DNA of 35,659 nt, taken from NCBI GenBank assembly GCA_028683655.1, contig JAQUHK010000007.1, positions 1 through 35,659 on the forward strand, given 5' to 3'. Positions 1 to 35,659 of the stretch are shown here, in pieces; the first letter of the stretch is position 1, and each line of letters begins with the position of its first letter. The translations under genes were made by a program, and so were the position numbers. The DNA comes from Alphaproteobacteria bacterium. GTDB lineage: Bacteria; Pseudomonadota; Alphaproteobacteria; UBA9219. The notes under the pieces were generated by a model. It worked only from the letters and a program-made list of their open reading frames with translations. It searched no databases and was not told where the DNA came from.

Positions 1-722
1 CCGAACCGGGCCTTACGCGCGATGCGATCCATGTCGCCTATGAATATCAGGGCAAGCCTATGCGTCTTGTCGATACGGCAGGGATGCGCCGCCGCGCCCG
101 CATTGACGAGCGTATTGAAAAGATGAGCGTGCAAGAAACGCTTCGCGCCATTCGTCTTGCGCATGTCGTGATTTTGGTGATCGACGCGAACATGCCCTTT
201 GATAAACAGGATTATCTGATCGCCCAGCATGTCGCGGAAGAAGGGCGCGGCCTCGTTATCGCCGTCAACAAATGGGATACGGTAGAGCGCAAGCCGGAGA
301 CGCTCAAAATGATCGAAGCCAAGGTCGAGGCCTCGCTCGCGCAAATGTCGGGCGTGACCATTGTTCCGATTTCCGCGCTTAAAGGCAACGGGATCGGCAC
401 CTTGATGCGGTCGGTTAGCAAAAGCTATGACACATGGAACAAGCGCGTCTCGACGGGGCAGCTTAACCGCTGGTTTGCCGGCATGCTCGCCGATCATCCG
501 CCGCCCATCGTCGGCGGCGGGCGCGTCAAACCGCGCTATATCACGCAAATCAAGGGCAGGCCACCCACTTTCTGTATGTTCGGCAATAAGCTGGACAAAC
601 TGCCGGAAAGCTATATCCGGTTTTTGACAAACGGGCTGCGCAAGACATTTGATCTTAAAGGCGTGCCGATCCGCTGGAACCTGAAAAAAGGCGACAATCC
701 GTATTTGGATAAGGGGAAGTAA
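1..722 (+). CDS. der: GTPase Der (EngA), C-terminal part, 5' truncated by window edge
   Basis: This is the 3' part of the double-GTPase Der, which works in 50S ribosomal subunit maturation in the cytoplasm. The reading frame is open from base 3. The visible part begins inside the second G domain: a GLTRDAI switch-I segment (G2), then VDTAG (G3), NKWD (G4) and SALKG (G5). It ends in the KH-like C-terminal domain, which closes with a lysine-rich tail. Identification is secure from the order of these motifs. The first G domain and the start codon lie outside the window. The stop is TAA at 720-722, and no other gene follows on this strand before a repeat element. Confidence 0.95.
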   Translation, partial: EPGLTRDAIHVAYEYQGKPMRLVDTAGMRRRARIDERIEKMSVQETLRAIRLAHVVILVIDANMPFDKQDYLIAQHVAEEGRGLVIAVNKWDTVERKPETLKMIEAKVEASLAQMSGVTIVPISALKGNGIGTLMRSVSKSYDTWNKRVSTGQLNRWFAGMLADHPPPIVGGGRVKPRYITQIKGRPPTFCMFGNKLDKLPESYIRFLTNGLRKTFDLKGVPIRWNLKKGDNPYLDKGK

Positions 723-723
723 T

Positions 724-737
724 GCTCATTCGTGAGC
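724..737 (+). other. UUCG-loop hairpin just after der
   Basis: GCTCA-TTCG-TGAGC forms a five-base-pair stem with a stable UUCG tetraloop, starting two bases after the der stop codon. No T-run follows, so it is not a canonical intrinsic terminator. It may protect the 3' end of the der mRNA or be chance. Confidence 0.35.
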
Positions 738-758
738 AAAAGGCTTATGAGTCTCTAC

Positions 759-860
759 CGTCATCGCGAAGCCCCGAAGGGGCTGTGGCGATCCAGTCCC
801 CAAGTTTCAAGTAGCAGGACTGGATCACCACGTCGCGCTATCGCGCTCCTCGTGATGACG
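759..860 (-). repeat. Palindromic repeat family A, copy A1
   Basis: This is a 102-bp imperfect palindrome that begins CGTCATCGCGA and ends CGTGATGACG. The asymmetric centre (CAGTCCCCAAGTTTC...GCAGGACTGG) is the reverse complement of the centre of copies A2 and A4, so A1 is inverted relative to them. It lies between der and the 3' end of the YceI gene. No outer terminal repeats like those of A2/A4 are visible. Repeats with a CGTCATTGCGAG...CAATCCAG core are known to be widespread in proteobacterial genomes. Confidence 0.85.
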
Positions 861-894
861 TGTGGGGTAGTTCACTTACGAGATGCTGTATGTC

Positions 895-1479
895 TCATTG
901 CCTCATGGCTTGCGCTTCGAGAAGCAGCGTTACGGCCTCGCCAAAGCGGCTGGGGATTTCGGGCTCGTCCGCCATGCCGAAGTCAGAGCGGTTGAAGCTG
1001 CCCTTAAGCGACAGCCCCATCACGCTTTCCTCATCATCGCCTTTGCCGACATTGTTGAGGGTGCCTTCAAACGTAGCGGCCTTGCTTTGGCCGTGAACGC
1101 GCAGCGTGCCCTTAATCTGAGCCTTGCCGCCGTCGAACTTGGCCGGAGCCGACGCGATGAACGAAATCTCGCCATAGCGACGCGTCTCAAGCAGCTTGGA
1201 GAATTCATAAAGAGCCGATTGGTTCGGCCCCAAGATCATCGAGGTATCGACGGCGATTTTGATTTGGCTGATCGTAGATGTCTGCGGATCGAACGCAAAG
1301 GCTCCGGTTGCATTTTGGAACATGCCGAGCAAGTTGGTATAGCCTTGGTCCATGACTTGGAAAGCGGCACTAAGCTGTCCCGTGGGGACATAGTATTTCG
1401 CCTCTTTCGCTTGGGCGGGAGTCCACAACATCCCGAAGGCGAGAACCAGTAATACCAACGGCCTAATGAAGTGCCTCAT
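895..1479 (-). CDS. YceI-family exported protein
   Basis: This 194-aa protein belongs to the YceI family, periplasmic lipocalin-like barrels that bind polyisoprenoids or similar lipids. After a signal peptide (basic MRHFIRP, hydrophobic LLVLAFG, cleavage near PAQA-KE) comes the family pattern: a YYVPTG start, a FQVMDQGYTNLLGMF segment matching the usual 'F.v.H.g.s.v.G.F' region, and a late IKGTLRVHG strand. Length matches the family. I chose the ATG at 1477-1479 because it gives a clean signal peptide; longer versions only translate repeat DNA. No good Shine-Dalgarno is visible. The start codon and first nine codons lie within repeat A2, and A1 sits 34 bp past the stop. Physiological role unknown. 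Confidence 0.8.
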   Translation of the reverse strand: MRHFIRPLVLLVLAFGMLWTPAQAKEAKYYVPTGQLSAAFQVMDQGYTNLLGMFQNATGAFAFDPQTSTISQIKIAVDTSMILGPNQSALYEFSKLLETRRYGEISFIASAPAKFDGGKAQIKGTLRVHGQSKAATFEGTLNNVGKGDDEESVMGLSLKGSFNRSDFGMADEPEIPSRFGEAVTLLLEAQAMRQ

Positions 1480-1621
1480 GAGTCGCGCCGTCTTCGTCAT
1501 TGCGAGCGACCGCAGGGAGCGTGGCAATCCAGTCCTGCTGCTGGAAACTTGGGGACTGGATCGCCACGTCGCTGCGCTCCTCGCGATGACGAAGCGGGTA
1601 TTTTCATCGGGCCGTTGGTAT
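1452..1621 (+). repeat. MITE-like unit containing family A copy A2
   Basis: The core palindrome is 1495-1591 (CGTCATTGCGAG ... CGCGATGACG). It is embedded in a longer unit shared with copy A4. Outer inverted repeats are ATACCAACGGCC near 1452-1463 and its reverse complement ending near 1621, with ATGAA/TTCAT completing the arms. Sequence between arm and core (GAGTCGCGCCGTCTT) is also shared with A4. No ORF resembling a transposase is inside, so if mobile it is non-autonomous. It contains the start of the YceI gene. Confidence 0.8.
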
Positions 1622-1673
1622 AAAGCGCGTTTTAAAAGCCGTCCGGTGCACATGCGTTGTCACAGGTAGGGGG

Positions 1674-2006
1674 TTATTGCCAATAGCCCGGAATGAAGGC
1701 CCAGCCAAAAGCGCGTTGTTCCCAGCGGTCGGGTGTCCACATGGCTGTGGGATCGGGGCGTGTGATATGGTGGCCTTCAACCCATGTGAATTGCTTGCCA
1801 TCATAATCCCAATACCCCTTGCGCCAAACTTCTTGCATCGGGTTGTCGGAAGTCAGTTTTTCTTCATACGGCGACACGGGGGGCGGTGAGGGCGAAAGGC
1901 GGATATAGGAAACGACCTGCCCCTCGTCACGAGGTGTCCCCGCGCAGGCGGCAAGGCCGATCACGGCAAGGACTAAACACGCATAACGATTCAGCAGGTT
2001 TTTCAT
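1674..2006 (-). CDS. Small YXWGXW/WXXGXW-type lipoprotein
   Basis: This is a 110-aa predicted lipoprotein. It starts MKNLLNRYACLVLAVIGLAAC with a lipobox LAAC, so Cys21 would be lipidated. The body is rich in Trp and Tyr, with repeats of the kind VWRKGYWDYDG, FTWVEGHH, RWEQRAFGWAF and IPGYWQ at the C-terminus, characteristic of YXWGXW-repeat proteins. The ATG at 2004-2006 has an upstream GGAG at good spacing, so the start is well supported; an in-frame TTG further upstream is less likely. It probably sits in the inner or outer membrane facing the periplasm. Function of this family is not known. It is isolated between repeats A2 and B1. Confidence 0.75.
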   Translation of the reverse strand: MKNLLNRYACLVLAVIGLAACAGTPRDEGQVVSYIRLSPSPPPVSPYEEKLTSDNPMQEVWRKGYWDYDGKQFTWVEGHHITRPDPTAMWTPDRWEQRAFGWAFIPGYWQ

Positions 2007-2084
2007 ACCCGATACTCCTGACAAGATAAACCCCTTCTATGCTTCCTTGCATCGGAAGAGTTGATACACCATTTAAAAAACTGC

Positions 2085-2194
2085 GTCATCCCCGCGAAAG
2101 CGGGGATCCATCTGCCGAGAGGCAGCTTGAGAAACCGAACCGTTTTGAATGGACGGATGGCTCAAGAATAGATTCCCGCTTTCGCGGGAATGAC
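2085..2194. repeat. Palindromic repeat family B, copy B1
   Basis: Two 24-bp arms (2085-2108 and 2171-2194) are inverted copies around GTCAT-CCCCGCGAAAGCGGGG-ATC. They differ at two positions, and the arm itself is palindromic at CCGCGAAAGCGG. The 62-bp spacer is unrelated to that of copy B2. This arm type is common in intergenic regions of many proteobacteria. It lies downstream of purS and could act as a transcript-end structure. Confidence 0.85.
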
Positions 2195-2254
2195 TCAATT
2201 TGTAGTCGTCGTGCCCCAAACTTGAACTGCGATTAGTATTTAAATGGTAATTCA

Positions 2255-2494
2255 TTAAAGGATCGTAACCTTGAAATCCTCGATCACCAGATTGGCCAGA
2301 ATCTTTTCGGCCATTGCCTTGGCGTCTTCCGTGGCCTTGGCGGGGTCTGTTTCCTGTGTGGTCATGATGATGGTTTTACCGACGCGCACTTCTTCAACGC
2401 CCTTGAAGCCAAGACTCCCCAAAGCGTGACCGATCGCCTTTCCCTGAGGGTCCAAAACGCCTTCTTTCAACATGATATCAATACGAATTTTCAT
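2255..2494 (-). CDS. purS: Phosphoribosylformylglycinamidine synthase subunit PurS
   Basis: PurS is the small subunit of the PurS/PurQ/PurL FGAM synthase complex (fourth step of de novo IMP synthesis), where it bridges PurQ and PurL. The 79-aa protein shows the family pattern: MKIRIDIMLKEGVLDPQGKAI at the N-terminus, LGFKGVEEVRVGK in the middle, and AEKILANLVIEDFKVTI at the end. Length is typical. It starts 5 bp after the purC stop with AAGG upstream, so the two are co-transcribed and probably translationally coupled. The usual partners purQ and purL do not follow; repeat B1 and an unrelated lipoprotein gene do. Confidence 0.95.
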   Translation of the reverse strand: MKIRIDIMLKEGVLDPQGKAIGHALGSLGFKGVEEVRVGKTIIMTTQETDPAKATEDAKAMAEKILANLVIEDFKVTIL

Positions 2495-2499
2495 GAGCC

Positions 2500-3282
2500 T
2501 TATCTTTCGTTCATGGTGGTTATGGTCGTTGAAAAAGGTGCCGTTTCTTGAGGCATTTCAGGCAAAATTCCCAAACGGCGAGCCACTTCCTGATAAGCCT
2601 CTTCAACGCGGCCTAAATCTTCCGAGAAACGGTCTTTGTCCATCTTTTCGTTGGTCTTCACGTCCCACAAGCGGCAATTATCGGGGCTCAGCTCGTCGGC
2701 AAGGACGATCCGCAGCTCTTCATTGGTATCCCAGATACGTCCAAACTCAAGCCTGAAATCAACAAGCCGAAGCCCGATCCCAAGGAATAGGCCGGACATA
2801 TAATCGTTGATTCGCAATGTTTGAGCCATGATCTCGTCAAGCTCGTAAGGATTGGCCCAACCGAAAGCCGTGATGTGCTCTTCTGAAACCATCGGCTTGT
2901 CATCGCCGCCTTTCTTGAAGAAAAACTCGATAATCGAACGTGGCAACACGGTCCCTTCCGGCAGCCCAAGCCGCTTGGCAAAAGCTCCGGCGGCGATGTT
3001 GCGAACGACGACTTCGATCGGAATAATTTCGACCTGACGGATCAATTGCTCACGCATGTTCAGGCGGCGCATGAAATGCGTCGGCACGCCGATCTCGTTA
3101 AGCTTGCTCATCAAAAATTCGGAGATACGGTTGTTCAGGACACCTTTGCCCGTCACCGTGCCCTTTTTAAGGTTGTTGCGCGAGGTCGTGTCGTCTTTGA
3201 AATACTGGACGAGCGTACCGGGTTCGGGCCCTTCAAAAAGCACCTTTCCCTTGCCTTCAAAAATCCGGCGTCGGCGGCTCAT
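2500..3282 (-). CDS. purC: SAICAR synthase PurC (bacterial type)
   Basis: This enzyme joins aspartate to CAIR with ATP to make SAICAR in purine synthesis. The 260-aa protein has the full bacterial PurC pattern: [20 protein letters not shown] (nucleotide loop), [69 protein letters not shown] and [10 protein letters not shown] chose the ATG at 3280-3282, which gives the usual MxRRRxIxEGK start. A second ATG four codons upstream (3292-3294) is possible. It is the first gene of purC-purS, with a good promoter upstream. A second SAICAR synthase of another subfamily is encoded at 29202-30191. Confidence 0.95.
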
Positions 3283-3352
3283 ACGAAAGCTCATCTCTGT
3301 CAACCATTTAAACTTGGACTCGGGGTTTCCACTTGAATCCCCTGTGGCCCCT

Positions 3353-3381
3353 TATATAGCAGCCTGAAGGGGTAATGACAA
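3353..3381 (-). promoter_or_regulatory. Sigma70-type promoter of purC-purS
   Basis: Read on the minus strand, TTGTCA (3376-3381) is followed by a 17-bp spacer and TATATA (3353-3358). This puts the predicted transcript start near 3346 and leaves a leader of about 64 nt before the chosen purC start. No purine riboswitch is recognisable in the leader. Confidence 0.6.
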
Positions 3382-3406
3382 TCGCAAGAAGGGGAGGACT
3401 CTTGGG

Positions 3407-4021
3407 TTAATTAATCTCTACCCTTGGCGGGAGAGGCCTTCTTTGCGCGATGAGTGCTTCATTTGAGCTAGACATAGGGCGTACGGGAATAGCCTTTTTA
3501 AGAGGGCCAAGGTCAAATATCTTAGTTAAGGCTTCCCGAACCCCGAATCCGGTCACTTCTTGCCTGTCAGCGGCAAGAATGGACAAATAGCCCGGTACAG
3601 GCATCAACTTACCCAAGATTGGACGCATTATGTAAATGCTTGGTGCTGATTCTGTCTCATCATCTGTCTCATCAAGAGCATGGGTAAAAGCAAACGGGGC
3701 AGAATGCGGGCTCTCAGTTTTGTCGTTGAAAGTAGCCGTCAGCGTGAAATTGGTTATAGGTGCTGTAAGGTTGACGGATGCATCAAGTGCCGTTGCGTTC
3801 ATTGGATTGCTGGTATTTGTATCATCAAGGCAATAAACTTTGACGCCTTCCTGATAAAGACAGAAACCTGTGACTTTTGGTTCGTCAGGCGGGGTGTATC
3901 CCCATTCAACATGAACTGAATAATTTTCGGCCAGAGCAGTCGTAGCTCCAGCACAGAGGAGTGCAGCAGCAAGAAATGCTTTTTTCATTTTCTCCCGAAA
4001 GTCAGCGTTGTGCTGTGCCAT
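3407..4021 (-). CDS. Exported protein with an Fn3-like domain
   Basis: This 204-aa protein has a signal peptide whose hydrophobic core is AFLAAALLCAGATTALA, cleaved before ENYSV. The next ~85 residues look like a fibronectin type III-like beta sandwich: VHVEWGYTPPDEPKVTGFCLYQEG, then FTLTATFNDKTESPHSAPF. The C-terminal ~90 residues have no recognised domain. Start choice: the ATG at 4019-4021 has GAGGG at ideal spacing but gives a long N-region; the ATG at 3986-3988 (MKKAFL) gives a classic signal peptide, but its GGGAG lies only two bases away. Composition is more AT-rich than the purine genes. It may bind something at the cell surface; role unknown. Confidence 0.65.
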   Translation of the reverse strand: MAQHNADFREKMKKAFLAAALLCAGATTALAENYSVHVEWGYTPPDEPKVTGFCLYQEGVKVYCLDDTNTSNPMNATALDASVNLTAPITNFTLTATFNDKTESPHSAPFAFTHALDETDDETESAPSIYIMRPILGKLMPVPGYLSILAADRQEVTGFGVREALTKIFDLGPLKKAIPVRPMSSSNEALIAQRRPLPPRVEIN

Positions 4022-4139
4022 AGAAACCCTCATGCGCTTCTGAATACAAGAATAGGTTAACACCCATAACACCATATCAAAAAAAGGTCAAAGGTTCTGG
4101 TAGCCCTCACACCAAGCTAGGCGTTATGCCAAAGCCACG

Positions 4140-6269
4140 CTAACCGGACCGGAAGAGCTTAACGGCGGCGTCTTTTTCGAACAGGTAGAGCAGGGTGCGC
4201 AGGGCTGCGCCACGTGGGGAGGCGAGCTCTGAATCTTTGTTCAGGATCAGTTTGGCATCATCATGCGCCATGGCGAGCAAATCGCGGTCGCGGGCCAGAT
4301 CGGCCATGCGAAAGACGGGCAGGCCACTTTGGCGGGTGCCAAGGACCTCTCCGGGGCCGCGCAGAGACAAATCCTCTTCCGCGATTCTGAAGCCGTCTTC
4401 GGTTTCGCGCATGGTTTTCAGGCGGGCTTTGGCGACCTCTCCAAGCGGGCCCTGATACATCAACAGGCAGGTGGATTTCGCCGACCCGCGCCCGATCCGG
4501 CCCCTAAGCTGATGAAGCTGGGCGAGGCCGAACCGCTCGCTATGCTCAATGACCATCAGCGAGGCGTTGGGCACATCCACCCCGACCTCGATCACCGTTG
4601 TCGCGACGAGCAGTTTCACCTCGCCCGCCGCAAAAGCGCGCATCACTTGATCTTTTGCCTCGGTGCCCAAACGCCCATGGACGAGCCCGACCTTGGCCGC
4701 GCCGAAATGCTCGGCCAGAAGGTCGGCGCGTTGCGTCGCGGCGGCAAGGTCGCTCTTTTCCGATTCTTCGACGAGCGGGCAGACCCAATAGACCTGCGCC
4801 CCCTTGGCGAGCTGCCGCCCGATGCCGTCGATCACTTCTTCAAGGCGGTTTATGTCAATGAGGCGCGTATCAATCGGCTGCCGCCCTGCGGGCTTTTCCA
4901 TCAGGCGCGAGACATCCATATCGCCATAGGCCGTGAGCGTCAGCGTGCGCGGAATAGGCGTAGCCGTCATGGCCAGAATATCCACGCCCTTGCCTTTTTC
5001 GGAGAGAAGGAGTCGTTGCTGCACGCCAAAGCGGTGCTGTTCATCCATCACGGCAAGGCCCAGATTGGCGAAAGCGACATCCTGCTGGAATAGCGCATGG
5101 GTGCCGACAACAAGGCCTAGGGAGCCATCATCAAGAGCCTGCAAAACCGATTGCCGATCCTTTCCCTTGCTCTTGCCGACCAACAGACCGATGGGGATGT
5201 GCAGCGGCTCCAGCAGGCTTTTCAGCCGCTCGTAATGCTGTTTGGCGAGGATTTCCGTCGGCACCATCAAGGCGGCTTGGGTGCCCGCTTCAAGAGCTTG
5301 CAGCATCGCCATCAACGCGACAATCGTTTTGCCCGACCCGACATCGCCTTGCAAAAGCCGCAGCATCCGGCGCGGGGCCGCCATATCCGCGCCGATCTCG
5401 GCAATGGCTTGCTTTTGTCCATCGGTTAGCGTGAAGGGCAGGGAGGATTCCAGTTTTCTTTGAAGCTCCCCGCTTCCTGCAAGGCTGCGCCCCGCCATCG
5501 CCCGATGGTGGCGGCGAATAATAGCCAGTGCCAACTGATCCGCCAAAAGCTCGTCATAAGCAAGGCGGCGGTGGGGAAGCGACAAAAGCCTCTCCCCCTC
5601 GCGGGGTTCGACGCCGAAGGGCGTTGAGGCCGAAGGCTGGGTTGGGGCGGGGGGAGGATTATGTGCAGCTTTTAATGCCTCCAACCAACTTGGCCAGCCT
5701 TCGCGCTGCATAAGTGACGGATCGTGCCATTCTGGCAAGGCGGGAGCCATCGCCAAAGCTTGCTGCGCCAGCTTATGCACCATCTTGCGGGAAATCCCCT
5801 CGGTCAGGGGATAGACAGGTTCCAGATCGGGTATTTCCCCCTTCCGCTCGGGCGGCAGGGCATAGTCGGGATGGCTCATCGTCCAGCCATGACCGAACCG
5901 CTCCAGATTGCCGCTGACCACCACCTGCTTGCCGACGGGATAAACCTTGGCGAGATACTCCCCCTTGGAGGTGAAATAGGTGAGGGTTATATCGTCGCTG
6001 CCATCCGTCGCAGCGATGCGGTAGGGTTTGCCCTTCGAGGCCGCAGGCGCATGCTCAAGCACAGTCAGGGTCAGCGTCGCCACCCTCCCTTTATCGGCAT
6101 ATTTCAGGGAAGGGCTATAGGTCCTGTCGATCACGCCAATCGGCAAATGCCACAGCACATCGACGATTTTCTCGCCCATCAGCCGCGCATAAAGCGGCGC
6201 AAGCTTCGCCCCCACGCCCTTCAGGGTCGTCAAACTGGCAAACAGGGGAAATAAAATCACAGGCCTCAT
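4140..6269 (-). CDS. recG: ATP-dependent DNA helicase RecG
   Basis: RecG is a 3'-5' translocase that reverses stalled replication forks and branch-migrates Holliday junctions. From the ATG at 6267-6269 the protein is 709 aa. An N-terminal wedge/OB region (LTTLKGVGAKLAPLYARL, VDVLWHLP) is followed by the helicase core: GDVGSGKT Walker A at residues 308-315, VMDEQHRFGVQQR (DExH-like, 409-412), TATPIPRT, VIEVGVDVPNA and QLRGRIGRG. The C-terminus has the GPGEVLGTRQSG motif. The start gives the usual MRPxILFPLFA beginning. Oddity: residues 204-234 are a proline-rich insert from GC-rich palindromic DNA, just before HRRLAYDELLADQ. It diverges from the orphan at 6399, with mfd beyond. Confidence 0.95.
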   Translation of the reverse strand: MRPVILFPLFASLTTLKGVGAKLAPLYARLMGEKIVDVLWHLPIGVIDRTYSPSLKYADKGRVATLTLTVLEHAPAASKGKPYRIAATDGSDDITLTYFTSKGEYLAKVYPVGKQVVVSGNLERFGHGWTMSHPDYALPPERKGEIPDLEPVYPLTEGISRKMVHKLAQQALAMAPALPEWHDPSLMQREGWPSWLEALKAAHNPPPAPTQPSASTPFGVEPREGERLLSLPHRRLAYDELLADQLALAIIRRHHRAMAGRSLAGSGELQRKLESSLPFTLTDGQKQAIAEIGADMAAPRRMLRLLQGDVGSGKTIVALMAMLQALEAGTQAALMVPTEILAKQHYERLKSLLEPLHIPIGLLVGKSKGKDRQSVLQALDDGSLGLVVGTHALFQQDVAFANLGLAVMDEQHRFGVQQRLLLSEKGKGVDILAMTATPIPRTLTLTAYGDMDVSRLMEKPAGRQPIDTRLIDINRLEEVIDGIGRQLAKGAQVYWVCPLVEESEKSDLAAATQRADLLAEHFGAAKVGLVHGRLGTEAKDQVMRAFAAGEVKLLVATTVIEVGVDVPNASLMVIEHSERFGLAQLHQLRGRIGRGSAKSTCLLMYQGPLGEVAKARLKTMRETEDGFRIAEEDLSLRGPGEVLGTRQSGLPVFRMADLARDRDLLAMAHDDAKLILNKDSELASPRGAALRTLLYLFEKDAAVKLFRSG
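5568..5660 (-). repeat. In-frame palindromic insert within recG
   Basis: This 93-bp stretch encodes about 31 residues (NPPPAPTQPSASTPFGVEPR and onward to the LPHRR junction). They lie between the RecG wedge domain and the helicase core, where family members normally have only a short linker. The DNA is markedly GC-rich and contains nested inverted repeats: CCTCTCCCCC at 5589-5598 against GGGGGGAGG at 5649-5657, CCCC-TCGC-GGGG, and ACGCC-GAAG-GGCGT. It resembles an intergenic palindromic element captured in frame, as described for Rickettsia palindromic elements. No second copy is seen in this window. Confidence 0.6.
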
Positions 6270-6316
6270 GATCGGCAGGGTAGCAAGGTTTGTGGGATTT
6301 CTAAAGCCTATCAATT

Positions 6317-6324
6317 TTAACCAT
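6317..6324 (+). promoter_or_regulatory. CtrA-like half-site TTAACCAT
   Basis: TTAACCAT lies in the 129-bp gap between the divergent recG and the orphan at 6399. The longer 12-mer TTAACCATAACA here recurs exactly at 31151-31162. TTAACCAT is a recognised half-site form for the alphaproteobacterial regulator CtrA. Short motif, so weak evidence. Confidence 0.3.
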
Positions 6325-6398
6325 AACAAATTGTTTTTTAAAACAAAAAGTGGTGGTATCTGCTGACTGACCTAAACGTTCAGAATGTGGAGATTCAT

Positions 6399-6971
6399 AT
6401 GAGTAACGAAAACTTCGTCCCAGTTGTTATCGCCGAACACCAAAATAAGCCAATTACACTCTATCATGATACATTGTTCGTTTCTGAAAACCACGAACGC
6501 AGTATTATTTTGATAAATTGCAACAAATTTGAACTGAAGAATGCGTTCACTTATGATCTTAATAGCGAATGGGTTGATGATTTTCCGGGGGTTGAGCAAA
6601 TTGAAGAATTTAGAGCAGTTCGGTTTGAACTATTAGGTCGTCGTAACATGGCCCTTTTTGCAGGAAGCCCAACAAACCGCCATATGCTCGTTTCGGATGA
6701 ATTAGATTGGCGTCCAAAGAAATACAAATCTTATTATGGCGAACGCTCGGAACGCGCACTTAGCTCCATTGCAGCCATGTTTATGACATGGCAAGAGAGG
6801 GGAGATCAGACGGACCGTGTTATCACGGTCAACGATCTGGTCAGTCTGGGGACAACGGTACCCTATACGCTAAAGCATTATCAGAAAGAAATGCCCGCGC
6901 GTCGTTTTATTCCAGCCGATGGGGCATGGACGGCTGAGATGATGCGGACAAGATATTCTTGTAGATTATAG
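6399..6971 (+). CDS. AT-rich orphan protein between recG and mfd
   Basis: I do not recognise this 190-aa protein. The ATG at 6399 has GTGGAG six bases upstream, which decides the start; a GTG four codons earlier is part of that ribosome-binding site. No signal peptide, membrane segment or obvious catalytic motif is visible. The N-terminal half is beta-like (FVPVVIAEHQNKPITLYHD), and the middle has an aromatic, basic stretch (DWRPKKYKSYYGERSER). The gene is clearly more AT-rich than recG and mfd on either side, which suggests recent acquisition. In many alphaproteobacteria the gene between recG and mfd is sdhE; this protein shows no SdhE signature. Confidence 0.65.
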   Translation: MSNENFVPVVIAEHQNKPITLYHDTLFVSENHERSIILINCNKFELKNAFTYDLNSEWVDDFPGVEQIEEFRAVRFELLGRRNMALFAGSPTNRHMLVSDELDWRPKKYKSYYGERSERALSSIAAMFMTWQERGDQTDRVITVNDLVSLGTTVPYTLKHYQKEMPARRFIPADGAWTAEMMRTRYSCRL

Positions 6972-7019
6972 TACAGAAATCCGTGGTGTGCTTGTGTCGA
7001 GATAGTGTATGACACAACA

Positions 7020-10000
7020 ATGTTCCTTTCATCTTTTAAACCCGACCGTGCGGGAAAGTGCCGGATTGGCGGGGCTCCGGCGGGGCATGAGGCTCGGTTG
7101 TTGGCCGAGGCCGCTTTGCGTGCGCCGTCAAAGCTTGTTGTGCATGTCGCGCTGGACGATTTGCGGGCCGCGTTTCTGGCCGAGGCTATCGCCTTTTTCG
7201 CGCCGCATGTGGAGGTGCTGACCTTTCCGGCGTGGGATTGCTTGCCCTATGACCGGATTTCGCCGCAGGCGGATTTGTCGGGCCAGCGCGTCGCGACTCT
7301 CGCCGCGCTGAGCGTTAGCTCAAACAAGCCGCGCGTCTTGCTCACCACAGTGAACGCCGTCCTGCAACGCGTTTTGCCACCCGAAGTGGTCAAGGACACG
7401 AACCTAGACCTATCCGTCGGCGCGAGCTTTCCCATCGAGAAACTCACCCGCCTGTTGTCGGCGCGCGGCTATCACAGCGCGGGCACGGTGCGCGAAGTTG
7501 GCGAGTATGCGGTGCGTGGCGGCATTGTGGATCTTTTCCCGACTGGCTTTGACAATCCCGTTCGCCTCGATTTCTTTGGCGACGAGGTGGAGTCGATCCG
7601 CTTTTTTGATCCGCTCAGCCAAGTCTCGAGCGAAAAGCTGAACACTTTTTCTTTAGAGCCGACGAGCGAGATTTTGCTCAGCGAGCAAACCATCGCCTTG
7701 TTCCGCTCCGGCTATCGCGAATTGTTTGGCGTGTCGAGCGACAGCGACCCGCTTTATGAGGCCGTATCAGCGGGACAGAAATTTTCCGGCGTCGAGCATT
7801 GGATGCCGCTTTTTTATCCGCGGCTTGTCTCGCTTTTCGATTATGCGGCGGACGCGCCCGTCTTTTTTGATCCGAATGCAGGCGAAGCCTTGCTCTCCCG
7901 CTTTGGCCAGATAGAGGATTTCTATAAATCGCGCCTAGGGCTTTATGAAGCGGCGCGACGCGGACGGGACAAAAACGTCGTCGCTTATAAGCCCGTGCCG
8001 CCGGAGCGTTTCTTTGACTCGCCCGCTGCCTTGGATGCCCTTTTGAAAGACCGCGCCACGGCTCTGTTCTCGCCCTTTCAGGAAGAGGGCGAGTCACTGG
8101 ATGCGGGTGGTCAGCGCGGGCGCAATTTTGCCGACGCGCGGGCGCGAAGCGATGTTGATCTGTATCAGGAAATCAAAGCCTATGCCGCACAGCATCAGGC
8201 GGTGGGCAAGCGCGTTTTGATCGCGTGCTATTCAAACGGTTCTGCCGAACGGATTGCCGGATTGCTGCGCAGCCATGACGTGAACGTCCAAGTCGCTGCC
8301 AAGGATTGGGAGCAAGTGCGCAAGCTTGATGTCAAGCTGATCACGCTCGTTGTGCTGGGGCTGGAGCATGGCTTCGTCGCGCCCGATATGGTCGTGATCT
8401 CGGAGCAAGATATTCTAGGCGACCGCCTTGTTCGTCAGACTAAGAAACGCAAAGCCTCCGCGCAGTTTCAGCTTGAATTGGGCAGCCTCAATGTCGGCGA
8501 TTTCGTCGTTCATGCCGAACATGGCATAGCCCGCTATGAAGGGCTGGAGGCCATCAACGCGCTGGGGGCCCTGCATGATTGCATCCGCCTGATTTACGAT
8601 GGCGGCGACAAGCTTTTTGTGCCTGTCGAAAATCTGGATGTGCTGTCACGTTACGCCTCCGCCGATGCGGGCGCGGTGCTGGACAAACTCGGCGGCGTGG
8701 CGTGGCAAGCGCGTAAGGCGCGCGTCAAAAAACGCATTCTGGAAATCGCGGGCGACCTTATCAAAATCGCGGCAGAGCGGCAGCTTCGCCAAGCCGAAAT
8801 TATCGAGTGCGCCGAAGGCGGCTATCAGGAATTTGCCTCGCGCTTTCCCTATAACGAAACAGACGATCAGGAACAATCCATCGAAGCAGTCCTTGCCGAT
8901 TTGGCGAGTGGCAAGCCGATGGATCGCCTTGTTTGCGGTGATGTCGGTTTTGGTAAAACCGAAGTCGCGCTCCGCGCCGCTTTTGCCGTGGCCTCGGCGG
9001 GGCTTCAAGTCGCCATCGTCGCGCCCACCACGCTGCTGGCGCGGCAGCATTTTCAAAACTTCGTCCAGCGTTTCACGGGCTTTCCCATGCGTATCGCGCA
9101 GCTTTCGCGCATGGTCACGCCCAAGGAAGCCAAGCAGACCAAAGAAGAAATTCGCGACGGCAAGGTTGATATTGTCATCGGCACGCACGCGCTGCTCGGC
9201 AAGGAAATCAAGTTCCAGCGGCTCGGCCTTGTCATCATCGACGAAGAGCAACATTTCGGCGTGAAACAGAAAGAGCAACTCAAACAACTCCGCACCGATG
9301 TGCACGTTCTGACGCTCACCGCCACACCGATCCCGCGCACGTTGCAGCTCGCGCTGACGGGCGTGAGGGAACTCAGCCTCATCACCACGCCGCCCGTGGA
9401 TCGTCTGGCCGTCAGCACCTATGTCTTGCCGTTTGATCCTGTCGTGATCCGTGAGGCGTTGATGCGTGAACATTATCGCGGCGGGCAAAGCTTCTATGTC
9501 TGCCCGCGTATCGAAGATTTAGCCGCGCTGAGTGAAGAGCTGCGCGAGCTTGCGCCCGAGTTGAAACTTGTCTCTGCCCATGGCCGCATGAGCGCGGGCG
9601 AGCTGGACGACATCATGAACGCCTTCGATGGCAAGAAGTTTGACGTGCTTTTGGCGACGAATATCGTCGAGTCGGGCCTCGATATTCCCAACGCCAACAC
9701 CATCATTCTGCACCGCGCCGATATGTTTGGCCTCGCCCAGCTCTATCAGTTGCGCGGGCGCGTGGGGCGCAGCAAACAGCGCGGCTATGCCTATTTCACC
9801 TATGCGTCGAAGGCTCCGCTTTCTTCAACGGCGCAGCAACGGCTTGAGGTGATCGCAACGCTCGACCAGCTTGGCGCGGGCTTTCAGCTCGCCAGCCATG
9901 ACATGGATATTCGCGGCACCGGCAATTTGCTGGGCGAAGAGCAATCGGGCCATATCCGCGAGGTCGGCGTGGAGCTTTACCAGCAAATGCTGGAAGACGC

Positions 10001-10517
10001 GGTGGCCGAGGCCAAGGCGGGAGGCTCCGGCGCATCGGATGGCGAGGGTCAGCCCATGCTGCACGATCATTGGACGCCGCAAATCAACATCGGCCTGTCC
10101 GTTATGATCCCCGAAACCTATGTCACCGATTTGAATGTGAGGCTCAGTCTCTATCGCCGTCTGGCGGATGGACGGCAGGCGCATGAGGTCGAGGCCATCG
10201 CCGCCGAGATGCTGGACCGCTTCGGCCCGCTGCCGCAGGAGGTGGAGAACCTTCTGGAAACCATGGCGATCAAACAGCTCTGCCGCCGCTGTGGCATTGC
10301 GAAACTGGATGCGGGCCCCAAGGGCGCGGTGATCGGCTTTCATGAAGACAGGTTTGCCCGCCCCGATTTGCTGATTCAGTGGATCGCCAGCCAAGCGGGA
10401 ACCGTCAAAGTCCGCCCCGATCAGAAACTTGTTTTACTGCGCAGTTGGGACGCGCTCCCCGCCCGCCTAGCGGGCCTGAAAAAAGCCTTGGGTGAAATGG
10501 CGAATATGGTGGGGTAG
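7020..10517 (+). CDS. mfd: Transcription-repair coupling factor Mfd
   Basis: Mfd pushes stalled RNA polymerase off DNA lesions and recruits UvrA for nucleotide excision repair. From the ATG at 7020 it is 1165 aa. Domains in order: a UvrB-like N-terminal region (LTFPAWDCLPYDRISP, then RGGIVDLFPTG); a CarD-like RNA-polymerase-interacting domain (LNVGDFVVHAEHGIARYEGL); the translocase core with GDVGFGKT (Walker A, residues 640-647), IIDEEQHFGVKQKEQ (DEEQ, from 741), TATPIPRTL, NIVESGLDIPNA and QLRGRVGRS; and the C-terminal D7 domain. A GTG at 7005 is an alternative start; neither start has a strong ribosome-binding site. Length and motifs are complete, so it should be functional. Confidence 0.95.
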   Translation: MFLSSFKPDRAGKCRIGGAPAGHEARLLAEAALRAPSKLVVHVALDDLRAAFLAEAIAFFAPHVEVLTFPAWDCLPYDRISPQADLSGQRVATLAALSVSSNKPRVLLTTVNAVLQRVLPPEVVKDTNLDLSVGASFPIEKLTRLLSARGYHSAGTVREVGEYAVRGGIVDLFPTGFDNPVRLDFFGDEVESIRFFDPLSQVSSEKLNTFSLEPTSEILLSEQTIALFRSGYRELFGVSSDSDPLYEAVSAGQKFSGVEHWMPLFYPRLVSLFDYAADAPVFFDPNAGEALLSRFGQIEDFYKSRLGLYEAARRGRDKNVVAYKPVPPERFFDSPAALDALLKDRATALFSPFQEEGESLDAGGQRGRNFADARARSDVDLYQEIKAYAAQHQAVGKRVLIACYSNGSAERIAGLLRSHDVNVQVAAKDWEQVRKLDVKLITLVVLGLEHGFVAPDMVVISEQDILGDRLVRQTKKRKASAQFQLELGSLNVGDFVVHAEHGIARYEGLEAINALGALHDCIRLIYDGGDKLFVPVENLDVLSRYASADAGAVLDKLGGVAWQARKARVKKRILEIAGDLIKIAAERQLRQAEIIECAEGGYQEFASRFPYNETDDQEQSIEAVLADLASGKPMDRLVCGDVGFGKTEVALRAAFAVASAGLQVAIVAPTTLLARQHFQNFVQRFTGFPMRIAQLSRMVTPKEAKQTKEEIRDGKVDIVIGTHALLGKEIKFQRLGLVIIDEEQHFGVKQKEQLKQLRTDVHVLTLTATPIPRTLQLALTGVRELSLITTPPVDRLAVSTYVLPFDPVVIREALMREHYRGGQSFYVCPRIEDLAALSEELRELAPELKLVSAHGRMSAGELDDIMNAFDGKKFDVLLATNIVESGLDIPNANTIILHRADMFGLAQLYQLRGRVGRSKQRGYAYFTYASKAPLSSTAQQRLEVIATLDQLGAGFQLASHDMDIRGTGNLLGEEQSGHIREVGVELYQQMLEDAVAEAKAGGSGASDGEGQPMLHDHWTPQINIGLSVMIPETYVTDLNVRLSLYRRLADGRQAHEVEAIAAEMLDRFGPLPQEVENLLETMAIKQLCRRCGIAKLDAGPKGAVIGFHEDRFARPDLLIQWIASQAGTVKVRPDQKLVLLRSWDALPARLAGLKKALGEMANMVG

Positions 10518-10551
10518 GGGGAAAAGAAATCATCTTCTTACCGCGTATGGA

Positions 10552-11409
10552 TTAGGCGGCAAGGCCCATGGGCTTGATTGTGGGGGTGGCTGAAGCTGGG
10601 GTGCGCAAAACAGGGAACACAACATCAACTCCCATGCCTGTTTTGAAAAATGCCTCGAACTTATCTAAAACGCCATAGTTCTTCAGGATTGTTGCTTCCC
10701 TGTGGCTTATTTCTTCCCTCTGTGCCACAGGCAAGGTATAGAAATGCTCGCGCATCCCCTTTTCGTCGGCCAGAAAATACTTGAGCTGGCGGCTGTACTC
10801 ATTCATGGAAGCTTTTGTTTTTAGGTTGTCGGCAGCCTCTTTCAGCAGAATCAGGGCCGACATAGACGCAAACCGGAACAGCTCTTTTTCCTTGAGCTTG
10901 CCGATTTCACGGAACATTTGCGCAGGCATGCCGTTGAAAACTTCAAGATGCCGCCCCTTGAGCATGCTGACCATTTCTTTGACGCGGAAAGATGACCGAG
11001 GCCCAGCCCCACAAACCAGCATCACTGCTTCTTTAAAATCTGTCCGCGCAAATCGCGCCGAGGCAAAGTTCCAGACTTCTTGGTTGAGGGATTTTTTCTC
11101 TTTATCGCTCAAGCCATAACGCGTTGTGTAATCTTCAATAATATCCGCAAAGTCTGTCCCCATCAGGAATTTAAAGACTTCCGTATTGTCAATGCGCTTT
11201 GCTTTTAGCCTGTGTGCGACCCGACCTGCACGTTTCCATGTGGCGTTGACTTTTCTTTTCAGGCCGTAAACGGCATTTTTGATTTCATCGTCAGGGCCGG
11301 CATAAAAGAGGATGCAATGAGCCTTGCCGAAACCGCTGTTCGGAACAGCAGCATCAATCTTTGGCTTCACGTGTTTTTGGCAAATTTCACGCGCACAGCG
11401 TTTGAACAT
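10552..11409 (-). CDS. Orphan basic cytoplasmic protein, operon member
   Basis: I do not recognise this 285-aa protein. The ATG at 11407-11409 has AGG six bases upstream. It has no signal peptide or membrane segment. A strongly basic, helix-prone stretch spans about residues 51-72 (LKRKVNATWKRAGRVAHRLK), and the rest is mostly charged helices (DFADIIEDYTTRYGLSDKEK, MFREIGKLKEKELFRFA). The C-terminus is flexible and Pro/Ala/Thr-rich. The basic patch could contact nucleic acid, but that is a guess. It follows the 11447-11908 gene by 37 bp on the same strand, so the two are probably co-transcribed. It converges on mfd with 34 bp between stops. Confidence 0.6.
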   Translation of the reverse strand: MFKRCAREICQKHVKPKIDAAVPNSGFGKAHCILFYAGPDDEIKNAVYGLKRKVNATWKRAGRVAHRLKAKRIDNTEVFKFLMGTDFADIIEDYTTRYGLSDKEKKSLNQEVWNFASARFARTDFKEAVMLVCGAGPRSSFRVKEMVSMLKGRHLEVFNGMPAQMFREIGKLKEKELFRFASMSALILLKEAADNLKTKASMNEYSRQLKYFLADEKGMREHFYTLPVAQREEISHREATILKNYGVLDKFEAFFKTGMGVDVVFPVLRTPASATPTIKPMGLAA

Positions 11410-11446
11410 AAGCACCTTACACCCCAATTGTTTGACGTGTTGACGC

Positions 11447-11908
11447 TTATACGGGCTTTATGGAATGCCTGGTTGCCTTTCGAAGGCTCAAAACCAAGGC
11501 ACGGAAACGTGGATCGTCCGGCTTAATTTGATCCCTTTTTGCCCTCGGCCATCGTGGGATTTTAATGCCATCTTCTTTCACAGAATAAATGCCGCCATTG
11601 CGTATTCCGAAATCTTTCACAGTTTCTGGAATTGTGATCTTTTGTGATGCCGTCACATAGGCGGTTATAAGGCCGTTTGAATCCATTTCAGAAATCTTGA
11701 CGAAATAGCAACCATTTTGCTCCGGTTTTTCGGCACCCTTAATTTCATGCACCTCGCCTTCGACAGGATCGCGAAAATCCAATGTCTGTTGAATCATGCC
11801 CATGAAACGAGCTTCAACCAAAGCGAGGCGTCCTTTTTTCGTAACAACCAGCCTCAAGGCGGGGCGGGTGTTTGCTGTTGGGTTTCTGAGTAATACTGCT
11901 CCTAACAT
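11447..11908 (-). CDS. Orphan charged protein, operon member
   Basis: I do not recognise this 153-aa protein. The start at 11906-11908 is very well supported by a full AGGAGG upstream. It looks cytoplasmic: no signal peptide or membrane span, a basic N-terminal third (PALRLVVTKKGRLALVEARF), a possibly beta-rich middle (GCYFVKISEMDSNGLITAYV) and a basic C-terminal tail (PRWPRAKRDQIKPDDPRFRA). Its ATG overlaps the end of a small upstream reading frame (11902-12045), an arrangement typical of translational coupling, and the orphan at 10552-11409 follows. This set may form one unit, but nothing in the sequences points to a function. Confidence 0.6.
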   Translation of the reverse strand: MLGAVLLRNPTANTRPALRLVVTKKGRLALVEARFMGMIQQTLDFRDPVEGEVHEIKGAEKPEQNGCYFVKISEMDSNGLITAYVTASQKITIPETVKDFGIRNGGIYSVKEDGIKIPRWPRAKRDQIKPDDPRFRALVLSLRKATRHSIKPV

Positions 11909-12045
11909 AGCTTCCTCCTATGGATTCTCAAAATGGTTTCATCTTTTGTTAACCAAGGGCTTATCTGCCCGTTTTGCATCAGTATGCTCGCATTATACAG
12001 GCTGCCCATGAAAGTAATGAGTAAAAACAGTGGTTTATAAAGCAT
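11902..12045 (-). CDS. Possible small hydrophobic protein (47 aa)
   Basis: This is a 47-codon frame starting at the ATG at 12043-12045, with GAGG about seven bases upstream. Its N-terminus (MLYKPLFLLITFMGSLYNAS) could be a signal peptide or single membrane anchor. The C-terminus is basic. Its stop (11902-11904) lies just past the next gene's ATG, within ATGTTAG, so translation could be coupled. It might be a real small membrane protein, a leader peptide, or a chance frame containing the next gene's ribosome-binding site. A longer in-frame ATG at 12100-12102 lacks a ribosome-binding site. Confidence 0.35.
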   Translation of the reverse strand: MLYKPLFLLITFMGSLYNASILMQNGQISPWLTKDETILRIHRRKLC

Positions 12046-12206
12046 TAAGCTGCCTCTTATGGGGAGTTTAATACCGATTTTTGGTAGTCCAAGATAAAAC
12101 ATTCGTTTTTTCTATCCCGTTCTCCACAAATGCCATGACATTTTTAGTTTGTGTTGGATCCGCTGTACTATGCTAGAAACCTCCCCATTCACAGGAGGGA
12201 CCCCCT

Positions 12207-12749
12207 ATGCCACAGATTAACACCGCCAATGCCAGTCTGGATACAGAGCTGTCGCGTTTGAATACCGAGCTGATTGTGCTCAGCGAGCAGTTCGATCATC
12301 TGACGGATGGTGATAAAACCACAGCCCTCAAGTTAATCGAAAAAGCGCAAGCCGAATATATCGCCCGCGAGCACGAAGTCATCAGGGCCGAAAATGAAGG
12401 CCGCACATGGTTTGGTGGCCGCAGGATGCGGTTGATCTTGAAAACCGGACTGGTTGTCATGTGGGTCAAGCAGGGGCTTTCCTTTTTCAAGCCGAGTAAC
12501 ATTTTTCCCCATCCGGGCCAGAACAATGTCCTGATGGCGCGTCAACCTGTCTTTGCGCATGTCGGGGAAGATTATACCTATTTCAAACTGGCCCATACGC
12601 CGCAGCATGTCGCCTATCTGCCGCATCTGGTCATGACCAAGGTGCCGTTCTTGCCGACACCCAAAGAGCGCCCCTATGCCGTGTTTCGGGTGCCGACGCC
12701 GGTCTTTAAGCGGTTTTTCGCCCTTTTGCCAGTCCCCGTGCCGAGATAA
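12207..12749 (+). CDS. Hypothetical protein, coiled-coil N-terminus
   Basis: This 180-aa protein is not recognised. The ATG at 12207 is preceded by AGGAGGG at good distance. Residues ~10-62 are a charged heptad-like helix, probably coiled coil (TELSRLNTELIVLSEQFDHL). Residues 76-94 form a hydrophobic segment (LILKTGLVVMWVKQGLSFF) flanked by basic residues (GGRRMR), which could be a membrane anchor or an amphipathic helix. The C-terminal half is rich in Pro, Phe and His (HTPQHVAYLPHLV, ending LLPVPVPR) without a known motif. It is alone on the plus strand ahead of the scpAB cluster. A membrane-associated role is possible but unproven. Confidence 0.6.
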   Translation: MPQINTANASLDTELSRLNTELIVLSEQFDHLTDGDKTTALKLIEKAQAEYIAREHEVIRAENEGRTWFGGRRMRLILKTGLVVMWVKQGLSFFKPSNIFPHPGQNNVLMARQPVFAHVGEDYTYFKLAHTPQHVAYLPHLVMTKVPFLPTPKERPYAVFRVPTPVFKRFFALLPVPVPR

Positions 12750-12758
12750 GGGAAAAAG

Positions 12759-12788
12759 TTGGAGGCTGTCGCCCTTACGGGCTATACT
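12759..12788 (+). promoter_or_regulatory. Candidate sigma70 promoter for the scpAB cluster
   Basis: TTGGAG (12759-12764), an 18-bp spacer and TATACT (12783-12788) lie just upstream of the gene at 12820. The predicted transcript would start near 12795 and carry the 12820 gene, scpA and scpB, which are closely spaced. Confidence 0.5.
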
Positions 12789-12819
12789 CGGGTGCGATTC
12801 GCAGTAAGGAGCCGTCGAC

Positions 12820-13158
12820 ATGACCGAAGATTATGTAAACGCCAAGATTCATGAAGCCTTGAAAGCCACCGGTGGCAACAAGCGTGACGCAGGCAAACTG
12901 CTTGTGACATGGGCTGTGCGTGATTTACCCCTTTTGCTGGGCCTGACCAAATCTTCCCTTAAAGGGATTGTCGATGACGCAATCGCCGACTTGATGAAAA
13001 CGGACAAGAAGGCCGGCCATTCGTTTGACGACGCGATTGTCTTTCCGACCGCCAAGGGCGAGAAACGCCGCCCCTCCAAGGTGCCGCCGCCCAAATCGTC
13101 GGAGCGTCAGGCCACGGTCATGCACCAGCTGGCCGCCGCCTTCAAAAAGAAGAAATAA
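12820..13158 (+). CDS. Hypothetical protein upstream of scpA, Fis-like segment
   Basis: This is a 112-aa basic protein with a clear start (AAGGAG before the ATG at 12820). Residues 8-27 (AKIHEALKATGGNKRDAGKL) resemble the first part of a Fis-type helix-turn-helix, where ALxxTGGNxxxAAxLL is the common pattern. The expected recognition helix is not obvious, because the next residues (VTWAVRDLPLLLGLTKSSL) read differently. The C-terminus is disordered and Lys/Pro-rich (KGEKRRPSKVPPPKSSER), ending in KKKK. It precedes scpA by 15 bp and is probably in the same transcript. It may be a small DNA-associated protein; I infer this only from composition and context. Confidence 0.6.
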   Translation: MTEDYVNAKIHEALKATGGNKRDAGKLLVTWAVRDLPLLLGLTKSSLKGIVDDAIADLMKTDKKAGHSFDDAIVFPTAKGEKRRPSKVPPPKSSERQATVMHQLAAAFKKKK

Positions 13159-13173
13159 GGGCCGGACAGCCCG

Positions 13174-14016
13174 ATGACGGAGACCCCGACCGAAATGACC
13201 GATCAGGCTGTAGAGTCAGCCGTGCCGATGCGGCCGCACGCGGACGACTTGGTCGTTGCGCTGGAAGGGTATGACGGGCCGATTGACCTCCTGCTTAATC
13301 TGGCGCGGGAGCAAAAGGTCGATCTCGCCACCATCTCGATCCTCGCACTGGCCGAGCAGTATTTGAACTATATCAACAATGCCCGCCACCTGCGGCTAGA
13401 GATTGCAGCCGATTATCTGGTGATGGCGGCATGGCTCGCGTTCCTGAAGTCGCGCCTCCTTTTGCCAGAGCCGCCGCAAGATGAGCCCAACGCCGCCGAG
13501 ATGGCCGAGGCTTTGAAGTTCCAGCTGATGCGCCTTGAAGCCATGCAAAAGGCGGCGGCGCAGCTTTACGAGCTGCCGCAACTGGGGTGTGATTTTTTCC
13601 TGCGCGGGTGCCCCGAAAAGCGGCCTGTCGAGGAAAAGCCGGTTTACTTTTTGCCGATCTATGATTTGCTCTCCGCGCTGGGCGCACCGCAACGCCGCCG
13701 CAAACCCGACAGCTATGACATCAAGCCCACCAAACTCTACAGCATGGAGGAGAGCTTGCTTCGCCTGCGCCGGATGCTGGGCGGCGGGGCCGAGTGGGAT
13801 AATCTGTTCGCCTATCTGCCCAATATGAAGGGGCATGAGGGGCTACAGGCACGCTCCGCCATCGCCTCCACCTTCGCCGCGATGCTAGAGCTTGTGAAAG
13901 CGGGCGAGCTTGAAATCCGCCAGAGCCAGACTTTTTCGACCATTTATTTGCGTGGCCGCACCGATAAGGACGAGCCCGCACCGCGCCAACCCGTAGAGGA
14001 CACGCATAATGAGTGA
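13174..14016 (+). CDS. scpA: Segregation and condensation protein ScpA
   Basis: ScpA is the kleisin subunit that bridges the SMC heads and, with ScpB, forms bacterial condensin for chromosome segregation. The 280-aa protein has the family N-terminus (LEGYDGPIDLLLNLAREQKVDL, then ISILALAEQYLNYI, and AADYLVMAAWLAFLKSRLLLP). The C-terminal winged-helix part is also present (RSAIASTFAAMLELVKAGELEIRQSQTFSTIYL). The first ~25 residues before the conserved start are variable, and an ATG at 13195 is an alternative. It overlaps scpB by 8 bp, so the two are translationally coupled, as is common for these partners. Confidence 0.95.
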   Translation: MTETPTEMTDQAVESAVPMRPHADDLVVALEGYDGPIDLLLNLAREQKVDLATISILALAEQYLNYINNARHLRLEIAADYLVMAAWLAFLKSRLLLPEPPQDEPNAAEMAEALKFQLMRLEAMQKAAAQLYELPQLGCDFFLRGCPEKRPVEEKPVYFLPIYDLLSALGAPQRRRKPDSYDIKPTKLYSMEESLLRLRRMLGGGAEWDNLFAYLPNMKGHEGLQARSAIASTFAAMLELVKAGELEIRQSQTFSTIYLRGRTDKDEPAPRQPVEDTHNE

Positions 14017-14644
14017 CGCGCAAACTTCCGAAGAAATGGACACGGCTCTCCGGCTGTTAGAGGCGATCCTGTTCGCCAGCAATGAGCCTGTGTCGGCCCA
14101 GAGCTTGCAAAACCATTTGGGCGAGAGCGCAGACTTGACGGCCATGATTGAAACGCTGCAAGCGCACTATGCCCAGCGCGGGGTCAATCTGGTTGAAAAT
14201 GACGGGTACTGGAGTTTCCGCACCGCGCCAGAACTCGCGCCGCTGATGACCATCACGCGCCAGCCGCGCCGCAAGCTGCCCAAGGCGGCCTCGGAGGTTC
14301 TGGCGATTATCGCCTATCACCAGCCGGTGACGCGTGGCGAGATCGAAAGCATTCGTGGCGTCGAAACAAGCAAAGGCACGCTTGATATTCTGCTGGAGAT
14401 CGGTTGGATCAGGCCGGGCAAGCGGCGTGACACACCGGGCCGCCCCCTGACATGGAAAACGACGCCCGAGTTTCTCAGTCACTTCAATCTGGCCGCGCTT
14501 AGTGAACTTCCGGGGGTTGAGGAGCTGAAGGCCGCAGGCCTGCTCGACACCCGTCCGATCCTCGCCACCATGCCTGCCGTTGAAGATGAAGCCGCCATCG
14601 CCCGCGACGACACCGACTTCGCGAATTGGGTCGAAGAGGAGTAG
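14009..14644 (+). CDS. scpB: Segregation and condensation protein ScpB
   Basis: ScpB dimers bind the linker of ScpA in the SMC-ScpAB complex. The 211-aa protein carries the two winged-helix domains: an N-terminal RLLEAILFASNEPVSAQSL and a second domain with KLPKAASEVLAIIAYHQPVTRGEIESIRGV. It then has the GRPLTWKTTPEFLSHFNL signature. The C-terminal tail is acidic. The ATG lies inside the scpA 3' end (ATGAGTGA, where TGA stops scpA), which fixes the start by coupling. It is the last gene before a 387-bp gene-free stretch. Confidence 0.95.
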   Translation: MSDAQTSEEMDTALRLLEAILFASNEPVSAQSLQNHLGESADLTAMIETLQAHYAQRGVNLVENDGYWSFRTAPELAPLMTITRQPRRKLPKAASEVLAIIAYHQPVTRGEIESIRGVETSKGTLDILLEIGWIRPGKRRDTPGRPLTWKTTPEFLSHFNLAALSELPGVEELKAAGLLDTRPILATMPAVEDEAAIARDDTDFANWVEEE

Positions 14645-14863
14645 GGACCTCTGCCGCCCCTTCCCACGCCTTCAAATCGCCTCCCAAACCGGATTTAAGA
14701 AGAAAGGCCTAAATTGGTCCTTCTAATGCTGCTTCTGGGCCCGTAGAGGCCTCGTAGAGGGCCGGAACGAAGGTGCCAGCTATACCCCTACACGGTAGAA
14801 TAAAGACCTCTCTACGGCGATCCTGATGCATTCTAGAGCTATTTCACGTTTTGTTCTCATTTT

Positions 14864-14871
14864 ATGGTTAA
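14864..14871 (-). promoter_or_regulatory. CtrA-like half-site TTAACCAT (minus strand)
   Basis: ATGGTTAA on the plus strand is TTAACCAT on the minus strand. It is the second of three such 8-mers in this window, all of them intergenic. It lies between two convergent genes, where a promoter role is less likely. Confidence 0.2.
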
Positions 14872-14890
14872 CCCGACCCAATCCCCCACT

Positions 14891-14978
14891 TGAGTCATCC
14901 CCGCGAAAGCGGGGATTCATGACTGTCGAAGTTTTCCTTGCGTTGAAGATGGTTTCCCGCTTTCGCGGGGATGACTCA
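14891..14978. repeat. Palindromic repeat family B, copy B2
   Basis: Two perfect 23-bp inverted arms (14891-14913 and 14956-14978) begin TGAGTCATCCCCGCG and enclose a spacer of about 42 bp. The arms share the CCCGCGAAAGCGGG core with copy B1; the spacers differ. It lies downstream of scpB and could form a strong cruciform or RNA hairpin. Confidence 0.85.
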
Positions 14979-15031
14979 GGTAGGAGAGGAGCGTGAAGCT
15001 CGCTCACCTTTCTCTCCGAGAAAACCTTCCC

Positions 15032-15061
15032 AAAGAAAAACCCTCCCCGTTAAGGGAGGGT
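15032..15061 (-). terminator. Intrinsic terminator of degP
   Basis: On the minus strand, ACCCTCCC pairs with GGGAGGGT around a six-base loop and is followed directly by TTTTTCTTT. It lies about 40 bp past the degP stop codon. This is a canonical rho-independent terminator. Confidence 0.85.
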
Positions 15062-15099
15062 CGTTCTGTTGCCTTTAAAGGCAGGCGGCTTTTGACGGG

Positions 15100-16623
15100 T
15101 TACTTGTCGCGGTCGCCGTTTTTACGCTTCTTTTTGTCGAGGCTGACGGCCACAAAACGCAGCTCGCCCTTGCGGTCAACCAGAAGCAGGAGAGGCTTCT
15201 CCTGCTTTTTGGCCTTTTGCGCCAGCTCGGTCAGTTGGCCCGCTGACTTCAGGTCTTCCTGTCCGGCTTCGGTGATCACGTCACCGGTCAACAGGCCCGT
15301 ATCCGCCGCTGGCCCCTCTTGCGCCACTGACGTGACAACAAGACCGACAACATCTTTGGTCAGGCTGTAGCGTTTGCGCAGACTGTCGGTCACTGGCGTG
15401 ACACTCAGGCCCATCACTTCGATTTTGTCGGACTGGGGTTGCGCAGGCTCGGCCTTATCAGCCGTCGCGTCGGCTTCCACTTCGTCCTTGTCCTGATCAA
15501 GCTGTCCGACCTTGGCTTTAAGCTCGATCTCCTTGCCCTTGCGCAGCACTTTCATCGAGACAGTCTTGTCAACAGCCGTTTCGGCCACGACGCGGGGCAG
15601 GCGGTGCATTTCCGTGATGTCCTTGCCATCAAAGCTGGTGATCACGTCGCCGACTTCGACCTTGGCTTTAGCGGCAGGACCCTCCGCCGTGATGCTGGAG
15701 ACAAGGGCTCCCATCGGTTTGGAGAGGCCGAGGCTTTCGGCAATTTCTGGCGTCACAGCCTGAATATGCACGCCAATCCAGCCGCGCTTGGTAAAGCCTA
15801 CGGTTTTCAGCTGGTCGATCACGCCCTTCGCCATGGAGGAGGGAATGGCAAAGCCGATCCCGACCGACCCGCCAGAGGGAGAATAGATCGCGGTATTCAC
15901 GCCGATCACTTCACCATCCATATTGAACATCGGACCGCCCGAATTGCCGCGATTGATCGGCGCATCGGTTTGCAGGAAGTCGTCATAAGGGCCAGAGTTG
16001 ATATCGCGGGCGCGGGCGGAGATGATGCCCTTGGTCACCGTGCCACCAAGGCCGAACGGGTTGCCGATGGTCAAAATCCAGTCGCCGACGCGCACCTTGT
16101 CGCTCTCGCCAAAGGTAACAGCTGTCAGGGGTTTTTTGCTATCAACTTTCAGCAAAGCCAGATCGGTCTTCTTGTCCTTGCCAACCAATTTGGCCGTCAG
16201 GTTGGTATCGTCCTGCAAGATCACCGTGATTTCATCGGCGTCCTGAATAACGTGGTAATTGGTGACGATATAACCGGCAGGATCAATCACGAAACCAGAG
16301 CCAAGCGACGTAGCTTTGCGCTTGACGCTTTTGGGGGTATCCGCTCCGCCTTGAGGGAGATGACGGTTTTGCTGTTCGTTGAACTCTTCGAAAAATTTCT
16401 GGAAAGGCGAACCTTCAGGAAAGTCGAACTCGAACTCCGGCATATCCTCACGGCGTTCAACGGTTTGCGTCGTCGAGATATTGACAACCGAGGGGAGCAG
16501 CTTTTCAGCCAGATCAGCAAAAGTCGCCGGAGGTGCGCTGGCCCACGCTGGCTGTGATGGCGGGAAAGAAAGCCCCAGCGCAAGAAGCATCAGGAAGAAA
16601 AAGGATTTCAGGCTTTGTCGCAT
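15100..16623 (-). CDS. degP: Do-family periplasmic serine protease (DegP/DegQ-like)
   Basis: This periplasmic protease/chaperone degrades or refolds misfolded envelope proteins. The 507-aa precursor has a signal peptide (SFFFLMLLALGLSF, cleavage near WASA). The trypsin-like domain has a complete triad: His124 (TNYHVI), Asp154 (KTDLALLKV) and Ser228 (GNSGGPMFN). Two PDZ domains follow (WIGVHIQAVTPEIAESLGL and a second starting MGLSVTPVTDSLRKRYSL), joined by an acidic, Ala-rich linker. The ATG at 16621-16623 has AAGGAG eight bases upstream. It lies downstream of hflK-hflC on the same strand, as in many alphaproteobacteria, but a 241-bp gap with repeat A3 intervenes, so it may have its own promoter. 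Confidence 0.93.
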   Translation of the reverse strand: MRQSLKSFFFLMLLALGLSFPPSQPAWASAPPATFADLAEKLLPSVVNISTTQTVERREDMPEFEFDFPEGSPFQKFFEEFNEQQNRHLPQGGADTPKSVKRKATSLGSGFVIDPAGYIVTNYHVIQDADEITVILQDDTNLTAKLVGKDKKTDLALLKVDSKKPLTAVTFGESDKVRVGDWILTIGNPFGLGGTVTKGIISARARDINSGPYDDFLQTDAPINRGNSGGPMFNMDGEVIGVNTAIYSPSGGSVGIGFAIPSSMAKGVIDQLKTVGFTKRGWIGVHIQAVTPEIAESLGLSKPMGALVSSITAEGPAAKAKVEVGDVITSFDGKDITEMHRLPRVVAETAVDKTVSMKVLRKGKEIELKAKVGQLDQDKDEVEADATADKAEPAQPQSDKIEVMGLSVTPVTDSLRKRYSLTKDVVGLVVTSVAQEGPAADTGLLTGDVITEAGQEDLKSAGQLTELAQKAKKQEKPLLLLVDRKGELRFVAVSLDKKKRKNGDRDK

Positions 16624-16731
16624 GAGTAAACTCCTTCTAAGTCACAAGAGTCAAAAAGATTGCGGAAAAATCTGGCAGTTTTATGTCCGCCTGATCGATC
16701 ATCCGGTAAATGATGAGAAAAAAGCCACAAG

Positions 16732-16831
16732 GTCATTGCGAACCAAGCTTGCTTGGCGTGGCAATCCAGCCCCCAAGTCGCTGGGTGCAGGACTGGATTG
16801 CTTCGTCGGCCAAGGCCTCCTCGCAATGACG
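16732..16831 (-). repeat. Palindromic repeat family A, copy A3
   Basis: This ~100-bp palindrome runs from GGTCATTGCGAA to CTCGCAATGACG. Its asymmetric centre (CCAGCCCCCAAG ... GCAGGACTGG) has the same orientation as A1 and is inverted relative to A2/A4. It is the most diverged copy. It occupies most of the hflC-degP gap. Frames read across it are only repeat DNA. Confidence 0.8.
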
Positions 16832-16864
16832 AAGGAATGGATGTATCGCGCATGACGACCAGAT

Positions 16865-17728
16865 TCACTTTGGAATCCCTTGAAAATACCGGAAGAACTC
16901 ACTGTCCGGCTTGAGGATATAGGTAGTGTTTTCAGGCTTCAGCCCCTCGCGGTACGCCAGCATTGACCGCCAGAAGGAAAAAAACTGGGGATCCTTGCTG
17001 GTAGCCTCGGCGATGATCTTGAGGGACTCGCTGTCGCCTTCACCCTTGATCTTTTCGGATTCCCCCAAGGCTTCGGCCACAATAATGGTCGCCTGACGAT
17101 CGGCATCGGCCTTTTTCTGGACGGCTTCCTGTTGACCTGTCGCGCGGATTTGTGCGGCGTCCTGAATGCGTTCGGAGCGCATGCGGGCAAAAACGGCACC
17201 GCTTGTTTTATCAGGCAGATCGGTGCGGCGGATGCGGACGTCGATGATCTCGATCCCGAAATCCTTGGCCTCTTGATTCAGCTGGGAAGCGATCTTGTCC
17301 ATCACGCCAACACGGTCGGTCGAAAGCAGGGTCGCCAGCTTGATGGTCCCCAGCACGCTACGCATGGACGAGTTCAGCATGGTGCTGAGCCGATCACGGG
17401 CCGTGCGCTCGCTGCGCACGCGCTGGAAGTAAAGCACGGGGTTGACAATCCGGTAACGGGCAAAGGCATCGACCTCAAGCGGCTTTTGCTCGGCCAGCAT
17501 GATTTCCTGCGATGGCGCATCGACGGCCAGAACGCGCTTTTCGATGATTTCAACATCCTGAACGTAAGGCATTTTGAAATGCAACCCCGCCCGATCAACC
17601 ACACGGACGATGTCGCGGAACTGGAAGATGATGGCCTGCTCGGTCTGGCGCACAACGAAATAGCTATCGCCGATCCCAATCAGAAGCAGAAAACCAAAAA
17701 CGATCAAGAAAATCTGGCGCGGTGTCAT
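16865..17728 (-). CDS. hflC: HflC, SPFH-domain regulator of FtsH protease
   Basis: HflC forms with HflK a large inner-membrane complex that encloses and modulates the FtsH protease. The 287-aa protein has one N-terminal membrane anchor (IFLIVFGFLLLIGIGDSYFVV). An SPFH/Band-7 domain follows (RQTEQAIIFQFRDIVRVV, AGLHFKMPYVQDVEIIEKR, VDAFARYRIVNP). Then comes a long charged helix (ARMRSERIQDAAQIRATGQQ) and the usual DPQFFSFWRSMLAYREGL segment. Its ATG overlaps the hflK stop (ATGA at 17725-17728), so the pair is translationally coupled. Length and motifs are normal. Confidence 0.95.
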   Translation of the reverse strand: MTPRQIFLIVFGFLLLIGIGDSYFVVRQTEQAIIFQFRDIVRVVDRAGLHFKMPYVQDVEIIEKRVLAVDAPSQEIMLAEQKPLEVDAFARYRIVNPVLYFQRVRSERTARDRLSTMLNSSMRSVLGTIKLATLLSTDRVGVMDKIASQLNQEAKDFGIEIIDVRIRRTDLPDKTSGAVFARMRSERIQDAAQIRATGQQEAVQKKADADRQATIIVAEALGESEKIKGEGDSESLKIIAEATSKDPQFFSFWRSMLAYREGLKPENTTYILKPDSEFFRYFQGIPK

Positions 17729-18861
17729 CGGGCGGAATCCTTTTTGTTTTTCAGCGCGTCGAGCGGATAGAAAGGCATCGTCCCGACCTGTTCATCGGTA
17801 ATAACCTTTTGGGCATCGCCCAAAACGCTCTCCATCGTTTCAAGATAAAGTCGTTTGCTGGTCACATCGCGCGCGAGGCTATAGGCCCCCAGAACAGACT
17901 TGAACCGTTCAGCATCGCCCTTGGCGACGGCGACTTTCTGGTCGCGATAGGCCATGGCCTGCTGGATCAAGCGACTGGCGTCACCCCTAGCCTTGGGAAT
18001 CACTTCGTTGACATGGGCTGTCGCCTCGTTCTGGTAACGCTCCATATCGAGACGCGCGTTCACAACATCCTGAAATGCGTCCTTGACCTCGTCGGGCACA
18101 GCGACCGTTTGCAGGTTGATCTGGGTGATCATGATACCGGCCTTGTATTCGTCCACCAGCTCCTGAAGCCTTTTGGCCGCTTCGCCGGCAATCTGGCTGC
18201 GTCCTTCCGTCAGGGCGAATTGCAGCTTGTTTTGGCCGATGACTTCGCGCATGGCACTTTCCGCCGCCATTTTGACGGTAGATTCGGGATTGCGGATTTC
18301 AAAGAGATAGTCATTGACGTCCGCAACGCGCCAGAAAACGGTGAACTGGACGTTGATGATGTTCTCGTCCTGCGTCAGCATCATGCTTTCTTCGGGCAGA
18401 GCGCGGAGATCATTGGCCCCTCTGACAGAGTTCCTGAACCCGATCTGTATTTCGTTTTGCGCCGTCACGACGGGAAGCAAAACTTCCTCGAACGGGGCTG
18501 GGAGGCGGTAGTGGAGGCCCGCCTGCTCGGTACGGTTATAGGCCCCAAAGCGCATGACAACGCCGACCTGATTGGCCGCAACCATATATACGCCGCTCAA
18601 AATCCAGAAAACCGCGACGACGGCAACAACACCAACGAACAGGTGAAGGTGGCTTCGGGGTTTGTAGGGGTCGAATTTCCCCTTCATCTTCTCCAAAAAC
18701 TCGTTCAAATCAGGGGGCGGATTATAGCTGCCGCCGCCGCCGGAAGAGGGCTTACGCGGTCCCGTTCCCTTGCTATGGTTGGGCTGGGCAGAATCCTTCT
18801 TGATCTGTTGTGGGTCGCCGCCGCTCGGCCCCCAAGGGCCTTCATGGTCGTTTGAGGTCAT
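17725..18861 (-). CDS. hflK: HflK, SPFH-domain partner of HflC
   Basis: HflK pairs with HflC in the FtsH-associated membrane complex. The 378-aa protein starts with a Gly/Pro-rich, disordered cytoplasmic tail (GPWGPSGGDP, SSGGGGSYNPPPDLNEF) typical of HflK. One membrane span follows (HLFVGVVAVVAVFWILSGVY), then the SPFH domain (VAANQVGVVMRFGAYNRTEQ, AGLHYRLPAPFE, TQDENIINVQFTVFWRV) and a long helical region (VNARLDMERYQNEATAHVNE). The ATG at 18859-18861 has only a distant AGGA upstream. It is the first gene of hflK-hflC and diverges from lipA. Confidence 0.95.
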   Translation of the reverse strand: MTSNDHEGPWGPSGGDPQQIKKDSAQPNHSKGTGPRKPSSGGGGSYNPPPDLNEFLEKMKGKFDPYKPRSHLHLFVGVVAVVAVFWILSGVYMVAANQVGVVMRFGAYNRTEQAGLHYRLPAPFEEVLLPVVTAQNEIQIGFRNSVRGANDLRALPEESMMLTQDENIINVQFTVFWRVADVNDYLFEIRNPESTVKMAAESAMREVIGQNKLQFALTEGRSQIAGEAAKRLQELVDEYKAGIMITQINLQTVAVPDEVKDAFQDVVNARLDMERYQNEATAHVNEVIPKARGDASRLIQQAMAYRDQKVAVAKGDAERFKSVLGAYSLARDVTSKRLYLETMESVLGDAQKVITDEQVGTMPFYPLDALKNKKDSAR

Positions 18862-18894
18862 TGGATTGATTCTTTCCTTGTCATGCGATAGCGT

Positions 18895-18922
18895 AGCTTA
18901 ACGGTCGTGGAGATATTGTCAA
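18895..18922 (-). promoter_or_regulatory. Candidate promoter of hflK-hflC
   Basis: On the minus strand a perfect TTGACA (18917-18922), a 16-bp spacer and TAAGCT (18895-18900) lie about 35 bp upstream of hflK. It overlaps the lipA ribosome-binding region, so the two divergent genes share a very compact control region. The -10 match is modest. Confidence 0.4.
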
Positions 18923-18924
18923 AC

Positions 18925-19881
18925 ATGTCATTTCATAAAGAACGTCATCCCGAAAAAGCCAAGCGTCCCGATGCTCCCTCGCCGCCGAAACCAGACTGGC
19001 TGCGCGTGCGCTCACCCGCAAGCTTCGGTTATGCCAAGACGCTGGAGCTGATCGAGGGGCTGCATTTGAACACCGTCTGTCAGGAGGCGGCCTGCCCGAA
19101 CATCGCGGCCTGCTGGAAGCGCAAGCATGCGGCTTTTATGATTATGGGCGATGTCTGCACGCGGGCATGCGCCTTTTGCAATGTCGCGACAGGCAAGCCC
19201 AAGCCGCTAGATGCGGGCGAGCCAGAGCGGCTCGCCGAGGCAGCGGCGCGGATGGGGTTGGCTTATGTCATCGTGACCTCGGTCGATCGCGACGATCTGC
19301 CGGACGGTGGCGCAGCACATTTTGTCAAGGTGATCGAAGCCCTGCGCCGCAAGGTGCCGGACTGCATGATCGAGGTCCTAACGCCTGATTTCAAAGGCAA
19401 AGAGGGTGGGGCGGCGCGGTTGGCTGAAGCCAAGCCGGATGTGTTCAACCACAATCTGGAAACCGTTCCCCGTCTGTATCCCTCGATCCGGCCCGGGGCG
19501 CGGTATTATACCTCATTGCGGCTTCTGGACGAGGTGAAGGAACGCGATCCGGCTCTTTTCACCAAGTCAGGCCTGATGGTCGGGTTTGGCGAGACGATGG
19601 AAGAGATCGGGCAGGTGATGGACGATCTGCGGGCTGCCAAGGTCGATTTCCTGACCATCGGGCAATACCTGCAACCGACCCCCAAGCACGCGCCGTTGGA
19701 TCGCTATGTGCCACCCGAAGAGTTCGAAACCTATGCTTCCATGGCGAAAGCCAAAGGATTCTTGCTGGTGTCCAGCTCGCCTCTGACGCGCTCGTCCTAT
19801 CACGCCGATGAGGATTTCAAAAAGCTGAAAGAAGCACGGGAGGCCCTTACTCTTTCCGTGCGCGCAGCGTCAGAAGCGTAA
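18925..19881 (+). CDS. lipA: Lipoyl synthase LipA
   Basis: LipA is a radical-SAM enzyme that inserts two sulfurs into octanoyl groups on lipoyl domains of 2-oxoacid dehydrogenases and the glycine cleavage system. The 318-aa protein has both iron-sulfur motifs: the auxiliary cluster Cys52, Cys57 and Cys63 ([12 protein letters not shown]), and the radical-SAM cluster Cys78, Cys82 and Cys85 (CTRACAFC). The C-terminal [13 protein letters not shown] supplies the serine that ligates the auxiliary cluster. The ATG at 18925 has GGAG 12 bases upstream; a GTG at 18907 is less likely. Its 3' end overlaps the convergent metallophosphoesterase gene by 35 bp. Confidence 0.95.
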
Positions 19882-21001
19882 TCTCACCCGCGCCGCCCGT
19901 GCGCAACGGCGGGCCCCAGAAGCCTGTGCCCTTGTTGACGTAAAGCTTCATGTCCTTCACGTTATAAAGGCCGTGCGTGTATTTCTGGAAAAGGCGGATA
20001 ATGAGCGTGAAGGGGAAATACTGCCCCGCATGCGTATGGCCGGACAGTTGCAGATCAAAGCCTTCCTGCTGTGCCAAGCGAACCAACTGGGGTTGGTGTG
20101 AGAGGATAATCTTGACCGCCTCGTCCGGTATCCCCGCGCGTGCCGCCGCAAAATTCGTCAAGGGCGGCTCTTTGATGACGACGGAGGTCGGGTCGGGCAC
20201 ACCGGCAATGGCCAAGTGCTGGCCGTCCTTCTCGATCAGGCTATGTGAATTGGTAAGCACCGTAAAACCTGTTTGGGTCATCGCGGATTCCCAGCCTTTG
20301 GCATCCCAATAATATTCGTGATTGCCCGTGACGTAATATTTGCCATAAGGCGGTGTAATCTCGCGTAATGCGGCGATTTCCGCTATCCCTTCAGTGGAAT
20401 AGGTGTCGGCGATATCGCCCGTCAGGACAAGCATGTCGGGGTTCAGCTCCTTAACAGTCTTGGCAACGCCGTCCAAAAAATCCTTACCCAAAAAGGAGTC
20501 GATATGAATATCGCTCAGCTGGGCAATCGTCAGGCCATCAAAGGCGGGAGCCAGTTTGGCGAGCGGTACATCAAGCCGATGGACAACTGGCACGGACAGT
20601 GCACCAGACAGACCGACCAAGACGTTGACGCTCGTCAGCCCCATAACAAAGATGAGCGAGTAAATGCCATAAAAACGCAACGCCGCGTCTTTCGAGATGA
20701 ACGAAAGAGCAATATAAACGAGATCACGCGCCATGGTATAAATCAGCAAACAGCTAAAGATCCCGAGCGCGACAAAGGATATACGCGTCAGCATCTCGAT
20801 AAGAGGGCTGCCGGACAAAAGGCCTCGCAGGATAAAGCCGTTGACCGGCCAAAACATCTGCGCCACAAAAAAGAGGAAAAAGAATAAGGCCGCCAGACAA
20901 GCCCAAAGGTTGCCGGGATCAATCCGCGCCTTGAAGCGGTTGGCAATATACAAGTTCATAAAAGAAAGGATCAGCGTAACAACAAGACCGCGTACAAGCA
21001 T
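19847..21001 (-). CDS. Membrane-anchored metallophosphoesterase (YkuE/YaeI-like)
   Basis: This 384-aa protein has four N-terminal membrane spans (about residues 4-22, 33-52, 73-95 and 110-132), followed by a calcineurin-like phosphoesterase domain. The metal-binding motifs are all present: LSDIHID (Asp164, His166), LTGDIAD, GNHEY (226-230), ILSHQP and SGHTHAGQ. Related YaeI/YkuE proteins act on lipid-linked phosphate or pyrophosphate esters, but the substrate here cannot be read from sequence. The domain is probably on the periplasmic face (inference). The start at 20999-21001 has AGG/GGA upstream. It converges on lipA with a 35-bp coding overlap. Confidence 0.85.
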
Positions 21002-21050
21002 TTGATTTCCAACCTATGATCAGCCGTTAATGAAACGGAGACGGTCGGGA

Positions 21051-21722
21051 TTAGCTCTTCTTCAAACTCTCGCTGACCGTCATCGCGAGCGCGAGAATAA
21101 ACATCATGCACGCAATGAACAACCCTACTGTGATATACACCGCATTCCAATAAGCGGCATTGACATCATCGACGTAAACGCCAGCCCCGACGATCCATGA
21201 CCATGGCTTAAACATTTTGATATAGGAAACTTTCGGGAAAAGAGTCCCCGGCGGCGTGCCGGGTTTCGTCCACTGGTAGTGAACAAAGCCTGTGCCTTGA
21301 TTTTTGGCGATGGCCACCATCTCGTGAAAGAGCTTCCGTCCGTCGGGGCCGATATAATCGCCCAGTTTCATCCCATCCATAGAGGGTTGAACGGGGTGCA
21401 TGACCATAGCAGGAACGGTATCCATCACCCAGTAATAGCTCTCTTGTTCCAGTGATATCTGTTTAATGGCCGCCAAAGCATAGTGTTTGGCTTGATCTTC
21501 GCTCAGTTCGTCTTTTTGGAATTTCTCATAATAGTAATTAACCAAGTTGGTGGCATTTTCAACAAGTTGCTGCGTTTTCGCCTGCCTGTCTTTCATAAGC
21601 GTTGCGTGATAATCATTAAGCATATAGGCTGTCGCCAGCGCGAAGCCGATGAAAAAGATGATGATTATACCCAGTATCTTGGACGGGATACGTTTGCAAG
21701 GAAGACAGGTCATGGAATCCAT
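21051..21722 (-). CDS. Membrane sensor with a single cache domain and no output domain
   Basis: This 223-aa protein has two membrane spans (KILGIIIIFFIGFALATAYM near the N-terminus and VYITVGLFIACMMFILALAM near the C-terminus) enclosing a periplasmic single-cache (sCache_2 type) domain. The domain has the usual helix then YYWVMDTVPAMVMHPVQPSM, GDYIGPDGRKLFHEMV and WSWIVGAGVYVDDV. Such domains normally feed chemoreceptors or histidine kinases, but here the protein ends eight residues after the second span. The ATG at 21720-21722 has AAGGAG very close (2 bases), and the ATG at 21711-21713 has the same site at 11 bases; either could be used. It diverges from trxB. Confidence 0.75.
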   Translation of the reverse strand: MDSMTCLPCKRIPSKILGIIIIFFIGFALATAYMLNDYHATLMKDRQAKTQQLVENATNLVNYYYEKFQKDELSEDQAKHYALAAIKQISLEQESYYWVMDTVPAMVMHPVQPSMDGMKLGDYIGPDGRKLFHEMVAIAKNQGTGFVHYQWTKPGTPPGTLFPKVSYIKMFKPWSWIVGAGVYVDDVNAAYWNAVYITVGLFIACMMFILALAMTVSESLKKS

Positions 21723-21832
21723 GGCTCCTTTCCGTGGAAAAGAAAAGATCGTCTTGTAAGTATAATTACGAATCGAAGGGCTGAGGTGCAGAATGTGGCC
21801 TTTGAAAAAAAACACTGAAGGGTGTGGTTAAG

Positions 21833-22774
21833 ATGCAACCTATTCATACGAAAGTACTCATTATCGGTGCAGGCCCCGCTGGTTACACGGCGGCCATTTA
21901 TACGGCGCGCGCCAACTTGTCGCCGATCCTGCTACAGGGGATGCAGCCCGGCGGTCAGCTGACCATTACGGCGGATGTCGAGAATTTCCCCGGATTTGCC
22001 GACCCAGTTCAAGGGCCGTGGTTGATGGAGCAAATGTCAGCGCAGGCAGAGCGCGTCGGAACCCAGCTTGTGACGGACACGGTTACCTCGATTGATGTCT
22101 CCAAACGTCCTTTTGTCTGCGCCTGTGAGTCAGGGGCGGTTTATGAGGCAGAGTCCGTTGTGATCGCCACGGGGGCGCAGGCCCGCTGGCTGGGGATCGA
22201 CAGCGAATCCCATTTTCAGGGTTATGGGGTTTCAGGCTGCGCAACCTGTGACGGCTTTTTCTATCGCGGGAAGAAGGTCGTCGTCGTTGGCGGCGGTAAC
22301 TCGGCGATGGAGGAAGCTCTCTACCTCTCCAAGCTGGCAAGTCATGTCACGATGATTCACCGCCGCGACAGCTTTCGGGGCGAGCAAATCCAGCGAGATC
22401 GCGTAGCCAAAAACGAGAAAATTACTGTCCTTTGGGATTCCGTTGTCGAAGAGATCAAAGGCGAGGAAACGCCGCATCGCAGCGTCACGGGCGTTCAGGT
22501 CAAGAACATCAAGACCGGCGAGAGCCAGCTTCTTGAAACAGACGGCGTTTTCATTGCCATCGGACATTCACCCGCCACGGCAATCTTCAAGGACAAGATC
22601 GACCTTGACGCCGAGGGTTATATCCTGACAAAACCGGATTCAACAGCGACGAGCGTTGCCGGTATTTTTGCCGCCGGTGATGTGAAGGACAAGGTTTACA
22701 AGCAGGCGGTGACGGCTGCCGGTATGGGCTGTATGGCTGCCCTTGAAGTCGAAAAATATCTGTCCGAGACTTGA
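21833..22774 (+). CDS. trxB: Thioredoxin reductase TrxB
   Basis: TrxB passes electrons from NADPH through FAD to thioredoxin. The 313-aa protein has the FAD-binding VLIIGAGPAGYTAAIY, the GGQL segment, the redox pair Cys136/Cys139 in GCATCDGFF, and the NADPH-binding VVVVGGGNSAMEEALYL with the RRDSFR signature. The second FAD motif IFAAGDVKD lies near the C-terminus. Length is typical of the low-molecular-weight bacterial type. I chose the ATG at 21833 (AAGGG ten bases upstream); a GTG at 21824 would add three residues. It starts a plus-strand run with the PH-domain gene 30 bp downstream. Confidence 0.95.
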   Translation: MQPIHTKVLIIGAGPAGYTAAIYTARANLSPILLQGMQPGGQLTITADVENFPGFADPVQGPWLMEQMSAQAERVGTQLVTDTVTSIDVSKRPFVCACESGAVYEAESVVIATGAQARWLGIDSESHFQGYGVSGCATCDGFFYRGKKVVVVGGGNSAMEEALYLSKLASHVTMIHRRDSFRGEQIQRDRVAKNEKITVLWDSVVEEIKGEETPHRSVTGVQVKNIKTGESQLLETDGVFIAIGHSPATAIFKDKIDLDAEGYILTKPDSTATSVAGIFAAGDVKDKVYKQAVTAAGMGCMAALEVEKYLSET

Positions 22775-22804
22775 TCGTCGCAACCTTGCTATAAGGGCAT
22801 TCCC

Positions 22805-23335
22805 ATGAGTTCCTATGTCAAACGCGCCATGCAACCCAATGAGAAGATCGTCTATGCGGCGCAGCTTCATTGGATCATTTATCGTATGGGGATCGTTATC
22901 ACGATTTTGGCTGGTGTTTTTGGTTTTTTAGCACCAGACCTGCTCGCACTCCTGGACGATGGAATCGCGAATAAGGCAGCCCCCTTTATCCGCAATATCG
23001 CCATCGGGATGCTGGCCTTGGGGGCCTTCGAGGTTCTGGCGGCCTATATTCGGCAGATTTCAACCGAGCTTGTCATCACGGACCAGCGCGTGATTGCCAA
23101 GCGCGGCTTTATCGCGACAACAAGCTATGAACTCATGATGACCAAGGTTGAGGGAGCCACCATCGAGCAATCAATACTTGGCCGTGTGCTGGGCTATGGC
23201 ACGTTGATGGTTAAGGGCACAGGGGGCGGTATTTCGCCCATCGACCATGTTGCCGATCCCTATCGTTTCCATTCGCATCTGATGTCTGCTTTACGGGAGG
23301 CGCATCAGGAAATGGCGACAGGTCTGGGCGATTGA
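22805..23335 (+). CDS. Bacterial PH-domain membrane protein
   Basis: This 176-aa protein has two membrane spans (about residues 23-46 and 62-82) followed by a bacterial PH-like (YdbS/bPH_2 type) domain. The family pattern is clear: STELVITDQRVIAKRGFIAT, then YELMMTKVEGATIEQSILGR and LGYGTLMVKGTGGG. The C-terminus is short. The start has AAGGG eight bases upstream. Function of the family is poorly known, with membrane-stress roles suggested for some. It follows trxB closely and probably shares its transcript. Confidence 0.8.
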   Translation: MSSYVKRAMQPNEKIVYAAQLHWIIYRMGIVITILAGVFGFLAPDLLALLDDGIANKAAPFIRNIAIGMLALGAFEVLAAYIRQISTELVITDQRVIAKRGFIATTSYELMMTKVEGATIEQSILGRVLGYGTLMVKGTGGGISPIDHVADPYRFHSHLMSALREAHQEMATGLGD

Positions 23336-23391
23336 ACGTCCTTTAGCCTTGTTTTGTAACATTTTGTCGCGAGAGTTGACAAAAGGAGGCC

Positions 23392-23419
23392 TTGCTTCCC
23401 TTCACCTTGTGGCTATGCT
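23392..23419 (+). promoter_or_regulatory. Candidate sigma70 promoter of glmS
   Basis: TTGCTT (23392-23397), a 16-bp spacer and TATGCT (23414-23419) sit 36 bp upstream of the glmS start, giving a very short leader. A perfect TTGACA just upstream (near 23376) has no well-placed -10. No glmS ribozyme fold is possible in so short a leader. Confidence 0.4.
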
Positions 23420-23455
23420 TCGTTTACTGAAAATCATTAAGAAGGAGTATTTCAC

Positions 23456-25276
23456 ATGTGCGGAATTGTCGGCATGCTGGCCAAACGGCAGGTTGCGGGA
23501 ATCCTTGTTGACGGACTACGCCGTCTTGAATATCGAGGGTATGACAGCGCAGGCATAGCGACACTGGTTGACTCCAAAATCGACACACGCCGCGCCGTCG
23601 GCAAATTACAAGCCCTCGCGGACAAGCTGGCCGAGGAACCGTTGTCGGGCACCGTTGGAATCGGCCATACGCGATGGGCCACGCATGGCCGCCCCAGCGT
23701 CGATAACGCGCATCCGCATTTTTCAGAATATGTAGCCGTCGTTCATAATGGCATCGTCGAAAATTACCGCGAGCTACGCAAAGAGCTGGAAGAGAAGGGC
23801 CATATCTTCAAGTCCGAAACGGATACGGAATCCATCGCCCACCTGATTACCGATTACCTGAGACAGGGCCTGTCCCCGCAAAAGGCGACGGCAGCAGCCT
23901 TGAAACGCCTTGAAGGTGCCTTCGCCCTTGCCATCATCTTTGCCGGACATGATGACCTGCTGATCGGGGCGCGTCGCGGCAGCCCGCTGGCAGTCGGCTA
24001 TGGCGACGGCGAGATGTATCTGGGCTCCGATGCCTTGGCTCTCGCGCCACTGACCAACCGTATCAGCTATCTGGAAGAGGGCGATTGGGTCGAGCTTTCC
24101 CCTGCTGGTGTCGTGATCCACGACGAGACGGACGCCATTGTCAGCCGCAAGGTTCATGAAACGAACCTTTCCGGTGCCGCCATCGGCAAAGGGGAATACC
24201 GCCATTTTATGCTGAAGGAAATCTTTGAGCAGCCCGCCGTGATCGGCGACACGATGGCCGCCTTGACCTCTACGGACAACCATCTTTCCATGCCGCCCGT
24301 GCCGTTCGACTGGAAAGCCGTTCCGCGCCTGACGATTGTAGCGTGCGGCACTGCGTCCTATGCGGGCCTCGTCGCCAAATATTGGTTCGAGCAGTTGGCT
24401 GGCCTCGGCGTCGATGTCGATATCGCTTCGGAGTTCCGCTATCGCGGTTCGCCGATGGCTCAGGGCGGCGCGATGGTTGTGATCTCGCAGTCCGGTGAAA
24501 CAGCTGACACGCTCGCAGCATTGACTTATGCCAAAGAACATGGCCAGAAGGTTTTGGCCGTCGTCAATGTCGCGCACAGCACCATCGCCCGCCAGTCGGA
24601 TTGCGTTGTCCAGACACTCTGCGGTCCCGAGATCAGCGTCGCCTCGACAAAGGCGTTTACGACGCAGCTGACCGTTCTTTTCTGCCTTGCTTTGCAAGCT
24701 GGTTTGGCGCGTGGTGTTATTGACGAAGCCCGTGTCTCCACGCTGTTGCAGGCACTACGTGAAGTCCCCGCCAAGATCACAGACGTGCTGCGCGAGGACC
24801 ACAAACTTCAGGAGCTGGCCCAGCACATGGCCGATGCGAAGGATGTGCTTTATCTAGGGCGCGGGACCTTGTTCCCGCTGGCTTTGGAAGGGGCCCTCAA
24901 ACTCAAGGAAATCTCCTATATTCACGCGGAAGGCTATCCGGCGGGCGAACTCAAGCACGGGCCGATTGCCCTGATCGACGAGTCGATGCCGGTTGTCGTC
25001 TTGGCCCCGCATGATAACTTGTTCGAAAAGACATCCTCCAACATTCAAGAGGTCGTGGCCCGTGGGGGGAAGGTCATCCTTTTCACCGACAAAAAGGGCC
25101 TCGCCAATATGGGAACCAAACCCTATTGGGTGACGACCCTGCCGGATGTTGATCCCGCCGTGGCCCCGATCCTCTATGCCGTGCCTGTCCAGCTTTTGGC
25201 TTACTACACAGCCCTGTCCAAGGGCACCGATGTGGACCAACCGCGCAATCTGGCAAAAAGCGTTACCGTAGAATAG
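23456..25276 (+). CDS. glmS: Glucosamine-6-phosphate synthase GlmS
   Basis: GlmS makes glucosamine-6-phosphate from fructose-6-phosphate and glutamine, the entry to UDP-GlcNAc for peptidoglycan and lipopolysaccharide. The 606-aa protein begins MCGIVGM, where Cys2 becomes the N-terminal nucleophile of the class II glutaminase domain. [16 protein letters not shown] and SDTESIAH-like ([10 protein letters not shown]) motifs follow. Two SIS sugar-isomerase domains come next ([35 protein letters not shown], and [20 protein letters not shown]). It ends LAKSVTVE as usual. The start has AAGGAG at ideal spacing. Complete and apparently functional. Confidence 0.97.
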
Positions 25277-25309
25277 GATACAAAATCCGTCGCAGGGCCA
25301 AGAAAGCAT

Positions 25310-25338
25310 TTGTTTTCCCCCTGCGGCTGGATTATCCT
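25310..25338 (+). promoter_or_regulatory. Candidate promoter placing transcription start at the leader ATG
   Basis: TTGTTT (25310-25315), a 17-bp spacer and TATCCT (25333-25338) would start transcription at about 25344-25346, that is at the ATG of the leader peptide (25345). The leader would then be translated from a leaderless mRNA, which fits the absence of a Shine-Dalgarno sequence. Confidence 0.45.
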
Positions 25339-25344
25339 TTCCTC

Positions 25345-25440
25345 ATGACGAGCAAGGTTCCCCATACTCATTTCTGGCAAAAGGCGACGGCGCAGCGCGC
25401 GGCTTTTGGCTTGACCTTTGCTTACTTTTATTTCCGGTAA
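25345..25440 (+). CDS. Aromatic-rich leader peptide upstream of DAHP synthase
   Basis: A 31-codon frame (ATG at 25345, TAA at 25438-25440) ends [11 protein letters not shown]. Six of its last eleven residues are Phe or Tyr, and a Phe-Trp pair occurs at residues 10-11. In total it has five Phe, two Tyr and one Trp. It lies 89 bp before the gene for the first enzyme of aromatic amino acid synthesis, and a perfect hairpin begins at its stop codon. This is the layout of a ribosome-mediated attenuation leader such as pheL or trpL. The Shine-Dalgarno is missing, but a promoter could place the transcript start at the ATG. Assignment is inference from layout and composition. Confidence 0.6.
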
Positions 25441-25505
25441 AACCGGAACATACGCACCTACCTCACCTCACAATTTGGCTTTTACCTTCCCTCGATGAGA
25501 GGGAA
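25432..25505 (+). promoter_or_regulatory. Alternative RNA hairpins of a putative attenuator
   Basis: Hairpin 1 is TTCCGGT/ACCGGAA (25432-25438 with 25442-25448, loop AAA) and covers the leader stop codon. Competing with it, GGTAAAA (25436-25442) can pair with TTTTACC (25480-25486). Hairpin 2 is TTCCCTC/GAGGGAA (25487-25493 with 25499-25505). The first two pairings are mutually exclusive, as attenuation needs. No T-run follows hairpin 2, so any control may be translational or Rho-linked rather than classical termination. Confidence 0.45.
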
Positions 25506-25529
25506 TGCTCTAACGATAGGCACACCATC

Positions 25530-26903
25530 ATGACTCAAGAAAACTGGACACCGACAAGCTGGCACCACAAGCAGGCCTTGCAACAGCCAAGCTATCCTGA
25601 CAAGCAAGCTCTGAACCAAGCCCTTTGTCGCCTGTCTAAGCAACCGCCGCTCGTTTTTGCGGGCGAGGCGAGACGCCTCAAGAAAGCCTTGGGGAAGGTC
25701 GCTGAAGGTAAAGCTTTCCTCCTGCAATGTGGCGACTGCGCCGAAAGTTTCGCCGAGTTCAGTGCCAACAATATCCGCGACTCCTTCCGTGTGATTTTGC
25801 AGATGGCCGTCGTTTTGACCTTTGGCGGGGCCGTGCCGATTGTGAAGGTGGGACGTATTGCGGGGCAATTCGCCAAGCCACGCTCTGACAATATGGAAAC
25901 ACGCGCTGATGTGGCGTTACCCAGCTATCGTGGGGACATCATCAACGGGCTTGATTTCACGCCTGAGTCGCGCACGCCAGACCCCGAGCGCATGCTCCAA
26001 GTCTATCACCAGTCGGCGGCGACGCTGAATCTGCTTCGCGCGTTCGCGCAAGGTGGTTACGCCGATCTGCACAAGGTTCATAACTGGAACCTCGATTTTG
26101 TATCGGGGGATTTGCAGGCTGAACGCTATCAGGACTTGTCGCGCCGGATTGGCGAGGCACTGGACTTCATGCGGGCTTGCGGCGTGGACGGTTCAACGAC
26201 GCCTGCCATTCGCGAGACGGAGTTCTTCACCTCGCATGAGGCGCTGTTGCTGCCCTATGAAGAGGCCTTGACCCGCATCGACAGCACCACCGATGACTGG
26301 TACGACGTTTCGGCCCATATGCTGTGGATCGGTGACCGGACGCGCGGACCTGAGGATGCGCATGTCGAGTTCCTGCGCGGCGTCAAAAATCCCATCGGGA
26401 TCAAGTGTGGCCCCACCATGCCACCCGATGATCTGATCCGCCTGATTGACTCGCTCAACCCCGATAACGAAGCAGGGCGCATTACCCTGATCGCCCGCAT
26501 GGGAGCCGAAAAGCTGGAGCAGAGCCTGCCTTTGTTGTTGCGTAAAGTGAAAGCCGAAGGCCGCGCCGTTGTATGGTGTATTGACCCCATGCACGGGAAC
26601 ACCGAGAAGACGAGCAACAACTATAAAACCCGCAACTTCAACAAGGTTCTTGCCGAAGTGAAGGATTTCTTCGCGGTCTGTAAGGATGAAGGCGTGTGGC
26701 CCGGCGGCATCCACCTTGAAATGACAGGGCGGAATGTCACCGAATGCACAGGCGGGGCCTCACACGTTACGGAAACGGATTTGTCAAACTGCTATGAAAC
26801 GCACTGCGATCCGCGCCTGAATGCCTCCCAGTCGCTAGAGCTGGCTTTCCTGACGGCGGCCTTGTTGAAAAATGCTCGCCTTCGCGCAAGCGACGAAAGC
26901 TAA
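25530..26903 (+). CDS. aroG: Class II DAHP synthase
   Basis: This enzyme condenses phosphoenolpyruvate and erythrose-4-phosphate to DAHP, the committed step of the shikimate pathway. The 457-aa protein is the class II (plant/Mycobacterium-like) type. It has [11 protein letters not shown] with the metal-binding Cys70, [53 protein letters not shown] (metal His), [15 protein letters not shown] (metal Glu) and [15 protein letters not shown] (metal Asp). The ATG at 25530 has a modest AGG nine bases upstream. It appears to be preceded by an aromatic-rich leader peptide, which would tie expression to the supply of pathway end products. Confidence 0.95.
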
Positions 26904-26962
26904 GTCGCGCTTTTTTCATTGGCGGAAGCGGTAAGAAGGGCTATCATCCCGTAATTCCGTAT

Positions 26963-26991
26963 ATGCTCGGCTTCTTTGGAAAGCCGAGTAT
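26963..26991 (+). other. Strong hairpin after aroG
   Basis: CTCGGCTT pairs perfectly with AAGCCGAG (26966-26973 with 26981-26988), extendable to 11 pairs including one G-U, around a 7-nt loop. The following TTCCTTCTC is only weakly T-rich, so it may be a weak terminator or an mRNA 3'-end structure. Confidence 0.45.
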
Positions 26992-27010
26992 TCCTTCTCG
27001 CAAAAAACAA

Positions 27011-27037
27011 GCGATCACGCAGTGATCCGCCTTTTTT
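27011..27037 (+). terminator. Probable intrinsic terminator of aroG
   Basis: GATCAC-GCA-GTGATC (27013-27027), extended by GC/GC with one bulge, is followed by six T residues at 27032-27037. It would end the aroG transcript before the small exported protein gene. Confidence 0.55.
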
Positions 27038-27052
27038 ACGGGTTCTTTTTAC

Positions 27053-27069
27053 GGGTTTCAAAGAAACCC
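27053..27069 (+). other. 5'-UTR hairpin before the small exported protein gene
   Basis: GGGTTTC-AAA-GAAACCC is a perfect seven-base-pair stem ending about 10 bases before the GGAGGG ribosome-binding site of the 27094 gene. The flank holds a tandem TTTTTACGGGTT repeat. It may affect mRNA stability or translation. Confidence 0.35.
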
Positions 27070-27093
27070 AACTATAACGTGGAGGGCCGTCCT

Positions 27094-27483
27094 ATGCACG
27101 TACGCTCGTTTGTTGTCGTTTTATCGCTTGTACTTATGGCTTCACCGGCTTTAGCAGGGTCCGTGACTTATACGGATCTGCGCGGCAAGTGGGATTCAAC
27201 GAAATGCAACCCGCCTCAGGCCATGGTTGTGCAAGGTCGGGATTCGGAAGCCCACGCCAGTGCTTTGAATAGCCAGATGGAAGATCGCAACCGCTTTATC
27301 ATGCAGGCCCAAGACTACATGGCCTGCATCAGCAAAGAAGCCCAGCGTGATGCCGAGGCTACGGGGATTCTGGTCACCAAGTCGGCTCAAGCCCTGATCG
27401 ACAAGACCAAGGCTGAAATCGATGCCGCTATGGGCCCCAGGGCAGGGCAAGGTGCAGCGCAGGCGGACAAGCCGCAACAGTAA
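27094..27483 (+). CDS. Small exported protein of unknown function
   Basis: This 129-aa precursor has a classic signal peptide (MHVRSFVVVLSLVLMASPALA, then GSVTY). I chose the ATG at 27094 because GGAGGG lies seven bases upstream; a longer frame from a GTG at 27022 would begin inside a hairpin. The mature ~108 residues start with TYTDLRGKWDSTKCNPP and are otherwise mainly helical and polar (SQMEDRNRFIMQAQDYMACI). There are two Cys, which could form a disulfide. The tail is Gly/Ala/Gln-rich. I do not recognise the family. It sits 35 bp upstream of nadE and may be co-transcribed with it. Confidence 0.65.
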   Translation: MHVRSFVVVLSLVLMASPALAGSVTYTDLRGKWDSTKCNPPQAMVVQGRDSEAHASALNSQMEDRNRFIMQAQDYMACISKEAQRDAEATGILVTKSAQALIDKTKAEIDAAMGPRAGQGAAQADKPQQ

Positions 27484-27518
27484 GTTTCTTCGCTCTTCTT
27501 TGGTCAATAGGGACGACT

Positions 27519-29195
27519 ATGCCCGAACAGTTTACGCTTGCCCTTGCTCAACTCAATCCGACCGTCGGTGATATTCCCGGCAATGTCGCTAAAGTGATGG
27601 CAAGCTGGCGGGAAACCCAGAGGCGGGGAGGCGACTTGCTTGTCACGCCCGAATTGTTTCTGGTCGGTTATGCGCCCGATGATTTAATCCTGAAGCCGCG
27701 TATGCATAAGGTCCTGCGCGAGGCGGTGGATGCCATCGTTCGCGAGACGGCTTCCGGTCCGGCCATTTTGCTTGGCACACCGTGGTTTGAAGATGGCAAA
27801 CTTTACAATGCCGCCCTCCTGATCGAAGGCGGCAAAATTATTGACCGGACGTTCAAGCACGAGCTGCCAAATTACGGTCCTTTTGACGAAAAACGGCTGT
27901 TCACGGCGGGGCCTCTGCCCAGGCCCCTATCTTGGCGCACCCAAAGGCTGGGCGTTATGCTGTGCGAGGACATGTGGCTGCCAACTGTATCGGCTGAGTT
28001 GAAAAAGCTGGGGGCCGACATTTTCATCGTGCTGAACGGCAGCCCCTATCAGGTCGGTAAACAGCAACGTCGTTATGATCTGGCCCGCGAGCGTATTCGC
28101 GAAACGGGCACGGCTCTGGTTTACGTCAATCAGATCGGCGGACAGGACGAGATGGTTTACGAGGGCTCGTCGTTTGCGATGGCACCGAATGGTGAGATGC
28201 GCCTTCAGGCGCGGGCATGGTCTGAGGATCTGGCCATGTGCGCGATCAAGGTTGCGGATGGCAAACTGACGCCCGATATATCGCCACTGGCCGACGCGCC
28301 CGAAGCCGAGGCCGCGATTTATCAAGCGATTGTGACAGGCCTGCGCGATTATGTTCAAAAGAACGGGTTTACTAAGGTTTTGCTAGGGCTTTCGGGCGGA
28401 ATTGACAGTGCCCTTGCGGCTTGTATGGCCGTCGATGCGCTGGGCGCAGAGAAAGTGCGGGCGGTGATGATGCCATCGCCCTATACCTCGCCTGACTCGA
28501 TCGAGGATGCCTCCATTATTGCCAAGACACTGGGCTGCCGGATTGATACGATCCCGATCAATGAAGCCATGAACGCTTTTGACGGGATGTTGGCCGAGCA
28601 GTTTATGGGCTGCGCCCCCGATTTGACGGAGGAGAATATTCAGGCGCGTTGTCGCGGTATCGTCCTTATGGCCCTTTCGAACAAAAGCGGCGCGATGGTG
28701 CTTTCGACCGGTAACAAGTCGGAGCTGGCCGTTGGCTATACGACGCTTTATGGCGACAGCTGTGGCGGCTATGCGCCGCTTAAGGATGTTTACAAGACCG
28801 AGGTTTATAAGCTTGCCCGCTGGCGCAATGCCAATATGCCCCTTCTGGGGCATGGGCCGAGTGGCGAGGTCATTCCAGAGCGCGTCCTGACCAAACCGCC
28901 TTCCGCCGAGCTTCGCGAAGGGCAGACGGATCAGGAAACGCTGCTCCCCTATGCGGTGCTGGACGATATTCTTAAATGCCTGATCGAACAGGACCTCGGC
29001 GTGGCCGAGGCCACTATGATGGGCCATGACCCAAACAATCTAAGGCATGTTTACGCCCTTTTGGATAAGGCGGAATATAAACGCCGCCAATGCCCACCAG
29101 GGCCAAAAGTCACGCGGCGCCACTTGACGAAAGACCGTCGCTATCCCATCACAAATCGCTATTGCGACAAGTGGAAAACCCAACAGTCAGATTAA
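27519..29195 (+). CDS. nadE: Glutamine-dependent NAD+ synthetase NadE
   Basis: This enzyme amidates nicotinic acid adenine dinucleotide to NAD+ with ammonia from glutamine. The 558-aa protein fuses two domains. The N-terminal nitrilase-type glutaminase has its catalytic triad at Glu45 (TPELFLVGY), Lys113 (FKHELPNYG) and Cys149 (MLCEDMW). The C-terminal synthetase has LLGLSGGIDSALAACMAVDA (ATP loop), MPSPYTS, STGNKSELAVGYTTLYGDSC and a basic end. The start has AGGG at fair spacing. The purC-like gene follows after only 6 bp, so the two are probably one operon. Confidence 0.95.
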   Translation: MPEQFTLALAQLNPTVGDIPGNVAKVMASWRETQRRGGDLLVTPELFLVGYAPDDLILKPRMHKVLREAVDAIVRETASGPAILLGTPWFEDGKLYNAALLIEGGKIIDRTFKHELPNYGPFDEKRLFTAGPLPRPLSWRTQRLGVMLCEDMWLPTVSAELKKLGADIFIVLNGSPYQVGKQQRRYDLARERIRETGTALVYVNQIGGQDEMVYEGSSFAMAPNGEMRLQARAWSEDLAMCAIKVADGKLTPDISPLADAPEAEAAIYQAIVTGLRDYVQKNGFTKVLLGLSGGIDSALAACMAVDALGAEKVRAVMMPSPYTSPDSIEDASIIAKTLGCRIDTIPINEAMNAFDGMLAEQFMGCAPDLTEENIQARCRGIVLMALSNKSGAMVLSTGNKSELAVGYTTLYGDSCGGYAPLKDVYKTEVYKLARWRNANMPLLGHGPSGEVIPERVLTKPPSAELREGQTDQETLLPYAVLDDILKCLIEQDLGVAEATMMGHDPNNLRHVYALLDKAEYKRRQCPPGPKVTRRHLTKDRRYPITNRYCDKWKTQQSD

Positions 29196-29201
29196 GAAGC
29201 C

Positions 29202-30191
29202 ATGACAGACTCAGATTCTTTACACAAAACCATTCGCGCCCGTTTGCATGATGTCCTCGTTGACGCCGAGTTCCCCGAATTGCCTAATTTTGATCGCGGC
29301 AAAGTACGGGACAGCTACGATCTCTCCGGCAACCGCCGCTTGATGGTCACAACGGACCGTCAAAGCGCGTTTGATCAGGTTCTGGCCGCCGTTCCTTTCA
29401 AGGGGCAGGTTTTGACAGCCGTCGCGCGTTTCTGGTTCGAGCAGACAACCGACATTATTCCAAACCACATCATCGACTATCCCGATCCAAACGTCGTGCT
29501 GGCCCGCAAAATGACGATGCTGCCGGTTGAGGTTGTGGTGCGTGATTATCTGACTGGCTCAACCTCGACCTCCATCTGGTCAATGTATCATGTCGGAAAC
29601 CGGATGCCTTACGGCATCGAGCTGCCGGATGGAATGCGCAAGAACCAAAAGTTGCCTCAGACAATTTTGACGCCCACAACGAAGGGGGGAATGGGGGACC
29701 ATGATGTCCCCGTGACCCAAGCCCAGATTGTTGAACGCGGGATGTTAACAGCGCAGCAGATGAAAGAGGTCGAGGAGGCAGCTCTCAAACTTTTTGCGCG
29801 TGGCCGCGAGATTGCCGCCAAGCACGGGTTGATCCTTGTCGATACGAAATACGAGTTCGGTTATGACGAAAACGGCATCCTTACAATTGCCGATGAAATC
29901 CATACGCCGGACAGCAGCCGCTATTGGCTGGCCTCTTCTTATGAAGAACGCTTTGCCTCGGGCCAAGAGCCGGAGAGCTTGGACAAGGAGTTCCTGCGCC
30001 TCTGGATTGCCGCGCGGTGCGATCCCTATAAGGAGCCGATCCCCGATATTCCCGATGAGACACTGATTGATTTCAGCGCGCGCTACATTGACCTTTACGA
30101 GAAAATTTCCGGCAAAAACTTCGAGATCGAACCCGCCGGTATCCCCGTGCGCGAACGTGTTCGCCGCAACATCAAGAAGTTTGCCGAGTAG
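29202..30191 (+). CDS. purC: Second SAICAR synthase (longer, Ade1-like subfamily)
   Basis: The 329-aa protein is a SAICAR synthase, but of the longer subfamily related to yeast Ade1. It has NFDRGKVRDSYDLSGNRRLM, TDRQSAFDQVLAAVPFKGQV, MLPVEVVVRDYLTGSTSTSI, PTTKGGMGDHDVPVT, LVDTKYEFGYDENG and the IADEIHTPDSSRYW signature. It shares only the core fold motifs with the 260-aa PurC at 2500-3282, so this is not a recent duplication. All expected substrate-binding motifs look intact. AGAAG lies just upstream of the ATG, 6 bp after the nadE stop, which suggests co-transcription. How labour is divided between the two enzymes is unknown. Confidence 0.9.
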   Translation: MTDSDSLHKTIRARLHDVLVDAEFPELPNFDRGKVRDSYDLSGNRRLMVTTDRQSAFDQVLAAVPFKGQVLTAVARFWFEQTTDIIPNHIIDYPDPNVVLARKMTMLPVEVVVRDYLTGSTSTSIWSMYHVGNRMPYGIELPDGMRKNQKLPQTILTPTTKGGMGDHDVPVTQAQIVERGMLTAQQMKEVEEAALKLFARGREIAAKHGLILVDTKYEFGYDENGILTIADEIHTPDSSRYWLASSYEERFASGQEPESLDKEFLRLWIAARCDPYKEPIPDIPDETLIDFSARYIDLYEKISGKNFEIEPAGIPVRERVRRNIKKFAE

Positions 30192-30204
30192 GCACGGGGT
30201 TGGC

Positions 30205-30380
30205 ATTATACGAACGGCCCGATGAAATGACTCACGAGTCGCGCCGTCTTCGTCATTGCGAGCGACCGCAGGGAGCGCGGCAATCCAGTCCTCCTGCTTG
30301 GAAACTTGGGGACTGGATCGCCACGTCGCTGTGCTCCTCGCGATGACGTAGCGGGTGTTTTCATCGGGCCGTTGACATTA
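30205..30380 (+). repeat. MITE-like unit containing family A copy A4
   Basis: The core palindrome is 30251-30348. Outer terminal inverted repeats are AACGGCCCGATGAAA (30213-30227) and its exact reverse complement (30359-30373); weaker matches extend to about 30205 and 30380. Arms, flanks and core match unit A2 closely, in the same orientation. It follows the second purC and precedes a terminator. No protein is encoded. Confidence 0.85.
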
Positions 30381-30422
30381 AGCGTGATCTATAGGAGCAT
30401 ACCCGATTCTTTAAACGCAAAA

Positions 30423-30448
30423 AAAACGGCCCCGGAAGGGGCCGTTTT
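30423..30448 (-). terminator. Bidirectional intrinsic terminator
   Basis: AAAACGGCCCC-GGAA-GGGGCCGTTTT is an 11-bp perfect stem with a four-base loop. On the minus strand it continues into a long T-run (A-run at 30419-30426) and ends the NYN-domain gene. On the plus strand, TTTT and a T-rich tail could also stop the nadE-purC transcript. Confidence 0.85.
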
Positions 30449-30475
30449 GGTTTGTTCGGAAACCGAAAGGGAGGT

Positions 30476-31120
30476 TTAGGCAACTTCCTGTTTGGCGATC
30501 GCTTCTTGGGCTTCGGCCATGTTATCGGTAACTTCCTGCAAGCTGGGCTGTGCGGGTGTTTGCGGGGCGGCCATCGTCGGCGCGTTGGGATCGCGGGCGC
30601 GGGCGATATGCGGCATCAGATCGGCCAGCTCGATAAAGTTATCGGCTTGGCGACGCAGTTCATCGGCCACCATCGGGGGCGAGGAACGCATCGTACTGAC
30701 AACGCTGACGCGCTTGCCTTTGCGCTGCACCGCTTCGACAAGACGACGGAAATCACCATCGCCAGAGAAGATCATGATGTGATCGACATTGTCGCTCATC
30801 TCCATAACGTCGATGGCGAGTTCAATATCCATGTTGCCCTTGATCTTGCGGCGACCAAAAGCATCCGTAAATTCCTTGGTCGGCTTGGTGACCATGGCAT
30901 AACCATTATAGTCCAGCCAATCGACGAGCGGACGAATCGGCGAGTATTCCTCGTTCTCCACAAGAGCGGTGTAATAGAAAGCGCGGACGAGACGGGCGCG
31001 ACCGGCAAACAATTCAAGCAGTCGCTTATAGTCAATGTCGAAGCCCAAGCCCCGCGAGGCGGCGTAAAGATTGGCGCCATCAATGAACATCGCCATGCGT
31101 TCTTCTTTATAAAAAATCAT
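30476..31120 (-). CDS. NYN-domain (LabA-like) putative RNase
   Basis: The 214-aa protein is a LabA-like NYN domain, a PIN-related nuclease fold. The acidic metal-binding residues are visible: Asp14 in MFIDGANLY, Asp98 and Asp104 in KGNMDIELAIDVM, and Asp121/Asp123 in FSGDGDFRRLV. The C-terminal ~50 residues are Pro/Ala/Gln-rich and probably flexible. The ATG at 31118-31120 has AAGGG at good spacing. It diverges from rpoZ, an arrangement I recall as common in alphaproteobacteria. It is probably an RNA-processing enzyme, but no substrate can be named. Confidence 0.85.
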   Translation of the reverse strand: MIFYKEERMAMFIDGANLYAASRGLGFDIDYKRLLELFAGRARLVRAFYYTALVENEEYSPIRPLVDWLDYNGYAMVTKPTKEFTDAFGRRKIKGNMDIELAIDVMEMSDNVDHIMIFSGDGDFRRLVEAVQRKGKRVSVVSTMRSSPPMVADELRRQADNFIELADLMPHIARARDPNAPTMAAPQTPAQPSLQEVTDNMAEAQEAIAKQEVA

Positions 31121-31492
31121 AAGATCCCTTTCCCGATATCAAGCTTTCTGTTAACCATAACATAAAACAGCACCAAGCCTTAATGTCCAGAGTTATTTTA
31201 ACACATACCTGCAAAAAGGCAACAAGGATAAATCAGCGAAACACCCCGTTATTCCGTGGGTTTATTTCGGCATGCAATATGCGAGGCGGCATTGCTTTCA
31301 TGTATTCCCTAAAGCCAACGAGAAGGCTAGAGAACAAAAAGCTTTCGCCCCTTTACATCCGATCATCAACCACGCTAAAATGGGTCCTTCGTCGCAGCCG
31401 GATTGTTTGGCGGTTTCCTTTCGCGGGAAATCGATCGTTGTTTCGGCGCACACAGTTGGGTTGCCCATTTTATATTTGTAAGGAGTGCGCAC
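31121..31492. other. Divergent control region between the NYN gene and rpoZ
   Basis: This 372-bp stretch has no convincing gene; frames read through it lack ribosome-binding sites. It is AT-rich near the NYN gene and includes a CtrA-like TTAACCAT (31151-31158). I could not place a good sigma70 promoter for either gene. A CTTTCGCGGGAAA palindrome-like patch lies near 31419-31432. Confidence 0.45.
31151..31158 (+). promoter_or_regulatory. CtrA-like half-site TTAACCAT
   Basis: TTAACCAT sits 30 bp upstream of the NYN-domain gene. It belongs to the 12-mer TTAACCATAACA that also occurs at 6317-6328 upstream of recG. Suggestive only. Confidence 0.3.
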
Positions 31493-31912
31493 ATGGCGCG
31501 TGTAACAGTTGAAGATTGCGTTGTTCTTGTTCCCAACCGCTTTGAGCTTGTCATGCTGGCCGGACACCGCGCCCGCGCCTTGGCTTCTGGCGCGGAACTG
31601 CATGTCGAGCGTGATCGCGACAAAAACCCCGTCGTCGCTCTGCGCGAAATTGCCGAGCGCAAGCTGGATCTTGAAAGCCTGAACGAATCGCTGATCAAGG
31701 GGCTCCAAAAGCGTATCGAGCCGGATCGTCCCGAAGACGATGTTGTCGACCTGATGAACAGCGAACAGCAAAACTGGATTGGTGCTGCGATGGATCAGGA
31801 TGAAATCGACGAAGAAGACATGGACTCCGATATTGACGAGCTTTCAGCCGATTCAGCTGATGCTGGTTTCGACGGTATGGGCTCTTTTGAAGACGCCAAC
31901 GTTAAAGATTAA
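31493..31912 (+). CDS. rpoZ: RNA polymerase omega subunit RpoZ
   Basis: Omega helps assemble RNA polymerase and, in proteobacteria, forms part of a ppGpp-binding site. The 139-aa protein has the conserved N-terminus ([20 protein letters not shown], then [12 protein letters not shown]) and [12 protein letters not shown]. The C-terminal extension is long and very acidic ([20 protein letters not shown]), as often in alphaproteobacteria. The ATG at 31493 has AAGGAG at ideal spacing. Rel, which makes ppGpp, is the next gene 80 bp downstream. Confidence 0.95.
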
Positions 31913-31992
31913 GGCTATCTTTGAGAGGAAGGTTGGTTGTGTCCGGTCTAATTTATAAAACGCTGTGATCTTCAAGGCCGGTGAAATCGCAC

Positions 31993-34257
31993 ATGGACAC
32001 AACAACCTCAACAGACCTACCGGCCACCTCCCTCAAGACCGATGAAAGCGACAAAGCCGAGACGCCGTCCCCCGTCCGTCCGCCTTTACGCCTGATGCGC
32101 CAGTATGAGTTAGTTGAACGCGTCAAAGCCTATGATCCCGACGCCGATGAAGACCTTCTGAACCGCGCCTATGTTTTCTCGATGCAGGCTCATGGCACTC
32201 AAATGCGGGCTTCGGGCGATCCCTATTTCTCGCATCCGCTTCAGGTTGCCGGCATCCTGACTGAAATGAAAATGGACAGCACGGCCATCGCAACGGCACT
32301 GCTGCACGACACGGTTGAAGATACACAAGTTACGCTGGCAGATATTGAAAAGCTCTTCGGGACCGATGTGGCAAAGCTTGTGGACGGTGTCACCAAACTC
32401 TCGCGGATCGAGTTCCAGAATGATCAGGCGAAGCAGGCCGAAAATTTCCGTAAACTCCTGCTGGCCATGTCGGCGGATATCCGCGTTCTTTTGGTCAAGC
32501 TGGCCGACCGCCTGCATAACATGCGGACCCTGCATTACATCAAATCACCGGAAAAACGCCAGCGTATTGCCCGCGAAACGCTAGACATTTATGCGCCGCT
32601 GGCCGAGCGCATCGGCATAGAGAAGATGCAGGACGAGCTTCAGGACCTTGCTTTTGCCGAGATTAATCCCGATGCGCGCGACAGTATCGTCGCCCGCCTG
32701 AATTACCTGCGCGAAGAAGGAAGCAATCTAGCCGAGCGCATTCGTGCCACGATTGAAAAGCTTTTAGCATCTGAAGGCGTCCACGCCGTGGTTGCAGGGC
32801 GCGAGAAAAAGCCTTTCTCGATCTGGCGTAAGATGACGCGCAAGGATATAGGCTTTGAGCAACTCTCTGACATCATGGCCTTTCGCGTTCTTGTCGATAC
32901 GGTCGGTGCCTGCTACCAATCGCTAGGCATTATTCACAATCATTATTCAGGCATACCCGGACGTTTTAAAGACTACATTTCCACACCCAAACCCAATAAA
33001 TACCAAAGCATCCATACCACGATCATTGGGCCAGAACAGCACCGCATTGAAGTCCAGATCCGCACCGAAGAAATGCACGAAGTTGCCGAGCTCGGCGTCG
33101 CCGCGCACTGGGCTTATAAACAAAACAGCCAGTCGCATGACGGGTCGGAATATCGCTGGCTCCGCGAGCTTCTTGACATCGTCGAACACGCCCAGAAGCC
33201 AGAAGAGTTTCTGGAGCACACCAAGCTTGAACTCTTTCAGGACCAGGTTTTCTGCTTCTCGCCCAAGGGCGATATTATCTCGCTGCCGCGCGGCGCGACG
33301 CCTGTCGATTTCGCCTATGCCGTACATAGCCGGATCGGCGATGCCTGTGTCGGCTCGAAGGTCAATGGTCGCATGGTACCTTTGCGCACCGAACTGCATA
33401 ACGGCGATCAGGTCGAAATTATCACACTGAAAAATGGCACACCGTCACCGGCATGGGAACGGTTTGTTGTAACCGGCAAGGCACGGGCCCGCATCCGTCG
33501 CTTTGTCCGCATCCAGCAGCGTGCCGAATACATCGCCTTGGGACGCGCTATTCTAGAAAAGCTCTGTAAACAGGACGGCATTGATTTCGGTGAAAAGCCT
33601 TTCGAAGCCGTGTTTAAAAACTTTCAAGCCGCGAGCCTTGAGGATTTATTCGCCAATATCGGTGCTTCACTTCAGTCGGCGCGCGATGTCTTTTATACGG
33701 CGTTCCCCGATCTGAAACGCAAAACGACACCTGACAAAATCCCCACCACATTGGAGCAGGCCGCCGAAAAGCTGAAGGGCAAGCCCACCACTAAAGCTTC
33801 CTCGCTCGCGCTTAAGGGCCTTATTCCGGGCATGGCCGTCCATTTTGCCCGTTGCTGCCACCCTCTGCCCGGCGACAGCATTGTAGGTATTGTCGCCACC
33901 GGACGTGGCGTTACAATCCATACGCAGGATTGCGAGACGCTCGACTCCTTCCGCGATATGCCGGAACGCTGGATCGATGTGGACTGGGGCGAGGGGCAGG
34001 CTCAGGATACGACAGCCATGGTGGGCCGCCTGACAATCGTCGTGACCAACCAGCCCAACTCTTTGGGCGCATTGACGACGATTATCGGTAAGAACAACGG
34101 CAATATCCTGAACCTCAAGATCACGAACAGGTCCGTCGATTTCTTCGATATTCTAGTGGATGTCGAAGTCAAGGACACGCGCCACCTGATGAACATCATC
34201 GCGGCCCTACGCGCCAATACGGCCATTATCTCCGTCGATCGCACCAAAGGTCGCTAA
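31993..34257 (+). CDS. rel: Bifunctional (p)ppGpp synthetase/hydrolase (RSH)
   Basis: This enzyme makes and degrades the stringent-response alarmone (p)ppGpp. The 754-aa protein (from the ATG at 31993) has an intact HD hydrolase domain (ALLHDTVED, His105-Asp106; LADRLHNMRTL). The synthetase domain carries GRFKDYISTPKPNKYQSIHT and VQIRTEEMHEVAELGVAAHW. The RFKD form (RxKD rather than ExDD) is that of bifunctional enzymes. A TGS domain follows (VFCFSPKGDIISLPRGATPV), then the conserved-Cys region (HFARCCHPLPGDSIVG) and a C-terminal ACT domain. A GTG at 31981, with AAGG three bases upstream, is an alternative start. It follows rpoZ, the usual alphaproteobacterial order. Confidence 0.95.
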   Translation: MDTTTSTDLPATSLKTDESDKAETPSPVRPPLRLMRQYELVERVKAYDPDADEDLLNRAYVFSMQAHGTQMRASGDPYFSHPLQVAGILTEMKMDSTAIATALLHDTVEDTQVTLADIEKLFGTDVAKLVDGVTKLSRIEFQNDQAKQAENFRKLLLAMSADIRVLLVKLADRLHNMRTLHYIKSPEKRQRIARETLDIYAPLAERIGIEKMQDELQDLAFAEINPDARDSIVARLNYLREEGSNLAERIRATIEKLLASEGVHAVVAGREKKPFSIWRKMTRKDIGFEQLSDIMAFRVLVDTVGACYQSLGIIHNHYSGIPGRFKDYISTPKPNKYQSIHTTIIGPEQHRIEVQIRTEEMHEVAELGVAAHWAYKQNSQSHDGSEYRWLRELLDIVEHAQKPEEFLEHTKLELFQDQVFCFSPKGDIISLPRGATPVDFAYAVHSRIGDACVGSKVNGRMVPLRTELHNGDQVEIITLKNGTPSPAWERFVVTGKARARIRRFVRIQQRAEYIALGRAILEKLCKQDGIDFGEKPFEAVFKNFQAASLEDLFANIGASLQSARDVFYTAFPDLKRKTTPDKIPTTLEQAAEKLKGKPTTKASSLALKGLIPGMAVHFARCCHPLPGDSIVGIVATGRGVTIHTQDCETLDSFRDMPERWIDVDWGEGQAQDTTAMVGRLTIVVTNQPNSLGALTTIIGKNNGNILNLKITNRSVDFFDILVDVEVKDTRHLMNIIAALRANTAIISVDRTKGR

Positions 34258-34294
34258 AGCCGCCCGATCAAAAAACTCGCAGCCTCACAGGCCC

Positions 34295-35431
34295 TTAGCG
34301 AAACCCGCAGGCAATCTTGCCATCGCCTGTGTAACGGACGCCGGCACTTGTCGGTTCGTAAACACCGTCCTTGCTCTTGCGAACCGGAACCGTGCAGGAA
34401 CCTTGCCCAAGCTGGATAGCCTGCTTGTCACCGTGCTTGAGGACAACAACGCCCGTATTGGCTTCCTTGAGCGGCGGGTAACAAACGGCCAGAGCATTGG
34501 TCGACAAAGTCCCAAGAACGCCGTTATAGCTACCGGTCTTTTGCTCACCGGTGAACATATAAAGATTATAGGCACTGTAATTGTCGTCCGAGCTCATCTG
34601 GACTTTCAGGCGGACCTGACATTTCTTGGGGATATCCTCACGTTCATAGCCCAAAGCCTCGTGGATCGCCGTAACGTCGCCTTCGCCCCACATGTAATCG
34701 GGCAGCACACCGATCAAGAACGGCTTGCTATAGTCCGTAGCTGAAACTCCCCCGATCTCATAATTATTGGCATAAATCGGCGTGCGGGCATGTTTTTCAC
34801 GCGCCTTGGCCGCATAATCACGCGCCTTCTGAACAGCCGGAGAAACCGGCGCATTTTCATTGACGGCAATCCCCATTTCAAGAAGCTTCGCTGCCATGAC
34901 GTCTTTCTTAGACAGCGGAGCTTTGCCCAATGTTCCACCCGGCGTAATTGAAATGGGTCCAGTAACGGCAAGCGATGAAGCTCCCGAAAAAGCAGTACCC
35001 ATGCCCTTAAGTTTTTGCATCAGGGTTGAAGAACTCTTTCCCGAAAGAAGGCTTTTGTAATCGTCTTGGGACAGATTCTTCATTTCAGCAGGCATGCTTT
35101 CCTGCGCCTCGCTGCTCGACAAAGCGTCTAAAAGCTCCTTGTTGACCTTATCCAACGTCACCTCGGACGAGGCCGGAACCGTAGCCTGACTTGAAGCAAC
35201 GGGCGCGACAACAGGCTCGTTAACGAGGCCCTGTGATTGCGCCGAACTCGTTGTTGCTGTCGAAGAGCTAGAAGGCCTAGTGGCGGTAGGCGTCGTGCCC
35301 GATGTCGTTCCAGCCTTGGGCTTATAGCTATCCAGTTGCGGCGTATTCTCTGGCAAAAGCACGCCAGCTTGAGACAGACCGCTTGCCAAAGAGAACAGTA
35401 AAACTGAAAAAGCTATTCCGGCGTAACGCAT
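34295..35431 (-). CDS. Secreted protein with Ser/Thr-rich linker, unknown function
   Basis: This 378-aa precursor has a signal peptide (IAFSVLLFSLASGLSQA, then GVLLPEN). The ATG at 35429-35431 has GGGAG seven bases upstream. Residues ~40-95 are low-complexity Ser/Thr/Pro/Ala, probably a disordered linker. A helical middle part follows (LSKKDVMAAKLLEMGIAVNE). A C-terminal domain of about 170 residues has four cysteines (KKCQVRL, AVCYPPL, GSCTVPV and ACGFR at the end), which could form two disulfides. I do not recognise the family. It converges on rel with 37 bp between stops. Confidence 0.7.
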   Translation of the reverse strand: MRYAGIAFSVLLFSLASGLSQAGVLLPENTPQLDSYKPKAGTTSGTTPTATRPSSSSTATTSSAQSQGLVNEPVVAPVASSQATVPASSEVTLDKVNKELLDALSSSEAQESMPAEMKNLSQDDYKSLLSGKSSSTLMQKLKGMGTAFSGASSLAVTGPISITPGGTLGKAPLSKKDVMAAKLLEMGIAVNENAPVSPAVQKARDYAAKAREKHARTPIYANNYEIGGVSATDYSKPFLIGVLPDYMWGEGDVTAIHEALGYEREDIPKKCQVRLKVQMSSDDNYSAYNLYMFTGEQKTGSYNGVLGTLSTNALAVCYPPLKEANTGVVVLKHGDKQAIQLGQGSCTVPVRKSKDGVYEPTSAGVRYTGDGKIACGFR

Positions 35432-35511
35432 CGACAGGCTCCCAGACTGGTTAATACCCGCATCCTAAGCGAGAACCCCCCGAACATCAACCACCACAAC
35501 AGTTGCAACCC

Positions 35512-35539
35512 AAAAAGAAAAAAGCCCCCGTCAGGGGGC
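35512..35539 (-). terminator. Intrinsic terminator of tRNA-Ser
   Basis: On the minus strand GCCCCC pairs with GGGGGC around a four-base loop and is followed by TTTTTT, then C and TTTTT. It lies six bases past the tRNA 3' end. Confidence 0.85.
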
Positions 35540-35545
35540 CTTTTG

Positions 35546-35635
<90 letters not shown>

Positions 35636-35659
35636 GTATCCCGAAACTCAACCGTGATG

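Follow-up and report, generated by a model that had tools for sequence, protein, structure and literature searches.

The candidate start codon of a conserved gene for an exported YceI-domain protein lies inside a repeat, which raises the question of whether an insertion rebuilt the start of the gene or the gene moved together with the repeats. The window, meaning the whole stretch of DNA analyzed, comprised the 35,659 nucleotides of contig C92 in genome G000 (2.28 Mb in 207 contigs). Its yceI gene occupied an ORF at 895–1653 on the minus strand whose product matched the PF04264 profile (E 1.9e-15; 58 bits versus a gathering cut-off of 23.7), and the part probably translated now is 895–1479, with the stop codon at 895–897. 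The gene for a WXXGXW-repeat protein (1674–1997, minus strand) lay upstream, and der/engA, with its stop at 722, was the convergent neighbor downstream. Further upstream, a copy (2078–2201) of a different palindromic repeat (core TCATCCCCGCGAAAGCGGGGAT) was located between the WXXGXW gene and a purC-like gene; the second copy of this repeat was at 14882–14987.

The insertion in the yceI signal peptide

A 168-bp miniature inverted-repeat element, A2, lay in the signal-peptide codons of yceI (1453–1620, minus strand), and both of its ends read TACCAACGGCCYRATGAA in inverted orientation. The 18-bp terminal inverted repeat on the yceI side (1453–1470, plus strand) contained one mismatch and encoded FIRPLV in the outward direction, and that of the far end (1603–1620, minus strand) matched the consensus without mismatches. 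The two copies of a TAA target-site duplication flanked the element at 1450–1452 and 1621–1623, the former being a TTA leucine codon on the coding strand. These features confirmed A2 as the MITE-like unit that the sequence-only reading had proposed, complete and with TAA on both sides. That reading had also placed all codons for MRHFIRPLV in the terminal repeat; those for F-I-R-P-L-V fell within the 18 bp, whereas those for M-R-H were located just inside it.

The interior of the element contained a 99-bp palindromic core (1494–1592) common to core-only copies of the family, and its RNA was predicted to fold with a z-score of -9.2. One such core-only copy, A1 (759–860), lay between the ends of the convergent der/engA and yceI genes; over 102 bp it shared 69.6% identity with the A2 core, and it had no terminal repeats. 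The two were inverted repeats bracketing yceI, as previously noted, with a common palindromic core whose 48-nt arms (785–832 and 1520–1567) were 92% complementary. Scanning for terminators and promoters returned nothing at A1 or A2. The same repeat end had been reported at A4 in the company of no gene, and a paired-end copy was indeed present there (30208–30377, minus strand); no gene begins in it because the TAA duplication places a stop in its outward frame. Another partial core copy was observed in the window at 16757–16839.

On the coding strand, the order was ...CGCGCT TTA, the element, and TTA CTGGTT..., and the insertion point was therefore a TTA leucine codon within the signal peptide. 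In the yceI frame, the 56 codons of the element contained no stop; with one duplication the element amounted to 171 nt, or 57 codons, so that the frame was kept. Removal of the element and one TTA yielded an empty site with one open frame, MCTGRLLKRALLVLAFGMLWTPAQA, which in full from ATG 1653 read MCTGRLLKRALLVLAFGMLWTPAQAKEAKYY and whose N-terminus looks like an ordinary signal peptide. The empty-site frame identified the ancestral start codon (MCTGRLLKRA...) at 1651–1653 on the minus strand, 20 nt past the stop of the upstream gene.

In four relatives, yceI directly followed the same WXXGXW gene (L042 in G003, L043 in G002, L045 in G008, and L047 in G011), and its signal peptide was uninterrupted, of other sequence, and without an element at the start. 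The N-termini were MRKIIACLLTGLLLTLSFARPSQA (L042), MKTKLFILVLLGIMLTGPAKA (L043), and MRRLLCLLLALTLFPAGLHA (L045). No MRHFIRP-type start was found among the 20 YceI loci compared, a number that includes the window's own copy (L041) and L137, which represents the same place as L042. Likewise, no element was found at the gene start in nine YceI loci and L137 or in 17 M16 protease loci scanned; elsewhere, the scan gave a weak match in L050 and isolated 4-mismatch matches in four M16 loci. In L042/L137 of G003, a partial family copy began at L042 position 2060, approximately 26 nt past the yceI stop codon, so that two species of the genus have repeats adjoining yceI, each at its own position.

These element-free syntenic orthologues with unrelated N-termini indicated that the repeats had not carried yceI along. 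A single mobile unit of gene and repeats that moved together might be suspected from the inverted repeat cores on both sides, but it is extremely improbable given this synteny and a 3-bp duplication that brackets the 168-bp element alone; moreover, since A1 has none of the terminal repeats of A2, the pair cannot be two ends of one unit. A composite transposon or other gene mobility was rejected on the grounds of synteny and the absence of terminal repeats from A1. An assembly chimera, in which two contig ends were joined via a repeat copy, is conceivable in a genome so fragmented and so rich in this repeat; it is nonetheless highly improbable, as the duplications at both flanks match, the copy has its own substitutions, synteny is conserved across the element, and the empty-site frame is uninterrupted. 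An insertion that rebuilt the yceI start, the other possibility raised by the sequence-only reading, was supported by the duplication, the clean empty-site frame, and the uninterrupted, different signal peptides of the orthologues.

The repeat family in related genomes

The terminal repeat was far more abundant in the genome than expected by chance, with 64 matches at up to 3 mismatches in 2.28 Mb versus one for a reversed control pattern. We examined 26 paired-end copies (96–241 bp) after excluding loose pairings longer than 250 bp (7 of 33), and these were short, multicopy, and without a transposase. The 3-bp flanks were identical in 20 of the 26 copies (12 TAA, 7 TTA, and 1 TGA), as well as in 25 of 42 pairs from related genomes (14 TAA, 9 TTA, and 2 TGA). 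The latter were the pairs of 80–460 bp among 43 candidates in G003, G004, and G005, which came from 60 stretches (part of the copies) in a search that admitted loose matches and pairs as long as 1.8 kb. Identity never extended over 4 bp of flank (0/26 and 0/42), and the target duplication is therefore 3 bp, mostly TWA. With its terminal repeats, fixed-length duplication, and short, multicopy occurrence, the element fits a non-autonomous MITE.

Among the matches listed, many family copies were found in the same-genus genomes G003, G004, and G005, and no terminal-repeat copy was found at 2 mismatches in G001 or G002. The 99-bp core also occurred without the terminal ends. Searches for an autonomous partner gave no match to PF13340 (IS5-type) in four genomes and a PF01609 match in one of the four, a fragment in G003 that adjoined an element and was not within one; we take this fragment to be ISAs1-like. 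A distant blastn search for the element in plasmids gave no match, and viral contigs contained no exact match to the terminal repeat.

Candidate element-borne starts in yceI and copies in other genes

The strongest candidate for the yceI start now in use was the element ATG at 1477–1479 (minus strand), 27 nt from the element end, which gives MRHFIRPLV followed by LLVLAFGMLWTPAQA. Read outward, the yceI-side end was MTKTARLMRHFIRPLV and continued via the duplicated TTA into LLVLAFGM. This frame provides yceI with charge, a hydrophobic core, and an AXA site at normal spacing. A hydropathy count placed the start of the core at residue 8 when numbered from the element ATG; in the empty site it was at residue 10, and numbering from the old ATG of the filled gene moved it to residue 66. 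A second in-frame element ATG (1498–1500, minus strand; MTKTARLMRHF...) was buried in the predicted core stem. For ATG 1477–1479, the predicted fold left A and U unpaired (P 1.0 and 1.0) and G mostly paired (0.29). No clear Shine–Dalgarno sequence was detected ahead of this ATG; by the same test, 7 of 30 long ORFs in the window, spurious ones included, had one. Translation of yceI now most likely starts at ATG 1477–1479, and we infer that export was kept after the insertion.

The codon at this place was ATG solely in the yceI copy, GTG in 16, and GCG in 2 of the 19 copies (from 26) that had an alignable coding end and on which divergence from the consensus was computed. In the relatives, ATG occurred there in 21 of 84 ends; since it is frequent among them, the yceI ATG need not be an adaptation, and we do not claim selection. 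Private divergence of the yceI copy was 4/168 sites (2.4%), a level at which 66% of neutrally simulated frames remained stop-free, and its open frame therefore says little about selection. An intact frame this uninformative would also suit a young pseudogene, whose signal peptide was destroyed by the insertion and whose element ATG is there by coincidence. We consider such decay quite improbable, because the YceI domain is intact, the element frame restores the charge, core, and cleavage site described above, and a parallel case in an M16 protease gene is older yet intact.

The M16 protease gene (PF00675 and PF05193; contig C11, L079/L160) had its signal peptide split by a 203-bp copy at L079 1316–1518, with a TAA/TAA duplication and the split at TTA. 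The empty site read MLSLPRLASFCAVFLSLSGVPAQA followed by AVFHPE, and relatives were similar, e.g., MKKTLGVLCVWAALSSPTTAHA followed by AVFYPE; the filled site read (MTKEGQL)VRHYIGSLVLASFCAVFLSLSGVPAQA, and the N-termini of 17 related M16 loci (L168–L184) differed. Translation from the old start is thrown out of frame by the element, and in the protease frame the element has a stop upstream of its own starts, so that the full signal peptide would be kept solely from element-encoded starts. Candidates were an ATG at 48 and a GTG at 27 nt from the element end, the GTG being preceded by AAGGAGG and mostly paired in the predicted fold. A TTG at 75 gave another open frame, and starting at a GTG located 18 nt outside the element would retain a mere stub. 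The use of an element-borne start thus appears more strongly indicated for M16 than for yceI.

The M16 copy differed from the consensus at 30 of 168 sites, 12 of them private, and, judged by its sequence, it is old and older than the yceI case. In neutral simulations with a simple substitution model, 7.5% of M16 frames stayed stop-free at 7.1% divergence (12/168) and 0.25% at 17.9% (30/168). As few neutral frames survive, the M16 gene was probably under selection after the insertion.

A GT87 membrane glycosyltransferase gene (contig C194, L018) carried two diverged, stop-free, in-frame copies in one ORF; the first inserted stretch was absent from four homologues, and the second fell where the alignment was poor. 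In-frame copies of the element are thus tolerated, which is also the case for Rickettsia palindromic elements. With the outward-frame protein as a query against 24 family genomes, we found 30 places in G000, and three open frames of >200 residues held it, namely yceI (254), M16 (507), and GT87 (597). In G005, the query occurred in one such frame (438 residues, L144), where a core-only copy lay in frame near the C-terminus; by eye, this ORF resembled a repeat-rich fiber protein. No further conserved gene with a rebuilt signal peptide was found among the 43 candidate pairs of G003, G004, and G005 (part of the copies).

The GT87 copies bear on whether yceI is read through from the old ATG 1653, as published Rickettsia elements are, with YceI not exported normally or exported via an internal hydrophobic segment. 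With the whole element in frame (168 + 3 = 171 nt, without a stop), initiation at the old ATG could yield a product of 252 aa. However, 65 residues would precede the hydrophobic core, making export from ATG 1653 unlikely, and read-through fails for M16, in which reading from the old start leaves the frame and the element, in its upstream part, has an in-frame stop. We therefore regard read-through as unlikely.

Our preferred explanation, which we hold with good confidence, is that insertion of the element in the yceI signal peptide supplied a replacement start and the beginning of the signal, with a parallel in M16. A non-autonomous element with 18-bp terminal repeats and a 3-bp TWA duplication would have transposed into the yceI TTA leucine codon, at a point after the charged n-region and before the hydrophobic core. 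Its yceI-side end would read outward as M-x(6)-V/M-R/S-H-F-I-x-P-L-V and, through the duplicated TTA as leucine, into the host frame; the broken gene would thereby have gained a replacement start along with a short n-region bearing charge and the opening residues of a hydrophobic core. The old ATG 1653 would remain as an upstream start, from which the product would have a 57-residue insert before the core. The M16 gene, whose old start no longer matches the frame, probably followed the same route independently.

More tentatively, the family as a whole could act as a portable signal-peptide start, one that has given at least two exported proteins of this genome a new N-terminus. Because the outward reading of the element end, in the frame set by the TTA target codon, supplies a start followed by a basic n-region and the beginning of a hydrophobic stretch, insertions into signal-peptide leucine codons might be tolerated or even useful; one element sub-type also has AAGGAGG ahead of the GTG.

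Comparison with known systems

Rickettsia palindromic elements are described as in-frame inserts within proteins (Ogata et al., 2000, 2002, as summarized in PMC10969869 and PMC2229807). As far as the consulted descriptions of these elements allow a likeness, the family here is similarly short, palindromic, multicopy, and stop-free in one frame, with in-frame copies in conserved alphaproteobacterial genes; stop-free in-frame insertion into conserved genes was found in yceI and, with two copies, in GT87. Unlike in those descriptions, the element end here replaces a start codon and the front of a signal peptide, and the TWA duplication is clear, whereas Delihas's table has a question mark for the Rickettsia elements (PMC2229807).

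Another precedent is the 168-bp Yersinia repeat RU-2/YPAL, which forms residues 1–30 of the exported YPO1552, a protein whose relatives have unrelated signal sequences (Delihas, 2007; PMC2759123). According to the relevant parts of PMC2759123 and PMC2229807, it is likewise a 168-bp MITE with a 56-residue frame forming the start of an exported protein, and a repeat that forms part of a signal peptide is therefore not new. However, RU-2 is a different repeat, in enterobacteria, and the description in PMC2229807 gives it termini without TA. In sections 15–16 of PMC2759123, neither a target duplication nor an ancestral signal peptide was reconstructed for RU-2, whereas in the present case one can still read the codon that was split, the target duplication, and the former signal peptide, and the event occurred twice in one genome. 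For MITEAba12 of Acinetobacter, the pertinent part of PMC6382973 stated that start codons near the termini could fuse to neighboring genes; fusion was given there just as a possibility, and none of its six frames is free of stops, unlike in the element described here.

Within the portions of the MITE literature compared (PMC10969869, PMC2229807, PMC2759123, and PMC6382973), the present family was not described. Start-site annotation beside such repeats may be wrong, and it can now be tested how often the end of a repeat provides a gene with its translation start and targeting signal. Within the portions of the literature searched, the novelty lies in the precise identification of the former start and of the target codon, in a duplication that can still be read, and in a pair of parallel cases. 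Together, they offer a step-by-step readable account of how a mobile repeat may become the start of conserved exported proteins, twice in parallel in one genome; the former start, the proposed new start, and both copies of the target codon are all still in place.
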